A stretch of 64,000 nt of DNA from Methanimicrococcus blatticola (GCF_004363215.1 NZ_SNYS01000005.1:372001-436000), one strand, 5' to 3'; positions 1 to 64,000 are shown, counted from the first letter of the stretch. A program made the numbers and translations. Notes: generated by a model from the letters alone, not told the origin.

Positions 1-1277
1 CGCTAACGGAAGAAGAAATACACAAAGAACTTGAAACGTCGGATAAGAAAGAAACCGTTAATCTTTTTTGGAGCGGCGGACGAAACGGTTTGATCGCTGT
101 TTTGTACCACAGCGGCTCGGAAAAGAAAATTGCCACCGGATATTTTATTTCACTATTAAATGATGTTCAGGATATTGATTTGGTATTCGGGGATTATTTC
201 TGTCAGGTTTTTAATGATGACATTACGATTATTCCGATTCAAGAGAAGCATTCTGAAGTTTGGATGACTTTGAAGCAAAGTCAATTCAGCCGGGCGATTG
301 CCAAGTTTTCATCATTTAACACAAACCCGATGATCAAATGGCTTCAAATCGCTGAAAACAGCACGCATCTTCAATACGAAAATAAGCCGTTCACATTTTG
401 TATGCTGATGGCAAAGAAAAAAGAATGTATCCAACAAACGCTTTTAGAAAATTTCATGCCGTTTTCTCAGCCGGTGCAGTTTGAAAAAGGAATTATGGAA
501 GAAAAATGGATTCGCGGTTCCATGAGTGAAAACACAGTCGGAATTGCCGGATACGGTGAAAACGGTGACATTTTCGGCATGTTTACGATGCCGGAGCCGA
601 CCTTAACAGACGCGGAAATTGAACAAAACACACTGCTGGCACCCCATGAAGATTTAATCCCGCTGATTGCCCGCATGCCGCCGAAAACGTTTATCATGAT
701 GACTTCCGAGAACGGAAGCATTTACGTGGTTTTGCCGAAAAGAACGCTTTTTCACAAAACTCAAGGCAAGTGGCATTATGTTAATTATTCAAACATTCAC
801 ATCATGCTTTCCAAATATATCAAAAAAGAGATTGCGCTTTCCATATTGAGATTGGTTTTGGATTTATCTTATGAACGAAAAGGAACGCTGATTTTCATCC
901 CCAAAAACGAAGAAATTTTAGATGAAATTATTCCGGATTATTGCCAGAGCGAAAAGGTGAACGAAACCTTGAGAAACACCGTTAAAGGATTGAATGTGTG
1001 TCATAAAATTCATCGCAAAATCATTATGGCGGCCGCCAAAGTGGACGGCGCGGTCGTGATTTCCAAGAGCGGCGAAGTTTTGGATGTGTCCTGTATGATC
1101 GGTGAGCCGGATGAAATCCGCTTGACTGAACACGGTCTTAAAAATCTGGAAGTTTTGCCGGGCGCAAGAAGCACAGCCGCTTGGAATGCCAGCATTTACG
1201 GTATTGCCGTTAAGGTGTCGGATGACGGACCGATTTCAATTTACAGGCACGGGAAATTAATTACTTACGTCGGCTGA
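1..1277 (+). CDS. DisA_N/DAC-like nucleotide-sensor protein, 5' partial
   Basis: The reading frame is open from base 3 with no stop, so the gene begins outside the window; the TTG at 90 is internal. At least 425 residues are visible. The last ~90 residues look like a diadenylate cyclase (DisA_N) domain: a DGAVVI motif (DGA at 1044-1052), then GARSTAA (1161-1181) and a closing beta hairpin VSDDGPISIYRHGKLI. Active cyclases carry GxRHRAA at the second motif; here RHR is RST, so cyclase activity is doubtful. Catalytically degenerate DAC-like domains have been proposed as nucleotide sensors. The long N-terminal part is not recognised. No membrane segment is visible. An unknown gene follows 46 bases downstream, probably in the same transcript. 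The domain assignment is by motif only. Confidence 0.6.
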   Translation, partial: LTEEEIHKELETSDKKETVNLFWSGGRNGLIAVLYHSGSEKKIATGYFISLLNDVQDIDLVFGDYFCQVFNDDITIIPIQEKHSEVWMTLKQSQFSRAIAKFSSFNTNPMIKWLQIAENSTHLQYENKPFTFCMLMAKKKECIQQTLLENFMPFSQPVQFEKGIMEEKWIRGSMSENTVGIAGYGENGDIFGMFTMPEPTLTDAEIEQNTLLAPHEDLIPLIARMPPKTFIMMTSENGSIYVVLPKRTLFHKTQGKWHYVNYSNIHIMLSKYIKKEIALSILRLVLDLSYERKGTLIFIPKNEEILDEIIPDYCQSEKVNETLRNTVKGLNVCHKIHRKIIMAAAKVDGAVVISKSGEVLDVSCMIGEPDEIRLTEHGLKNLEVLPGARSTAAWNASIYGIAVKVSDDGPISIYRHGKLITYVG

Positions 1278-1323
1278 TTAAAATTTAATAATTTACATAA
1301 ATAAGGATAACAGGAGATATAAA

Positions 1324-2244
1324 ATGAAGATATGTCAAAAGCGTGTGAATAAGATAGCGTTCTTGGATGAATATATTAATAAAAAAATACGAATAGCGAT
1401 TCCATATTCAACTGAATTAAATGAAAAATTAGAAAGAATAGGGTTTACACCTTCGTTTGAAATGGGTGAGAGTGTATTACCAAAAAAAATAGGACCAGCT
1501 ACTAAAAAAAATGCAGAGGGATATGAAATAATTCATAAGGATAGGCCAAAAGAAATAAAAATTAGTACAAGACTATGGACAAGACAGGAATGGGCAGGAA
1601 GAGATCACACCAGAGAAGTAACGGATTTAGTTCAAATTCCATATGAAAGATATCCACGTACATCCATACTCCCATATGGTGTCGAACTAATGATTACAAA
1701 AGATCAAAATAATCAAAAGATGATTACTACTTCAGAAATATTGTGCGACGAATGTAATTTAGAATTAATAAAAAATACAATAAATATGTATTTAGAAATA
1801 TTTGGAGAATGTCATATACTATTACCAAATATGAACATTATACAACCTAGCCAATTTAAAAAATTAAATTGGGAAATATTACCACATGGGCAATATCCAT
1901 GGGAAGTAAGACGCGAACAAGTTAGAAAATTTATCGAAAAAGCTTCAAAGGGGAATCGTGCAACAATAGATTTCCGATTGGAAACTATTAACTCGTTTCA
2001 CCCCGATTTTACAGCAATGGGCTTAAACGGCTTTAATGGATACTTAATTTTTGGATTTACTGACAAAGACATATACATACTAGAAAGCACTGTAATCAAT
2101 AATGCTACGTATATACTCGAAAAGGATTGGGAAGAGTTATCAAAATTAACGAAAAGAGAAATATTGTCAGAAAACTTGCACAAAGCAAGAATTATACATA
2201 AACTATCATGGAAAAATGATATAACGGAACTACTTGAAAGTTAA
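1324..2244 (+). CDS. Uncharacterised AT-rich accessory protein
   Basis: 306 residues, soluble, family not recognised. The ATG has a good ribosome site (AGGAGAT, 7 bases upstream). Visible features are a CDEC cysteine pair near residue 141, several Trp-containing motifs (TRLWTRQEW near 83, HGQYPWEVRREQ near 189) and a C-terminal beta-rich part. Codon use is strongly AT-biased compared with the flanking housekeeping genes (rfcS next door is far richer in G and C), which suggests horizontal acquisition. It lies directly behind the DAC-like sensor gene on the same strand. An inferred, untested possibility is that the two form a sensor/effector pair in a defence or signalling module. No enzymatic motif supports a more precise call. 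Confidence 0.7.
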   Translation: MKICQKRVNKIAFLDEYINKKIRIAIPYSTELNEKLERIGFTPSFEMGESVLPKKIGPATKKNAEGYEIIHKDRPKEIKISTRLWTRQEWAGRDHTREVTDLVQIPYERYPRTSILPYGVELMITKDQNNQKMITTSEILCDECNLELIKNTINMYLEIFGECHILLPNMNIIQPSQFKKLNWEILPHGQYPWEVRREQVRKFIEKASKGNRATIDFRLETINSFHPDFTAMGLNGFNGYLIFGFTDKDIYILESTVINNATYILEKDWEELSKLTKREILSENLHKARIIHKLSWKNDITELLES

Positions 2245-2272
2245 ATTTTAGTGTATAATAAAGGGAAAATAT

Positions 2273-3241
2273 ATGAGAGAAGAAATTTGGGTTGAAAAAT
2301 ACCGCCCGATGACATTGGATGATGTGTTCGGCCAAGAGGCGACGGTTGAGCGTTTAAAGTCATACGTTCGCTCGGGAAACTTGCCGCACTTGCTCTTTAC
2401 GGGACCGCCGGGCGTCGGCAAAACAGCATCTTCCGTTTCAATCGCTCGCGAAATGTTCGGCGAATTCTGGTCTGAAAATTTCACCGAATTGAATGCATCT
2501 GATGAGCGCGGTATTGATGTTGTCAGAAACAAAATCAAGACGTTTGCCAAAACAGCTCCGATCGGCGGTGCTTCCTTTAAAATTATTTTCCTTGACGAAG
2601 CCGATGCGCTGACAAACGATGCTCAGTCCGCGCTTCGCCGAACCATGGAAAAATACAGCGGTAACTGCCGTTTCATTTTGTCATGCAATTATTCATCCAA
2701 GATTATTGAGCCGATTCAGTCCCGCTGCGCAATTTACAGATTCCGCAGTTTAACGGATGACGCGATTTCAGAGCGTGTCAAATTCATTGCCGAAAAAGAA
2801 AGCTTAACGATTACGGAAGACGGTTTGAAAGCCCTTGTTTATGTTGCCGGCGGCGACATGAGAAAAGCGGTGAACTCGTTACAGGCCGCCGCTTTCATTC
2901 AAAAAGACATTGATGAAGAGACGATTTACAAGATTACGGCAACTGCTCGCCCGGAAGATGTGTTGGATTTGATTCAAACCGCTCTTGCCGGCGAATTCAA
3001 AAATGCGCGGGATAAGCTAAATGTTCTTGTTTTTGAACAAGGCTTGTCGGCCGACGACGTTATGAATCAGGTTTACCGGGCGCTTTTCAAGATTGAAGAT
3101 TTGAGTGATGCCGAAATGATTCAATTGATTGACGCGGTCGGCGAAATTGATTTCAGAATTACCGAAGGCGCGAATGAAAGAATCCAATTGGAAGCGCTGA
3201 TTGCTCATTTCGCATTGCTTCGAAGGAAAGAGAAAGAATAA
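2273..3241 (+). CDS. rfcS: Replication factor C small subunit
   Basis: 322 residues, the usual length for archaeal RfcS. It is a AAA+ ATPase subunit of the clamp loader that places PCNA on primer-template junctions. Motifs run in the expected order: N-terminal WVEKYRP, Walker A GPPGVGKT near residue 43, Walker B with DEAD near residue 108, and the arginine-finger SRC motif (PIQSRC) near residue 150, followed by the helical lid and the RFC collar domain. The ATG has an AAGGG element 9 bases upstream. It sits 28 bases after the AT-rich accessory gene but is clearly core-genome in codon use. A membrane protein gene follows 27 bases later. Confidence 0.97.
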   Translation: MREEIWVEKYRPMTLDDVFGQEATVERLKSYVRSGNLPHLLFTGPPGVGKTASSVSIAREMFGEFWSENFTELNASDERGIDVVRNKIKTFAKTAPIGGASFKIIFLDEADALTNDAQSALRRTMEKYSGNCRFILSCNYSSKIIEPIQSRCAIYRFRSLTDDAISERVKFIAEKESLTITEDGLKALVYVAGGDMRKAVNSLQAAAFIQKDIDEETIYKITATARPEDVLDLIQTALAGEFKNARDKLNVLVFEQGLSADDVMNQVYRALFKIEDLSDAEMIQLIDAVGEIDFRITEGANERIQLEALIAHFALLRRKEKE

Positions 3242-3268
3242 GAGAGCAAATTCGGGAGAGTTAAAAGA

Positions 3269-3790
3269 ATGGATTTTGCCTCTTTTTTCGTGGATTTGTT
3301 TCAATGGCTGCCGCCGTGGCTTGTCGTGATTGTGATTTCCGCAATTCCCGTCATAGAACTTCGCGGCGCGATTCCGGTTGCCATCGGTCTTTACGGAATG
3401 GATCCGATTTTGGCGTTTGTGCTGGCCGTCATCGGCAATATGATTCCGGTAACGATTATATTTTATTTCCTGGATCCCGTTTCCAAATTTTTATCCAAAC
3501 ACAGCAAACTTTTCGCCAAATTCTTTGACTGGCTTTTCAATCGTGTCGAACGCCAGGGAAATGCGCGTGTCGAGAAATACAAAGACTTGGCACTGATGAC
3601 TTTTGTCGCGATTCCGCTCCCGCTGACAGGCGCATGGACGGGAACAGCCGCCGCGCTTGTTTTGAAATATCCGTTTAAAAATGCGTTTTTGTCGATTTTA
3701 GCAGGCGTTATCATTGCCGGAATTATTGTCACATTCTTGACGGTTTCAGGCATTCACGTATTGGATATCATTTTCGGCCGGTTTTCGTAA
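3269..3790 (+). CDS. Small multidrug export-family membrane protein
   Basis: 173 residues with about four to five hydrophobic segments. The N-terminal part (PVIELRGAIPVAIG, residues 27-40) is the hallmark of the Sm_multidrug_ex family of prokaryotic membrane proteins, which was named from weak experimental evidence; the substrate is not known. A second conserved stretch, VAIPLPLTGAWTGT near residue 115, forms the other half of the family signature. The ATG at 3269 is preceded by GGGAGAG. It is 27 bases behind rfcS and could be co-transcribed with it. Confidence in the family is high and in a drug-export function low. Confidence 0.85.
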   Translation: MDFASFFVDLFQWLPPWLVVIVISAIPVIELRGAIPVAIGLYGMDPILAFVLAVIGNMIPVTIIFYFLDPVSKFLSKHSKLFAKFFDWLFNRVERQGNARVEKYKDLALMTFVAIPLPLTGAWTGTAAALVLKYPFKNAFLSILAGVIIAGIIVTFLTVSGIHVLDIIFGRFS

Positions 3791-3880
3791 ACAATAACAT
3801 CAGATGGCACAAAAAACACCAATACCAACATCCAATATCAATAACAAAAAAATCAATAACAACAGCAAACGGTGAAAAAA

Positions 3881-4951
3881 ATGGAAATGTCAAATTTGTC
3901 TTCTCTTTTTCTTCAAAAGCTCGGCATTGATGCTTCGTTTTATCTGACGGAAGACAATTTTGCCGCTCAGCGATTTTTATATGCCGGGATTCCGCAGTTG
4001 GAAGAGCTTGTTGAAATGAGAAAAGCGGGGCAATTTGACTTTGAAACCGTTCTTCTGCTTCATGAAAACGCGCCGATGTTTGATAAAAATCCGGCAGATA
4101 CGGATGAATTCATTCGCCGAAGCGCGCAGGCGGCAATCACCGGATTTGTGATGATTGAAAGACAGCCATCCGCGTCAAATGATCCGACTCTTCCCGACAC
4201 GGGGAATTGTTTGGTCTTTACGCCTGTTCTGTCGGATGCGGAAACGAAATCCGCTTTTTACGCGATTCTTCCGAATTTGATTTCAAAATCGGCCGTTTTG
4301 AATTGTCCGACATATCAAATCGAAATTTCACCCGAAGATCTGGCCGATGACATTCGGGAATATTATTCGAAAAACGCGCTTTCTTTTTTCAAAGAATCGG
4401 GACAATTTATCCCGTCATACGATTCTGTTTATTCGCCGGCGCGCGTCTCAAAAGCGGCGGCAACGATTCAAAAAATTCGGGAAACTGAGCCGCAATTTTT
4501 AGAACCGCAATCAACTGTATTGGAAATCTGTTGCGGCAACGGCATGTCAACGCTTGCGCTTTACGATGAAAACGTCGAGCCGATTTGCATTGACATCAAT
4601 GCCGATGACATTTGCATCGGTTTGTCTCACGGCGTTTTAAAACCCGAAAAAACAATTATTATGGACGCGACAACGCTTTCAAGAAATATGAGTGTCGAGA
4701 AGTTTGAAACCGTCATCGGTTTTATGATCGGAACAATTTATGAATTCAACAAAAATATTTGGTTTTCAATCGCTGACGAAGCCGTCAAAATGCTGAAGCC
4801 GGGCGGATTTCTGTTGTTCACGCTTCGGGAAGAACACGAAGCGAAGTGGATTGCCGAGCATTTGAAAGAAAACGGTATGGTTGGCGAAATTATTGATAAT
4901 CGCGATGATGAAACGAATTACGATTCATGGATTTATTTCGCTCGAAAATGA
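3881..4951 (+). CDS. SAM-dependent class I methyltransferase
   Basis: About 356 residues. The C-terminal half is a Rossmann-type methyltransferase: motif I VLEICCGNGMSTLAL near residue 215, an acidic beta-2 end (CIDIN), a post-motif D (IIMDATTL) and motif LKPGGFLLFTLREEHE near residue 310. The N-terminal ~200 residues are family-specific and not recognised; they probably bind the substrate. A GTG at 3872 is in frame, but the GGTGA at 3872-3876 is an ideal ribosome site for the ATG at 3881, so the ATG was chosen. The acceptor substrate cannot be inferred. It is followed by a 750-base repeat-rich region without genes. Confidence 0.85.
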   Translation: MEMSNLSSLFLQKLGIDASFYLTEDNFAAQRFLYAGIPQLEELVEMRKAGQFDFETVLLLHENAPMFDKNPADTDEFIRRSAQAAITGFVMIERQPSASNDPTLPDTGNCLVFTPVLSDAETKSAFYAILPNLISKSAVLNCPTYQIEISPEDLADDIREYYSKNALSFFKESGQFIPSYDSVYSPARVSKAAATIQKIRETEPQFLEPQSTVLEICCGNGMSTLALYDENVEPICIDINADDICIGLSHGVLKPEKTIIMDATTLSRNMSVEKFETVIGFMIGTIYEFNKNIWFSIADEAVKMLKPGGFLLFTLREEHEAKWIAEHLKENGMVGEIIDNRDDETNYDSWIYFARK

Positions 4952-5029
4952 TTCATGAATTTTGGTTCTTATTTTTGTTTTCTGTTTTTTCAATTACTTT
5001 TTTCTTATTTTTCATTTTTGATTCAAACC

Positions 5030-5155
5030 GAAACATCGTTTTTTTCAATAATTCATTAACCTGAACGCCGAATAAATCCCGAAAAATAATAATCGCCAAA
5101 AATTTCAGAGTTTAATCGGCGTTCATGTTTCATAAAATGAGAAAAATGATGTTTC
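5030..5155. repeat. Nested inverted repeat element, copy 1
   Basis: Outer arms GAAACATCGTTTTTTTC (5030-5046) and GAAAAATGATGTTTC (5141-5155) enclose inner arms GAACGCCGA (5063-5071) and TCGGCGTTC (5116-5124). Two further copies with the same arms and spacing lie at 5418-5537 and 20629-20742. The arms are conserved more strongly than the spacers, which suggests that the fold or a terminal recognition site is under selection. No open frame lies inside. Confidence 0.8.
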
Positions 5156-5191
5156 GTTTCTTTGAAATAATCGAAAAGACGTAGCAACCCC

Positions 5192-5239
5192 CTCCAACGC
5201 GAGTTTCACGAACGAAGTGAGTGAAAGGAGGCGTTGGAG
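5192..5239. repeat. Short palindromic element E1
   Basis: Imperfect two-level hairpin: outer CTCCAACGC (5192-5200) with GCGTTGGAG (5231-5239), inner TTTCAC (5204-5209) with GTGAAA (5221-5226), loop CGAACGAAGTGA-like. A near copy is at 20221-20268. It is followed by GATTCTT, related to the GATTCGTAC that follows the other copies. It belongs to a REP-like dispersed family. Confidence 0.75.
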
Positions 5240-5334
5240 ATTCTTCCCATCCATTGAATAAACAGTATAAACCGGCTTATGGGCACAAATTTAAATCAAC
5301 CGGATAAAATGTTTAATCGACGGTGGGGAATAAT

Positions 5335-5383
5335 CCGCAATTCTCAATTTCATTCGCTCCGCTCATGAAATTTCGCCTTGCGG
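5335..5383. repeat. Short palindromic element E2
   Basis: Outer CCGCAA (5335-5340) with TTGCGG (5378-5383), inner AATTTCA (5346-5352) with TGAAATT (5366-5372), loop TTCGCTCCGCTCA. It is preceded by GGGGAATAAT and followed by TCGTATGTGAACTTTT; the same flanks surround the copy at 20548-20597. Confidence 0.75.
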
Positions 5384-5417
5384 TCGTATGTGAACTTTTC
5401 TTCGATTCAAGCAAACC

Positions 5418-5537
5418 CAAACATCGTTTTCATTGTTTTTATGAAATCTGAACGCCCGTTAAACCCCAAATAAAATCGCTTATTGTTTAGAGTTTAAACG
5501 GCGTTCGGTTTTTAATAAATTTAAAAAACGATGTTTG
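5418..5537. repeat. Nested inverted repeat element, copy 2
   Basis: Outer arms CAAACATCGTTTT (5418-5430) and AAAACGATGTTTG (5525-5537) are perfect complements. Inner arms GAACGCC (5450-5456) and GGCGTTC (5500-5506) extend through CGTTAAAC/GTTTAAACG into a long stem. It follows E2 by 34 bases, the same order as E5 and copy 3 near 20.6 kb, so the two units seem to be dispersed as one composite. Confidence 0.8.
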
Positions 5538-5670
5538 ATTTTTCAAAAATAAGATAAGAAGAAAAAGAATTCGAAATTTTAAAAAAATGAAATAAAAATA
5601 AATGAAAAAGATAAACGAAATAAATGAAAAAAGGAAGGAATGAAAAAAGGAAGGAATGAAAAAAAAGAAG

Positions 5671-5701
5671 AAATAAAAAAGAAAACGGAAATCCCGTTTT
5701 C
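5671..5701 (-). terminator. Intrinsic terminator of ilvD
   Basis: On the minus strand a stem GAAAACGG / CCGTTTTC (bases 5694-5701 and 5681-5688) is followed by a run of T (complement of 5675-5680). It starts two bases after the ilvD stop codon. Confidence 0.65.
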
Positions 5702-5703
5702 AA

Positions 5704-7365
5704 TCATTCAACAATCGCGCCGTGATTGGCCGACCTCACCGTTCTTCTGTATTTTTTCAAGTAACCGTCAACGGGTTTTTCAACCGGTTTGAAAGACTTC
5801 TTGCGTTCTTCCAGAACTTTGTCATCCACCAAAACGTTGAGCTTGCGGTTTGGAATGTCGATTTCAATCATGTCACCGTCTTCAACCAAGCCGATCGGAC
5901 CGCCTTCGGATGCTTCCGGCGAAACATGGCCGATGCAGGGACCACGTGTGCCGCCCGAAAATCTGCCGTCCGTGACAAGCGCGACAGATTCAATCAAACC
6001 CAAGCCTGCAATCGCCGCAGTCGGCGACAACATTTCACGCATTCCGGGACCGCCGCGCGGGCCTTCATAGCGAATCACGACAACATCGCCGGCTTTGACA
6101 ATGCCTTCCATAATGGCCGACATGGCGTCTTCTTCGCTGTCATAAACGCGAGCGGGTCCTGTGTGAACCATCATTTTATCGCTGACCGCAGCCTGTTTAA
6201 CAACAGAACCGTCGGGCGCGAGATTTCCTTTTAAGATGGCGATACCGCCTTCTTTATGAACCGGATTGTCAACGGTTTGAATCACCTTTTGATTGAATTT
6301 CGGGTTCACCAAAACATGATTTTTCAGATTTTCACCGACAGTTTTGCCGGTGACAGTTTTTTCATTCTTTAAAACGCGGTCGCCGAGTCTTTCAAGAATC
6401 GAATAAATGCCGCCCGCGCGGTCAAAATCCGTCATAAACCACGAACCCGCCGGACGCAAAGAAACGATGTGCGGCGTGTTTTTGCTGAGTCTGTCAAAAT
6501 CATCCAAAGTCAAACAAATACCAAAAGCATTTGCAACCGCCGGCAAATGAAGCGCTGTGTTGCTGCTGCCGCCGATAGCCATGTCCGTCATCACAGCATT
6601 TTCAAACGAATTCTGCGTCACGATTTTGCGCGGCGTCAGACCTTCTTTGACCATTTCAACAATGCGTTCGCCGGATGCTTTTGCCACCCGGATTTTACTC
6701 GCGTCAACCGCAGGCGACGTGGCGCAGCCGGGCAGAGACAAACCGAGTGCTTCCGTCATGCACGCCATCGTGTTGGCCGTAAACATGCCCGAACAAGAAC
6801 CGCATCCGGGACAAGCATTATTTTCCATCATCTTCAACTTTTCCTCTGAAATTTCGCCGTTCTTAGCAGCTCCGACAAATTCAAACATGGAAATCAAATC
6901 AAGATCCGTATCGTCGGCAAAACCCGGCTGCATCGGACCGCCTGTCACAACAATTGCCGGAATATCCAATTCACCGGCCGCCATCAAATGGCCCGGAACA
7001 ACTTTGTCGCAGGACGGAATCAAAACCATACCATCAAACTGATGCGCTCGAACCATCACTTCAATCGTATCCTGAATCAGCTCGCGGCTCGGGAGTGAAT
7101 ATTTCATTCCTTCGTGTCCCATGGCAATGCCGTCACAAACACCGATTGTTTGGAACTCGAACGGAACGCCGCCGGCATTACGAATTCCGGCTTTGACCGC
7201 TTCGCCGATTTTATCCAAATGCATATGTCCCGGAACAATTTCATTTTTAGAATTAACAACCGCAATGAACGGTTTATCCATTTCGGATTCGGTCAACCCC
7301 AACGCTTTGAGCAAAGAGCGGTTGGCAGCTCTTTCCAATCCTTTTTTAGCATTATCACTTCTCAT
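5704..7365 (-). CDS. ilvD: Dihydroxy-acid dehydratase
   Basis: 553 residues, full length. It converts 2,3-dihydroxy-isovalerate or -methylvalerate to the 2-oxo acid in valine, isoleucine and pantothenate synthesis, using an Fe-S cluster and Mg. Cysteines C119 (PSCDKVVPG) and C191 (in [10 protein letters not shown], residues 184-193) match cluster ligands. At the first ligand position of [2Fe-2S] enzymes (PCN) this protein has PGH (residues 45-47), as in the oxygen-sensitive [4Fe-4S] E. coli type, which fits a strict anaerobe. The gene stands alone, with no other ilv genes nearby, and ends in a strong terminator. Many long antisense frames across it are codon-bias shadows. Confidence 0.97.
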
Positions 7366-7519
7366 AATTGTCGCCTGATCATTATTTAAAATTTATTAAT
7401 CGATTAATGAATCTGAATGTATTAAAATATGAATGAATAGAACATAAATGAATAGAAAAAGAGAGAAATGTATTAAAATTGTTGTGTCTGCCGCCCGTTT
7501 GAACAAAAATTATTCATTT

Positions 7520-9409
7520 TCATTCATTTTTTTCGGATGCATGGGTGTCAGATTCCATCTTTTCATCTTCAAAAATATTTTCGGGATCGTCTTCGGATTC
7601 ATCGGAATACTCACCCTCATCGCCGACCTGCTGCACTTTTGTCAAAACGCTCTTGTTGTAAGCATTCATAATGTCCTTCTGCGTAATGATTCCGACCATT
7701 TTCTTCGGATTGGATTTCATCACGACGGGAAGACGGGATACATCGTGACTCACCATACGGTCTAAAACGACATCAAGCGTTTCAAACGGATAGGCGACAA
7801 CAACATCGGTCGTCATAATATCTTTGATTTTTTGCTCTTCGTCTTCCGGATCCAATTTTTCCCGCATATCTTTAATCGTCACCAATCCCATCAGCTCGCC
7901 GCCGCGGTTAAGAACGGGAAAACCGGCATGCTTACTGCTCTGCATAATCGCGTTAAGAGATTCAATGGAATTGTCTTCAAAAACGGTTTGCGGATGCGAA
8001 TACATCGAATCTTTTACTAAAATAGATTCCATGACATCGATTTCGCGGCCGTGACGGATCGTATACCCTTTCCGGCGCAGCATTTCCGTAAAGATGGTTT
8101 CCGGATTGGCTTTACGGGCAACGGCGTTGCTGAGAACGCAAGCCACCATGAACGGCAGAATCAAACCGTAATCCTGCGTCATTTCCATGAGCAGAATGAT
8201 GGAAGTAAATGTCGCGTTGGACGTGCCGGCAAAAACGGCGCCCATACCGGCAATCGCAAATGCGCCCTGGCTGACAGACAATCCGGGAATGAGCGCGTCA
8301 CAGATTAAACCGAACGCTGAGCCGAGCATAACGCCGACAAACATGGACGGAACGATAGAACCGCCGGCACCTTCTGATCCGATTGTGAATGAAAACGCCA
8401 ATGTTTTTAAAACAATGAATGCGAGAAGAAGCATAATCGGCAACGGATTGGCGACGGCATCCAGCATAACTTCGTAGCCGAGCCCGAGAATTTCAGGGAA
8501 ATACCAACCCATGATACCGACAATAATTCCGCCGATTGCGGGTTTAAAAACGCTGTTGATTTTCAAATGTTTAAAGAATTCGCGAATGAAATAGAAAATC
8601 TTGATGAATAAAACGGAAACGACTCCCGCCAAAATGCCGAGGACAGGGAAAAGCCAGAATTCGTAAAGCGGTTGTCCCAAGCTGTAATGCGGAAAGCTGA
8701 GCGCGTCTGATCCGAAAAACGCCTGGAAAATAAACGTTGAGAAAATAGATGAAAGCACGATCGGGATGAATGTTTTGGCTTCGAGTTCACCGAAAATAAC
8801 TTCGACGACAAAAACAATGCCGGCAAGCGGCGCGTTAAAGGCGGCAGAAATTCCGGCAGCAGCACCGCAGCCGAGATAAATTCTGAGACTTTTGCCGCGC
8901 AGATTAAACACTTTTGCCGCCAGCGAACCTGCGCCTGCACCCATTAAAACGCCGGGGGCTTCTTTACCGGCTGAGCCGCCGGTACCGATTGTAATCACAG
9001 ATAAAAAGGCTTCACCGAGAGCATATTTCGCTTTCAGACGGCCGCCGTGAAGAGCGGATGCTTCAATAACGCTTTCAACACCGTAATGTGTTTTCAAAAA
9101 ATATTTCCGAATCAGACCGACCGCTAAACCGCCGAACATCGGAACAAGAATAATTGTCCAACTCGGAATGCCGTAATAGTCAAAAACAGAATTGCCGCCG
9201 TAAAACGTGTTGCTGAGCGAGTCCATTAAAACAGTGTAAATGCCGATGAGAACACCGGTCAGAATACCGATGATGATTGCGATAAAAGAAACCTTAACCG
9301 TCGGCGTGTAAAATTTCTTTGCCTGTTGTTTGATTGAGAAAATCCTACCCTCAAAAGATTTTCCGAGATGAGAAGAATTAAAGGCACCGCCTGCCACCCG
9401 ATAGACCAT
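7520..9409 (-). CDS. ClC-family chloride channel/transporter with C-terminal CBS pair
   Basis: 629 residues: about 11 hydrophobic helices, then two CBS domains (residues ~470-595) and an acidic tail. The selectivity-filter region contains GSAGKEAPG with the gating Glu (GKEGP equivalent) and GSEGAGGSIVPSMF. In E. coli ClC the proton-path Glu203 is the second E of FIIEE; here the sequence reads FVVEV, with Val at that place as in ClC channels. A passive channel is therefore more likely than a proton antiporter, although this rests on one residue. The CBS pair probably binds adenine nucleotides to gate the pore. Next to it lie a SulP transporter and an HTH-CBS regulator, an anion-transport neighbourhood. 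The ATG at 9409 lacks a clear ribosome site. Confidence 0.93.
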   Translation of the reverse strand: MVYRVAGGAFNSSHLGKSFEGRIFSIKQQAKKFYTPTVKVSFIAIIIGILTGVLIGIYTVLMDSLSNTFYGGNSVFDYYGIPSWTIILVPMFGGLAVGLIRKYFLKTHYGVESVIEASALHGGRLKAKYALGEAFLSVITIGTGGSAGKEAPGVLMGAGAGSLAAKVFNLRGKSLRIYLGCGAAAGISAAFNAPLAGIVFVVEVIFGELEAKTFIPIVLSSIFSTFIFQAFFGSDALSFPHYSLGQPLYEFWLFPVLGILAGVVSVLFIKIFYFIREFFKHLKINSVFKPAIGGIIVGIMGWYFPEILGLGYEVMLDAVANPLPIMLLLAFIVLKTLAFSFTIGSEGAGGSIVPSMFVGVMLGSAFGLICDALIPGLSVSQGAFAIAGMGAVFAGTSNATFTSIILLMEMTQDYGLILPFMVACVLSNAVARKANPETIFTEMLRRKGYTIRHGREIDVMESILVKDSMYSHPQTVFEDNSIESLNAIMQSSKHAGFPVLNRGGELMGLVTIKDMREKLDPEDEEQKIKDIMTTDVVVAYPFETLDVVLDRMVSHDVSRLPVVMKSNPKKMVGIITQKDIMNAYNKSVLTKVQQVGDEGEYSDESEDDPENIFEDEKMESDTHASEKNE

Positions 9410-9455
9410 CCGTCAGTTATAAACCATGAATTTGTGAAATGAAACAACCCGATTA

Positions 9456-9567
9456 AATGTGAATTTAATGTAAATAATGTGAAATTTAATGTAAATATGT
9501 GAACTTAATGTAAATAATGTGAAATAATGAAATTAAATGTGAAAATTTAACGTGGAAATGTGAAAAC
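9456..9567. repeat. AT-rich ~20-bp tandem repeat
   Basis: Units of the form AATGTGAATTTAATGTAAAT start near 9456, 9476, 9497 and 9516 and decay to 9567. The region lies between the ClC start and the SulP stop, so it is the ClC promoter region. Function unknown. Confidence 0.65.
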
Positions 9568-9638
9568 TTTTTGTGATATACGGTCAGAGAATATAAATAT
9601 TCGGTTGATGTCGAACCATTTGAAGTTTACTTGTTTTC

Positions 9639-11318
9639 TTACTTGTTTTCAAATTTCGGGAAAATTTCATTAACGGCATACCTGACGGCCAATTCGGTGC
9701 TGTCAAAAAGATAGACTTCTTTGTTTCTGACATGCGTGTCAAAGATCTCGTCCCTCAGCAAATGTTTTTTAACAACAGGGCGGATGCCGGTAATCAAAAC
9801 GTATTTGTTTTCGCGGTTGCGGCTTGCGATAAATTCATTCAGGCGGGACGTGGCGGTTGCGTCAACATACGGAACATAACGCATACGTATGACGATAACT
9901 TGGCGTTTTGTCGGCAGGTGGACATTGACTTTTTGATCGAAAACGTTCATGGCACCGAAGAAAAACGGACCGTTGATTGTGTAAATGGCCAACTTGTCGC
10001 CGAATCTTTCGTGAAGCGCCCGAATTTGATCGGCACTGTCTGTGGAATCGTAATCTTCTATCGTGTTGATTTGAACCGATTGCGTCATATCGTACATGAA
10101 TTTAATCATCGTAAGCAAGATGCCGACTTCAAAGGCCAGAAGCATATCCGCAAAGACCGTCAGGAAAAAAGTAATGCCGAAAATAGCGGCGTCAATGCGG
10201 TCATAGTTCAGCATCAATTTGAATTCGCGAAGATTAATCATCGGAAGCGCGACGCAGAACAAAACGCCTGCAATAAACGCATACGGCAGATACGCGCCGA
10301 GCCATCCCAAAAACAGGAGAATGATTAAAAGGAACAGAGAGTGGAACATACCGCCGGCCCTTGTTTTAGCTCCTTCGCGGATATTGATCGTACTTCTTGA
10401 AATCGCAGCGGTTGACGGCAAGCCGCCGAAGAACGGCGTGACGACTTTAGCGATTCCCTGTCCGATCAGCTCGCGGTCGCTGTCGTGTTTTGTTGCAGTC
10501 ATACCGTCACAGACAACGGCACAGAGAAGTGATTCAAGCGTTCCTAAAAGCACCAGCATCAGCGCAAACGGCAGAACGTCAACAGCGAGACTCAAACTGA
10601 TTTTGAAAAGTGAAAATGTCGGCAGTTTTGCCGGGATGAGCCCGACAGTCGGGATATCGGGATGAAGGAAAACAAAAATCAAGATAGAAAGAATCAAAGC
10701 AACGATTGTCGGCGGAACGGAAGCAAAATACTTTTTGCCTTTCGTTAAGCGCGGTAGCAGGCGAATTAAAAGAATGGTGCCGATTGTCATTAAAACGACG
10801 ACAGGATTAATGCTGCCGAGATCGCTTAAAACCAGCCCCAGCATTTCAATCGTAGATTCGTATTCGGGAAGATCTAAGCCGAGCGCATTGGGGATTTGAT
10901 AAACAATAATCATTAATCCGAGACCGGCAGTGAACCCCGAAATCAGCGGCAACGGGAGGAATTTGATAATTTTCCCGACTTTAAAGAGACCTAATAAAAT
11001 TTGAATCAAGCCTGCGAGAACGGTTGCCAAAAATAAGCCTTCCATCCCGTATTGTGACATGGCGGCCAAAACGACGACGGACATACTGCCGGTCGGCCCG
11101 GTAATTGAAAATTTGGAGCCGCCGAAGAGTGAAGCTAAAAAACCGGCAACGATTGCCGTGTAAATGCCCATGGACGGATCGACGTTTGATGCGACGGCAA
11201 AACCGATTGAAAGCGGCAAAGCGACAATTGCGGTAATAAAGCCTGCCCTGAGATCGAAAGTAAACATGTTTTTGAAATAATCGGAAACGGACTCTTTGGA
11301 AAGATGAATCTCAGGCAT
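9639..11318 (-). CDS. SulP/SLC26-family anion transporter with STAS domain
   Basis: About 559 residues from the preferred ATG (MPEIHLSKES); an in-frame ATG at 11351 would add 11 residues. Around 12 membrane helices are followed by a cytoplasmic STAS domain (last ~130 residues). The SulP signature is visible: GFITAIVALPLSIGFAVAS near residue 27, and FGGSKFSITGPTGSMSVVV near residue 80. The family imports sulfate, bicarbonate or other anions; the substrate is not readable from sequence. It is divergent from the HTH-CBS regulator gene and followed on the same strand, after 229 bases, by the ClC gene. This suggests a joint role in anion or pH balance (inference). Confidence 0.93.
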   Translation of the reverse strand: MPEIHLSKESVSDYFKNMFTFDLRAGFITAIVALPLSIGFAVASNVDPSMGIYTAIVAGFLASLFGGSKFSITGPTGSMSVVVLAAMSQYGMEGLFLATVLAGLIQILLGLFKVGKIIKFLPLPLISGFTAGLGLMIIVYQIPNALGLDLPEYESTIEMLGLVLSDLGSINPVVVLMTIGTILLIRLLPRLTKGKKYFASVPPTIVALILSILIFVFLHPDIPTVGLIPAKLPTFSLFKISLSLAVDVLPFALMLVLLGTLESLLCAVVCDGMTATKHDSDRELIGQGIAKVVTPFFGGLPSTAAISRSTINIREGAKTRAGGMFHSLFLLIILLFLGWLGAYLPYAFIAGVLFCVALPMINLREFKLMLNYDRIDAAIFGITFFLTVFADMLLAFEVGILLTMIKFMYDMTQSVQINTIEDYDSTDSADQIRALHERFGDKLAIYTINGPFFFGAMNVFDQKVNVHLPTKRQVIVIRMRYVPYVDATATSRLNEFIASRNRENKYVLITGIRPVVKKHLLRDEIFDTHVRNKEVYLFDSTELAVRYAVNEIFPKFENK

Positions 11319-11550
11319 AGTTTTGTCAACCCTATAAAAAAACAGCATCATTAGGAGCCGTTTAGATTTGAAATTTTATCAATGATGAAAGATAAAAACT
11401 TCAATATATATAAGTATGACAGATAGAATGATGAATTAAATATCAAGACTCATTCTGTTTTTATGACCCTGAAAATATTTTGTCATGACAATTATTATGA
11501 AATGATGAAATCTTGTAAGATCGGGAAAAATGGCGCATATTATGGCTGAA

Positions 11551-11577
11551 AAATTATATACTATTACTTCCAGTAAT
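11551..11577 (+). promoter_or_regulatory. Promoter and perfect operator dyad for the HTH-CBS gene
   Basis: A TATA box (AAATTATATA, 11551-11560) is followed at once by the perfect dyad ATTACT-TCC-AGTAAT (11563-11577). The start codon at 11585 is about 29 bases from the TATA centre, so the transcript should be nearly leaderless and the dyad would cover the transcription start. This is a plausible autoregulatory site for the gene's own helix-turn-helix protein. Confidence 0.6.
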
Positions 11578-11584
11578 ATTTTTT

Positions 11585-12139
11585 ATGCAATTACCGACCC
11601 CCGAGGATTTAAAAAAGAAAAGAATAGAGCTGGGCTTGACTCAAAGCGATTTGGCAAAACGCGCCGGCGTCAGTCAGCCTTTGATTGCGCGCATTGAAAT
11701 GAGCGACGTTGATCCTCGCCTTTCAACGGTTGCAAAGATTTTGACCGCTTTTGATGAAGTGAAAAAAGAACAGCAGATTGTGGCAAAAGATATTATCAGC
11801 TCGCCCGTCATTCATGTTCAGCCGAAACAGCCTCTTGAAGAAGCGATTCATATTATGAATTCAAACGGCATTTCCCAATTGCCCGTAATTGAAAATGGCG
11901 TCCCTGTCGGCAGTTTGTCTGAGGGTGTTGTTGTCAGAACAATTGCAGTCAAAAAATCATTGGCCGGAATTACGGTTTCGGATTTGATGGAGGAATCCTT
12001 CCCGACCGTTCCGCAAACGGCTTCCGTCTTAACGGTGTCTCATATATTAGAACGCAGTCCGGCCGTTTTGGTGATGGAAAAGGGTTCTGTGACCGGCGTG
12101 ATTACAAAAAGCGATATCATGAAAATTGTCAACGGCTAA
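11585..12139 (+). CDS. XRE-type HTH regulator with CBS pair
   Basis: 184 residues. An N-terminal helix-turn-helix of the XRE class (LGLTQSDLAKRAGVSQPLIA, residues 17-36) is joined to two CBS domains (about 62-118 and 122-182). Such HTH-CBS proteins are common in methanogens and are thought to couple DNA binding to adenine-nucleotide or SAM levels; targets are mostly unknown. The perfect dyad over the promoter suggests autoregulation. The divergent SulP gene, with a 266-base shared upstream region, and the CBS-containing ClC gene are natural candidate targets. The ATG is close to the predicted transcription start, and no ribosome site is visible, as expected for a near-leaderless message. Confidence 0.92.
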   Translation: MQLPTPEDLKKKRIELGLTQSDLAKRAGVSQPLIARIEMSDVDPRLSTVAKILTAFDEVKKEQQIVAKDIISSPVIHVQPKQPLEEAIHIMNSNGISQLPVIENGVPVGSLSEGVVVRTIAVKKSLAGITVSDLMEESFPTVPQTASVLTVSHILERSPAVLVMEKGSVTGVITKSDIMKIVNG

Positions 12140-12307
12140 CCGTTTACAATTTCATCTTTAAATTTTTAAATTAAATTTTAAATTTAAATAAACTAAATTT
12201 AAATAAACTTACTTTTAAATTTAAAGTAAATTTAAACTTACAGTTTTGCTCTTTATTTTTTATTTTTAATTTTGTTATTTTCGAACAGGATACAAAACGT
12301 GATTCCC

Positions 12308-12937
12308 ATGATGACTGAAAAAGAAAAAGCGGCCGCAGGATTATTTTATGACTCCGCGCTCAAGTTTTTTGAAAAAGAACGCCACCGTGCAAAAAACCTG
12401 TATCATAAATATAACACGTGCAAGCCGACGAATTTTAAAAAGAGAAATAAAATTATCAAAAAACTTTTCGGCAAAACCGGCAAGAAATTTTTAATTGAAC
12501 AGCCTTTTTATTGCGATTACGGTTACAACATTGAAATCGGCAACAACTTTTTCGCAAATATGAATTGTGTGATGTTGGACGGCGCAAAAATCAAATTCGG
12601 AAACAATGTCTTGATCGGACCGAATGTCGGATTTTACGGAACAGGTCACCCGTTAGACATTGAACTTCGAAACAGTTTCATTGAATATTCTTATCCGATT
12701 ACAGTCGGCAATAACGTTTGGATCGGCGGCAGCGTCTCAGTCCGGCCGGGCGTCACCATCGGCGACAACGTGGTCATCGGCACCGGCAGCGTCGTGACAA
12801 GAGATATCCCGTCAAATTCAATTGCTTACGGCAACCCTTGTCGCGTTGTCCGAAAAATAGACCCGGAAGAAGTGAAATTGAAAGAGAAATATTTCAAAAA
12901 GCTGACAAAAGAAGAATTCAAAAACGGAATCTATTAA
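12308..12937 (+). CDS. Sugar O-acetyltransferase, maltose acetyltransferase-like
   Basis: About 209 residues. The N-terminus MTEKEKAAAGLFYD is the family's Mac domain start, so ATG at 12308 or 12311 was preferred to upstream TTG/GTG codons. The rest is a left-handed beta helix of hexapeptide repeats (VWIGGSVSVRPGVTIGDNVVIGTG) with the CoA/substrate region NVGFYGTGHPLD holding the catalytic His. The family acetylates sugars or other small hydroxyl compounds. The upstream region 12140-12290 is nothing but AT-rich TTTAAATT repeats. A second, shorter member lies at 34426. The physiological substrate is unknown. Confidence 0.9.
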   Translation: MMTEKEKAAAGLFYDSALKFFEKERHRAKNLYHKYNTCKPTNFKKRNKIIKKLFGKTGKKFLIEQPFYCDYGYNIEIGNNFFANMNCVMLDGAKIKFGNNVLIGPNVGFYGTGHPLDIELRNSFIEYSYPITVGNNVWIGGSVSVRPGVTIGDNVVIGTGSVVTRDIPSNSIAYGNPCRVVRKIDPEEVKLKEKYFKKLTKEEFKNGIY

Positions 12938-13079
12938 ATAAATCTATTAAAAAGGAAGGAATAAATTTATTATTTGAATTGACTTATTCGTCTGAATTCA
13001 CAGTAATTTAATACAACTCAATTGAATGACTTTTATCTGTCAAAAAAACGGTTAATGAAACATGAAGCAGGTATAATAA

Positions 13080-14246
13080 ATGATTAAAACCGAAGATAAA
13101 TTAATGATGATGCCCGGACCGGTTGAGGTTCCGCACCGCGTTTTAATGGCAATGGCCAAACCGATGATTAACCACCGCGGAAAAGAATTCTCTGCAGTTT
13201 ATGACGATTGTCAGAGAATTTCCGCAACTCTTTTTAATACCGCTCAGGAAAATGTTTCCGTCATTTCAGGATCCGGAACGGCCGGAATGGAAGCGGCTGT
13301 CGGTTGCTTGAATAACAAAGACGACAAAATCCTCGCGATTGAAAACGGTAAATTCGGTCAGAGATTTAAGAAATTGGCCGGCAAATACGGCACCGTCGTT
13401 CCGCTCGAATTTGAATGGGGAAAATCCGTCGATTTGGCGGCCGTTGAAGAAAAGTTGGCAGCAGGCGACATTAAAACAATTACAATGATTCACAACGAAT
13501 CATCCACTGCCATCAGAAACCCTGCGCCTGAAGTCGGCGCGCTTGCTAAAAAGTACGGCGCATACTTTATTTTGGATGTTGTGTCATCCCTCGGCGGCGA
13601 CGATATCAGAATTGATGATTGGAACGTTGACATTGCTGTCACCGGTTCTCAAAAATGTATTGCAGCTCCACCGGGAATCTCCGTTGTCGCTGCAAACGAG
13701 CGCGCGCTTGCCGAAATGGAAAATATCAAGACTCGCCCGTATTATTTGGACTTGGTCGCGTATCACAAAAGCGCTTCCAAAGATTTGAAAGAAACACCGT
13801 ATACACCGGCCGTTTCTTTGTTCTTCGCGCTTCAGGAAGCTTTGAAAATCATTGAAGAAGAGGGGCTTGCCAACAGAATTGAAAGACACTATTTGATGAC
13901 CAAAGCTGTTCGCGATTCCGTGACGGCAATCGGTGTTGAAATGTTCCCGCAGCTCAATGATGTCAGCGCATATTCCAATACGGTGTCCGCCATGAAAGCA
14001 CCCGCAGGCGTTGACGGCGAAGCGATTAAAAAAGCTTTGAACAAAAGAGGCGTCATTATTACAGGCGGTCAGGATGATTTGAAAGGCAAGATTTTCAGAA
14101 TCGGCTCCATGGGCGCAACAACGCCGACAAATATCATGACAACGATGGCGGAACTTGAACAGGTTCTCTATGAAATGGGCGTCACCGAAGAAACCGGCGC
14201 CGTTATGGATATCGCCGGCAAAACAATGGCAAAACTTTACGAGTAA
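13080..14246 (+). CDS. PLP-dependent class V aminotransferase (alanine-glyoxylate / serine-pyruvate type)
   Basis: 388 residues. The N-terminus MMMPGPVEVP and the block GSGTAGMEAAVGCL (residues 61-74) are typical of the AGXT/SPT group of fold-type I aminotransferases. The PLP Lys is in VTGSQKCIAAPPG near residue 198, and the cofactor Asp in YFILDVVSSLGG near 162. In methanogens, members have been linked to alanine/serine/phosphonoacetaldehyde-type transaminations; the precise amino donor is not determinable here. The gene has an AGCAGGT element 11 bases before the ATG and lies 49 bases ahead of argG on the same strand, so co-transcription is likely. Confidence 0.92.
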   Translation: MIKTEDKLMMMPGPVEVPHRVLMAMAKPMINHRGKEFSAVYDDCQRISATLFNTAQENVSVISGSGTAGMEAAVGCLNNKDDKILAIENGKFGQRFKKLAGKYGTVVPLEFEWGKSVDLAAVEEKLAAGDIKTITMIHNESSTAIRNPAPEVGALAKKYGAYFILDVVSSLGGDDIRIDDWNVDIAVTGSQKCIAAPPGISVVAANERALAEMENIKTRPYYLDLVAYHKSASKDLKETPYTPAVSLFFALQEALKIIEEEGLANRIERHYLMTKAVRDSVTAIGVEMFPQLNDVSAYSNTVSAMKAPAGVDGEAIKKALNKRGVIITGGQDDLKGKIFRIGSMGATTPTNIMTTMAELEQVLYEMGVTEETGAVMDIAGKTMAKLYE

Positions 14247-14295
14247 ACTTCTCATTAAAAGTTTCAATTAAAATAATCTTACAGATGTGAAAATA

Positions 14296-15477
14296 ATGGT
14301 TAAGAAAGCAATTCTTTCCTACTCAGGCGGCCTTGACACTTCCGTATGCATTCCGATGCTGAAGGAAGATTACGGATTTGATGAAGTCATCACCGTGTCC
14401 GTTGATGTCGGCCAGCCGGAACATGAAGTGAAAAACGCGGAAGAAAAAGCAAAACTCATCAGCGACAAACATTATACGATTGACGCAAAAGACGAGTTTG
14501 TTGCCGATTACATTTTCCCGCTGATTAAAGCAAACGGCGATTATGAAGGATATGTGATGGGAACATCCATTGCCAGACCGCTGATTGCAAAAAAAGTCGT
14601 TGAAATCGCCGAAAAGGAAGGCGCTTCCGCATTCGCACACGGATGTACAGGAAAAGGCAACGACCAGCTCCGTTTTGAAACGATTTTCAGATCAACGGGC
14701 AAAGACGTAATTGCGCCGATGCGTGAACGCAATTTGACGCGTGAATGGGAAATCGAATACGCCAAGTGTCACAACATTCCGGTTGCCGCAACAAAGGACA
14801 AGCCGTGGAGTGTTGATGAAAACCTCTGGAGCCGTAGTATTGAAGGCGGCCGCTTGGAAGACCCGAACTTTGTCCCGCCCGAAGAGATTTATGAATGGAC
14901 AACGTCGCCGGAAAAAGCGCCCGACAAAGCGATATTTGTTGACATCGGTTTTGAAAACGGTGTTCCGGTTTCGCTTGACGGGCAAAAAATGAAGGGTTAC
15001 GATTTGATTAAGAAATTGAATCAGATCGGCGGTGATAACGGTGTCGGCCGTTCCGATATGGTGGAAGACCGTGTTCTCGGCCTCAAAGCCCGTGAAAATT
15101 ACGAACATCCGGCTGCAACGATTTTGCTCAAAGCCCACAAAGATTTGGAACAGCTCGTTTTGACACGCGCGGAATTAAAATTCAAGGCAACGGTTGATGC
15201 TCAGTGGTCCGAGCTCGCTTATCAGGGTCTCGTCGATGAACCGCTTTACGCTGATTTGAACGCTTTTGTTGACAAAACACAGGAGCGCGTCACCGGAACC
15301 GTTAAGATGAAGCTTTACAAAGGCAGTTTGATCGTGGTTGCCCGTGACTCACCGTTTGCGCTTTACTCCGAAGATTTGGTGTCTTTTGACAGCCAAACCA
15401 TCGACCAAAAAGATGCCGAAGGCTACTGCAAATATCACGGTTTCCAGGCACGCCTTTACAAGCAGCTTAAAAAATAA
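14296..15477 (+). CDS. argG: Argininosuccinate synthase
   Basis: About 393 residues. It condenses citrulline and aspartate with ATP in arginine synthesis. It has the N-type ATP pyrophosphatase loop [11 protein letters not shown] at the N-terminus and the family blocks [16 protein letters not shown] and [19 protein letters not shown]. An in-frame GTG at 14287 exists, but TGTGA at that place looks like the ribosome site for ATG 14296 ([12 protein letters not shown]), which matches the family start. It lies just behind the aminotransferase gene and ends in a clear terminator. argH is not in the window. Confidence 0.98.
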
Positions 15478-15511
15478 TAAAATTAGAATAAATAATTAGA
15501 ATAAACAGTGT

Positions 15512-15541
15512 GAAGCCGAGTCGGCTTCATGCTCTTTTTTT
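15512..15541 (+). terminator. Terminator after argG
   Basis: Stem GAAGCC (15512-15517) / GGCTTC (15523-15528) followed by a seven-T run at 15535-15541. Confidence 0.6.
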
Positions 15542-15566
15542 ATTTAGATTGATACTTAGTTTGATG

Positions 15567-15824
15567 TTATCGATTTTCTTTGACGGCTACGAGAAATTCA
15601 ACCACAGCCGAAATAATCAAAACAATAAACGAAATAATCAATCCCCAAATTAGAATATACACGAAAGAATTCTGAAATGAAGTTAATCCGTTACTGCCAT
15701 GCCACGAATAGAATAATAAGAGGAGCATGCATCCGATTGAGATTACCAGAATGACCGAGCATATATTTTCGACCGTTCTGAGCGTTTTCATATTTTTTGA
15801 AAGATTTATTTCTGTTATTTCCAA
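15567..15824 (-). CDS. Small two-helix membrane protein, hypothetical
   Basis: 85 residues with two strongly hydrophobic segments (about residues 22-41 and 52-78) and a short polar N-terminus; no family recognised. It is convergent with argG, sharing the gap with its terminator. The only full-length start is TTG at 15824, with a weak GGTAA upstream; the ATG at 15791 would shorten it by 11 residues without a ribosome site. The amino-acid pattern is that of a genuine membrane protein, but no second line of evidence supports expression. Confidence 0.45.
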   Translation of the reverse strand: MEITEINLSKNMKTLRTVENICSVILVISIGCMLLLLFYSWHGSNGLTSFQNSFVYILIWGLIISFIVLIISAVVEFLVAVKENR

Positions 15825-16046
15825 ATTACCACAATCCGCAACTTCAATAAGAACTGGTTTCTCAACTAATATGAACTTTTTTGACTGTTTAGGAAAAGGT
15901 TATTAAAGGAATAATCATGTTTACGGTTCATTCAAACGTTCTATCGAAGTATATAACGCATTTTTATCGTGGCGCTTGCGCATAACGATTAACATTATTT
16001 TTATCAAGTTATGAATCAGAGGATTCGCTCTAAATAAGTGATTGAT

Positions 16047-16724
16047 ATGGCATTGAAGAAAGGAGATTTTATCCGGTTAAACTACACCGGAAGAATGGAA
16101 AACGGTACAGTCTTTGACACAACCGACGAAGAAGTTGCGAAAGCAGAAAACGTTTACACGCCGCAAGGCCTTTACGGCGGCGACGTTATTGTTATCGGCT
16201 ACGGCCACACCATCGGCGGTCTTGACAAGGAATTGGAAGGCAAAGAAGCAGGCGCAGAAGGCGAAGTGACCATCGGCCCGGAAGACGCTTTCGGCATGCC
16301 CAAAGAAGAATTGATTCAATCCGTTTCCACCTCAAAATTCAAAGACGGCAGAGCCCAGATCGGCATGATCATTGAATCCGAAGGCCGCCAGGGCGTTGTG
16401 ACAAAAGTCATCGGCCGCCGCGCAACAATCGACTTCAACAGTCCGCTTGCCGGAAAATCCGTGACCTACAGCTACAAGATTGAAGCTGTTTTGGAAACTG
16501 CTGAAGAAAAGATCAACGGTCTTTTCGCGCTTTACACAGGCGTCCAGGATGCTGACGTTAAAGTGAACGGCGATGTTGCCGACATTGAAATTCCGACAGG
16601 AATCACATTCAATCAGAGATGGCTTTTCTCCAAAGGCAAATTGGCCAATGAAATTTTGGAAAACACAGACCTCAAAGAAATCCGTTTCATTGAATCCGTG
16701 AAGAAGGAAGAGAAAGCAGAATAA
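16047..16724 (+). CDS. FKBP-type peptidyl-prolyl isomerase, long archaeal form
   Basis: About 225 residues. It speeds cis-trans isomerisation of prolyl bonds and often acts as a folding chaperone. The FKBP domain opens with KKGDFIRLNYTGRMENGTVFDTT and carries the SlyD-like IF (insert-in-flap) domain (residues ~85-130: GPEDAFGMP, then RQGVVTKVIGRRATIDFN). A third, archaeal C-terminal domain of ~75 residues follows. GTGAT at 16038-16042 is a ribosome site for the ATG at 16047, so the GTG itself is not used. It lies upstream of tRNA-Ser and a cyclophilin gene, so two different prolyl isomerases are close neighbours. Confidence 0.95.
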   Translation: MALKKGDFIRLNYTGRMENGTVFDTTDEEVAKAENVYTPQGLYGGDVIVIGYGHTIGGLDKELEGKEAGAEGEVTIGPEDAFGMPKEELIQSVSTSKFKDGRAQIGMIIESEGRQGVVTKVIGRRATIDFNSPLAGKSVTYSYKIEAVLETAEEKINGLFALYTGVQDADVKVNGDVADIEIPTGITFNQRWLFSKGKLANEILENTDLKEIRFIESVKKEEKAE

Positions 16725-16788
16725 TTCTGCTTTTAATTTATTTTTCACTATTTCTTTTTGTTCGTTTTTTCATTTTTTTGAAAAATCG

Positions 16789-16797
16789 TTATATATC
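16789..16797 (+). promoter_or_regulatory. TATA box of tRNA-Ser
   Basis: TTATATATC preceded by AAAAATCG, 57 bases before the mature tRNA 5' end. This leaves a leader of about 30 bases, normal for archaeal tRNA genes. The tRNA-Leu promoter at 45.17 kb has a comparable AAAAATCG plus TATA arrangement. Confidence 0.6.
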
Positions 16798-16853
16798 CGA
16801 ATCGTGTTTATGTGTTGCAATTTGCGTGAATTCGCGTTGCATTTAATCCGCGT

Positions 16854-16938
16854 GCGGAGATAGCCAAGCGGCCCACGGCGCCGGTCTTGAAAACCGGTGG
16901 TGCCTCGCACCTCGGGAGTTCAAATCTCCCTCTCCGCG
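16854..16938 (+). tRNA. tRNA-Ser(TGA)
   Basis: 85 bases. Acceptor stem GCGGAGA (16854-16860) pairs with TCTCCGC (16931-16937), with discriminator G as expected for serine. The anticodon loop CTTGAAA gives anticodon TGA. A long variable arm (class II) and T-arm GGGAGTTCAAATCTCCC are present. CCA is not encoded and no intron is seen. Confidence 0.97.
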
Positions 16939-17005
16939 CTTTTATTTTTAAAATTTTCATAAAATTTATCTTTATTTTTATTAAACCAATTTTGGAGAAT
17001 AAAAT

Positions 17006-17479
17006 ATGACAGACGTTTTACTCGAAACCACAATGGGAAACATTAAAATTAAATTGTACGACAACATGCCGGTCACCGCCGGCAACTTCAAGCAGCTCGT
17101 TGAGAAGGGATTCTACAACGGCATCATTTTCCACCGCGTGATTCCGAACTTCATGATTCAAGGCGGCTGCCCGAACGGCAACGGAATGGGCGGCCCCGGA
17201 TACGCCATCCCCGACGAATTCGTCGCAGGCTCTTCCAACGTTCGCGGCACCATTTCCATGGCCAACGCAGGTCCGAACTCCGGCGGAAGCCAGTTCTTCA
17301 TCAACCTCGTTGACAACACTTACCTTGACTGGGACAAGCCCCCGGGATCTTCCAAGCACCCCGTTTTCGGCGAAGTCGTTGAAGGCATGGATGTCGTTGA
17401 TAAAATCGGCGCTGTCAAGACCGCACGCGGCGACAAACCGGTTCAGGAAGTTAAAATCGTTAAGGCAAGCATTGTTTGA
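17006..17479 (+). CDS. Cyclophilin-type peptidyl-prolyl isomerase
   Basis: 157 residues, a single cyclophilin domain without a signal peptide, so cytoplasmic. Catalytic and binding motifs are present: FHRVIPNFMIQGG (Arg and Phe/Met of the active site, near residue 43), GTISMANAGPNSGGSQFFI near residue 81, and HPVFGEVVEGMDVVD near 115. The 16990s contain TTTTGGAG 8 bases before the ATG. It follows tRNA-Ser by 67 bases and is closed by a strong terminator. Codon use is rich in G and C ending codons compared with neighbours, typical of highly expressed genes here. Confidence 0.97.
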   Translation: MTDVLLETTMGNIKIKLYDNMPVTAGNFKQLVEKGFYNGIIFHRVIPNFMIQGGCPNGNGMGGPGYAIPDEFVAGSSNVRGTISMANAGPNSGGSQFFINLVDNTYLDWDKPPGSSKHPVFGEVVEGMDVVDKIGAVKTARGDKPVQEVKIVKASIV

Positions 17480-17488
17480 TCTTGATTT

Positions 17489-17515
17489 AAACCCGATTTT
17501 CGGGTTTCTTTTTTA
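17489..17515 (+). terminator. Terminator after the cyclophilin gene
   Basis: Stem AAACCCGA (17489-17496) / TCGGGTTT (17500-17507), followed by CTTTTTTATT. Confidence 0.7.
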
Positions 17516-17543
17516 TTATTAATCAATAAACTAGAGGTTTATT

Positions 17544-18560
17544 GTGGAATCATTTGAAGAAAATGAATATACTCCAGAGTCTATTCTCGAATTTGAAGAA
17601 ATAGAAATAGATGTTCTTCCTGCAAAATCCATTTCAGAAGATTACACCCAAAGTGCTAACTCTTTATTTCACTTTATGAAGAAAGAGAAATATTTGAAAG
17701 ATGCTTTATCTAATAAAGCATTAATTCCCCGATATTGTAAGGAAAATATAACTTATTTGAATATACAGCAAAACAAAGTAATTTTTGATGAAATAGCTGT
17801 ATTACAGAAATGTTTTTGTGACATTCACTTGCATAAACTTTCAACGAATTTTGAATTAATTCTTACAAAAGAATCGGAATCAAAACTCGATGAGAAAGAA
17901 ATTTTGGGTCTCTCTAAAAATAATTCTCATCCCGATTATTATGGAAATTTTGCAATTGGATTTTTTAAAGGATGGTGTGAAAACCATAATTTACAGCCAA
18001 TACATTATTTGAATGAAAAATCAAATTACACAAAAAATCTTTCAAAAGTAACCAGTGGCATTTTGAGTAGTGCTAATGCTACGAAAAGAACTACTCATGA
18101 TACACTATACAGGCTGGCGTTAACAAAACCATTACGTGGCGAAATGAAAAGACTTTATGAGCAAAATGGAAACAATATTGAGCTCACAGTTTTGAAAAAT
18201 TTTCATGATGAAAGGGAATGGCGGTATATTCCAGATCAGGCTAAAATAGATCGATTGAAAAAAGCCAGAGAGTATAAAGTTGAATCAATTATTGCCAATC
18301 CGAAATTATTAAAATCAGAGAATGTAAATTATTTCCTAGATTCACAATCGGCAAATATTGAAGATAAACAAAATGATGAACTGTGGTTAAAATTCGAATA
18401 TTCAGACATACGATATTTGATTGTTCCTAACGACCAAGCTAGATTAAATCTTATTGAACATATTCTATCAATTCCCGATATCTATTTTTCAGGAAAACAT
18501 GGAAAAAATTTGCTAATAAGTAAAATATTAAATTTGAATGAGATAAAAAAGGATTGGTAA
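17544..18560 (+). CDS. AbiGi-like abortive-infection protein
   Basis: 338 residues. The order SANSLFHFM (residue ~37), IPRYCKENI (~62), LQKCFCDIHLHKL (~88) and YGNFAIGFFKGWC (~131) matches the AbiGi family, the predicted antitoxin part of the lactococcal AbiG phage-exclusion system. Start is GTG at 17544 with GAGGT 6 bases upstream. Base composition is strongly AT-rich and the codon use differs from the flanking genes, pointing to horizontal gain. The next gene starts five bases after its stop, so translation is probably coupled, as with abiGi-abiGii. How AbiG blocks phage is not well understood. Confidence 0.65.
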   Translation: MESFEENEYTPESILEFEEIEIDVLPAKSISEDYTQSANSLFHFMKKEKYLKDALSNKALIPRYCKENITYLNIQQNKVIFDEIAVLQKCFCDIHLHKLSTNFELILTKESESKLDEKEILGLSKNNSHPDYYGNFAIGFFKGWCENHNLQPIHYLNEKSNYTKNLSKVTSGILSSANATKRTTHDTLYRLALTKPLRGEMKRLYEQNGNNIELTVLKNFHDEREWRYIPDQAKIDRLKKAREYKVESIIANPKLLKSENVNYFLDSQSANIEDKQNDELWLKFEYSDIRYLIVPNDQARLNLIEHILSIPDIYFSGKHGKNLLISKILNLNEIKKDW

Positions 18561-18565
18561 TTATT

Positions 18566-19609
18566 ATGAAAAATCCACTCCAAGAGATATTCAACGAAGA
18601 AGAACCAACATATAAAGGAACACTTCGTTTCAATGATACTGAAAATTCTAAAGAATTTCAAAATCTTCTAAAGAATTTGACCGAAGATGAAGTTGAAATT
18701 AAAGGTGTAAAAAACATAGAAACATATATTGAAACAAAATCTGGTAAATATCTGTTAGATATAACAACAGGAAATATGGCTAAAATATTAATTAGTCTAC
18801 CTTATGATGTAGTATCATTTGAAATTGAAACAGATTATGAAAAATATACATTTAATTTTAAACGATATTTTACAAAAAATCGAATAGTTCTCAATGCAAA
18901 CGTAAATTCTTTTATCGACATAAAGATTACTGCAGAAGAAGGTAAAGAAATATTTCAGTTAAAATGCGATATTAAACTAACTAATGCTGAAAGTGTTGAA
19001 AAAATCGTAAAATCTTGTAATGCTGTACAATATTTAATATTGCGTTTATTAAAAGATAACAACGAAGAAAGAAATAGAGTTTTAGATTTATTAAAAGAAA
19101 TGGAAGCATATTGGAGTCGAGTAAATCAAATTGAAAAAGTATTAAATAAAAGTTTTACTCCTGTTAAAATTAATGATTCATTAGAAGATCAAATAAATGC
19201 GGAAAAAGTTTATTTTTTGTTGGTAAAAAACTTTCCAATTCGAACAAATCTTAAGAATGAAATTACAATTACTGCTACTTATAATAATGAATTCAAAAAA
19301 GAGCAAGTAAAGACAGGTTCACATTTGGCAACATCGCAAGTTAAAGAAGAAACATATGTTGTTTACGAAGAGAAAATAAAGGTTTATAAAATTGTTTGTA
19401 TTTTTAATGCTATTATTAATTCAGTTGAAATCAATGATGAAAAACAAGAATGTATAATAAAGTGCAAAGGAACTGAAACGAAGCCAATATACAATGTATC
19501 TCTTGGCTTCAAATCAGAAGAGGAAATTCCCTCAAATAAAGAATTTAACAGGATATATAAGGAAATATCAAATGCAAAGACTTTTGAAGAGCTTATGGAT
19601 GAATTATAA
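18566..19609 (+). CDS. Probable AbiGii-like partner of the AbiGi-like protein
   Basis: About 347 residues, AT-rich, soluble and beta-rich, with a helical region near residues 145-210. The ATG at 18566 is five bases after the upstream stop; a TTG at 18554 overlapping the upstream gene is a less likely start. The AbiGii call rests mostly on pairing: AbiG systems consist of an AbiGi-type gene followed by AbiGii, the predicted toxin, of about 400 residues. I cannot see a diagnostic AbiGii motif, so it could also be an unrelated second component. It ends 57 bases before a core gene with normal composition, which marks the right edge of the acquired segment. Confidence 0.45.
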   Translation: MKNPLQEIFNEEEPTYKGTLRFNDTENSKEFQNLLKNLTEDEVEIKGVKNIETYIETKSGKYLLDITTGNMAKILISLPYDVVSFEIETDYEKYTFNFKRYFTKNRIVLNANVNSFIDIKITAEEGKEIFQLKCDIKLTNAESVEKIVKSCNAVQYLILRLLKDNNEERNRVLDLLKEMEAYWSRVNQIEKVLNKSFTPVKINDSLEDQINAEKVYFLLVKNFPIRTNLKNEITITATYNNEFKKEQVKTGSHLATSQVKEETYVVYEEKIKVYKIVCIFNAIINSVEINDEKQECIIKCKGTETKPIYNVSLGFKSEEEIPSNKEFNRIYKEISNAKTFEELMDEL

Positions 19610-19666
19610 AGCTCTAAATGTCATTGTTAATCATACTTATTTTTAAACAAAGTAGGATGAACTTTT

Positions 19667-20107
19667 ATGGATTACAGAGTCGGACAAATCGGCCGTGTCT
19701 TTACCGTCAGAATGGACCACGGCGAAGATTTATTAGAATCACTCAAAACGCTTGCTGCCAAAGAAAATATTCAAGCCGCGACTTTTGTTTTGCTCGGCGC
19801 AATCGAATCCGGAAATTTGGTAATCGGCCCGAAAAAGAATGAGCGGCCGCCGAACAAAATGTGGACAAGTTTTGAAGAAGCGCATGAAATCGTCGGCGTC
19901 GGCAATTTATTCAGAGAAAAAGGCGAGCCGATTGTCCATCTTCATGCCGGTCTCGGGCGCGCCGAGGACGGAAGAATCGGCTGTGTGAGAAAAGATAATC
20001 AGGTTTTCATGGTGATTGAAGCATTCGTCTTTGAATTGACGGGTTTTGAAGCGGAACGCGTTTGGGATGATATTGAAGGGTACGCGCCGATTACGTTTAA
20101 AAAATAA
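19667..20107 (+). CDS. PCC/DUF296-domain protein
   Basis: 146 residues forming one PCC (plant and prokaryote conserved, DUF296) domain. The conserved VHLHAGLGRAEDGRIG stretch (residues ~90-105) carries the His residues that bind metal in structures of this fold. In plants the domain occurs in AT-hook proteins. In archaea it is stand-alone, and its role as a DNA-binding or metal-binding regulator is unproven. AGGATGA lies 9 bases before the ATG. Composition is normal for this chromosome. Confidence 0.88.
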   Translation: MDYRVGQIGRVFTVRMDHGEDLLESLKTLAAKENIQAATFVLLGAIESGNLVIGPKKNERPPNKMWTSFEEAHEIVGVGNLFREKGEPIVHLHAGLGRAEDGRIGCVRKDNQVFMVIEAFVFELTGFEAERVWDDIEGYAPITFKK

Positions 20108-20220
20108 AAACAAAATCGGAATCCTTTAAAAACGAATTAAAAGACAAAAATCAGTTTTGATAAACGAATTAAAAACAAAGCAACGCTTTTGAAAACGGCT
20201 TGAAAAGGCAGAACAACCAC

Positions 20221-20268
20221 CTCCAACGACGCATTTCACGAACGAAGTGAGTGAAGAAGGAGTTGGAG
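20221..20268. repeat. Short palindromic element E3 (copy of E1)
   Basis: CTCCAAC (20221-20227) pairs with GTTGGAG (20262-20268), with inner TTTCAC/GTGAA around CGAACGAAGTGA. The loop and inner stem are the same sequence as in E1 at 5192-5239. It is followed by ATTCGTAC. Confidence 0.75.
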
Positions 20269-20474
20269 ATTCGTACCTATTCGTTCAATGAACATTGCAA
20301 ACAGCTTCCAAGTGTGTTAAATTAATCCGTTTTACGAATTTTGTGACAGAGGAAACGGAGATTCGTATCCGTTCATTCAATGAACATTGCAAACAGTTTC
20401 CAAGTGTGTTAAATTAATCCGTTTTACGAATTTTGTGACAGAGGAAACGGAGATTCGTACCCGTTCATTCAATA
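20268..20474. repeat. 92-bp tandem direct repeat, two copies plus a partial third
   Basis: Unit 1 is 20268-20359 and unit 2 is 20360-20451; they differ at only a few positions. A third copy stops after about 23 bases. Each unit starts with GATTCGTA and ends in a hairpin CCGTTT...AAACGG (20327-20359 and 20419-20451). The end of each hairpin plus GATTCGTAC is the same junction seen after E3 and E6. Confidence 0.85.
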
Positions 20475-20547
20475 AAAATCACAAGCCGTTTTGATCAAAC
20501 CGATAAATCAATCTGTTAAATCTGTTTTAGCAGCGGCGGGGAATAAT

Positions 20548-20597
20548 CCGCAATTCTGCAATTTTACTCGCTTCGCTCGTAAAATCTTGAATTGCGG
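20548..20597. repeat. Short palindromic element E5 (copy of E2)
   Basis: CCGCAATTC (20548-20556) pairs with GAATTGCGG (20589-20597); inner ATTTTAC/GTAAAAT with loop TCGCTTCGC. Flanks GGGGAATAAT and TCGTATCTGAACTTTT are shared with E2 at 5335-5383. Confidence 0.75.
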
Positions 20598-20628
20598 TCG
20601 TATCTGAACTTTTTTTCGTAAATGAACC

Positions 20629-20742
20629 GAAACATCGGTTTAATGAAAATTGTCAAATCTGAACGCCCTTTTTCGTAAATTTAAAGAAATTTGATGAAAA
20701 ACGGCATTCGATTTTTTGAAAATGAATGAAAAACGATGTTTC
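20629..20742. repeat. Nested inverted repeat element, copy 3
   Basis: Outer GAAACATCGGTTT (20629-20641) and AAACGATGTTTC (20731-20742); inner GAACGCC (20661-20667) and GGCATTC (20703-20709). Same architecture as copies 1 and 2 near 5 kb. The rest of 20108-20893 holds only A/T-rich GATAGAAAAATA repeats and no gene. Confidence 0.75.
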
Positions 20743-20831
20743 ATTTTACAAAACAAAAAAGAAATAAAAAGATAGAAAAAGATAGAAAAATAGAGAAATA
20801 AAAAGATAGAGAAATAGAAAAATAGAAAGAT

Positions 20832-20874
20832 AAAAAGACTCAAAATCACAAACAGTCTTCATTTGAGTCTTTTT
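20832..20874 (-). terminator. Terminator of the SDR gene at 20894
   Basis: AAAAAGACTCAAA and TTTGAGTCTTTTT form a stem. On the minus strand it starts about 20 bases after the SDR stop and ends in a T run. Confidence 0.65.
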
Positions 20875-20893
20875 ATAAACAGTTGCAGTGCGA

Positions 20894-21640
20894 TTATTCC
20901 AGCAGCAAGCCGCCATCCATAATCAACGAGGTGCCGACACAGTAAGAAGCGTCATCGCTTGCCAAGTAAAGCGCGCCGTGTGCAATCTCTCTGGGCTTTG
21001 CGGTTCTTCCGATGGGAATTAACGGAGCCATATGTTGTTCAAAATCCTCGCCCTCGATAATCATATCTGAGAGAGTTAAGCCGGGCAATATCGCGTTGAT
21101 GCGGATGCCGTCTTTGATATATTGAGCGGCAGCGGATTCCGTCATGTGTTTCACGGCTGCTTTTGTAACCGAATACGTTACTGTTGCGGGAAGCGCTTGA
21201 AGTGCGCCGATTGATGCGGTATTCACAATTGCGCCGCCACCCTGTTTTTGCATGACCGGAATGATGAGCTGCATTGCGCGAATATAACTTTTGACATTGA
21301 CATCCATCATTTTGTCAAATTCATTCACCAGATCAATATCCGTCAGCTCAGATGCCATCAAAATACCGGCGTTGTTGCACAAAACGTCAATTGAGCCGTA
21401 TTTATCAAGCGTGAAAGCGACTAATTTCTTCAAATCGTCTTCATTTGTTGAATCCGCTTGGAAGAAACTGGCTTCATACCCAGCATTTTTGATTTCAGCT
21501 TCAATCTGTTCGCCCTGTTCTTTTCTCCGGCCTGTAAAAACGACCTTAGATCCTTCTTCAGCGAATAATTTCGCCATTTCTCTACCGATGCCGCTTGTGG
21601 CACCAACAATTATACTGACTTTATTTTCCAACCTGTTCAT
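20894..21640 (-). CDS. Short-chain dehydrogenase/reductase
   Basis: 248 residues, classical SDR. It has the dinucleotide-binding GATSGIG (residues 13-19), NNAG (near 89), the active-site Ser region (NTASIGALQ) and YSVTK with catalytic Tyr and Lys near residue 155. An Arg pair after beta-2 (TGRRKEQ) suggests NADPH preference. The C-terminus LASDDASYCVGTSLIMDGG is the standard family ending. GGGAGG lies 6 bases before the ATG. A second SDR is at 28700. The substrate is unknown; glucose or 3-oxoacyl-ACP labels would be guesses. Confidence 0.95.
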   Translation of the reverse strand: MNRLENKVSIIVGATSGIGREMAKLFAEEGSKVVFTGRRKEQGEQIEAEIKNAGYEASFFQADSTNEDDLKKLVAFTLDKYGSIDVLCNNAGILMASELTDIDLVNEFDKMMDVNVKSYIRAMQLIIPVMQKQGGGAIVNTASIGALQALPATVTYSVTKAAVKHMTESAAAQYIKDGIRINAILPGLTLSDMIIEGEDFEQHMAPLIPIGRTAKPREIAHGALYLASDDASYCVGTSLIMDGGLLLE

Positions 21641-24424
<2,784 letters not shown>

Positions 24425-24434
24425 GGTGAGGAAA

Positions 24435-27170
24435 ATGGACGAAAATCAAAACAACCAGCAGCAAGCACAGCAACACGTTTTAGATGAATACATCCGCCGC
24501 TCGGAACTCCCCGACGATGTTGACGAAGAAACGAAAAACGTCCCCGTAGAAAACGGTGAAGACGGCGGTGACGATGAAGACGGCATCCCCGTAATTGATG
24601 AAGAACACGTCTCGGTCAAACCCGTTTTCTTGTATGATGAAATGAAAACGTCATACATTCAGTACGCAATGAGCGTTATCATCGGCCGCGCGCTTCCGGA
24701 TGCCCGTGACGGTTTAAAACCGGTTCACCGCAGAATTCTTTATTCCATGAAAGAAAACGGCGTGACGTCTGACAAACCGATGAAAAAATCCGCGCACGTT
24801 GTCGGTGACGTTCTCGGTAAATACCACCCGCACGGCGACTCATCCGTTTATGACGCGCTCGTTCGTTTGGAACAGGACTTCTCTTTACGTTATCCGCTCA
24901 TTGACGGTCAGGGTAACTTCGGATCCATTGACGGTGATGAAGCAGCCGCCATGCGTTATACGGAAGTTCGTCTCGGAAAAATTTCCGCGGAAATGCTGGA
25001 AGATTTGGACAAAGACACAGTGGACTTCCGCCCCAACTACGACGAATCGCTTCAGGAACCCGCCGTTTTGCCCGCGAAATTGCCGAATTTACTGATTAAC
25101 GGCTCCACCGGCATTGCCGTCGGTATGGCAACAAACATGCCGCCGCACAACATTTCAGAAGTGATTGACGCAACCGTTATGATGATTGACAATCCGGAAG
25201 CGGATGTCCCTGAATTGATGACAGTCATTCACGGGCCCGATTTCCCGACAAGCGCTGTCATCTTAGGAAACGAAGGCATCATCAATGCTTACAAAACCGG
25301 TCGCGGCAGCGTCAGAATTCAAGCAGTCTCCCATATTGAAGAAATGAGAGGCAACCGCCAGAAAATTGTCGTCACCGAATTGCCGTATCAAGTGAACAAA
25401 GCGAGATTGGTTGAAACAATCGCCGAGCTTGTCCGCGATAAAAAGGTGACAGGCATTTCCGATCTTCGTGACGAATCCAACCGCGAAGGCATTCGCCTCG
25501 TACTGGAACTCACCGGCGGAACAAACGCCGATGTTTTAATGAATCAGCTTTACAAGCACACCCAACTTCAGACGAGCTTCGGTATCATCAATTTGGCCAT
25601 CGTTGACGGTGTGCCGCGCGTGATGGGAATCCGTCAGCTTTTGAAGATTTATTTGAAGCACAGAATGGAAGTCATTCAAAGAAAAACGCTTTTTGATTTG
25701 AAATCCGCCCGCGAGCGCGAACATATCTTAAACGGTTTGAAAATCGCGCTTGATAATATTGACCCCGTGATTGAATTAATCAAAGCGTCTGCCGACACGC
25801 AAACCGCAAAAGAAGGTTTGATGGAAAAATTCGGATTGGATGAGATTCAGTCAAAAGCGATTTTGGAAATGAGACTCCAGAGACTTACCGGAATGGAAAT
25901 TCAAAAGATTTTGGATGAACTCGAAGACGTTTTGGCAAAAATCAAAGAACTCGAGACAATTGCCGGAAGCGATGAAATCAAATACGGAATCATTCGCGAT
26001 GAACTCATGGAAATGAAAGAAAAATACGGCGATGACCGCAGAACCAAGATTATACATGGCGGTTTTGACATTGACAATGAAGATTTGATTCAAAGAGAAG
26101 ATGTCATCATTACAATGACCAACCGCGGCTACATTAAACGCCTGTCTGCGAACACGTATTCACGCCAGCGCCGCGGCGGTAAGGGAATCATCGGCATGGA
26201 AACAAAAGAAGAAGACGTTGTCGTCAATTTGTTTGTTTCTTCAACGCATAATTACATTTTGTTCTTCACGAACAAGGGACGCGTTTATTGGAAGAAAGGC
26301 TATGAAATTCCGGAAGGAAGCCGCACTTCAAAAGGCAAATCCATCGTCAACTTCCTTGATTTGAAGGAAGATGAATATGTGACCGCCTCAATCCCGGTTT
26401 CCGAATTCAAAGAAGGTCAGTATTTGATGATGGTGACAAAACAGGGAACGGTCAAGAAAACACCGCTCACCGACTTTAAGAACCCGAGAAAAGCAGGCAT
26501 TATCGCGACAACCTTAATGCCCAACGATGAACTCGTCAACGTGATTCAAACTGATGACAACAAAGAGGTTGTGATGGTTTCAAGAGGCGGCAAAGCGGTT
26601 CGCTTTGATGAAAAGGAAGTCCGTCCGATGGGCAGATCCGCCCGCGGTGTGATCGGCATGCGCCTTGTCAAGCAGGATGACGCAGTTGTCAGCATGGACA
26701 TCGTAAATCCGGAAGAAGCACTTTTGACTATCACTGAAAACGGTTTCGGAAAGGTAACCGCTTTTGACGAATACATCAAAAAGCACCGCGGAACGCAGGG
26801 TGTTATGTCCATCGTCACCGATGACAGAAACGGTCGCGTCGTTGCAGTGAAATCTGTCGGCAGAGATGACGAGCTCATCATTACCAGCACGGAAGGCATC
26901 ATCATAAAGATCCGTGTCGGCGAACTTCGCGAGCAGGGACGTAATACAAAAGGCGTTCGCATCATGAAGCTGGCTGAAAACGACAAAGTTGTCAGCGTCG
27001 CGGCGGTCAAGCAGCCGATTGAGGGTGAAGAGGACGGTATCGACCCCGCAGGCGAAACCGCCACAGATCCCATTGCTGAGGATTCGGGATTTGTTCAAGG
27101 AACTCTTGATGTTGATTCGGATGAGCCGACCCGCTTTGAAGATGAAACGGAACCGGAACAAACCGAATAA
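24435..27170 (+). CDS. gyrA: DNA gyrase subunit A
   Basis: About 911 residues. It is the breakage-reunion subunit. The catalytic Tyr is in [13 protein letters not shown], and the QRRGGKG GyrA-box near residue 575 starts the six-bladed DNA-wrapping C-terminal domain, so this is gyrase rather than topoisomerase IV. The protein has an N-terminal acidic, Gln-rich extension of ~65 residues before [16 protein letters not shown] and an acidic C-terminal tail. A GTG at 24426 is in frame, but GGTGAGG at that place is the ribosome site for ATG 24435. It forms an operon with gyrB; rluA lies 81 bases downstream. The long antisense frames are shadows. Confidence 0.98.
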
Positions 27171-27251
27171 TCGGAATATGTTTGAAAGCACGATAAAAAC
27201 TCAAACACCAAATCAGATACCGATTCAAACGGCTTTAAGGTAAATACGGCT

Positions 27252-28163
27252 ATGAAATTTGATTTTGAATACAAAGCGAAAAAAAACGACGAAGGGCTCC
27301 TCATAAAGGAGCTCTTAAAACGTGAGAAAGGCGTTTCCGCTAAACTTATTCAAAAAATACGTCACAATGATGGCAGCGTTTTCAAGAATGGAGAGCCTGC
27401 CATCCTCATAGACGCGGTAAATGCGGGTGATTTGGTTCAGGTAAAATATCCGGAAGGAAAAAGCAATTTTGACCCGGAACCGATACCCATTGATGCCGTC
27501 TATGAAGATGACTCTTTTTTAGCAATTAACAAGCAGCCGGGAGTGGTCATTTATCCGACAAAAGGACAGCCGAACCATACACTGGCAAACGGCATCATGA
27601 AATATATGCTGGACAGAGGCGACGCCTATAAAATCAGATTCATCAACAGGCTGGATATGAACACCAGCGGCTTGATTCTTGTCGGAAAAAATCCCCACGT
27701 CCAGAATCATTTTATCACCCAGGGAAAACAAGGCGGCATCCAAAAGATATATCGAGCAATTGTTTGCGGAATTATTGAGGAGGATGAAGGCGTAATTGAT
27801 TTGCCGATCGGGAAAGGGGAGGACAACATAAAAAGAGTTGTAAAAGACGACGGGAGTCCTTCGGTCACCGAATATAAAGTGTTAGAACGTTTTGCAGAAG
27901 GAGAAGGATATTCTTATGTAGAACTGAATCTCATCACCGGAAGAACGCACCAGATAAGAGTTCATATGTCTCATTAGGGGCATCCGGTCGCAGGAGATCA
28001 ACTGTACGGCGGAGCACGACCCGGATTAATTGAAAGACAAGCCCTTCATGCAACCAAATTGACATTTTCTCATCCGATTTCAGGCGAACAGTTGGATTTG
28101 GAAGCACCGGTTCCGGCTGACATGGAAAAACTTTTGGAAAAACTTAGAAATAATGAAAATTGA
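27252..28163 (+). CDS. RluA-family pseudouridine synthase with in-frame TAG (probable pyrrolysine)
   Basis: 303 codons if TAG at 27975-27977 (codon 242) is read through; 241 residues if not. An N-terminal S4-like domain is followed by the RluA catalytic domain, with catalytic Asp in NRLDMNTSGL near residue 137. The TAG falls inside the family's most conserved C-terminal block: [27 protein letters not shown]. The frame continues with normal family sequence (ALHATKLTFSHPISGEQL) to a TGA at 28161. In most homologues the interrupted position is Ile or Leu. Either TAG is decoded as pyrrolysine or suppressed, or this is a very young nonsense mutation. RluA-type enzymes are rare in archaea; sequence style resembles Firmicutes, suggesting transfer. 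AAGGT is 11 bases upstream of the ATG. Confidence 0.8.
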
Positions 28164-28317
28164 GTTAGGAGAATAGTTAAAAACGAATCCGAGAGAGACA
28201 TTCTGTGAAACAAATTTAAGAAATTGTTTGTGAAACAAATTTGAAAAACGTATTGAGAAAAAGCCTTGGGAGATTTTTTGAAAAACAAATTTAAAAAAAA
28301 TTGAAAAAATCAATTTT

Positions 28318-28470
28318 TCAGAAAATCCAGATGCCGTCTAAAACGTCGGTAAACTCATGGAGAATAAAAATAATCATCAGCAAAACGATAATTACTTTTG
28401 TTGACCAGAAAATCGCCCAATAAAGCGGTTTGACATAGACTTTTTTCCCTTTGACGTTCATCTTCGGCAT
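28318..28470 (-). CDS. Small single-pass membrane protein
   Basis: 50 residues, reading MPKMNVKGKKVYVKPLYW then a hydrophobic helix (residues ~18-38) and an acidic end. The arrangement of a basic, cytosolic N-terminus, Trp-flanked helix and acidic tail is that of a real small membrane protein. It is convergent with rluA. No strong ribosome site is seen, only AAAGGT about 16 bases ahead; the ATG four codons later is an alternative. Family unknown. Confidence 0.45.
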   Translation of the reverse strand: MPKMNVKGKKVYVKPLYWAIFWSTKVIIVLLMIIFILHEFTDVLDGIWIF

Positions 28471-28699
28471 TGTATATGCTAAAAAACCTTTTGTGATTTA
28501 ATGCTTTTCAAAATCAAGATTCGATTTCGATTCGATTTCAAGATTTATCTCAAAATTTGACCTTGAGATTCAATTTCAATATTTATTGTCATGTCAAATC
28601 AGAGAAAACAGAGAACTATTTAAGCGATTGAATTTTTGTCATTTATTGAAGCATCTCTGATGCTTTTTATAATTAATAAAAAATCAAGAGGAAAATAAA

Positions 28700-29473
28700 A
28701 TGGCTCTGTTTAATCTGGAAGGAAAAGTTGCAATCGTCACGGGTGCGTCCAGTGGTCTCGGATTCTCCGCTGCAAAAGCTTTCGCCGAAAACGGCGCATC
28801 TGTCGCTTTGCTCGCGCGCCGTAAAGAAAAACTGGAAGCAGGCGTTCAGGAAATTATTGCCGCCGGCGGAAAAGCGATTGCTGTTGAATGTGACGTGACC
28901 CAAGAAGAAAACGTGAAAAAAGCAGTTGACGAAGTCGTGAAAGAATTCGGAACCGTCCATATTTTGTTGAACAATGCCGGCGTCGCTCAGCTCGGAACCG
29001 TTGAAACTTTGACAATGGCAGAATGGAACCGCAGCATGGACGCAAATGTCACCAGCATTTTCCTGATGTCAAAATATGTGATCCCCCTCATGAGAAAACA
29101 GAAATACGGAAAAGTCATCAATATTTCCTCAATTAACGCGTTTGTTGCCGATAAAGGAAACGATTTGGCGCGCCATGTTTACAACACATCTAAAGCTGCC
29201 GTTCGCGGATTAACGCTCGGTATGGCCGCAACGTACATGGAAGAAAACATTACAGTCAACAGTGTCGGCCCCGGTCTTTTTGAAAGTGAAATGACGGAAA
29301 ACACGTTATTTGCTCACGAAGGATTCATGAAAATGTACAATTCATTAACCCCCGCAAGCCGCCCGGCCAAAAAAGGAGAATTAAACGGAACACTTTTGTA
29401 TTTGGCATCTGATGCTTCAAGTTACGTCACCGGTCAATACATTCTTGTTGACGGCGGTTTCTCGCTGGTTTAA
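28700..29473 (+). CDS. Short-chain dehydrogenase/reductase
   Basis: 257 residues, classical SDR. TGASSGLG near residue 15, LARRKEK after beta-2 (NADPH-type basic residues), NNAGVAQLG near 90, INISSIN, and YNTSK with catalytic Tyr and Lys near 161 are all present. The end LASDASSYVTGQYILVDGG is typical. It resembles 3-oxoacyl-ACP reductase/gluconate 5-dehydrogenase-like enzymes, but archaea lack the former pathway, so the substrate is open. GAGGAAA is 7 bases before the ATG. It is monocistronic, with 368 gene-free bases after it. Confidence 0.95.
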   Translation: MALFNLEGKVAIVTGASSGLGFSAAKAFAENGASVALLARRKEKLEAGVQEIIAAGGKAIAVECDVTQEENVKKAVDEVVKEFGTVHILLNNAGVAQLGTVETLTMAEWNRSMDANVTSIFLMSKYVIPLMRKQKYGKVINISSINAFVADKGNDLARHVYNTSKAAVRGLTLGMAATYMEENITVNSVGPGLFESEMTENTLFAHEGFMKMYNSLTPASRPAKKGELNGTLLYLASDASSYVTGQYILVDGGFSLV

Positions 29474-29840
29474 CACTGGTTAAATAATTGATTGAAAGAA
29501 ATTGAATGATTCAATTTCATTCAATTTTCAATTTTACTCAATTTCATTCAATTTTCATCAATTTGCATTCAAGTTCGGTTCTTTGTTTTTGTTTGATTTT
29601 ATTTTCGAGATCCTTTCTTTTTTACATCCGTTTTTATGTCAAAAAATTTCATTTCGCCAACGGCTTCCTGTTTTTAGGGATTCATTAACTGCAAATGAAA
29701 CCGCAATTTAGAGAACGGTTATAAAGAGAAAGTTCCTTTTGGGGTCATCGGGAAACTTGACGTTCAAGTTTTTTTCGGAACCAATTAAGAAATATAAATA
29801 ATCAAAAATAAATTATCCAAAAACAAGAGGGGATAAATAA
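29474..29840. other. Intergenic region with low-complexity repeats and a terminator-like hairpin
   Basis: 29500-29575 repeats TTCAATTTCATTCAATTTTCA-like words. At 29753-29777 the stem AAACTTGA/TTCAAGTTT with loop CG is followed by a T run. A TATA-like GGTTATAAAG lies at 29718-29727, so a very short RNA ending at the hairpin is possible, but there is no stronger evidence. The region ends with AGAGGGG, the ribosome site of the next gene. Confidence 0.5.
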
Positions 29841-30605
29841 ATGAAAAAAATACTTATGATTTTCGCGGTTCTCGCCGTCGCCTTTTTGGCAGTTGCTGCA
29901 AGCGGCTGCTTAGGCTCTGACGACAAAGAATCTGATAAGAATATAACCGCTGCGCCTGCGCAATCCGTCATTATTTACACTGACGGCGATAATGTGATTG
30001 CCCAAATGACTGTCATGATCATGGGAACACACAGCCAGTCCATCGACAAAGACAATGTTACAGTTAATATCAACGGAACAAATGTTGATGTCTTCGTTCC
30101 GGCCGTGACAACAAGCGATGTTAACACCAGAGACATCGGCTACGAAAATGTGACCGTTATTCTCGGCAAGACAAAAGACTTCAAAGAAGGAACGGCATAC
30201 ACCGTGACTGTCGGCGGCAAGACCGACGCAATGAACAAATACGGTTTTGAAATCGTTGACGGTACATTGTATTCTTTCAGAGCGGCCAACATTGACAGCG
30301 TGACCGTTGCTGCTGACGGAAATAACATCACCGCAACCGCAGTGATTGCAATCGGCGGCGGCTCCAACAGCGTTGACAAAGAAAACATTACAGCTGCAAC
30401 TGGTTACAACACCGACAACGAATTTGACATCTACATTCCGTTGAAAATCCGTGACGGTCCGTCCACCATGGAAATGAAATGGGGCGAGGAAAAATTCACA
30501 ATCGGTCAGTTGAACACCATGAAAGACGGCACATACACCGTTAATGTCAATGGCTACACCGTCTTGTTTACCATTGAAAGCGGTAAATTGACCATCAATG
30601 ACTAA
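29841..30605 (+). CDS. Secreted lipoprotein with a duplicated domain
   Basis: 254 residues. A signal peptide with lipobox (AVAASGCLG, Cys at residue 24) predicts a membrane-anchored, extracellular protein. The mature part consists of two related modules: SQSIDKDNVTVNI (near residue 65) and SNSVDKENITAATG (near 174) are equivalent, each followed by beta strands and an acidic, Thr-rich segment. This indicates an internal duplication of a small beta-sandwich. No enzyme motif is visible; adhesion, binding or cell-surface roles are possible. AGAGGGG lies before the ATG. It is expressed alone, with a strong terminator. Confidence 0.75.
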   Translation: MKKILMIFAVLAVAFLAVAASGCLGSDDKESDKNITAAPAQSVIIYTDGDNVIAQMTVMIMGTHSQSIDKDNVTVNINGTNVDVFVPAVTTSDVNTRDIGYENVTVILGKTKDFKEGTAYTVTVGGKTDAMNKYGFEIVDGTLYSFRAANIDSVTVAADGNNITATAVIAIGGGSNSVDKENITAATGYNTDNEFDIYIPLKIRDGPSTMEMKWGEEKFTIGQLNTMKDGTYTVNVNGYTVLFTIESGKLTIND

Positions 30606-30628
30606 ACAATAAATTTAATGATGAACTC

Positions 30629-30661
30629 AGCTTCGGGCGAATCCGCCTGAAGCTTTTTTTT
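30629..30661 (+). terminator. Terminator after the lipoprotein gene
   Basis: AGCTTCGGGCG (30629-30639) pairs with CGCCTGAAGCT (30644-30654), followed by eight T. The TATA-like CCTTATAAAG for the next gene starts about 10 bases later. Confidence 0.75.
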
Positions 30662-30724
30662 GGCTTAGTAACCCTTATAAAGAGGGGAAGAATAGTATGA
30701 TTATTAATTCAACGGTGGAAAAAA

Positions 30725-31054
30725 ATGAGAAAAGCAACGTTAATAATTATGGCAGCCGCTCTGATTTTATTAGCGGCGGCAGTACCTGCCTTGGCTTATC
30801 ACGGCAGCAATATGTACAAAAACAATACCTGTTTGAATAATCAATGTTACGTTTCTGAAAATGGCTCTTGCATTTACGCCGAAAATTGCCCGTACGACGG
30901 CGATTGTCAAAACGTCTGTCATTTAAATTGCGTGAATAATAATTGCGTGAATAATGTAAGAGAAGAACGTAACCAACAAACGAATCAACAAATTAACCAA
31001 CAAGCGTCTGCCGGTCATCACAGACATGGCGCGCATCACGGCAGAAACAGATAA
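30725..31054 (+). CDS. Small secreted Cys-rich, His-tailed protein
   Basis: 109 residues. A signal peptide ending near LAAAVPALAYHG (cut near residue 25) is followed by ~45 residues with eight cysteines spaced 3-7 apart, then an Asn/Gln-rich linker and a His-rich C-terminus (GHHRHGAHHGRNR). The cysteine pattern may form four disulfides or bind metal; the His tail would suit Ni, Zn or Cu binding (inference). No known family recognised. GGTGG is 7 bases before the ATG, and a TATA box CCTTATAAAG is at about 30673. A weak hairpin (31075-31098) follows. Confidence 0.7.
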   Translation: MRKATLIIMAAALILLAAAVPALAYHGSNMYKNNTCLNNQCYVSENGSCIYAENCPYDGDCQNVCHLNCVNNNCVNNVREERNQQTNQQINQQASAGHHRHGAHHGRNR

Positions 31055-31427
31055 CATTAATGAATAACGTTTTACGGTTTCGAATATTTTCGAAACCGCT
31101 CCTATTTTAAAAACAGATTTTATTTTAAAAACGACTATTTTAATGACTTTTATTTTAAAAATCGCTTTTTAAATGATTTTTGTTTTAAAAACAGATGATG
31201 AATAAATTCATTTTAAAATACGATAATTCTATGAAGAATTACAATTATCCTTAAAAACGCACTTCGGTGACTCAAATAGACATATTTAGGAATTATCACC
31301 AGTTGAGATTCTAAATGAATAATTATTTAAAATAGAAGAGATTTTTTTAATTTGCACTCTAAAAAAACAATAAAAACGACAGATATAGAGTGAATATTTA
31401 TGAAAAACGAAAAGGATGGGGCACATC
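31055..31427. other. Gene-free stretch with T/A-rich direct repeats
   Basis: A hairpin CGGTTTCGA/TTCGAAACCG at 31075-31098 follows the Cys-rich gene and may end its transcript. From 31100 to 31220 words of the type TTTTATTTTAAAAACG repeat about five times. The remainder is AT-rich without a convincing gene. Confidence 0.5.
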
Positions 31428-31844
31428 ATGGCAATTGAAATAGAATTAAATAAAGCTATGATTTTAAAGGCGCAGGAAAAGGATTTGCAGAATAAGATTT
31501 CAGCGCTTGAAAAAAACATCGTAGAAATGGAAAAGGAAATTCAAAATTTGGTAAAAGACGTTAATGTCAGAAAAGCCGAATTGAGAGAAAACTTTGAGAA
31601 TTGGAATCATATTCGGGAAATTTTAAGAGATTTGCCGAATGATCCGGAAACTATCATCAGAACACAATTTGAAGTTATTTTTGACGGCGGTATTGTCAAA
31701 GGCATATCGGTCAATGAAATGTACACATTCGGTAAATCCTTCAAAATTGAAAAAGAAGAAATCAATGCCGTTTTAGACAGAATGCACCAAAACGGGGAGA
31801 TTTCATATCCCAAACCCGATGTTGTTTGCTATACAAAATTGTAA
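31428..31844 (+). CDS. Coiled-coil plus winged-helix-like hypothetical protein
   Basis: About 138 residues from ATG 31428; the in-frame ATG at 31416 overlaps the likely ribosome site. Residues ~10-55 form a heptad-rich coiled coil (LQNKISALEKNIVEMEKEIQ). The C-terminal ~65 residues (EMYTFGKSFKIEKEEINAVL, then MHQNGEISYPKPD) look like a winged helix. The combination suggests a dimeric DNA-binding protein, but there is no recognised family. It is 116 bases upstream of an HxlR-type regulator gene with its own promoter. Confidence 0.55.
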   Translation: MAIEIELNKAMILKAQEKDLQNKISALEKNIVEMEKEIQNLVKDVNVRKAELRENFENWNHIREILRDLPNDPETIIRTQFEVIFDGGIVKGISVNEMYTFGKSFKIEKEEINAVLDRMHQNGEISYPKPDVVCYTKL

Positions 31845-31931
31845 GATATATTATCAAATACGTTATCGTGGCCGATTATTTCGGTTGCTTTAACGAATTG
31901 TTTTTAGGATATTCCTATAAACTAAATAACT

Positions 31932-31939
31932 TTAAATAG
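31932..31939 (+). promoter_or_regulatory. TATA box of the HxlR-type gene
   Basis: TTTAAATA about 26 bases before the ATG at 31961, implying a leaderless transcript. Between them lies the short dyad GCATACATGC, placed where a repressor could block initiation. Confidence 0.5.
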
Positions 31940-31960
31940 CATACATGCTCAAAGTAAAGT

Positions 31961-32383
31961 ATGAAAGAGACCATTGACGAAATGTACAAATGCAGTCCTC
32001 CCGGAACGCATATTGAAGACACGACCTTTGGCTATACACTCGGATTAATCAGCGGCAAATACAAAATGCTGATTTTGTATTGGATGTGGGAATATGAAGA
32101 AATCCGATACAATCAACTCAAACGCTGCATTCAAACGATTTCTGACAGAACACTCAGCCGGACTTTAAAGGAAATGGAAGCTGACGGATTGGTGATTCGA
32201 AACGAATATCCGCAAGTTCCGCCAAAAGTTGAATATTCGTTATCGGAGCGCGGCAAATCATTGATTCCGATTCTGGATTACATGTGCATTTGGGGACAGA
32301 TGAACAAACCGGGTGAAAACGAAGTAGATATGCCGAATATGCAGCAAATCATAACCAAATATTACAGCGATCAAGTCAATTAA
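31961..32383 (+). CDS. HxlR-family transcriptional regulator
   Basis: 140 residues. A winged helix-turn-helix of the HxlR group: LISGKYKMLILYWMWEYEEI corresponds to the family's IGGKWK block, RYNQLKRCIQTISDRTLSRT holds the recognition helix, and VPPKVEYSLSERGKSLIPIL is the wing and linker. The CPVE-type N-terminal cysteine motif is replaced by CSPPG. HxlR proteins often sense aldehydes or oxidants and control neighbouring oxidoreductases. The aldo/keto reductase operon 390 bases downstream is the obvious candidate target. No ribosome site; leaderless. Confidence 0.9.
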   Translation: MKETIDEMYKCSPPGTHIEDTTFGYTLGLISGKYKMLILYWMWEYEEIRYNQLKRCIQTISDRTLSRTLKEMEADGLVIRNEYPQVPPKVEYSLSERGKSLIPILDYMCIWGQMNKPGENEVDMPNMQQIITKYYSDQVN

Positions 32384-32771
32384 TCGCCTATTTTCTTTTT
32401 TATTATTTTTCTTTTTTCAACGTTTTTTGGATTTTATTTTTTTACACAGGTTCAGAGTTCATATTTTTGAGAAAACAAAACGCGTTTTTTCTTATTTTTT
32501 AAAAAGCCATGCTGTTCGCGCGCGACGGCGAGTGGCGGCAGTAGTGGCGGCAGTGGTGGCGGCCGGCAACGGTCAGTGATGGCAGAAAAAAGACACACGT
32601 AGCAAAGCAGAGATGAACGCAGCAAAACAGATACTTGCAAAAATAACAAAGAAACATTTTGATTTAGGAACCAACCGCTTTATCCGATGACATTTACTTT
32701 ACCTGTCGTAAGTGCCCACGTTAAATATTCTCTTGTCTTTCTCAAAACACTGACAACTCAGGAGGATTAAA
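32384..32771. other. Gene-free stretch with a GC-rich micro-repeat
   Basis: 32514-32575 is a sharply GC-rich patch made of AGTGGCGGC-like triplet-rich repeats, unlike anything nearby. It is followed at 32598-32640 by a degenerate, inverted-orientation copy of the 18-bp repeat found at 63831-63950 (GCAGCAAAACAGAT words). No promoter or gene is evident apart from the ribosome site AGGAGG at 32760. Confidence 0.5.
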
Positions 32772-33884
32772 ATGAAGAGACTCGGATTCGGTTTGATGCG
32801 CTTGCCGCAAAAAGATGAAAATGATTATTCAAACATTGATATGGAACAAACAATCAAAATGGCGGATTACTTCTTGGAAAAAGGATTTACTCATTTTGAT
32901 ACAGGATATCCTTATCACAACGGCAACAGCGAAACGGCATTTAGAGAAGGGGTTGTTAAAAGGCATCCCAGAGGCGCTTTTACAATTTCCGATAAATTGC
33001 CGACATGGATGATTACTTCCAATGACGATTGCCAAAAATATTTTGACGAACAGTTAGAGAGATGCGGCGTTGATTATTTTGATTTATATTTCCTCCATAA
33101 TTTGGGAGAAAAAAGTTACGAGGATTCACTCAAATACGGCGGCTTTGACTTCATGCGAAAAATGAAAACGGAAGGCAAAGCCAAAACGATTGGTTTTTCA
33201 TATCACGACAAAGCCGATGTTTTGGACAAAATTTTAACGGAACAACCGGATATGGATTATGTACTGCTTCAAATCAATTACGCGGACTGGGAGACAGAAA
33301 CCATCGAGTCACGCAAATGCTATGAAGCGGCAACAAAGCACGGCGTTTCCGTCATCGTCATGGAACCGTTAAAAGGCGGATCGCTGGTGACAGTTCCGGC
33401 GGAAGTTGAAAAGCTCTTTAAAGATGCTCGTCCGGAAATGAGTGTCGCGTCTTGGGCGATTCGTTTTGCGGCATCTTTGGAAAATGTCGTCTGTGTTCTC
33501 AGCGGCATGAGCAATATGGAACAAATGGAAGACAACATCCGCTATATGGAAAATTTTGAACCCCTCAACGCAGAAGAGCAGGAAATCATTGCCAAAGCCT
33601 CTGAAATGATAAAGGAAGCTTTTGCGATTCCGTGTACAGCCTGCAATTATTGCATTGACGATTGCCCGAAGAACATCCCGATTCCGAAATATTTCTCGCT
33701 CTATAACAATCAGGATCAATTCGGTTTGTTGCCGCCGCATTTTGCGTATTATACAAATTTGATTGCTGACCACGGAAAAGCATCGGACTGCATCAGCTGT
33801 AAAAAATGTGAAAGTCATTGCCCGCAGCATATTCGAATCGCAGAAGAGATGGAAAAAGTCACTGCGGTTTTTGATTCCCAATAA
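32772..33884 (+). CDS. Aldo/keto reductase with C-terminal ferredoxin-type Fe-S domain
   Basis: 370 residues. N-terminal TIM-barrel aldo/keto reductase: FGLMRLPQKD, the catalytic Asp/Tyr block HFDTGYPYHNG near residue 40, and the His in YFLHNLG. The last ~100 residues add two [4Fe-4S] motifs, CTACNYCIDDCPKNIP and CISCKKCESHCPQHI. This is the COG1453-type predicted oxidoreductase common in anaerobes; the clusters suggest electron exchange with ferredoxin or flavodoxin rather than only NAD(P)H. AGGAGG precedes the ATG. A flavodoxin gene follows 30 bases later, a fitting partner, then an acetyltransferase, so the three probably form an operon. Confidence 0.95.
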   Translation: MKRLGFGLMRLPQKDENDYSNIDMEQTIKMADYFLEKGFTHFDTGYPYHNGNSETAFREGVVKRHPRGAFTISDKLPTWMITSNDDCQKYFDEQLERCGVDYFDLYFLHNLGEKSYEDSLKYGGFDFMRKMKTEGKAKTIGFSYHDKADVLDKILTEQPDMDYVLLQINYADWETETIESRKCYEAATKHGVSVIVMEPLKGGSLVTVPAEVEKLFKDARPEMSVASWAIRFAASLENVVCVLSGMSNMEQMEDNIRYMENFEPLNAEEQEIIAKASEMIKEAFAIPCTACNYCIDDCPKNIPIPKYFSLYNNQDQFGLLPPHFAYYTNLIADHGKASDCISCKKCESHCPQHIRIAEEMEKVTAVFDSQ

Positions 33885-33914
33885 AACAGATAATAACAAA
33901 AAAAAGGTGAAAAA

Positions 33915-34409
33915 ATGAGTCAAAAAATGAATCCAAAAATATTAATCGCATATTACAGCTGGGCCGGAAATACGAAGAAGATCGCGGAACAGATTCAAAG
34001 TGAAACAGACGGAACGCTTTTTGAGATAATTCCGGAAACGGCTTACCCGAAAGATTATAATGAGACGGTTCAGCAGGCGAAGAAAGAAATCGCTGACGGA
34101 TTTAAGCCGGCGCTGAAAACAAAAATTGACGACGTTGATTCATACGATATTGTTTTCATCGGCTCGCCGAATTGGTGGAGCACAAATGCGCCGCCGATTG
34201 ACACGTTCCTGGCGGATAATGATTTGTCGGGCAAAACGGTTGTTCCGTTTTGTACACACGGCGGGGGCGGTCAAGCGAGAACTGCGGCAGATGTTGCAAA
34301 GAAGTGCCCGAATTCAACGGTTTTGGAGGGATTCTGCGTTTCCCAAAACGGCATTGAGAAAGCGAAAGTGGATGTTTCCAAATGGCTGAAGAAAATCGGC
34401 GTGATTTAA
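33915..34409 (+). CDS. Flavodoxin
   Basis: 164 residues, a flavodoxin-like domain. The FMN phosphate loop is YYSWAGNTKKIA (residues ~14-25), with the aromatic loop GSPNWWSTNAPP near residue 86 and FCTHGGGGQARTA near 116. It belongs to the short group used as oxidoreductase partner. GGTGA lies 5 bases before the ATG. It sits between the Fe-S aldo/keto reductase and an acetyltransferase gene (16-base gap), and probably carries electrons for the reductase (inference). Confidence 0.92.
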   Translation: MSQKMNPKILIAYYSWAGNTKKIAEQIQSETDGTLFEIIPETAYPKDYNETVQQAKKEIADGFKPALKTKIDDVDSYDIVFIGSPNWWSTNAPPIDTFLADNDLSGKTVVPFCTHGGGGQARTAADVAKKCPNSTVLEGFCVSQNGIEKAKVDVSKWLKKIGVI

Positions 34410-34425
34410 TATAGAGAGTGGACGA

Positions 34426-34992
34426 ATGAGTTCAAAAGATATTTTAGAACGGGACAGAACCGGAGAGATAATTTCCATCAATGATCCGGAATATCCGAAA
34501 ATCAGCGTGTTGATTGAAGAAGCGCAGCGAATAACGGCTGAAATGAATACCGTCTATCATGAACCCGAAGAAATTCGAGTGCTTTTTTCGGAATTGACCG
34601 GAAAAAAGGTTGATGATTCTTTCGGGATTTTGATGCCGTTTTACACGGATTTCGGAAAGAATATTTCAATCGGGAAAAATGTTTTTGTGAATCACGCCTG
34701 TACGTTTATGGACAGAGGCGGCATTACAATCGAAGATAATGTGCTGATCGGCCCAAAAGTAAATTTATTGACAATTAATCATCCGATTGATCCGGCAACC
34801 AGAAGATGTACCGTTTCAAAACCGATTAAAATATGTAAAAATGTTTGGCTTGGCGCGGCAGCCACTGTTCTTGCAGGGATTACAATCGGAGAGAATTCAA
34901 TCGTATCTGCAGGCGCAGTTGTAACCAAAGATGTACCGGCGAATGTGATTGTTGCCGGCTGTCCTGCAAAAATAATTAAAGAAATTGAATGA
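34426..34992 (+). CDS. Sugar O-acetyltransferase-like hexapeptide protein
   Basis: 188 residues, a left-handed beta-helix acetyltransferase of the maltose/galactoside type: YHEPEEIRVLFSELTG (Mac-like N-terminus), FVNHACTFMDRGGI, LLTINHPIDPATR with the catalytic His, and VWLGAAATVLAGITIGENS. It is related to, but shorter and distinct from, the protein at 12308. It is 16 bases behind the flavodoxin gene and probably the last gene of a three-gene operon. The acceptor is unknown. Confidence 0.9.
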   Translation: MSSKDILERDRTGEIISINDPEYPKISVLIEEAQRITAEMNTVYHEPEEIRVLFSELTGKKVDDSFGILMPFYTDFGKNISIGKNVFVNHACTFMDRGGITIEDNVLIGPKVNLLTINHPIDPATRRCTVSKPIKICKNVWLGAAATVLAGITIGENSIVSAGAVVTKDVPANVIVAGCPAKIIKEIE

Positions 34993-35052
34993 AAAACATT
35001 TGCAATTTTTCATTTTATTTCTTTTTTGTTTTTATGATTTTATTTATGATAA

Positions 35053-35595
35053 TTAAAGACAATATTCCGAGAAGTCGCGTTTTAATTCGGAATTGATTGT
35101 CATTAAAGAGCGAACAATATTGGTAATGGCCGCCTCAGACAGCTTAATCAGGCGGTCAAGCGCCTCTTCCGCTCTTTCAAACTCTTTGACAACTTCACCG
35201 TTGTCGACATGTGTTATGAATGCTTGTTCCGTCAGCGTATTTTTAACAGATTCGAGAGAAACGACAACGACAATTGAATCTTTATTGAATTCTTTGCCGA
35301 CGTAAGGATAATCGTTGTTTAATTTCTGCCCGACACGAATGAATTCGTCAATGATTTCAGATAATCCGTCATGATATTTCAAAACGGGAACATGTTTGAA
35401 ATGCGGATTGGCTTCGTAATCTTTTCTCAATTCGTTACGGAATTCCGCAAAATCATTGCGGATTTTTTTCAATAATTTATTGGAGGGAACGTAATAACAC
35501 TCCAATACTTCCTGATAATATTTGAAATTCTCAACAGCAAGATGTTTTTTATGATATTCAATAAGAGTAGAAATGTCTGTATTCAGTATATTCAT
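35053..35595 (-). CDS. Hypothetical helical protein
   Basis: About 180 residues. The ATG at 35595 has GGGGGA 8 bases upstream and was preferred to an extended start at 35643. The sequence is alpha-helical and charged, with a central segment (KDSIVVVVSLESV) that looks like one beta strand pair, and helices on both sides (FERAEEALDRLIKLSEAAI). No membrane segment, no recognised family. It stands between the acetyltransferase (convergent) and an HxlR regulator, alone in its transcript. Confidence 0.65.
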   Translation of the reverse strand: MNILNTDISTLIEYHKKHLAVENFKYYQEVLECYYVPSNKLLKKIRNDFAEFRNELRKDYEANPHFKHVPVLKYHDGLSEIIDEFIRVGQKLNNDYPYVGKEFNKDSIVVVVSLESVKNTLTEQAFITHVDNGEVVKEFERAEEALDRLIKLSEAAITNIVRSLMTINSELKRDFSEYCL

Positions 35596-35828
35596 TAATC
35601 TGTCCCCCAAAAGATCTAAAATAAAATCAAACGACAGCAACATTTCAAATAAACGGAAAATGTTGACAAAATATAGATTACAAAGATTTTATTTAAATTT
35701 AACGATTATAAAGTATAGAAAGTTTCAAAAATATATACTTTTTAAAAAAAGAGTTAATTAAGTCATTTTAATTTATTTTTGACTGTTTCTGTAGATTTAT
35801 TCGAACCAAAGTTCTGATAAGAAACAGA

Positions 35829-36155
35829 TTAAACTGCCTCTTTAACTTCATTTTTGTAAAATTCACCCCACGTATTCATTGAATCTAAAATCGGTTCTAA
35901 ACTTCGTCCAAGTTCCGTTAATGAATATTCAACGCGCGGCGGAATTTCGGCGTAAGCGACTCTGTTGACCAATCCGTCTTTTTCCATTGCTTTTAATTGC
36001 TGCGTCAGCATGCGCTGACTGACATTGCTGATTGATTTCTGAAGCTCGCCGAAACGTTTTTTCCCGGGCATAAGTTCTCTTAAAATCAATACTTTCCATT
36101 TGTCGCCGATTAGTTGAAGCGTAACTTCAACCGGGCAGGGCGGTAATTCTTTCAT
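35829..36155 (-). CDS. HxlR-family transcriptional regulator
   Basis: 108 residues, the typical length. The N-terminal CPVEVTLQLIGDKWKVLIL carries the conserved redox-active Cys (residue 7) of HypR/HxlR regulators. The recognition helix is ISNVSQRMLTQQLKAMEKDG and the wing IPPRVEYSLTELGRSLEPIL. It is divergent from the NAD(P)-binding protein gene at 36368. The shared 212-base gap is the expected place of its operators. In this family, oxidation of the Cys usually turns on a nearby reductase gene. Confidence 0.96.
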   Translation of the reverse strand: MKELPPCPVEVTLQLIGDKWKVLILRELMPGKKRFGELQKSISNVSQRMLTQQLKAMEKDGLVNRVAYAEIPPRVEYSLTELGRSLEPILDSMNTWGEFYKNEVKEAV

Positions 36156-36367
36156 TTAAATCACATTCTGGTTTTATTGACAAATTAATTCAAATCAATA
36201 TATGTAAACAATAGTTACTTTTTGGTGCTTATATTACATTTTGATTTCTGCTTACTACAAATAAGAATCTGTCTTTTTTGATTTTGCATTTGCCGGCAAT
36301 ACAATTCAAAAATAGAATAAAAAATAAAATCAAAAAAATAAACAAAATAAATCGCAAGAGGAAAAAT
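36156..36367. promoter_or_regulatory. Divergent control region HxlR / NAD(P)-binding protein
   Basis: Contains an imperfect dyad GTAAAC-AAT-AGTTAC at 36204-36218 between the two start codons, a possible HxlR operator. A TATA-like CTTATATTACA follows at about 36228. The in-frame upstream extension of the + strand gene (from 36278) lacks a ribosome site. Confidence 0.5.
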
Positions 36368-37006
36368 ATGAAAATCGCAATTATCGGTGCTTCGGGAAAA
36401 GAAGGAAAATGTTTGACCGAAGAAACTGTTTTAAGAGGGCATGACGTGACGGCTATTGTCAGAGACGCTCAAAAAGTCAAGATGTCCGATGTCAAAATTT
36501 TGGAAAAAGATTTGTTTGACTTAACTTACAATGATTTGAAAAACTTTAATGTCGTCATTGATGCTTTCGGCGCGTGGACACCTGAGACGCTTCCGCTTCA
36601 TCAAAAATCATTAAACCACCTGGCCGGCCTTTTGAAAAATCATGAAGAAATCCGTCTTCTCGTTGTCGGCGGCGCCGGCAGTTTGTATGTCGATTCGGAC
36701 CACAAAATCCGTTTGATGGATACGCCCGAATTTCCGGACGCGTTTGTTCCGCTCGCAACTGCTATGGGAATTGCTTTTGATGATTTGAAGAAAACGGAAG
36801 GCGTGAATTGGACATATTTGAGCCCCGCCGCCGATTTCGCTGCCGACGGTGAAAGAACAGGGAAATATAAACTCGGCGGCGATGAATTCATTGTCAACAG
36901 TGCCGGAAACAGTCAAATTAGTTATGCTGATTATGCAATTGCCATGATTGATGAAGCTGAAAACGGGAAATTTTTGAAACAAAGATTTTCAGTTGTTTCG
37001 GAATAA
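36368..37006 (+). CDS. NAD(P)-binding Rossmann protein, NmrA/flavin-reductase-like
   Basis: About 212 residues from ATG 36368, which has GAGG 9 bases upstream. The N-terminus KIAIIGASGKEGKCLTEE is the dinucleotide-binding loop of atypical SDRs (GxSGxxG). VVIDAFGAWTPET and LLVVGGAGSLY follow as in the family of stand-alone NAD(P)H-binding proteins. It is divergent from an HxlR regulator, a common pairing for electrophile or quinone response. Its 3' end (KFLKQRFSVVSE, stop and terminator) is duplicated at 44148-44232, where the copy reads KFLKTRFSVVSE. The gene itself is intact. Confidence 0.9.
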   Translation: MKIAIIGASGKEGKCLTEETVLRGHDVTAIVRDAQKVKMSDVKILEKDLFDLTYNDLKNFNVVIDAFGAWTPETLPLHQKSLNHLAGLLKNHEEIRLLVVGGAGSLYVDSDHKIRLMDTPEFPDAFVPLATAMGIAFDDLKKTEGVNWTYLSPAADFAADGERTGKYKLGGDEFIVNSAGNSQISYADYAIAMIDEAENGKFLKQRFSVVSE

Positions 37007-37049
37007 TTAAGACACAGAGATTTTCTCTGTGTCATCTTTTTTGAAAAAT
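36966..37049 (+). repeat. Direct repeat, left copy (island boundary)
   Basis: 84 bases covering the last 13 codons of the NAD(P)-binding gene, its stop codon and its terminator. It matches 44148-44232 with seven mismatches and one one-base gap by my alignment. The pair brackets 7.1 kb of foreign-looking genes. Confidence 0.85.
37012..37042 (+). terminator. Terminator of the NAD(P)-binding protein gene
   Basis: ACACAGAGA (37012-37020) and TCTCTGTGT (37024-37032) form the stem, followed by CATCTTTTTT. The duplicated copy at 44195-44225 keeps most of the stem (GCAGAGA/TCTCTGT) and the T run. Confidence 0.7.
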
Positions 37050-37242
37050 GAAATTGAAAATATATCATTATTAAACATTATAAAAATGGCTTATTTTTAG
37101 ATGATAGAAATCAATATTAAAACAGAAACAATTCGACAGTGATTGTTTTTTTGAGGATTAATGTTATATAATAATAATGACAGATGACAGTCAAAGAATA
37201 ATCTAACAGTATCCTAGAAGAATAAAACCTGTGAGGAATTCA

Positions 37243-38487
37243 GTGACTGGTTCAGCAATCAATTTTGATAAAAATTTAAAAGAGTTGGGAATTCAGGCAG
37301 ATACTCTGAAAACACTCAATAACCAATCCATTTACACTGTCGGCGAACTCTTAAGAGCTGCCAATAAAATCAATCCGTCAGCAACCAAAATAGAAATTAT
37401 CAAAAAAATCAGGGAAATGACAGGACTCAGTTTAAAAGAAGCTAAAGAAATTGCGGACTGCGGTCTTCCTTCTGCAGAGTGGAAACAAGAAATCAACATT
37501 GAACCGAGTGAAACGGCTTATTTTGATAAAGAATTAGCAGAATTTGAGATTCCTGCAGACACTTTGAAAATATTATATAAACAATCCATTTACACCGTCG
37601 GTGAGCTTATAAGGGCGGTTGGTAAAGCGAATCCTTCGGCAACGAAACTGGAAACAGTTAAACTAATTAAAGAAATGACAGGACTCAATTTATTATCTTC
37701 AAAAGAAATTGCAGAATACGGATTTCCTCCGGCAGATTGGAAACAAAAAACCCCCTCGGCTTCTGAAGAAAAAGCACCGATTCTAAAAGAACCGATTATT
37801 AAAGACGTTAAACCTATTAAAGACGTTAAACCGGATTTGGAAGAGCCGCCTAAAATGCCGCCCGAAAAACCGCCTCAAGAAACAGTCGAAAATCCGACCA
37901 CTGATTTTTATTTAACACTTCCCGAAGTGCTGACGGAACTCGGAAAAGGAATCGGAAAAGCACAACGGGAACTGGACATGCATTCAATCGAAGTCCAGAA
38001 TTCCATCTTAAAAGATAAAGAGCTGGCTGATTACGGTATAAACGCCACCTGGTACGTGATGCCTGAAATTCAATTCGATCTCAAAATGGAATATTCCGTC
38101 ACTGAAAAAAGAACGGAAGAAGGAGAAGTTACGAGTCCGGTCAAAAAAACAGCGAGAAATATCGAGATCATTCCCTCCAATATGAAATACAATACATTGT
38201 TTGAATCTGAAAGGCGGGAAGAAAGCACACTTTCTATAAAATTCAGGCCGATGCCGCCGCCTCAGTTTACAATAATCCGCACGGAAGTTCCGAATCTTTA
38301 CGGAATGACGAAAAATGAAGCGGAAGCAGTTCTGAAAGAAGCGGAGATTGAAGCGGAATTCATATCAGACGCGGAGCCGGACGCAAAAGATTCCGAGACG
38401 AACGTGGTTTTTCAAACCGTTAACCCCGGCGATTTTCTGTTGAATGATGAGAAATTGACGGTGTATATTGAACCCAGATATGATTGA
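37243..38487 (+). CDS. Island protein A: twin L12-like repeats, shared beta domain and PASTA-like end
   Basis: About 414 residues. GTG at 37243 is preceded by GTGAGG at the right distance; that GTG at 37231 is less likely. Two ~75-residue repeats (near residues 8-78 and 96-166) each combine a helical hairpin (QSIYTVGELLRA) with a helix pair, KIEIIKKIREMTGLSLKEAK, resembling the C-terminal domain of ribosomal protein bL12. A Pro/Lys-rich linker follows, then the island's shared domain (VLTELGKGIGKAQRELDMHS; TWYVMPEIQFDLKMEY) and a PASTA-like domain (EVPNLYGMTKNEAEAVLKEA to the end). No signal peptide. Function unknown; the layout suggests a structural or scaffold protein. Confidence 0.65.
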   Translation: MTGSAINFDKNLKELGIQADTLKTLNNQSIYTVGELLRAANKINPSATKIEIIKKIREMTGLSLKEAKEIADCGLPSAEWKQEINIEPSETAYFDKELAEFEIPADTLKILYKQSIYTVGELIRAVGKANPSATKLETVKLIKEMTGLNLLSSKEIAEYGFPPADWKQKTPSASEEKAPILKEPIIKDVKPIKDVKPDLEEPPKMPPEKPPQETVENPTTDFYLTLPEVLTELGKGIGKAQRELDMHSIEVQNSILKDKELADYGINATWYVMPEIQFDLKMEYSVTEKRTEEGEVTSPVKKTARNIEIIPSNMKYNTLFESERREESTLSIKFRPMPPPQFTIIRTEVPNLYGMTKNEAEAVLKEAEIEAEFISDAEPDAKDSETNVVFQTVNPGDFLLNDEKLTVYIEPRYD

Positions 38488-38605
38488 TTGTATATTGAAA
38501 AATTGAAAATTGTATCTTGGAAAATCAAACGCAAAAACCGGATACTGAAAATGAAATCGGATTATAGAAGAAGCGCAAAAGGAAAAGAGAAGGGAGCGAA
38601 CGAAA

Positions 38606-39079
38606 ATGGTAACTGATGCAGATTTTAAAAGATTGGAAGAGCTCATCCGGCAGATGAATAACAGACTGGACGCGATTGACGAACGATTAAGGACGCTTTC
38701 GGCGAAGTCAATCTCCGCCCCAATCGCTTCCGCCGCGAGTGGCGGAGCAGACGAAAGTACAGAAATTAATCGGCTGAAAAGCCGCGAACTGCAACTGCAA
38801 TCGGAACTTGATTCCGTTAAAAAATTAACCGATAATTCATACACAAAAGAAGATGTCACGGAATATTTCGGCGCGGTAATCAACGATTTCAATGAGAAGA
38901 CGAAAACTGAAGACAAAGACGTGGATTACATCATCAGCAACATGGAAGTCGATCTCAAAACTCAAATTTATAAAGATAAGGAGCTCCGAATGTCCGGAGC
39001 GGATATATCAAAGACCGGCGGAGACGGCATCAGTTCCGTAAAAATATCAATTAAGGCCGTACCGAAACAAACGAAATGA
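38606..39079 (+). CDS. Island protein B: coiled coil with a short shared-domain-like tail
   Basis: 157 residues. Residues 5-30 and 48-72 are coiled-coil-like (FKRLEELIRQMNNRLDAIDE; INRLKSRELQLQSELDSVKK), separated by a Ser/Ala/Gly linker. The C-terminal ~80 residues (DVTEYFGAVINDFNEKTK; YIISNMEVDLKTQIYKDKEL; ISSVKISIKAVP) recall the helix-then-beta layout and the 'KDKEL' of proteins A, G and H, but more weakly. GGGAG lies 12 bases before the ATG. It may be an adaptor that oligomerises through the coiled coil. Unknown function. Confidence 0.55.
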   Translation: MVTDADFKRLEELIRQMNNRLDAIDERLRTLSAKSISAPIASAASGGADESTEINRLKSRELQLQSELDSVKKLTDNSYTKEDVTEYFGAVINDFNEKTKTEDKDVDYIISNMEVDLKTQIYKDKELRMSGADISKTGGDGISSVKISIKAVPKQTK

Positions 39080-39282
39080 ATCGAACATAAAATGTCGAAC
39101 AAAATGAATTGAATATAAAATGAATTGAACACAAAAGAGAAAAGCAAGAACAAAATCGCAAACAAATGAAACAGAGTAAAAAGAAAATGCGCAACCGGTA
39201 AACCGCGTGAATGAACAGAAATATGGAATAAATGAGAAAACTGGAATAAAATGAGAAAAGAAATAAAGAGGAGATAAAGAAC

Positions 39283-39912
39283 ATGGCAGATGTAGGACAA
39301 GAATTATTGAATGTACCGTTCCCTGAAATGGTTTTGAATTTGGCAACGGCAATTGCGGAAGGACAATTTAAGTTGGATCAGACAAGCTGCAAAATTGCGG
39401 CGATGATGGGCGACGCTCAAAAATATCCGATTGAATTGCCGGACCTTGCGGACGATAACAAACCGATCAAGACATCTATGATCGGCGCGGGATTCCAGCC
39501 CACGTTTTACCAATTCACTGACACAATTATCGAAGTGAAAATGGCTATTACGATGACAAAAACCACTGAGAAATCCGCATCCGTTACGGCAAAAGTGGGT
39601 TTCGGCTGTTTCTCGGCGTCCGTTAACGCCTCTTATTCTTCGAAATACACGTATTCGGTCGAAGGATCCAGTCTTCTCCGAACGAAAATTACACCGCTTC
39701 CGCCAAACACATTCATGCAGCAGCTGCTTGATTTGAAAGCGCAGAAAGAACAGATGAAATTCCAGATGGAAATGAAAAAACTGGAAGCAGCCCTTGAAAG
39801 AGAACAAAAAGAGCTGGACAAGAAGCTTGCTGAAGAAGAAGAGAAGGAAGCGAAAACTGAAAGCAGCGACAGCAGCAGTGGAAGCGGCAGCGGCAAAAAG
39901 ACAACGGACTAA
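39283..39912 (+). CDS. Island protein C: shared helix-beta domain protein
   Basis: 209 residues. Start ATG with GAGGAG 10 bases upstream. The N-terminus ELLNVPFPEMVLNLATAIAE leads into GQFKLDQTSCKIAAMMGD and then SMIGAGFQPTFYQFTDTIIE-VKMA, the island's shared helix-beta signature. A middle beta region with Ser/Ala repeats follows, then EGSSLLRTKITPLPPNTFMQ. The C-terminus is a long charged helix (residues ~145-195) and a Ser/Gly tail. Protein D is a close paralogue, so C and D arose by duplication. No membrane segment or signal peptide. The general layout resembles DUF2589-type proteins, but I cannot show homology. Confidence 0.65.
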   Translation: MADVGQELLNVPFPEMVLNLATAIAEGQFKLDQTSCKIAAMMGDAQKYPIELPDLADDNKPIKTSMIGAGFQPTFYQFTDTIIEVKMAITMTKTTEKSASVTAKVGFGCFSASVNASYSSKYTYSVEGSSLLRTKITPLPPNTFMQQLLDLKAQKEQMKFQMEMKKLEAALEREQKELDKKLAEEEEKEAKTESSDSSSGSGSGKKTTD

Positions 39913-39944
39913 TTAAACTTATAAAATCAATAGGAGAAAATGAA

Positions 39945-40565
39945 ATGACAAATATCGGACGCGAACTGCTGAATGTTCCTTTCGGAGAAATGGTGACTCA
40001 AATCGCGAGCTCAATTGCGCAATCTCAAGCGGAATTGGACAGAGAATCCATTGAGATTTTGAAAATGATGGGAGATAAGGAGAATGCTCCCGTAACGCTG
40101 CCGCATATGCGATACAAAGACGGCAAATTCGAAGATGTCGATATTACAACATCCATGATCGGTGCCGGCTTCCAACCAACGTTTTATCAATTTGCGGATA
40201 CAGTCATTGAAGTGAAAATGGCAATGTCGGTCGCCCAAGGATCCGAATATGAAAGAAAAACAAGCGGCGAAGTCAAATCAACATCTACATCTGCAGTAAG
40301 GAGCGGAAGAAATTATTCTTACAGAAGTGTTGTGACATCAACGCCGATTGATGCGACTTATACCAGCAAATACAACTTTAATCAGGAAGGATCCAGCCTC
40401 TTACGCACTCGATTGGTGCCGGTTCCGCCAAATACGATTGTTCAGCGTCAGATTGATTTGCGCGCTCAGGCAATGCAGCTGGAATTCGACTTAGAAGCAA
40501 AGAAGCTTGAATCTGAAATTGCGCAGGCTGCTGCCGACATGGAAGCAAAAGAAGCAAAGAAATAA
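39945..40565 (+). CDS. Island protein D: paralogue of C
   Basis: 206 residues, 32 bases behind C, with AGGAGA before the ATG. ELLNVPFGEMVTQIASSIAQ, SQAELDRESIEILKMMGD, SMIGAGFQPTFYQFADTVIE and EGSSLLRTRLVPVPPNT align with C throughout. D has an extra Ser/Thr/Arg-rich loop (residues ~105-130) and ends in an Ala/Glu helix. Two consecutive, divergent copies suggest that the proteins form a hetero-oligomer or alternating assembly (inference). Confidence 0.7.
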   Translation: MTNIGRELLNVPFGEMVTQIASSIAQSQAELDRESIEILKMMGDKENAPVTLPHMRYKDGKFEDVDITTSMIGAGFQPTFYQFADTVIEVKMAMSVAQGSEYERKTSGEVKSTSTSAVRSGRNYSYRSVVTSTPIDATYTSKYNFNQEGSSLLRTRLVPVPPNTIVQRQIDLRAQAMQLEFDLEAKKLESEIAQAAADMEAKEAKK

Positions 40566-40589
40566 CCCGGCGTCTGACAGGAAATTAAA

Positions 40590-41525
40590 ATGAGCGCGAA
40601 AGGAGATGAAAAAGCACTTGCGGATTCCATTCTCCTGAACGCTGACATTTTGTCGGAAGAGTTTGACGATGAAGAAGAAATTGAAGAAAATGCACAAGCC
40701 GGCTCGGAATCAACGCCTGAGCCGGTAAAAGAACAAACGGACCCGCTTTCAATTTCTATTTCCATTGAAGAAGAACGTCCCAAATACGAAACGGAAAAAA
40801 AGAAAAAAGAATTTTCCGATTTCATCCGAACCGGCGGCAAGAAAGCTGACCCGCTTTCTCCTGAGAAAACAATTCAAGGAAAAAGAAATGGAAAGCGGAT
40901 TGAAACTGAGAAGAATAAAACAATTTCATTTTCATCCGGACAGCCTTTTTCGAATCATTCGGAAAGTAAAAAAAAGCCGAAGTTCGGTGATTTGAGAACG
41001 ACAAACAATTCATCAAGACCAATAAACACCTTTTCAGGATCAACAAACACATTTTCAAGACCAACAAACAGCTCTTCGCGAACAGTAAACGGTTTAGCGG
41101 GAACAGCAGACAGCAGAAAAGAGGCGGGAAAAAAGAAAAAACCGTCTGAAATTCAAAAAAGATTTTTGTTCAGCGAACCGATACGCCGACAAAAAAAGAA
41201 ATCTGAGCCGTTTGCCGCGGAAAAAAGAAGGTCGGATCGGATAAATCAAATCAGAAAAGAACCGCCGCGGGAAAAAAAGAAGACATCAGCAATCGGATTT
41301 GAAATCTCAAAGCCGCCTCAGCCGGATTTGACGAAAAATCAAAAAAGAGGAGCGGAAAGAAAAACGTTGATGATGTCAAATTCGAAAAAGCCGGCTCAGA
41401 AAGACGACATATTTTCAGACAAGATGACAGACAAAAAAGATATGGGCATGATGCTGACGGAACGAAAGAAAAAGACCGGAAGCGGCATGGAAACGGATAT
41501 GATGAGGGCGAGAAATGAAAGATGA
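40590..41525 (+). CDS. Island protein E: disordered, lysine-rich protein
   Basis: 311 residues, 24 bases behind D, ATG with AGGA upstream. After an acidic N-terminus (residues 15-60: EEFDDEEEIEEN, then PEPVKEQTDPL) the chain is almost entirely low complexity and basic, with Lys/Arg blocks and an STNTFSRPTNSSSRT-type repeat near residues 145-170. No globular domain is evident. Opposite charge at the two ends would allow self-association or bridging of other subunits. Its last 11 bases overlap gene F, so the two are translationally coupled. Confidence 0.65.
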   Translation: MSAKGDEKALADSILLNADILSEEFDDEEEIEENAQAGSESTPEPVKEQTDPLSISISIEEERPKYETEKKKKEFSDFIRTGGKKADPLSPEKTIQGKRNGKRIETEKNKTISFSSGQPFSNHSESKKKPKFGDLRTTNNSSRPINTFSGSTNTFSRPTNSSSRTVNGLAGTADSRKEAGKKKKPSEIQKRFLFSEPIRRQKKKSEPFAAEKRRSDRINQIRKEPPREKKKTSAIGFEISKPPQPDLTKNQKRGAERKTLMMSNSKKPAQKDDIFSDKMTDKKDMGMMLTERKKKTGSGMETDMMRARNER

Positions 41526-41994
41526 AGATGTCATTAAAGGCATTGTCGAATTATTAAAAGGCATCAATAATTCCGCCGCCGAGCTGGTAGGCAGCGGAAA
41601 GTTAGAAGAAGCCGTGAAAATGTATGAGCTCGGAGAGCAGACATCTCTTAAATTTTACTATGCAGACGGCGCTTTTACGAACCGATTGTATATCGCGAAG
41701 ATTCATATTATGGAAGAGAATTTTGAAGCGGCGGCAGACTGTTTGGATAGGCTTTCCGAATATGATTCGGTTCAAAATGCCGAAAGAGAGTTGGCGATTT
41801 TTTACAAAGAAGCGGGCATGATTTTGTTAAAAGCCGGCATGGAAATGGAAGCGGCGGGAAATTTAACGGGCGCGCTGAGATTGTTTGAAAAAATTCAGCC
41901 GTATTTGAACAAAAAACGCGCGGATGTCGTTGAAAAAGAAATTATTATGTTAAAGGCCAAAGTTGGTGCCGGCGTTGGCGCAAATTCAACTTGA
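41515..41994 (+). CDS. Island protein F: TPR-like helical protein
   Basis: 159 residues, all alpha. Repeating helix pairs of ~35 residues (LVGSGKLEEAVKMYELGEQT; IMEENFEAAADCLDRLSEYD; MEAAGNLTGALRLFEKIQPY) have the small-residue pattern of tetratricopeptide repeats, so a protein-protein scaffold is likely. It starts inside gene E (ATGAAAGATGA overlap) and is followed after ~18 bases by gene G. No catalytic motif. Confidence 0.7.
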   Translation: MKDEDVIKGIVELLKGINNSAAELVGSGKLEEAVKMYELGEQTSLKFYYADGAFTNRLYIAKIHIMEENFEAAADCLDRLSEYDSVQNAERELAIFYKEAGMILLKAGMEMEAAGNLTGALRLFEKIQPYLNKKRADVVEKEIIMLKAKVGAGVGANST

Positions 41995-42012
41995 GAACAG
42001 GAGGAGTCATTT

Positions 42013-43758
42013 ATTAGAATTACCAAATTGCCCGGTGTCAGCCCTGATGTCCTTCAAATATTGTTGGAAAAATCAATTTACACGATAGAGGAATTTTTGG
42101 AGCAGACGACGCCGGAATCCAGAATTATACGTATTCAAACGGAAAAGTTGACTCGGGAAGAAATCCTTCGGCTGAAGGAAATTGCATCTCAGATTGAAAT
42201 AATTCCCGACCAATTTTATCCGGATACGCATTCGGTCTGTACACCGGAACTGAAAATAGATTACTTGCCAATCAGTACATATCTCAAAAAGAAACTGGAT
42301 GCTCAAGGCATATCAACAGTTCAATCGCTGAATGACCACGCCGTGACTCCTGCATTCAGGATAGAATTTGCAGAACTCGTTGGGGTTTCTGAAAAAACAG
42401 CGAACATGCTTTTGATTTTTGTGAACCTTTTGGAAACGTTTGAAGAAGACCGTGATAAAGTTTTTGTTGATTTTACAAGAGATTTGTTTACGGAATTAGT
42501 GCTTGTTCCCGGAATTAACATAAATATGATTTCGATTCTTCGAAGTGCTTTTGCAGGTACTGTTTGTGATTTAGAAGAAATTATGAGTCATGAATCGGAA
42601 AAAACGGAGCTTGCCGAGAAAACAAAAATGAGTCAAACGGCATTATTTGATCTTTTGAAAAAAGAGCAAGAGATCGAACGTTTGCCGGAAACGGAAGAGG
42701 ATATCAAAAAACGTTTTTCGATAGATGTACTTCCGATCATGTATGAGCTTTCCGGATTTAGCGATACGATGGTTGAAGGTATTTGGAAAGGATATACCGG
42801 GCCCCGAACTTTAGAAGCATTACGAGAAAGAACAAAAACCGTCAAACAGATCGAAGAGATTCAAAAAGCCTCCAAAATCAAATCTTTTGGAATTCTTCCA
42901 AGAATGGCTGATCTGATGAGCGTCCCGAGAATGACACCTGAGGATGCCTTTAAATTGCTAAGCCGCGGAATAAATTCCGCCAAGGAATTGGCAAATGTTG
43001 AGTTTTTGCGTGACGGCGTGATTCAAAATGTGAGTTTTGGAATCCCGAATACCCGCATCATTCCGTATATTATTGCCGCAAGAGAAATTGATGAAACCGG
43101 ATTTGAACCATTCGCAGTTTCTGATGATCCCGAAATGCCGGCGACACCTGCCGAAGAAATAGAATCAGACAGTAAAATGGATTTGCCGGAAATGCTGACT
43201 CAGCTCGGCAGAGGAATCGGTCAGGCGCAGCGTGAATTGGATTTAAACGCTCTGAAAATGCAAAAGGAAATTCTGAAAAGTCGCGACCTGACAGAATACG
43301 GTCTTCAGCCGACATGGTATTCAATGCCGGAAGTTGATTTTACGCTGAAAATGGAATACAATGTGGCAAGTGAAAGATCGGAAGACGGAACCGTTTCGCC
43401 CGGCCGCGTTGAAATTATACCGGTAAACGCCAAATACACCAGTCTGTTTACGTCTGCCGCAAAAGAAGAGAGTTCTCTGACGATTAAGTTCGTTCCGATT
43501 CCGCCATCTGAAGTATTGGTGCGCCGCCGCGAAGTGCCTGATATGACAGGAATGACGGCAGAAGAAGCGAAAACGGCTCTTTCTGAGAGAGGAATTCGGC
43601 CAATATTTTACACGGCCATAGATATGCCTCCCGAATATGCATTCGGAGATGACAGAACGGAAATAACATATCAATCGGTCAAATCCGGCGAATATTTGGG
43701 AATCGGAGAAGAGATTTTTGTGTTGGCCACATTCAGAAGACAGGCAAGAGCAGCATGA
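42013..43758 (+). CDS. Island protein G: HhH/DUF4332-like repeats, shared beta domain and PASTA-like end
   Basis: About 581 residues if translation starts at the ATT at 42013 (MRITKLPGV), which is 6 bases after a strong GGAGGAG; the nearest normal start is TTG at 42028, too far from that site. The first ~380 residues are a series of helix-hairpin-helix-like modules of the DUF4332 kind (GISTVQSLNDHAVTPAFRIE, ELVGVSEKTANMLLIFVNL; LMSVPRMTPEDAFKLLSRGI). Then comes the shared domain (MLTQLGRGIGQAQRELDLNA; PTWYSMPEVDFTLKMEYNV) and a PASTA-like domain (EVPDMTGMTAEEAKTALSE). The last two are closely related to protein A. Probably a large scaffold; function unknown. Confidence 0.65.
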   Translation: MRITKLPGVSPDVLQILLEKSIYTIEEFLEQTTPESRIIRIQTEKLTREEILRLKEIASQIEIIPDQFYPDTHSVCTPELKIDYLPISTYLKKKLDAQGISTVQSLNDHAVTPAFRIEFAELVGVSEKTANMLLIFVNLLETFEEDRDKVFVDFTRDLFTELVLVPGININMISILRSAFAGTVCDLEEIMSHESEKTELAEKTKMSQTALFDLLKKEQEIERLPETEEDIKKRFSIDVLPIMYELSGFSDTMVEGIWKGYTGPRTLEALRERTKTVKQIEEIQKASKIKSFGILPRMADLMSVPRMTPEDAFKLLSRGINSAKELANVEFLRDGVIQNVSFGIPNTRIIPYIIAAREIDETGFEPFAVSDDPEMPATPAEEIESDSKMDLPEMLTQLGRGIGQAQRELDLNALKMQKEILKSRDLTEYGLQPTWYSMPEVDFTLKMEYNVASERSEDGTVSPGRVEIIPVNAKYTSLFTSAAKEESSLTIKFVPIPPSEVLVRRREVPDMTGMTAEEAKTALSERGIRPIFYTAIDMPPEYAFGDDRTEITYQSVKSGEYLGIGEEIFVLATFRRQARAA

Positions 43759-44102
43759 CGGAAGAATCAGACAGAAACGCATCAAACGCATCCATAAGTG
43801 CGATTCAGAGAAGCTTTATTGAAGGCGTTGCGGAGATTCTGACGGAACTGAAAGATGACCTCTATCAGGTTCAAAATAATCTAAATGCGTATTCGAAAGA
43901 AACTCAAAAAGAGATTTTGAGAAGCCGGGAACTTTCCGAGCAGGGTGTTACACCGATATGGTATACGATACCTGAAATAGAGCTGACGATTAAAATGGAA
44001 TATGTTGAGCATGAAGAGAAAGTGATTGAAAATAATGAAGAGAAAATTGTAAAAAGAGTTAAGATGATTCCTGTGACGCGAGGAACCGGTCGGATAAAAT
44101 AA
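43755..44102 (+). CDS. Island protein H: minimal shared-domain protein
   Basis: 115 residues, start ATG overlapping the stop of G (ATGA). It consists of little more than the shared domain: EGVAEILTELKDDLYQVQNN with a following helix, then TPIWYTIPEIELTIKMEYVE and a basic beta hairpin. It therefore defines the boundaries of the domain at about 85 residues. It is the last gene before the right direct repeat. Confidence 0.65.
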   Translation: MTEESDRNASNASISAIQRSFIEGVAEILTELKDDLYQVQNNLNAYSKETQKEILRSRELSEQGVTPIWYTIPEIELTIKMEYVEHEEKVIENNEEKIVKRVKMIPVTRGTGRIK

Positions 44103-44147
44103 TTGCCATGATGAATAAAACTGAAGCAGGGAATCAGAATCCCAAAA

Positions 44148-44232
44148 GGAAATTTTTGAAAACGAGATTTTCAGTTGTTTCGGAATAATTTAGATGCAGA
44201 GATTTTCTCTGTGTCTTCTTTTTTTGAAAAAT
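44148..44232 (+). repeat. Direct repeat, right copy (island boundary)
   Basis: 85 bases matching 36966-37049, including 13 codons of a gene 3' end (KFLKTRFSVVSE and stop) and the terminator stem. There is no upstream part of that gene here, so it is a fragment. The convergent minus-strand gene ends inside it. Confidence 0.85.
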
Positions 44233-44518
44233 TCGGGATGATTCCTTTGTCTTTATAAACTTCCGCTAATTTTTCTTTTGTCAAAGGACAGGAAACGAGG
44301 TCGTCAAATTGTTTGCGGTCTAATGAAAGTTGATTTTTCATAAGTGATAAAATGCTGCCGCTGTATTCTGTGACGCCGTGGCTTGTATATGTGACAAATT
44401 CTGTTTTGTTTTCCTTGAAATGATACGTATATCGTTTATGAGCACCTTTTCTTGTTTCGCGGAAACCTTTTTTGAGAAGAGCTGATTCGATATCTTTTGT
44501 TTTATAAACAGAGGTCAT
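44171..44518 (-). CDS. HicA-like predicted toxin
   Basis: 115 residues. The N-terminal half (KTKDIESALLKKGFRETRKG, then AHKRYTYHF) resembles the HicA double-stranded-RNA-binding-like fold with its catalytic His in GxH; here the motif reads GAH. The C-terminal ~25 residues extend into the duplicated direct repeat, so the tail (KKEDTEKISASKLFRNN) is encoded by the antisense of the terminator and gene-end copy. The ATG overlaps the upstream stop by one base (TAATG), showing coupling to the preceding gene, the usual antitoxin place. Family call is tentative. Confidence 0.5.
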   Translation of the reverse strand: MTSVYKTKDIESALLKKGFRETRKGAHKRYTYHFKENKTEFVTYTSHGVTEYSGSILSLMKNQLSLDRKQFDDLVSCPLTKEKLAEVYKDKGIIPNFSKKEDTEKISASKLFRNN

Positions 44519-44907
44519 TAAACTTCCTCCGCGTATTCTAAAAGCAGATGTTTTAATTGAACGGCGCCTGCTGTCAAAACAGACTCATCTTCCAAAACAT
44601 ATTCTTCCCAGAGATAATAAAAACTTATTTCAAATTCTGCGGCGGCTTTTCCGAAATCTTCATTGAATGAAAAGATTTTTAGAAGCTTGTTTTCAAAAAT
44701 ATAGCGTTTTGTTCCTTCTTCATAAATGACATCTAAATGAAGCGGTTTAATCAATTTCAGCGGAACATTCGGATTGGTGAAATGAATCAATTCAAAAGAA
44801 GCTTTATCGCCTGATTTTGATAATTTGATTCGGTCAAAAGATGATGAATCTAATTTGTTTGATGATAAGATATCAAAAAATATGTTTTTAGCTGAACTTG
44901 AAACCAT
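44518..44907 (-). CDS. Predicted antitoxin partner (HicB-like)
   Basis: 129 residues. An N-terminal region of unclear type is followed by a short beta strand and a helix pair with the pattern FSFNEDFGKAAAEFEISFYY and LWEEYVLEDESVLTAGAVQL, which is common in archaeal partners of HicA-like proteins. It is upstream of, and overlaps by one base, the HicA-like gene. No DNA-binding domain is obvious. The pair lies between the island's right repeat and tRNA-Leu, a typical accessory position. Confidence 0.4.
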   Translation of the reverse strand: MVSSSAKNIFFDILSSNKLDSSSFDRIKLSKSGDKASFELIHFTNPNVPLKLIKPLHLDVIYEEGTKRYIFENKLLKIFSFNEDFGKAAAEFEISFYYLWEEYVLEDESVLTAGAVQLKHLLLEYAEEV

Positions 44908-45048
44908 TCTTTCACCAATTTTTTTGTTATTGAATGGACGAAGTTCAGGTATTTAAAGAATTTTTTAGTTTTTTGGAATTGATAAAATGAAGGAGAATAA
45001 AAATGAAGAAACGATTAATAGAAGCAGGATTAGAATAATTTGATTGAG

Positions 45049-45131
45049 TGCGGGGAAAGGGAGTCGAACCCCTGAACGCCTACGCGAACAGATCTTGAGT
45101 CTGTCACCGTTGACCACTTGGTTATCCCCGC
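45049..45131 (-). tRNA. tRNA-Leu(CAA)
   Basis: 83 bases on the minus strand. Acceptor GCGGGGA pairs with TCCCCGC, discriminator A as expected for leucine. Anticodon loop CTCAAGA gives anticodon CAA; the long variable arm marks a class II tRNA. T-arm GGGGTTCGACTCCC. No intron and no encoded CCA. A TATA-like TTTATATG with AAAAATCG lies at 45171-45185 on the minus strand. Confidence 0.96.
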
Positions 45132-45226
45132 AGGGTGTTATGTTTTAGAAAAGTAAACAACTCTAAAATCGATTTTTCATATAAATAGATTATGATGAAG
45201 CCGTCTTTTTTGATTTTGTTCATACT

Positions 45227-46669
45227 TCAGAACAAAAGGAAATAAAGCGCGAACGAAATAATTGCGCCGGAAAGTGTTGAAAAGACATTGACGCCGCTGT
45301 TGGATAAGATTCCTCTTTTTTGAAGAACGGCGCCGAGAACGCTGTCGATGTTAGTCCCGAGAAAACCGCCGACAACGGCGACCAAGAGGGAAAGCCAAAG
45401 CGTGTCAATCATGCCGAACGCGAACGCCATCAAGCCGATAATGACGGATCCGGTCAGGCAGGCAACTTCGCCGAGCAGGCTGACACCGCCGTCTTCACCG
45501 GGCTTTGCTTTTCTGAGATTCGTAATCATGAAAGTCGGGCCTTTGGCGGTCACGCCGATTTCACTGGCCATCGTGTCACCGGTCGCCGATGCGATGGTGC
45601 CGACGTAAGCAAAAATCAGCGGAACGGACAGCCAGCTCCAATCCGGATACAAAGAAAGAACGCCGTAAAGAACGGCGATGATGAGCGCCCAAATACTGTT
45701 TGAAAAGACATTTTCATAACTGCGGATTCCGGTTTTGGATTCGGCAAGACCGGCGGCCTTTTTTTGTTTGAATTTGTATTTGGTAAATCCGCCGCCGAGA
45801 ATAAAGAACGCAACGAGAAGAACGAACCACCATAGATTTGTAAAGAGAATAATGACGATACCGAGAACGGCCGCCGAGAAAAGAGCTGATACGTCAGCGA
45901 TTTTGTAGCGGTAAGCCAAAAACGCCAAAACGACTGAAAAGAGCGCGGCAAGCGCGGTTTCCGACCACGGCGTCTGATAGTTGAGCAGCAAAAGTGCCCA
46001 CATGGAAAACAGCGCGCCGATGTAAATGGAAGCGTTGGCATTGATTTTAGACGGAATCGATTCAAATAAACTGCCGATAAACGCGCCGATGATTGAAATG
46101 AAGAAAAGCTGGTTCAAAAAATCAACCGTTAAATCGTATCCCGTAAAGTAAGCGACCCAAACGCCGGCCAAAAATGCGCCGAGAACGCGAAGCAAAATCA
46201 AAAAGAATTCATAAAGCAGCGAAATGTTTTTGAACTTTTCAGATTCGCGGACATTTTCATAAAGTGTTACTTTGCTGAACAATGAATACCACGAGCGTGT
46301 GCTGAAAATCGTCACGGCGAGCGCTTGGAATATCAAAAAGCTCGGGAAATCAATATCATAATTTCCGATAATGACCGCCGCCAAAAAGCTGATTGTTAAA
46401 ATGCCTGTCAGCAGCCTGAAATCAAAAGAAAGCTGTTTCAGTTTATTTTGATCCGTTAAATGAAAAAGCGCGGCAACTTTCGAAAGAAGCGGCGTCATTG
46501 ATAAAATGCAAAGAATAAAACAGCCGGCAAAAAAAACCCAAAGCGGCAGAACCGCGGCTGATAAAATAAACAAAATACCTGCGGCATATTTCGCTAAATA
46601 AAATAATTTACACGTGCGAATATGATGAGCGCCAGAATCGGCATCCGTGACCATTGCGGTTTTGTTCAT
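45227..46669 (-). CDS. DUF92-family membrane protein
   Basis: About 480 residues with many membrane helices. The C-terminal ~230 residues form the DUF92 domain: GGGFTKYKF, YVGTIASATGDTMASEIG near residue 355, GGVSLLGEVACLTGS and GGFLGTNIDSVLG. Plant VTE6, a DUF92 protein, is phytyl-phosphate kinase, so an isoprenoid-phosphate kinase role in lipid salvage is plausible in an archaeon with isoprenoid lipids (inference). The N-terminal half is extra hydrophobic sequence. The ATG at 46669 with GGGGT 5 bases upstream is preferred to the in-frame start at 46690. It lies behind tRNA-Leu, convergent with nothing. Confidence 0.9.
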   Translation of the reverse strand: MNKTAMVTDADSGAHHIRTCKLFYLAKYAAGILFILSAAVLPLWVFFAGCFILCILSMTPLLSKVAALFHLTDQNKLKQLSFDFRLLTGILTISFLAAVIIGNYDIDFPSFLIFQALAVTIFSTRSWYSLFSKVTLYENVRESEKFKNISLLYEFFLILLRVLGAFLAGVWVAYFTGYDLTVDFLNQLFFISIIGAFIGSLFESIPSKINANASIYIGALFSMWALLLLNYQTPWSETALAALFSVVLAFLAYRYKIADVSALFSAAVLGIVIILFTNLWWFVLLVAFFILGGGFTKYKFKQKKAAGLAESKTGIRSYENVFSNSIWALIIAVLYGVLSLYPDWSWLSVPLIFAYVGTIASATGDTMASEIGVTAKGPTFMITNLRKAKPGEDGGVSLLGEVACLTGSVIIGLMAFAFGMIDTLWLSLLVAVVGGFLGTNIDSVLGAVLQKRGILSNSGVNVFSTLSGAIISFALYFLLF

Positions 46670-46803
46670 AAATACCCCGAGCTGTTCCAAAACAAAATAA
46701 CATTAATAGAATTCGGCTTTCTTATCTTTTGTGGTATATAAATTATCTGACACAGACAGCCGAGTGTGTAAAAAAATGGAGACAGATGAATAAAAATAAT
46801 CTC

Positions 46804-47961
46804 TCAGTCCATATAAACGACTTTTGTAGAAACATATTCGGGGTTGAAGTTGTCACCGAAAACAACGCATGTAAAACGCGTCTGATTCCGCCGCGGGATT
46901 TGAACTGTATATTCTGCCCATCCGGAACCGTCATCCGCAAGCGTCCCGATAGGGATTTCACCGCTTTGAGACCAAACACGTGTCATGTCAAACGGATCTG
47001 ATTCGGCCATAATGAGAACGGTCACATTTTGACCCGATGTCGGTCCTGTGTTTGTCACGTTGCAGCGGACTTTGTAGTAAACATAATTCCAATCACTGTC
47101 AACATAATCCGCCCGGATCTGAACATTCATTGCCGGCATCGAATTCATCGAATATAACTTCGCGCGGGATCCGATAAATTCGGGCGGAAGTTCACCGATT
47201 TTAAAGTTTGATGCCGTCGTTTCAACATAATAATACCGAGTGCCGTTGAGCTCATAATAAGTGCCGGCCAGATTTTCACTGCCTTTTACGCCGAGCGCCA
47301 TGTGTCCGGGCAGTTCGATTAAAACAACGCCATAACCCATTTCAAGCAAAAGAGCCGCCGCCAAAATCGAACTGTCTTCACAGTCACCGCCGCCGTCAAC
47401 AAGCGTTTCAATCGGATAGCGCGGGTACTCATCATAACCGGTCGTCACACTGTCAGACGTGTAAGGCATCGCCTGAACAAAAGCAATCATGTTCAAAACA
47501 TTTTGATCGTCCGTGAAATTGTACCGATCACCCTGTTCTTTGAATGTGTCAATCATTTGTCCCAAAAAAACACGGTCATCTTCAGACAGCGCATAATGGT
47601 CAAAATCTTTGCCGGAATGAGATTTATTGCGATAATAATCATAATATTCAACCGGAATCGTCACCGTAATGGATTGAGAATACCCTGAATACACCCATGA
47701 ATACGTTCGCACATACGTGTCAGAAGAATAAACCGGTTCAGTTTCTTCAACAGATGTCAAAGAAGACGGCGTTTCAGCTTCATCATATTCCGGCGCGGGT
47801 GATGTCGGAATAACAACCGGAACTGTTGAGTTGCCGGAAGAAGACGTGAAAGAATAAACGTTATAGATTGTCCCGACAGCGATTGTTGCGGCTAAGAGGA
47901 TGAGAAAAGTAATGAAACAGACACTTAAAAATCGAATAATACCGCGGGAATCTCGAACCAT
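46804..47961 (-). CDS. Membrane-anchored transglutaminase-like protein 1
   Basis: 385 residues. One N-terminal membrane helix (residues ~10-32) and a Ser/Thr/Pro/Glu-rich linker place the rest outside the cell. The transglutaminase-like core has DGGGDCEDSSILAAALL with the catalytic Cys near residue 193, His in PGHMALGV, and YYYVETT as the third-residue region. The final ~100 residues are a beta-sandwich (CARDB-like: VRCNVTNTGPTSGQNVTVLI). YPRYPIETL precedes the Cys, as in the two paralogues at 52844 and 54135. Such proteins may cleave or crosslink surface proteins; the substrate is unknown. Confidence 0.85.
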   Translation of the reverse strand: MVRDSRGIIRFLSVCFITFLILLAATIAVGTIYNVYSFTSSSGNSTVPVVIPTSPAPEYDEAETPSSLTSVEETEPVYSSDTYVRTYSWVYSGYSQSITVTIPVEYYDYYRNKSHSGKDFDHYALSEDDRVFLGQMIDTFKEQGDRYNFTDDQNVLNMIAFVQAMPYTSDSVTTGYDEYPRYPIETLVDGGGDCEDSSILAAALLLEMGYGVVLIELPGHMALGVKGSENLAGTYYELNGTRYYYVETTASNFKIGELPPEFIGSRAKLYSMNSMPAMNVQIRADYVDSDWNYVYYKVRCNVTNTGPTSGQNVTVLIMAESDPFDMTRVWSQSGEIPIGTLADDGSGWAEYTVQIPRRNQTRFTCVVFGDNFNPEYVSTKVVYMD

Positions 47962-48053
47962 GTTTGATTAATAAAAAAGGAAAAAGAATAAAAAGTTAAC
48001 TCTCGGAAAAAAATTAAAAAGAGGAAGATAAAGAAAAGCTGAAAACCGGCTTC

Positions 48054-49700
48054 TCAATACTTGCTCTTTTTATTCTCAATTCTTTTCATTGCGTAATCTT
48101 TATTGGAAGAGCCTTTGTCGCCGTATTTTTTACCACCGCTGCCGCCTTTGTTGCCGGAGCCGCTCTTGTATTTGCTGCCGCCGCTGCCGCCTTTACGGTC
48201 ATCGCGATCGGATCTGCCGCCTTCCCTTTTGCCTTTGTAACCGCCGCTGCTGCCGCGGTCATTTCTGTCGCCTCTGCGTCCGCCTTCGTCATTGTTTTTG
48301 GCACCGTATCTGCCTTTTTTGCCGCTGTCGCTTGTAAAGCGCTGTTTCGGAATCTGAGCAAACATTTCGTCAATGATTTTATCGTCGGCGCGCGGGAGAA
48401 TTCTGCTTTCATACGCTCTTTTTAAAAGGCAGGTGACAACGTCTTCTGCGGTTCTGTCTTCCGTAATCAATGCTTGGGCGAATTCTCTGAACGGTTCGGC
48501 TTCTTCGGTGTGAACAAAATCGGAGTCGATTGCCAACGACAAGTCGTGGAGCAATTTGTCGCGCTTCATGGAAGCGACCTGATCGGCGTTCGGAAGCTCG
48601 ACGCGGCGAACATCAGCATTTGCCAACTTTTTAATGAAAGCGAATTTTCTGAAATCGGCCGGTGTTAAAAGTGTAATTGCGATGCCGTTTTTGCCGGCGC
48701 GGCCGGTTCTGCCGATTCTGTGTGTGTAAGATTCGGGGTCTTGCGGGATGTCATAGTTGACGACGTGCGTTAATTCGTTGACATCAATACCGCGAGCGGC
48801 AACGTCTGTTGCGACGAGAATTCTCAATTTTTGTTTTCTGAAACGGTCCATGATACGGATACGTTGTTCCTGTAAAATGTCGCCGTGGATAACGTCGGCA
48901 TCGTAGCCGCGTTCTTCCAATCTCTGAACAACGTCATCAGACGTGTCTTTTCGGGCGCAGAAAACCAAACCATAGAAATCCGGATCGGAATCAATGACAC
49001 GGCAGAGCGCTTCAAATTTCAATGCCGGCGGAACGTCAATGGAAAGCTGTTCAATCAAGACATCTTCTTTGACTTTTTCAACCGAAACCATCTCGTATTG
49101 ACCCATATACTTTTTAGCGATTCCGAGAACCGGCTTGGGCATTGTTGCCGAGAAACAGAGCATGCGTTTGTCATCGCCGGTGTGCTGAATGATTTCTTTG
49201 ATATCGTCAATGAATCCCATGTTCAGCATTTCATCGGCTTCGTCCAAAACGAAATAAGAAAGATGAGACAAGTCGAGTTTTTTTCTGTGAATCAAATCGA
49301 TGACACGGCCGGGTGTTCCGACAACGATGTCAGCACCTGCAGCGAGTGCGCGAAGCTGGATCGGAATCGGCTGACCGCCGAAAACGGGGACGATGTTTAA
49401 GCCTTTGATGCCGCCAAAAGAGGACATTTCATCGCAGACTTGAATGGCGAGTTCGCGTGTCGGGGTTAAAACAATTGCCTGAACGCGGCCTGTTTTTTCT
49501 GTGATATTTTGAATAATCGGAATGCCGAAAGCAGCCGTTTTGCCGGAGCCTGTTTGTGCCTGGCCGATGATGTTGCAGTCACCGCTTAAGAAAAGCGGAA
49601 TGGTTTGAATTTGAATCGGTGTCGGGGATTCATATCCTTTTAAAAGAAGTGTTTGAATAATTCTGTCTGATATACCGAGGTCTTGGAATGTTGTTGTCAT
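48054..49700 (-). CDS. DEAD-box RNA helicase with RGG-rich tail
   Basis: 548 residues. Q motif near the N-terminus (TTFQDLGISDRIIQTLLLKG, PTPIQIQTIPLF), motif I AQTGSGKTAAF, motif II DEAD, motif III SAT and motif VI HRIGRTGRAG are intact. The last ~95 residues are a Gly/Ser/Arg/Lys-rich tail with RGD/GGS repeats, which binds RNA nonspecifically. It probably unwinds structured RNA, for instance in ribosome assembly or cold response; a role like that of DeaD in methanogens is inferred from architecture. It is monocistronic, and antisense frames across the tail are repeat artefacts. Confidence 0.97.
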   Translation of the reverse strand: MTTTFQDLGISDRIIQTLLLKGYESPTPIQIQTIPLFLSGDCNIIGQAQTGSGKTAAFGIPIIQNITEKTGRVQAIVLTPTRELAIQVCDEMSSFGGIKGLNIVPVFGGQPIPIQLRALAAGADIVVGTPGRVIDLIHRKKLDLSHLSYFVLDEADEMLNMGFIDDIKEIIQHTGDDKRMLCFSATMPKPVLGIAKKYMGQYEMVSVEKVKEDVLIEQLSIDVPPALKFEALCRVIDSDPDFYGLVFCARKDTSDDVVQRLEERGYDADVIHGDILQEQRIRIMDRFRKQKLRILVATDVAARGIDVNELTHVVNYDIPQDPESYTHRIGRTGRAGKNGIAITLLTPADFRKFAFIKKLANADVRRVELPNADQVASMKRDKLLHDLSLAIDSDFVHTEEAEPFREFAQALITEDRTAEDVVTCLLKRAYESRILPRADDKIIDEMFAQIPKQRFTSDSGKKGRYGAKNNDEGGRRGDRNDRGSSGGYKGKREGGRSDRDDRKGGSGGSKYKSGSGNKGGSGGKKYGDKGSSNKDYAMKRIENKKSKY

Positions 49701-49749
49701 TAATAGTCACCTGTTTGTGAACAAAAACAACGTCATGAGAACCTGTTAA

Positions 49750-49938
49750 AAGCTTCAAAGAGACCGACTCGTCCGGCCATTCCGAACGGAAAAAGGCATC
49801 AATGACAAAAAATACAAATCATTGCGCCGACTGCTGCTGAAAAATAAATCGGTTCAGCAAATCAATAACACGATTGAAGAACAGGGTAAAACGCTGTTTC
49901 TGAAATGGCCGTTTGATAAAACAAAGATAAAAGCATAA
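49750..49938 (+). pseudogene. Orphan coding remnant, likely 3' end of a lost gene
   Basis: A frame open from 49750 to the TAA at 49936-49938 reads RLVRPFRTEKGINDKKYKSL and then LLLKNKSVQQINNTIEEQGK with a KWPFDKTKIKA end. The composition is protein-like (charged, alternating helix) but there is no start codon or ribosome site. It may be the 3' remnant of a gene cut by the rearrangement that placed the helicase here. Unidentified; low confidence. Confidence 0.25.
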
Positions 49939-50206
49939 TCGAATAACGATACAGATTCTCTCTCACTGTTTCGGAAAATACGGCCGAAATTTCCGGAATT
50001 ATCCTCTTAATTATGAATTAGATGTGCCTTAACACATCGGAGAGAATCTAACCGGATAAGATTTCTTAAAACAGTATCCTGCTATAAGAAGCTTTCTAAA
50101 CCGAAGGCTTTGCACGTAAAGTCGGCTTTGTCCCGAAAGTATGTCATCTGCCCGAAAAATCCGCTTCGTTGCGTAAATTTTTAAAAAAAGAAAGAAGTGA
50201 ATGATT
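49939..50206. other. Gene-free decayed region with a dispersed 20-base word
   Basis: Holds TTGTCCCGAAAGTATGTCAT at 50128-50147. The identical word occurs again at 51155-51174. Words GGCTTTGCACG (50106) and its complement CGTGCAAAGCC (near 51191) flank them in opposite orientation. This suggests remnants of one mobile sequence. Confidence 0.45.
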
Positions 50207-50584
50207 TTATTCTATTTTTTCATTCACTTCTTTATTTATCTCGTTTGCAATGTCGAATACTGTAAATTCTGTGGTATCTATCCCGAACAAATCAATATAT
50301 TCATTGACGGTGACTTCAATTTCTTTTGGTTGTTTGTTCACGAAGGTACCATGACCGTAATTTTGTATAATTTCTTTTGCGTGGTGGTTCACGATTCCAT
50401 TTTCAGAAATGCTTTCTTCGATTCGAGCAGCTTCTTTCTTTTCCTTTTTGGATTCTTTGTTGTAAAAGTACACGGCAAAGACAATAGTTAATAAAAATAC
50501 AATCGGTCTACCTGTAAATACTGTAATAAGAAGAATCAAAAGAAGAACCAAAACCATTAGAATGATTTTCAAAACTTTACCCAT
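50207..50584 (-). CDS. Small membrane protein with charged tail, hypothetical
   Basis: About 125 residues from the ATG at 50584, which has GGAG 7 bases upstream. Two closely spaced hydrophobic helices (residues ~5-22 and 26-42) are followed by a strongly charged cytosolic domain (KKEKKEAARIEESISENG). No recognised family. It overlaps the start of a divergent small frame at 50562. The AT-rich composition fits the surrounding accessory stretch. Confidence 0.55.
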   Translation of the reverse strand: MGKVLKIILMVLVLLLILLITVFTGRPIVFLLTIVFAVYFYNKESKKEKKEAARIEESISENGIVNHHAKEIIQNYGHGTFVNKQPKEIEVTVNEYIDLFGIDTTEFTVFDIANEINKEVNEKIE

Positions 50585-50846
50585 TTTCAAGCTCCAAAAT
50601 TTAAATCCGGCACAATCGTGCTTAAATGATTTTACAATAAGTGAGAAAATATTGAAGCAAATGAATTCGATGCTTCAATCCGGAAAATTCACTTCAATAT
50701 CGGATGTTGTTAGTATTGCAATAATGCTTTTGATTGCAGAAAGAACAAATCCGACTTTTGACTATTCGGTAATGATAGAAAATGTGCCGGAAGACAATTC
50801 AGCAACAGTAAAAATATCAGCAGCATTAAATGGATGGAACATCTGA
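50562..50846 (+). CDS. Ribbon-helix-helix-like small protein, possibly truncated
   Basis: 94 residues if started at 50562, but that start lies within the divergent gene and has no ribosome site. The core FTISEKILKQMNSMLQSGKF followed by SISDVVSIAIMLLIAE fits a ribbon-helix-helix strand-helix-helix pattern. The N-terminal ~20 residues look non-coding. A true start could be the TTG or ATG near 50651-50663. Either a small antitoxin-like regulator or a 5'-decayed gene. Confidence 0.4.
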   Translation: MIFKTLPIFKLQNLNPAQSCLNDFTISEKILKQMNSMLQSGKFTSISDVVSIAIMLLIAERTNPTFDYSVMIENVPEDNSATVKISAALNGWNI

Positions 50847-51530
50847 TTCAATACGCAGAATCGGAGGAAAACGGACCTGAAGAACAACATCTGTTATCAA
50901 ATTATTCTTATATATGCGCCTAGGATTGGGCGCTGTAAATGCCATAATATTAACCTCTTAACGAAATATGCCAAAGAAATATAGTAAAGACAGAATATAA
51001 AAACGTTTACACTCCACAGGAATACTAGGTGTGCCATTTGTAGCCGATTTTGAGAGAAGGGAGACACGAAAAACCTCTTCTTCGAGTTGAATAAATTCAT
51101 GATAAACAGCTACAATCGACACTTTCGAAAAACTTTGCCCGAAAAGTCAATGGCTTGTCCCGAAAGTATGTCATTTTTAGGCACTTTCCGTGCAAAGCCT
51201 AAACCGAATGAAAAAGATAAAAGTGATGAAACGCATTTCGCATCAAGATAAATGATTTATTTGTTTGAGACATTCGTTTCGATACATTCGTTTCAATACA
51301 TTCGTTTCAATACATTCGTTTCAATACATTCGTTTCAATACATTCGATTCAATACATTCGATTCAATACATTCGATTCAATACATTCGATTCAATACATT
51401 CGATTCAATACATTCGATTCAATACATTCGATTCATTTCGATAACATTCATTTTATACAACTTTACATTTTACAGATTTTCATTAAGATTCTCTCGCTTG
51501 ATGAAGCAAAACCAAAACAGGAATTTCAAA
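50847..51530. other. Gene-free region upstream of the geranylgeranyl reductase gene
   Basis: First part (50850-51250): no gene; contains the second TTGTCCCGAAAGTATGTCAT word at 51155-51174. Second part: the 14-bp tandem array described next. Then a short AT-rich leader with AGGA before the ATG at 51531. The upstream in-frame extension to 51252 only translates the tandem array and is not believed. Confidence 0.55.
51271..51438. repeat. 14-bp tandem repeat, 12 units
   Basis: The unit is CATTCGTTTCAATA in the first five units (the first has GATA) and CATTCGATTCAATA in the following seven, from 51271 at steps of 14 to 51438. The T-to-A change spread through one half, showing stepwise expansion. 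Lying in the leader of the reductase gene, copy number could affect expression. There are no spacers, so this is not CRISPR. Confidence 0.95.
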
Positions 51531-52811
51531 ATGTCGTTTCCGCTTTCCAAAAAGAACTATGATGTTGTCGTTGTCGGCGCGGGTCCTGCCGGCTCGGTCG
51601 CCGCAAAATATGCCGCGCTCGGCGGTGCCGACGTATTGTTTGTGGACAGGAAACGCGAAATCGGATCGCCTGTTCAATGTGCCGGTTTTACGCCGAATGC
51701 CAAAGAAATTGAAAATCTGATTCCGGGATTGGTTTTGCCCGAAGAGATGAAAAACATCCCGATGAATTGCGTTTTGGCAGAAACGAAGGCGCAAAGACTT
51801 TACAGTCCGGATTTGAAAATCAAAGAATTTGATGTTGACGGTTATGTTTTAGACCGACGCCTTTTTGACTCTGCGTTGGCGGAGCAGGCTGCTTTGTGCG
51901 GTGCCGAGCTTTTGTGCGGAACGAGTGTTAAATCCATCCAATCCGACTCCGGCAACCATACTGTTCGTTTGAGCGGTGTTTTCGGGAAAACGGATGTTAC
52001 GGCAAAAATAATTATCGGCGCGGACGGACCGAATTCTGTAATCGGGAAAACATTCGGATTGTGCCACGGCGCGGAAACAAAAATCGATGCCGTCGGAAAT
52101 GCAAAAAACGCGTCAAATGAAAAAGCCGTTTCAAATGCGTCATATGAAAGAGGCATCGGTTTTGAATATAAAATGACGGGCGTCGACATTGATTCAAAAA
52201 CGCTGGAAATGTTTTTCGGAAACAAATACGTCCCGGGCGGATATATTTGGATATTTCCGGAAGGTGAAGGCAAAGCCAATGTCGGTATCGGCCTCAGACA
52301 TTCTCTATGTACAGAAAAATTATCCGCCCGTGACTTTTTAAACCGTTTCATTCAGGAACATCCGATTGCCGCTGAAAAATTAAAAGGCGGAAAGATTACA
52401 TCCGTGATGGCGGGTGTCATTCCGGTCGACGGCGCGCCCGCGAGAACAGCAACAGATTCCGTGATGGTGGCAGGCGACGCGGCAGGACATGTGATGGCGA
52501 CAAACGGTGGCGGCATTCCGTTTGCGATTGCGGCCGGCAAGATTGCAGGCGACGTTGCTGCTGAAGCGGTCGCGGCAGGCAAAAGCGGCAAAGAGCTGAC
52601 AACTGCCGCGTATGAGCAGCGTTGGCGCGCTGAATTCGGCGAAGCGTTGGAGGCATCTGTTCAGGCACGAAAACTAATGGATAAATTTATGGTATCGGAC
52701 AAAAGAATGAATGCGGCATTCAAACTTCTGCCGGCAGACAAACTGAAAGAAATGCAATGCGGAAGCATTCCAACAGCCATGAAAAAGGGATTGGATCTGC
52801 TGCTGAAATGA
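51531..52811 (+). CDS. Geranylgeranyl reductase family protein (archaeal lipid saturation)
   Basis: About 426 residues from ATG 51531. FAD-binding Rossmann fold: YDVVVVGAGPAGSVAAKYAA and DVLFVDRKREIGSPVQCAGF, with the Cys typical of digeranylgeranylglycerophospholipid reductases. Then VDGYVLDRRLFD, PNSVIGK, and the FAD pyrophosphate block VMVAGDAAGHVMATNGGGIP near residue 312. The enzyme saturates the double bonds of archaeal ether lipids or related isoprenoids. The methanogen core lipid pathway also includes carS, 3.3 kb downstream on the other strand. AGGA is 9 bases before the ATG. Confidence 0.93.
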   Translation: MSFPLSKKNYDVVVVGAGPAGSVAAKYAALGGADVLFVDRKREIGSPVQCAGFTPNAKEIENLIPGLVLPEEMKNIPMNCVLAETKAQRLYSPDLKIKEFDVDGYVLDRRLFDSALAEQAALCGAELLCGTSVKSIQSDSGNHTVRLSGVFGKTDVTAKIIIGADGPNSVIGKTFGLCHGAETKIDAVGNAKNASNEKAVSNASYERGIGFEYKMTGVDIDSKTLEMFFGNKYVPGGYIWIFPEGEGKANVGIGLRHSLCTEKLSARDFLNRFIQEHPIAAEKLKGGKITSVMAGVIPVDGAPARTATDSVMVAGDAAGHVMATNGGGIPFAIAAGKIAGDVAAEAVAAGKSGKELTTAAYEQRWRAEFGEALEASVQARKLMDKFMVSDKRMNAAFKLLPADKLKEMQCGSIPTAMKKGLDLLLK

Positions 52812-52843
52812 TTAAAACATTATCATTGAACAGCATTTTTTGA

Positions 52844-53965
52844 TTAAAAATCGGAAACCGTGAAAGATTCAAAATTCTCGCCCGCGACAACAAAATAAAC
52901 GGGATCACTATTGTTTGGAACACGAATTGTGAAAGTAACACTCTTTTTTCCGTCTTCTGAAATGTTGCCGATGTAAACGGTTTGATTCGAACCGGAATTA
53001 TTTTCAGCAACAGTGCCGCCGTGAATCGTCATTGTGATATTTTTCCCGATGCCGGGACCGTCATTCAAAATCCGGCTGGTCACGGAATAATAAGAAAAAT
53101 CGGCATCGGAATTTTCTTTAACGGAAGAGACGGTTGCGGATATTTTCGGGATTTGGACCATCGGATAAATTTCAACAAGTGTCGGATCAACAGATTCAGG
53201 AACGGCACCGACCTGATGACCGGGTGAAGTTGTTTCGACGTAATAATATTTTTCGCCGTTGTATTCGTAGAATTGGCCGCTGTAATTACCTGTATCCCTG
53301 ATGCCGAGAACCATATGTTGAGGCACCAAGACCAAAATCGGATCATAGCCGAGCTCATCCAGGATGGCGGCGGCCAAAATGACAGTGTCTTCACAATCCC
53401 CTGTTTTATCCGTCAGCGTTTCAACCGGATAACGCGGATATTCTTCGCGACCGGTCGAGTCATAATCACTTGTATAATGAATGGATTGAACAAAAGAAAT
53501 GACGTTTGCTGTAATTTGTTCTTCCGAATGACCTTTTTGCTCCCCGTACTCTTTGAAATAATCCGCCAATTCCTGTATTGTCCGGCGACCATATTCTGAA
53601 AGCGCATATTGATTGTAATCTGTCCGGTCATGCGGTTTGTTCAGATAATAATTGTAAAGCTCACTCGACCCGGAATACGTAAATGAATGATTGTCGCCGC
53701 CGTAATACCATGAAAAATCCTTGATTTCGGAAGAATTCAGTTTGAATGTGAATCCGGCAGCCGGTTTTAGAGATGATGCAGGCTGCAGAAGAAGCTCATC
53801 GGAATAAGAAGCCGGAGCATAATTGCCTGAATATTGAATCGGAATTGAAAAAGTCCCGAATAAAAAACAGATCAAGACGGCAAAGATAAAAAGAATGCTC
53901 ACCGCTGAAAAAACATAAAATACCGTTTTTTTGAGATTTACCAACAAATCACCCTCAAAAATCAA
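52844..53965 (-). CDS. Membrane-anchored transglutaminase-like protein 2
   Basis: 373 residues from the TTG at 53965; TTG codons at residues 7-8, directly behind GGGTGAT, are possible actual starts. One N-terminal membrane helix (residues ~13-35), then an external linker. Core: YPRYPVETL, TGDCEDTVILAAAIL with catalytic Cys near residue 190, VPQHMVLGI and YYYVETT, all intact. C-terminal beta-sandwich as in protein 1. It is convergent with the geranylgeranyl reductase gene and shares its strand with paralogue 3 upstream (169-base gap). Confidence 0.82.
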   Translation of the reverse strand: MIFEGDLLVNLKKTVFYVFSAVSILFIFAVLICFLFGTFSIPIQYSGNYAPASYSDELLLQPASSLKPAAGFTFKLNSSEIKDFSWYYGGDNHSFTYSGSSELYNYYLNKPHDRTDYNQYALSEYGRRTIQELADYFKEYGEQKGHSEEQITANVISFVQSIHYTSDYDSTGREEYPRYPVETLTDKTGDCEDTVILAAAILDELGYDPILVLVPQHMVLGIRDTGNYSGQFYEYNGEKYYYVETTSPGHQVGAVPESVDPTLVEIYPMVQIPKISATVSSVKENSDADFSYYSVTSRILNDGPGIGKNITMTIHGGTVAENNSGSNQTVYIGNISEDGKKSVTFTIRVPNNSDPVYFVVAGENFESFTVSDF

Positions 53966-54134
53966 ACTGTATTATTGCGATATAAACTTATCTAAAAATA
54001 AATTTTAATAAAAATCATCAAAAATGTAGAGATAAACATATTTAGACAGATAAAATTCCGGGAAGAAAATAAACCGAATAAAATAGATTGAATTGAAATA
54101 AATCGGGTTAAGATAAATAAAATCGAAGAGAAGA

Positions 54135-55274
54135 TTAGCGGTTTCCGAGATTGAAATAGAACCCGCCGATTTCAATCGAATCGAAATTATCGCCTTCGAT
54201 GTAAATTGTTATGATTCCGTTTGCGCGGGGCACTTTAACGGCAACTTCTATGTCGGCGCTATAGTCTTCCGGAACGGAGCCGATTGAGATCAGCTGATCG
54301 GGAACATCTTGGTCTGCGTTTGTGACGTTCGTTACAATGCGGAGATAAACATCATCTCCGTGGCCGGTGCCGGCATTTTGAACCGTCCCTTGAAGGATAT
54401 ATTTGTAAGAAACGTCGTCGAATCCGATCATATATTGGTTTACATGAGCGGAAAAGACAGGGTTTTGAACGACAGGGAAAAGGGCAAGAAGTGTCGGGTC
54501 AATATTTTTGGAAATTATACCGATAACGGTTTCGCCGTCTGTCACGCCTGCATAATAATAAACTGTCCCGTTATGCAAATAAGACTGTCCTGAAAAATTA
54601 CCGTCATCCTTCAGGCCGAGTGCCATATGATCCTGCATCAGAATTAAAATGCAATCAATATCCAACTCATAAAGAATAGCTGCCGCCAATATTGCGCGGT
54701 CTTCGCAGTCGCCGCCCTCAACAAGCGTTTCTATCGGATAACGGGGATATTCATTAAAGCCCGTTGTTTCTAAATCGCTTGTGTACGGAATGGTATGAAC
54801 AAAAGAAATCACATTCATCGCGATTTCGGCGTCGGAATATTTATTTCGTCGCCCGTGTGCGCTGAAAGAATCGGCCAATTTGCTGATAACATCCCGATCG
54901 TATTCGGAAACGGCATATTGCGCATAATCGCGGCGGTCATGAGATTTATTCTGATAGAAATCGAAAAGCTCTTGAGGAATCTCGGCGCGGTGAGAATAAA
55001 TTTGTTTATCGTGAGACCAAGTATAGGTGATGTTGTACGTTTCGTCTTCCGCGGACAAATTAAACCGTTCCGGCCCGTTCCAAGTGGAAAGAGACGGGTA
55101 AACAAAAACAATGTCATCTCCTGATGTCGTCAAATCTCTGGCAACATAAATAAATGTCTTTTTCACATCTTCGGGCGGAACATAATGAAATAGCCCTGCC
55201 GAGATGATGGCAATACATACAGCCATGAAAATGAAGTATTTGAGAAGATTCAAGAGTGTTTTTTTGGAAATCAC
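54135..55274 (-). CDS. Membrane-anchored transglutaminase-like protein 3, altered third catalytic region
   Basis: 379 residues. N-terminal membrane helix (residues ~13-30), external linker, then YPRYPIETL, GGDCEDRAILAAAIL with the catalytic Cys, and MQDHMALGL with the His. Where the two paralogues have YYYVETT, this protein reads YYYAGVT, losing the Glu and Thr that normally complete the site, so its activity may be reduced or changed. C-terminal beta-sandwich (LQGTVQNAGTGHGDDVYLRI) as in the others. It is the upstream member of a tandem pair with 52844. Confidence 0.82.
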   Translation of the reverse strand: MISKKTLLNLLKYFIFMAVCIAIISAGLFHYVPPEDVKKTFIYVARDLTTSGDDIVFVYPSLSTWNGPERFNLSAEDETYNITYTWSHDKQIYSHRAEIPQELFDFYQNKSHDRRDYAQYAVSEYDRDVISKLADSFSAHGRRNKYSDAEIAMNVISFVHTIPYTSDLETTGFNEYPRYPIETLVEGGDCEDRAILAAAILYELDIDCILILMQDHMALGLKDDGNFSGQSYLHNGTVYYYAGVTDGETVIGIISKNIDPTLLALFPVVQNPVFSAHVNQYMIGFDDVSYKYILQGTVQNAGTGHGDDVYLRIVTNVTNADQDVPDQLISIGSVPEDYSADIEVAVKVPRANGIITIYIEGDNFDSIEIGGFYFNLGNR

Positions 55275-55506
55275 GATATATCGATAGAAAAATAGGGGAT
55301 GTATTAAATAAAGATTCCCGATAAGTGATAATTATAAAACCGCAACAGAAAGAAAGAGAAGAAGCAAAAAGGAAGAAAATAATAAAAAAGAAACGAATGA
55401 ACAAAAAAGAAGAAAATGAACAAAAAAAGAAACGAATGAACAAAAGAAATAATAAATAAAAAAAAAGGAAAAAGGATTTTCGTTGAAAAATAAACCGGAA
55501 GAATGA

Positions 55507-56046
55507 TTATTCAACCAGTTCACTTGAAGAAACGAGCGGAATCAATTCAACGCCGAGTTCTTTTAAGGAGTCTGCGGCCCCGGATTCGCGGTCAACGATT
55601 GTGATGACTTTGCGGATGTCGGCACCGTCTTCTTGAAGAGCGGCAATCGCTTTTTTAACGGAACCGCCGCTGGTGGTGACGTCTTCCATTAAAATGATTT
55701 CTTTGGCTGTGTCCAACTCGCCGACGTAGCGGCTTTTTGTTCCGTATTCTTTGGTTGCTTTTCGAATGATTAAAAGCGGATATTGTGTCGACAAGGATAC
55801 GGCTGTTGCAATCGGAACGCCGCCGAGTTCGACGCCGCCGATTATAATTTTGCCGGTGGGCGTTTCTGTCACGGACGGCAGAAGACGAGCGATGTAATCA
55901 GCGATGATTTTCAATGTTTTCGGGTCGGTGCTTGCTTTTTTGATGTCAATGTAAAAGTTGCTTTTCTGCCCCGACGCCAATGTAAACTCGCCGAATTGAA
56001 CCGCGTCACAGTCTTTTAATGCTTGAATAATTTCAGAATTGTCCAT
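55507..56046 (-). CDS. pyrE: Orotate phosphoribosyltransferase
   Basis: 179 residues, the usual archaeal length. It makes OMP from orotate and PRPP in pyrimidine synthesis. PRPP loop LIMEDVTTSGGSVKKAI near residue 115, KIIIGGVELGGVPIA with the pyrophosphate loop, and FGEFTLASGQKSNFYID at the N-terminus are diagnostic. It is 22 bases upstream of nothing else on its strand but follows carS by 22 bases (carS stop 56069, pyrE start 56046), so the two likely share a transcript. 55275-55506 downstream holds only AT-rich repeats of GAACAAAAAAGAAACGAAT type. Confidence 0.96.
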   Translation of the reverse strand: MDNSEIIQALKDCDAVQFGEFTLASGQKSNFYIDIKKASTDPKTLKIIADYIARLLPSVTETPTGKIIIGGVELGGVPIATAVSLSTQYPLLIIRKATKEYGTKSRYVGELDTAKEIILMEDVTTSGGSVKKAIAALQEDGADIRKVITIVDRESGAADSLKELGVELIPLVSSSELVE

Positions 56047-56068
56047 AATAATCAGTATTTTTTAATTT

Positions 56069-56659
56069 TCACCACGGTTCATTTTTGATTCCGAGCCAGT
56101 ATCCGACGATGTTTGTCCCGACATGAAGAATGGGTGTGATGATGATGATGATGATAAAAGTCAGCCAGTCCAGTGTTCCGACAAGCCACCCGTAAGAGGT
56201 GAGTGCCGTCAAGAGAAAAGCGCCGGCCAGGAAATCGTATTGATCAACGAGCGGCAGCGATTGTCCTCTTTGGAGACCGAGGCGGCGTTTCAGGAAGCTG
56301 AAAATCATGTCTCCCAAAAGAGCGCCGACAGCCAGAGAAAGAATGGCAATAACCGCGGATAAGTCAAATGCGCCGGAAACGCCGGATGAACTGAATCCGG
56401 GAAGTTGAATGCCGAAGAAATGGAAACCGCGGGAGACGAGCCAGATTTCGGCGCATCCGGTTAAAAATCCGAGAAGGATGCCTGCGAAAAAACCGCGCCA
56501 GGTTTTGCCGTCGCCTAAAATGCGCCGGCCGTCTTTCATTGTTTTACCGCCGTCAATCGGTGTTCCGCCGCCGAAAACGGCAGCAAAGGAGTTGGGCAGA
56601 TATGCCGGCAGCATAACCCATAAACCGACAACGACTGCTGTGATAATTTCAGTAAACAT
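56069..56659 (-). CDS. carS: CDP-archaeol synthase
   Basis: About 196 residues from ATG 56659 (GAGG 9 bases upstream; a farther start at 56716 has none). Five or so membrane helices. The DUF46 signature PIDGGKTMKDGRRILGDGKT followed by WRGFFAG near residue 30 is the CTP/archaeal lipid binding site. The enzyme activates digeranylgeranyl-glycerophosphate with CTP, the committed step to archaeal polar lipids. The second motif LPLVDQYDFLAGAF is also present. It is transcribed ahead of pyrE (CTP supply), possibly in one operon. Confidence 0.95.
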   Translation of the reverse strand: MFTEIITAVVVGLWVMLPAYLPNSFAAVFGGGTPIDGGKTMKDGRRILGDGKTWRGFFAGILLGFLTGCAEIWLVSRGFHFFGIQLPGFSSSGVSGAFDLSAVIAILSLAVGALLGDMIFSFLKRRLGLQRGQSLPLVDQYDFLAGAFLLTALTSYGWLVGTLDWLTFIIIIIITPILHVGTNIVGYWLGIKNEPW

Positions 56660-56798
56660 GTTTTTGATCCTCGCAGATGAATTTGAAAAGATTTGAAAAG
56701 AACATAGCTGTTTCATGTTTTATATTTATCGCGGCGAAATCGAAAAGTGCTGTGGTTGAACTGAAAATTAAACGGAATTGGACAGGATGGAATTAAGA

Positions 56799-56910
56799 AT
56801 TGAAAAAAAACGGAAGTGGAAATTGAGAAAAACAGAAACGAAAATTGAGAAAAACGGAAGTGGAAATTGAGAAAAACGGAAACGGAAATTGAGAACAAAC
56901 GGAACGGGGA
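56799..56910. repeat. 22-bp tandem repeat in the carS upstream region
   Basis: Units of ATTGAGAAAAACGGAAGTGGAA begin near 56799, 56822, 56844, 56866 and 56888 with a few substitutions. They lie between carS (minus) and a regulator gene (plus). The rest of 56660-57190 contains AT-rich sequence plus the promoter described next. Confidence 0.8.
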
Positions 56911-57088
56911 TTGAACTGAAAAGAAAGAGAATAAATCTCAAAATAACTGAAAAAATAAATAAAAAATGACAATAAATTTTAATTTATTTGAAGAGTAATA
57001 TATACACAAATAAAATTTTTTCAAAAAATATTTCGATTCGTTTAAATAATTGAACAAAATTTATTCACAAAGTTCACAGAACTCAACT

Positions 57089-57110
57089 TACTATAGCATA
57101 GTATAAAAAC
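57089..57110 (+). promoter_or_regulatory. TATA box overlapped by a perfect 6-3-6 dyad
   Basis: TACTAT-AGC-ATAGTA (57089-57103) is perfect and overlaps the TATA box GTATAAAAAC (57101-57110). It has the same 6-3-6 geometry as the dyad at 11563-11577, with a different sequence. A repressor bound there would block TBP. The regulator encoded 81 bases downstream is the natural candidate. Confidence 0.55.
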
Positions 57111-57190
57111 GGCCTGAGATTGTGAACAAAAATGGCGTAAAAAAGGATAGTGCATCTGAAAGATAAAGTTCGTGTCATATTTTTCAGCTG

Positions 57191-57598
57191 ATGCAATTAG
57201 GTGGTTATTTGATCGATTTTGAAGTCAAAATCCTTGACGAGAACGACTTAGTTTTCGTTTCGGACTTAAGGAACCTGGGCATACAAAGAAATGTCGCGTT
57301 GACATTAGTATACCTGTCAAATGTAAAAGAAGCATCGTCTCGTGAAATAGAAATCGGAACAGGACTCCGGCAACCTGAAATAAGTCTTGCAATCAACTTT
57401 ATGAGTGACAATAAGTGGATTGACAGCAGGATGATCAGGGTAAATAAGAAAGGACGTCCTCTGCGAGTTTATTCATTTTGCGTCCCGATGGAAACAATCT
57501 ACGCGTTCTATGAATTGAAAGCGCACAAGGATTATGAGGAATCCGTCTTAAAAATAAATCAGCTCAAAGTCCTGATTCAGAAAAAAGATTACACATGA
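57191..57598 (+). CDS. Archaeal winged-helix transcriptional regulator
   Basis: 135 residues. An HTH core (NVALTLVYLSNVKEASSREI, then GLRQPEISLAINFMSDNKWI as recognition helix) is followed by a wing (RMIRVNKKGRPLRVYSFCVP) and a C-terminal helix. It matches the archaeal COG4738-type predicted regulators. No metal or ligand motif is seen. The promoter dyad described at 57089 suggests autoregulation. No ribosome site is visible before the ATG. A T-rich repeat follows. Confidence 0.85.
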   Translation: MQLGGYLIDFEVKILDENDLVFVSDLRNLGIQRNVALTLVYLSNVKEASSREIEIGTGLRQPEISLAINFMSDNKWIDSRMIRVNKKGRPLRVYSFCVPMETIYAFYELKAHKDYEESVLKINQLKVLIQKKDYT

Positions 57599-57690
57599 AA
57601 ATGAATGAATAAATAAAAATGGATTGAAAAAAACTTAATCGGTTGTTTACAACTCATTTTTAATTAAAACAACTCATTTTTAATTTAATT

Positions 57691-57815
57691 TGTTTTTATT
57701 TTGTTTGTTTTTATTTTGTTTGTTTTTATTTTGTTTGTTTTTATTTTATTTGTTTTTATTTTATTTGTTTTTATTTTGTCTGTTTTTATTTGTCTGTTTT
57801 TATTTTGTTTATTAT
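57691..57815. repeat. T-rich 15-bp tandem repeat
   Basis: About eight units of GTTTTTATTTTGTTT with small changes. Not coding. It lies in the convergent gap between the regulator and the S4-FtsJ gene and may act as an unstructured terminator for either. Confidence 0.75.
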
Positions 57816-57860
57816 TGGTGGTCTACTGCTGTTTTTAATTAAATTCAGCAGATTCCACGA

Positions 57861-58667
57861 TCAATCTTCTTCGCCTTCAAAAATCATATCTGTGATATCG
57901 ATGCCGTCGCCGCCGAGTTCTTCTGATAAATCATATTCGACGCCGTCTTCATCAACATAAGCCGGTTCGAGAGAATTATCGGCATATTTCTTACGGGCGA
58001 TGATGTATGTTTCCTGCCTTTCCGGCTCAATAACTTCTTCGATGTTGTAGCCGGCTTCTTCAATTTTTCGAAGAACAGCGGATTTGGACCGGTTTTTCGG
58101 AATTTTAATGACTTGAAGGAGAAGTCCGCCTTCTCTTAAAAGCGGAGACATTCGAATCAAAGCAGAAACCGAGTCTGTCGGCTCAAGCGTCATATCATTG
58201 AGCAAAACATCGAAAGATCCGTTTTTAGACGTTTCTGCGGTTGCCACAGTTTCAAACGGAACCGTAAAAACATCGGCAAACATGACACTGATATTATCAT
58301 TCTCAAACGCCAGTTTCCCGAGCTCGGTTCGGAAATCTTTTGAAAATTCAATGCCGTGAACGTGACCGGAATCACCGATGTGCTCGCCGGCAAACATCAA
58401 AAAACCGCCGGCGCTGGACCCTAAATCTAAAACGTAGTCACCTTCATTAAAAAGAGGAAGACGTTCATGAATCGCTTTTATTTTGAAATAACCGCGCGGC
58501 ATATCCATGCCTTCTTCGACATCAATTTTGTCGTCAACGGTAATATTTTTGGAAGGTTTCGTGCAGACTGTACCGTTTAATTTAACTTTACCCTCTTCAA
58601 TCGCCCTTTTGGAGCGCCCGCGGGACTTAAAAAATCCGGTGTCTACTAAATAACTGTCAAGTCTCAT
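57861..58667 (-). CDS. S4 domain plus FtsJ-type RNA methyltransferase (TlyA-like)
   Basis: About 268 residues from ATG 58667. A TATA box (TTTATATC, near 58690) about 25-30 bases upstream implies a near-leaderless message, so the upstream in-frame ATG at 58718 is not the start. N-terminal S4 domain (MRLDSYLVDTGFFKSRGRSK, then EGKVKLNG) binds RNA; the C-terminal domain is an FtsJ/TlyA-like methyltransferase (YVLDLGSSAGGFLMFAGEHI, then VHGIEFSKD and LLNDMTLEP). The likely product is 2'-O-methylated rRNA; target unknown. It ends with an acidic ~35-residue tail. No neighbour supports a closer assignment. Confidence 0.9.
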   Translation of the reverse strand: MRLDSYLVDTGFFKSRGRSKRAIEEGKVKLNGTVCTKPSKNITVDDKIDVEEGMDMPRGYFKIKAIHERLPLFNEGDYVLDLGSSAGGFLMFAGEHIGDSGHVHGIEFSKDFRTELGKLAFENDNISVMFADVFTVPFETVATAETSKNGSFDVLLNDMTLEPTDSVSALIRMSPLLREGGLLLQVIKIPKNRSKSAVLRKIEEAGYNIEEVIEPERQETYIIARKKYADNSLEPAYVDEDGVEYDLSEELGGDGIDITDMIFEGEED

Positions 58668-58819
58668 AACACGCCAACAACTTTGCTTTGATATAAATAT
58701 TTCATTCATGACAGACAAAGAGATTTAGAAAAATATATTAAATATATAAAATAATTAGGACTGCCTCTCTAAATTAAAAGAGTGGAGATTTTTGGAATTA
58801 AAGAGTGGAGATAATTACC

Positions 58820-59239
58820 ATGGTAAAATTAACAGCTGAAATGAAAGAAGATATCAAAAAAGTCGGTGTTTTGCCGCTTGCGACAGCCACAAAATCCGGT
58901 GTTCCGAATGTCGTCCCGATTGCCATTTTAGAAATTGATGACAGCGATGAAAAAGATGACTACATTAACATCATGAACAACTTCTTCCTCAAAACAATGA
59001 ACAACATCAAAGAAAATCCGCTTGTCGCGCTTTATTTCTGGACACCTGAAACAGTCGGCTGCAACCAGATCAAAGGCGAAGTCGTTGAAATCACGGCAAA
59101 AGGCAGCGTCTACGAAGACTTTGCCGCCCGCGTCAGACCTGAAAAGCCTGACCTCCCGCTCAAAGAAGTCCTCCGCGTCAAAGTCACGGAAGTCTTTGAC
59201 TGCCAGCTCGGCAAGGAAGCCGGCAAAAAGAAGCTGTAA
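58820..59239 (+). CDS. Pyridoxamine 5'-phosphate oxidase-like flavin-binding protein 1
   Basis: 139 residues from ATG 58820 (GGAG 9 bases upstream; a GTG at 58805 falls in that site). A single split-barrel flavin-binding domain: VLPLATATKSGVPNVVPIAI and YINIMNNFFLKTMNNIKENP. The next gene is its paralogue at 59450 with about two-thirds identity. The family reduces or binds FMN or F420, but real substrates are mostly unknown; methanogen members are often electron-transfer or F420-dependent. The ribosome-site word AAAGAGTGGAGAT is itself repeated twice in the leader (58777-58812). Confidence 0.9.
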   Translation: MVKLTAEMKEDIKKVGVLPLATATKSGVPNVVPIAILEIDDSDEKDDYINIMNNFFLKTMNNIKENPLVALYFWTPETVGCNQIKGEVVEITAKGSVYEDFAARVRPEKPDLPLKEVLRVKVTEVFDCQLGKEAGKKKL

Positions 59240-59449
59240 AAAGATTTCATTTTTCTTTTTATTTCTTTTTCGATTCTTTTTTATTACTTTTCTATTTCTT
59301 TTTTTATTTTCGATTTTTTCTCATTTTTCATTCCATTTCATTTTAATTCGAAAACAATAGAATTCGAAAAATATAGTTCAAGGAATTTTTAAATAGACGG
59401 CAATTCTATTTTTATTGTTCTTTTTGTTTAAAATTAAGGAGATGAAAGA

Positions 59450-59869
59450 ATGGTCAAATTAACACCTGAAATGAAAGAAGACATTCAAAAAGTCAAAGTT
59501 TTGCCGCTTGCCACCGCTTCCAACGATAAAACGCCCAACGTCATTCCGATTGGAATCGCTGAAATCGATGACAGTGATGACAAAGATGACTATATTCACA
59601 TTATGAACAACTTCTTCCTCAAAACAATCGCCAACATCAGGGAAAACCCGAAAGTTGCGCTTTACATCTGGAGTCCCGAAACCTCAGGCTGCATTCAAAT
59701 CAAAGGCGAAGTAGCCGAAATCACCGCCAAAGGAAATGTTTATGACGACATGACCGGCCGCGTCGGTGCTGCCAAACCGGGTCTCCCGATGAAAGAAATC
59801 ATCAGAATTAAAATCACGGACATCTTCAACTGCAAATCAGGAAAAGAAGCCGGACAAAAGATTTTGTAA
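59450..59869 (+). CDS. Pyridoxamine 5'-phosphate oxidase-like flavin-binding protein 2
   Basis: 139 residues, ATG with GGAGA 8 bases upstream. VKVLPLATASNDKTPNVIPI, YIHIMNNFFLKTIANIRENP and a shared C-terminus (GKEAGQKIL) show that it is a tandem duplicate of the protein at 58820. Base differences are mostly at third positions plus conservative changes, so the two are under purifying selection and probably both functional. They are separated by 210 AT-rich bases. A hairpin terminator follows. Confidence 0.9.
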   Translation: MVKLTPEMKEDIQKVKVLPLATASNDKTPNVIPIGIAEIDDSDDKDDYIHIMNNFFLKTIANIRENPKVALYIWSPETSGCIQIKGEVAEITAKGNVYDDMTGRVGAAKPGLPMKEIIRIKITDIFNCKSGKEAGQKIL

Positions 59870-59881
59870 CTGAAATTAAAT

Positions 59882-59912
59882 CGGAATTTATTTCCGGTTT
59901 CTTTTTTTTGAA
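59882..59912 (+). terminator. Terminator after the second flavin-binding gene
   Basis: CGGAA...TTCCG stem beginning at 59882, followed by TTTCTTTTTTTTG. Confidence 0.6.
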
Positions 59913-60061
59913 AAACGGAAAGTCGGTTCGCGCGCGAGCCGGACTCTTTTTGAAAAAATTTGAAAATACCGGATTGTTTTTGAAAATAATGTAAGTTTTG
60001 TATTGAATATTCAAACCGGTAAATTAGATGTCGGTCGATGGATTTTGTAGAAGATGAGAAA

Positions 60062-60120
60062 ATATTCGCCGCACATTATGCGGAGAATAGGTAAGATATT
60101 CACCGCAAATTTTGCGGAGA
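60062..60120. repeat. Two tandem hairpins downstream of the radical SAM gene
   Basis: ATATTCGCCGCA...TGCGGAGAAT and ATATTCACCGCA...TGCGGAGATT repeat at a 34-base step; each is a CCGCA/TGCGG stem (60069-60083 and 60103-60117). They lie just past the stop of the minus-strand radical SAM gene and before the flavin-binding genes, in a position suitable for transcript processing or bidirectional termination. No T run follows. Confidence 0.65.
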
Positions 60121-60152
60121 TTAATAATTAAACCAACACTGACCCACAAACT

Positions 60153-61847
60153 TCATTCAAAACAAACGAATTTTGAAATTAATTTCCCGTGCTTAAACCG
60201 GCTCAGCAGATCTTCTTCATTTTTGTAAGGCCGTTTCAAAACCAATTCTTCCGCCATAGATTTATTCAAACCGGGCAATTCTTTTAAAATTGTTAAAGGC
60301 GCAGTATTCGCATTGATCGGGAACGGAACGCCTGTAATTGAGCGGAAACCGTGATTGGTAACGAGGATGTCATAGAAACGATTCAGTTCCAAAGAAGCGG
60401 GAACGGCAATCAAGAGCGGATATGTTCCGAATTGCCGGCCGAATGTCATGGGTTTTGAATTTTCAGAGTTTTCGGCGACTTCCATGAAAACGTCTTTCAA
60501 AACGGTTCCGACCGGAACGACGCGCTGCAGCATTGGCAAATCAATCGTTTTTCGGATTTGCTCTTTGTGCGCGCGGAAGAGTTTTTCATTTTTGAAATCA
60601 GAAACATTGGAATCGGAAAGCGGCGTTTTCGGAAAAACCATCACTTGACGGAGATTAATTCTTCGAACCATCAGTCCTTCATCATAAATCTGTTTGAGAA
60701 AATCGTAATTGAGCTGATATGTTTTTTTGGTTTCGCCAAGCAACCCGTAAACAAAATTAATGCCGGGCAGAATTTTGGGCATTCCGTTCGCGCCGCGTTT
60801 CGAACCGATTTCATTGACAAGGCGGATGGCTGCCAATACTTGGTCCGGCGTTGCTTTTAACCCGTTTGCGGCAATCACGGCCGGATCGGCGCTTTCAATG
60901 CCCATCGCAATCACATCGCCGGGCGTATGATATTTGACAATCGTTTCGAGAATTTCACGCGATTCGTCCGGATATTCGGCAATCGTTATCGGATTTCCGT
61001 TATCCATGTGAAGCGTTTGTAAATCGGGCGCAACGCGGCGAATTCCGGAATAAAGTTTTTCAATGGCTTTCGGATTCGGTTTGAGATTTGCGCCGCCGTC
61101 ATCAATGCCTTTGTACGCGAATAAATCGGGTTGGCGACCGATTCTGAAATGGCGGACACCGTTGTTGTAAAGCAATTCGGTTTCGGCAACGATGTCTTCT
61201 TCATCACGGAAATCGGGTTTGCCGTAAAAAGCTTCCGTGCAGAAAGAGCAATGCTTTTTTCGGCCGCAGCCGCGGCAGGTTTCAAGCTCGCAGATCACAT
61301 TCGGGAAATCGGGATGCTGTTTGACGATGAAAGCGCCTTTTTGAGACCAGCCCGCGATTTCTGACGCGGTTCTGTAACGGTGAGCAGAGGCTGTGTTTTC
61401 GGAATTATTTGAAAAATAATCGTAAACAAAACTTTCGATGTCTTTTTGAGCGACCATGACGCCGTCCGGAAGAAATGAAAGTCCTGTTGCCGCAATGCCG
61501 CCTTCACTGGAATAGCCGAGACGGATCGGACCGCCGAGAATTTTAATGCCGCCTGAGAGACGGAAAAGCGCGCGGATTTCCTCGGCCGTAATCGGCATTC
61601 CTCTCAGATATTTTCCGGGAACGGTCATGCCTGAAATAATGATGAAAACGTCGGCGGCTTTGAATTGTTCGGTCAACGTTTTGCCGGAAGCGCGAACGGC
61701 ATCGATTGTAAAATAAGAAATGTCATCTTCATTGAAACCGGCATCGATTAAAGCGCCGGCGGTGTATCTCGGATAAGGAGAAAGATAAGGCGGAACGCCG
61801 AAGCAGGCGGGTTCATCCACATAACCGTCTAAAATAATCGCTTTCAT
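60153..61847 (-). CDS. Radical SAM protein with C-terminal HhH (COG1031-type)
   Basis: 564 residues. The N-terminal ~190 residues are family-specific. The radical SAM Fe-S motif is C-R-G-C-G-R-K-K-H-C-S-F-C near residue 195 (CxxxxxCxxC within it), followed by FRIGRQPDL and later GIESADPAVIAANGLKATP and MPKILPGINFVYGLLGETKK. The final ~50 residues form a helix-hairpin-helix (LTILKELPGLNKSMAEELVL). It belongs to the archaeal COG1031 group of unknown reaction. A TATA box (ATTATAAATC) is shared in the divergent gap with ribC. Ribosome site AAGGA is 10 bases before the ATG. Confidence 0.93.
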   Translation of the reverse strand: MKAIILDGYVDEPACFGVPPYLSPYPRYTAGALIDAGFNEDDISYFTIDAVRASGKTLTEQFKAADVFIIISGMTVPGKYLRGMPITAEEIRALFRLSGGIKILGGPIRLGYSSEGGIAATGLSFLPDGVMVAQKDIESFVYDYFSNNSENTASAHRYRTASEIAGWSQKGAFIVKQHPDFPNVICELETCRGCGRKKHCSFCTEAFYGKPDFRDEEDIVAETELLYNNGVRHFRIGRQPDLFAYKGIDDGGANLKPNPKAIEKLYSGIRRVAPDLQTLHMDNGNPITIAEYPDESREILETIVKYHTPGDVIAMGIESADPAVIAANGLKATPDQVLAAIRLVNEIGSKRGANGMPKILPGINFVYGLLGETKKTYQLNYDFLKQIYDEGLMVRRINLRQVMVFPKTPLSDSNVSDFKNEKLFRAHKEQIRKTIDLPMLQRVVPVGTVLKDVFMEVAENSENSKPMTFGRQFGTYPLLIAVPASLELNRFYDILVTNHGFRSITGVPFPINANTAPLTILKELPGLNKSMAEELVLKRPYKNEEDLLSRFKHGKLISKFVCFE

Positions 61848-61911
61848 ACTTGGTTCCTTATCGTTTTCTGAGTGATAATGCTTGATTTATAATGTTTTTC
61901 TTGTCAAATGA

Positions 61912-62412
<501 letters not shown>

Positions 62413-62493
62413 TCGGGTGTTAATCAAGGTTAAAAGTGTTAAAAGTGTTAATAATCAGGTATTAAATAAAAATCTCATTAAATCGGTGATTTC

Positions 62494-63066
62494 ATGATTA
62501 TCTTTTTTGCCGCTGTCAGCAAACAAAACATCAGGGATTTTGAAAACGGCAGTATTGCCAAAGACCGTTTCATCGACATTCTCGTCGTATCTGATAGAAT
62601 CGGTCTTTCACAAATCGATCGCGCCGCCAATATTTTGGCAAATGATGACGAATTTTCCGAATACTATGAAATCATGGGAAGCGGTGAAATTCTCGCGGGC
62701 GGCGACGGCAACGCGCTGATTATTGACCCCGTTTCATTTGAATATGAAAACGAAGAAGACGGCGGTGGTTTTGAGGTATGTGATCCTGCCGTTTACATGA
62801 CAAATGATGAAGTGAAAAAGGCCGCCGGAATTTTGTCGGAAGTGAATGAAGCGACATTTCGGGAAGCGTTTGACGCCAAAATGAAAAAACTGACGAAACG
62901 GAGCTTTTTGAATCGGAAGAAAAAGGCGCTCAAAGAAAATGCGGGCGATATTTTTGAAATGCTTTGGAATGAATTGGACGCTTTGAAGAAATTTTATGAA
63001 AAGACGGCAGCGACAGAAAATTATGCCGTTATTTTTTCGATTTATGAAGATGAAGACTTTGAATAA
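62494..63066 (+). CDS. DUF1877-like (YfbM-type) protein
   Basis: 190 residues. The C-terminal half (VYMTNDEVKKAAGILSEVNE, then ATFREAFDAKMKKL, and WNELDALKKFYEKTAATENY) follows the DUF1877 consensus, in which a barrel end of the PARYLTPEEV type leads to two long helices and a final strand. Here the middle Pro/Trp of the family is partly lost. GGTGAT is 3 bases before the ATG, unusually close. It sits between ribC and ribH on the same strand (81 and 87 bases), so it may be regulated with flavin synthesis, but no role in it is known. Confidence 0.6.
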   Translation: MIIFFAAVSKQNIRDFENGSIAKDRFIDILVVSDRIGLSQIDRAANILANDDEFSEYYEIMGSGEILAGGDGNALIIDPVSFEYENEEDGGGFEVCDPAVYMTNDEVKKAAGILSEVNEATFREAFDAKMKKLTKRSFLNRKKKALKENAGDIFEMLWNELDALKKFYEKTAATENYAVIFSIYEDEDFE

Positions 63067-63153
63067 AATTCTGAATTAAATATTTATCAAATTACTTGTT
63101 ACATGATTACAATTTACAAATCAAATATACAAATATAAAAGGAGAAAACAAAA

Positions 63154-63558
63154 ATGACAATTAAAATCGGATTCGTCGTTGCCGAATTCAACAGAGACAT
63201 TACGTACCAAATGGAAATCTTAGGCGAAGAACACGCCAAATTCCTCGGCGCCGAAGTCACCGAAAAAATTTACGTCCCCGGCGCTTATGACATGCCTCTT
63301 GCAATCAAAAAATTGCTTGAAAACAAAGACATTGATGCCGTCGTTACCGTCGGCTGTGTCATTGAAGGCGACACAAGCCACGATGAAGTCGTTGTCGCTC
63401 AAGTCACAAGAAAGATGACAGACTTATCCCTCGAATACGGAAAACCTGTCGCGCTCGGCATTTCCGGCCCGGGAATGACACGCATGCAGGCAATGGAACG
63501 CATGGATTACGCCAAACGCGCTGTCGAAGCGGCTGTTAAGTTGGTTCAGCGCGTCTGA
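63154..63558 (+). CDS. ribH: 6,7-dimethyl-8-ribityllumazine synthase
   Basis: 134 residues, short archaeal type. It makes the substrate of riboflavin synthase from 5-amino-6-ribitylaminouracil and 3,4-dihydroxybutanone phosphate. [17 protein letters not shown] (substrate Phe/Asn), [20 protein letters not shown], and [16 protein letters not shown] with the active-site His are present. AGGAGA precedes the ATG by 10 bases. It completes the ribC-ribH group. Evenly placed strong codons suggest good expression. After the stop, nothing but T-rich sequence follows. Confidence 0.97.
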
Positions 63559-63713
63559 ATTTAATTTTAAAAACGATTTCATTTTCTTTTTCTTTTTTAC
63601 TTTTATTTTTTAAGACATTTTCAAATTCAAAAGAATAGAAGCTTTTTTTGAATATTAATTTTCAATAGAGGAACACTGTTTTATTTCAAGTTAATAAAAC
63701 CCGAAACAACCAC

Positions 63714-63768
63714 CCGCTAATTTTCATTCCGATCTGAGCAAAGCGAAGAGAGGAATGGAAATTTGCGG
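63714..63768. repeat. Short palindromic element E6
   Basis: CCGCTAATTTTCATTCC (63714-63730) pairs imperfectly with GGAATGGAAATTTGCGG (63752-63768), loop GATCTGAGCAAAGCGAAGAGA. It is followed by ATTCGTACTC and preceded by AACAACCA, flanks shared with E1, E3 and E5. Confidence 0.7.
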
Positions 63769-63830
63769 ATTCGTACTCAGCCGATACAGCAAAAATGAGA
63801 AACAGATTTTCAATGAATATTTTCTGCGTT

Positions 63831-63950
63831 GCATTTGCTTTGCTGCGTGCATCTGTTTTGCTGCGTGCATCTGTTTTGCTGCGTGCATCTGTTTTGCTGC
63901 GTGCATCTGTTTTGCTGCGTGCATCTGTTTTGCTGCGTGCATCTGCGCTT
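63831..63950. repeat. 18-bp tandem repeat, about seven units
   Basis: Unit GCATCTGTTTTGCTGCGT from 63849 to 63938, with a variant first unit at 63831 and a decayed last one. On either strand this reads as an open hexapeptide repeat (HAAKQM; CICFAA), which is an artefact of 18 being a multiple of three. Confidence 0.9.
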
Positions 63951-64000
63951 TTTTATAGCAGCCGTTCGCTTCGCGAACGTGGGCACTGCTACCTTACCAT

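Follow-up and report, generated by a model that had tools for sequence, protein, structure and literature searches.

The window analysed here, a 64,000-nucleotide stretch of the Methanimicrococcus blatticola genome, holds an operon of eight co-directional plus-strand ORFs (A to H, positions 37231-44102; Table 1). We propose, with a probability that we put at about one half, that it encodes a soluble, cytosolic hetero-oligomeric assembly built from a superfamily remotely related to Pfam DUF2589, with paired paralogues carried on HHH/PASTA scaffolds.

Table 1. Genes of the operon and the direct repeats that flank it (window positions)
Feature	Coordinates	Strand	Description	Evidence
Left copy, 83-nt direct repeat	36966..37048	+	3' end of upstream NAD(P)-binding-like gene plus terminator-like hairpin	repeat search, DNA alignment, terminator scan
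A	37231..38487	+	two HHH/L7-L12-CTD-like repeats, linker, beta-type domain (residues ~227-345), PASTA	Pfam, beta HMM 8e-26, internal repeat
B	38606..39079	+	gamma family: coiled coil plus short C-terminal strand region, VPK end	gamma HMM 2e-27
C	39283..39912	+	alpha-type domain (predicted helix plus long beta hairpin), charged C-terminal helix	alpha HMM 4e-77, AlphaFold2 pLDDT 76.7
D	39945..40565	+	C paralogue, alpha-type	alpha HMM 2e-68, tree
E	40590..41525	+	basic, low hydrophobicity, probably disordered; N-terminal motif DSILLNADILSEEFDDEE common to positional homologues	composition, N-terminal comparison
F	41515..41994	+	TPR-like putative adaptor	Pfam TPR_14 6e-4 (below cut-off), homologues in place
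G	42028..43758	+	DUF4332/HHH_5 N-terminal region, beta-type domain (residues ~384-496), PASTA	Pfam, beta HMM 6e-28, AlphaFold2 domain model
H	43755..44102	+	beta-type domain without last strand; stops at right-hand repeat	beta HMM 5e-11, positions 8-92 of 131, junction
Right copy, 83-nt direct repeat	44148..44230	+	weaker extension back to 44101	repeat search, DNA alignment; single copy in congener G003

The shared domain was traced in all window ORFs of at least 50 aa with HMMs that included only homologues from elsewhere. The beta profile matched G and A (Table 1), followed by D (1e-23), C (2e-21) and H, with the next window ORF at 0.24; the alpha profile matched C and D, then G (3e-13), A (2e-11) and H (0.015). 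The two profiles align with each other at an hhalign probability of 99.8% (E 5e-28; shuffled-column control, z 52). Judged by these comparisons, alpha and beta are one superfamily, and A, C, D, G and H, out of the eight operon proteins, carry one common domain, as the first-pass annotation had noticed. That annotation also gave B a weak copy of the domain, which our comparisons do not support: B was found by the gamma profile only, and its hhalign probability against alpha and beta is 1-5%; it belongs to a separate, co-conserved family. Nor do we keep H as the bare, minimal form of the domain. It covers only part of the beta model, the last strand being absent, and its stop codon (44102) falls just where the flanking repeat begins; H thus looks truncated, and is probably a truncated copy.

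The description of A and G as scaffolds with N-terminal helical repeats and C-terminal PASTA domains held up. PASTA scores 37.5 bits in A and 26.8 bits in G, both above the Pfam cut-off of 23.2; the N-terminus of A consists of two repeats of ~77 aa, each with an RpoA-CTD-like HHH (below cut-off) and an L7/L12-CTD-like helical pair, and that of G is DUF4332/HHH_5 by Pfam. C and D are, as had been proposed, tailed paralogues by their alpha matches, with a C-terminal helix in the model of C. For E, earlier called a disordered polycation, the basic character (pI 9.7) and the small number of hydrophobic residues are clear, and disorder is only probable. In most positional homologues of E the motif S[ILV][LF]L[ND] occurs close to the N-terminus; at one locus (L003) a similar acidic motif is located towards the C-terminal end of a larger protein. 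Gene E also contains tandem 21-nt repeats (window 40996-41100). All the other operon proteins are acidic. F is TPR-like, with homologues at the same operon position in five loci (L001, L005, L006, L066 and L105), but its TPR_14 match falls below the Pfam cut-off. There is no usable Pfam match for B, C, D, E or H. Among A-H we saw no transmembrane-like segment, no visible export signal and no recombinase, and family searches returned no enzyme in the window operon.

An Archaeoglobus gene cluster has been termed 'DUF2589 related' (PMC3949148). We fetched DUF2589 loci and made profile-profile comparisons with shuffled-column controls. The alpha family aligned with DUF2589 (PF11655) at an hhalign probability of 95 (E 5e-8, z 13.8) over 147 columns, which is most of the domain, and the beta family aligned with the adjacent partner of DUF2589 at a probability of 92 (E 7e-7, z 18); DUF2589 against its own partner gave 98. 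The alpha HMM also picks up DUF2589 proteins directly at two loci (L110 and L111, E 1e-6). The Pfam DUF2589 model itself matches 2 of 33 alpha members (best E 9e-4), short of Pfam membership, and neither C nor D at E<=1. By profile comparison, then, the domain is remotely related to Pfam DUF2589, itself a family of unknown function, with C and D being DUF2589-like and A, G and H resembling the operon partner of DUF2589. At one locus (L117:7843-12317), genes for an Amidase_3 protein and a Tle1-like lipase stand in line with the DUF2589 pair.

The predicted monomer structures of the two types are alike in topology, both at modest confidence. The AlphaFold2 model of C (33 sequences; pLDDT 76.7, pTM 0.52) has two helices, one at 13-43 and one C-terminal, with long strands at 75-100 and 115-139 between them, and that of the G domain (pLDDT 75.5, pTM 0.54) has a helix at 6-37 and three strands. 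Foldseek searches of the PDB gave no significant match for the alpha model (best E 0.05, to long beta-hairpin stems and ring collars) or the beta model (best E 0.29), and the sole match in PDB sequence searches was L7/L12, for A. An unnamed viral protein in BFVD (A0A516MP19) matched the model of C with E 1e-5 and TM 0.46/0.53.

The same operon had been suggested for a search in other archaea and bacteria, and it recurs at 37 loci. With C as query, 28 loci were found in genome contigs of Clostridia, Bacillaceae, Halanaerobiaceae, Bacteroidales, Methanomassiliicoccaceae, Spirochaetaceae, Deltaproteobacteria, WOR-3, Rhodobacteraceae, Elioraea, Methanophagales, Methanosarcinaceae and Nitrosocaldus. 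The three-family kit thereby crosses the boundary between bacteria and archaea, occurring in at least nine phyla (Bacillota, Bacteroidota, Spirochaetota, Myxococcota, Pseudomonadota, WOR-3, Methanobacteriota, Thermoplasmatota and Nitrososphaerota). Two or more paralogous alpha/beta genes are present in 34 of the 37 loci and a B-like coiled-coil gamma gene in 32, often accompanied by HHH and PASTA modules. Gene order is also conserved: Youngiibacter has a long form, A-B-C-D-E-F, identical in order to the window, and a compact form consists of alpha, beta and gamma, the gamma gene being frequently fused to PASTA arrays and HHH. A further conserved gene, the fourth, often adjoins compact operons; it is small (80-109 aa) and has no Pfam family (L018:3077-3319, L016:13742-14005, L108:4289-4618 and others). 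One locus (L068:9550-13524) encodes a protein of 1324 aa that combines 12 PASTA domains with a gamma region; its host belongs to a methanogen family thought to be without peptidoglycan. Occurrence is patchy (21 of 60 genomes, including the operon's own; in two bacterial phyla, 2 of 349 and 9 of 345), implying that the operon is dispensable in most relatives. One plasmid also gave a match.

The operon sits at a defined site, flanked by two 83-nt repeat copies that are 89% identical. A congener (G003) presents the empty site, with window positions 37042 and 44500 joined and one repeat copy. Two minus-strand genes lie beside the insert at window 44171-44907, of which a small one, HicA-like by eye, overlaps the right repeat; the same congener retains the second of these genes without the HicA-like gene. 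A precise deletion between the repeats may instead have emptied this site, and G003 alone cannot separate the two events; acquisition is favoured both by the tree and by the other congeners. The alpha tree places C and D in a clade of 20 rows (100/98) together with the copies of the congeners and with rows from Bacillota, Bacteroidota and Methanomassiliicoccaceae, and D groups with Youngiibacter and Bacillaceae (95/83), apart from other Methanosarcinaceae. Two further congeners (G001 and G005) have their own, differing version of the operon in other surroundings. Since the nearest kin of C and D in the tree are Bacillota and Bacteroidota proteins rather than those of other Methanosarcinaceae, the operon was probably gained by horizontal transfer, which is the simplest reading.

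We infer pairing, oligomerisation, adaptor roles and function as follows. The alpha subunits (C and D) and the beta subunits (within A and G, and truncated in H), each predicted to have a long amphipathic helix ahead of its beta strands, would pair with one another and with the coiled-coil gamma protein B to form a structural core. A and G would anchor the beta subunits to N-terminal modules of HHH/L12-like type and to PASTA domains at the C-terminus, F would be an adaptor through its TPR-like region, and E, basic and probably disordered with its conserved short N-terminal motif, would be a linker. The most likely use would be as a platform on which client proteins are held or presented, among them possibly the lytic enzymes that are adjacent in some relatives. 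Self-assembly of such a structure is plausible. PASTA domains are usually extracytoplasmic, and we count against the assembly that PASTA is present yet an export signal is not, that no PDB fold supports an assembly role, that both structural models are of modest confidence and that the operon occurs so sporadically.

Those adjacent enzymes raise the alternative that the operon is an antagonism or lysis apparatus, displaying or delivering wall- or membrane-degrading enzymes, with PASTA docking on bacterial peptidoglycan and uncharged alpha hairpin tips entering the membrane. An M15 peptidase with PG_binding (L108), a GH5 protein (L106) and a metallophosphoesterase (L002) lie in or near operons, and DUF2589 pairs adjoin Amidase_3 together with a Tle1-like lipase, GH19 (twice), DUF922 and PG-binding proteins, all picked by eye and without a background rate; such an enzyme occurs in only about 3 of the 37 alpha/beta/gamma loci, and none is in the window. 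The alpha hairpin tips are sparse in charge (mean DEKR 0.12 versus 0.39 in beta), a suggestive, pattern-based figure that covers about 20 of the 33 alpha sequences, and one report describes archaeal peptidoglycan hydrolases that kill bacteria (PMC12352652). The operon proteins show no export signal, and we think this apparatus unlikely. A broader version, in which an undescribed class of widespread, horizontally moving multi-paralogue assemblies of the DUF2589 superfamily would use alpha hairpins and PASTA or PG-binding parts to display or deliver lytic enzymes, strikes us as quite doubtful; if true, archaea and bacteria would turn such assemblies on their neighbours or employ them to remodel the envelope.

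The three families could otherwise supply the adaptors in a system of conflict or signalling, by analogy with Trypco1 and Trypco2; Trypco2 (PF19631) is an adaptor domain of ternary conflict systems (PMC7159879). All three show a weak likeness to Trypco2 (z 9.3 for beta, 6.0 for gamma and 5.0 for alpha), which is among the weak Pfam matches of alpha and beta members and has a similar helix-then-strands order, but the hhalign probabilities are just 10-50%, the best over 20 helix columns, and the operon has no MoxR, vWA, protease or nucleotide-signal gene, nor did PADLOC return anything convincing. We hold such an adaptor role to be decidedly improbable. Less probable again is a structural complex associated with nucleic acids, in which the HHH modules and basic E would bind DNA or RNA and the paralogues would bridge. 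HHH_5/DUF4332 occurs in G and in A homologues, A has RpoA-CTD- and L12-like repeats, and the pI of E would suit the idea; HHH/SAM-like modules, however, often bind proteins instead, and the alpha-beta-gamma cores at L007-L009 exist without an HHH protein. We accordingly keep the soluble hetero-oligomer as our preferred reading.

Comparison with known systems leaves the operon as a candidate undescribed system, as the first-pass annotation had proposed. That annotation had recognised in it no phage, secretion or gas-vesicle module, and family, phage, IMG/VR and PADLOC searches likewise matched no described phage, secretion or defence module. As a phage structural module it fails in that C had no tblastn match in phages and alpha none in IMG/VR, the PHROG matches of A falling mainly on its L12-like helices; as a known anti-phage defence system it fails in that PADLOC gave only weak, coiled-coil-like matches of B (E>=0.0025). 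Trypco2 resembles alpha and beta in being a small protein with a helix followed by strands, but membership is rejected (best E 0.05; no match in 25 operon-bearing genomes), and so is a ternary conflict system, whose MoxR ATPase, vWA and effector partners are absent among A-H by Pfam, NCBIfam and PADLOC. PASTA is known from Ser/Thr kinases and penicillin-binding proteins, which A and G resemble in carrying it above the Pfam cut-off; unlike these, the window operon has no kinase, penicillin-binding protein or membrane segment. The repeats of A share a helical pair with the ribosomal L7/L12 CTD (Pfam 3e-11; PDB chains E 5e-4), but 27 of 67 profile positions are matched and A is no ribosomal protein. 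In the open-access papers searched, we found no description of such a multi-gene system, nor of DUF2589 and its partner as one.

The closest likeness is to DUF2589. The profile searches reached no well-described family of known function, and the shared domain, first called unrecognised, is by its profiles not wholly so: its superfamily has a Pfam name, with no function attached. At the DUF2589 loci that we read we noticed no gamma, HHH or PASTA proteins, unlike in the window operon. Like alpha and beta, however, DUF2589 and its partner occur as adjacent paralogue pairs or trios, and the profile matches are colinear, so that two orphan gene sets would merge into one testable superfamily made of a DUF2589-like subunit and a partner-like subunit.
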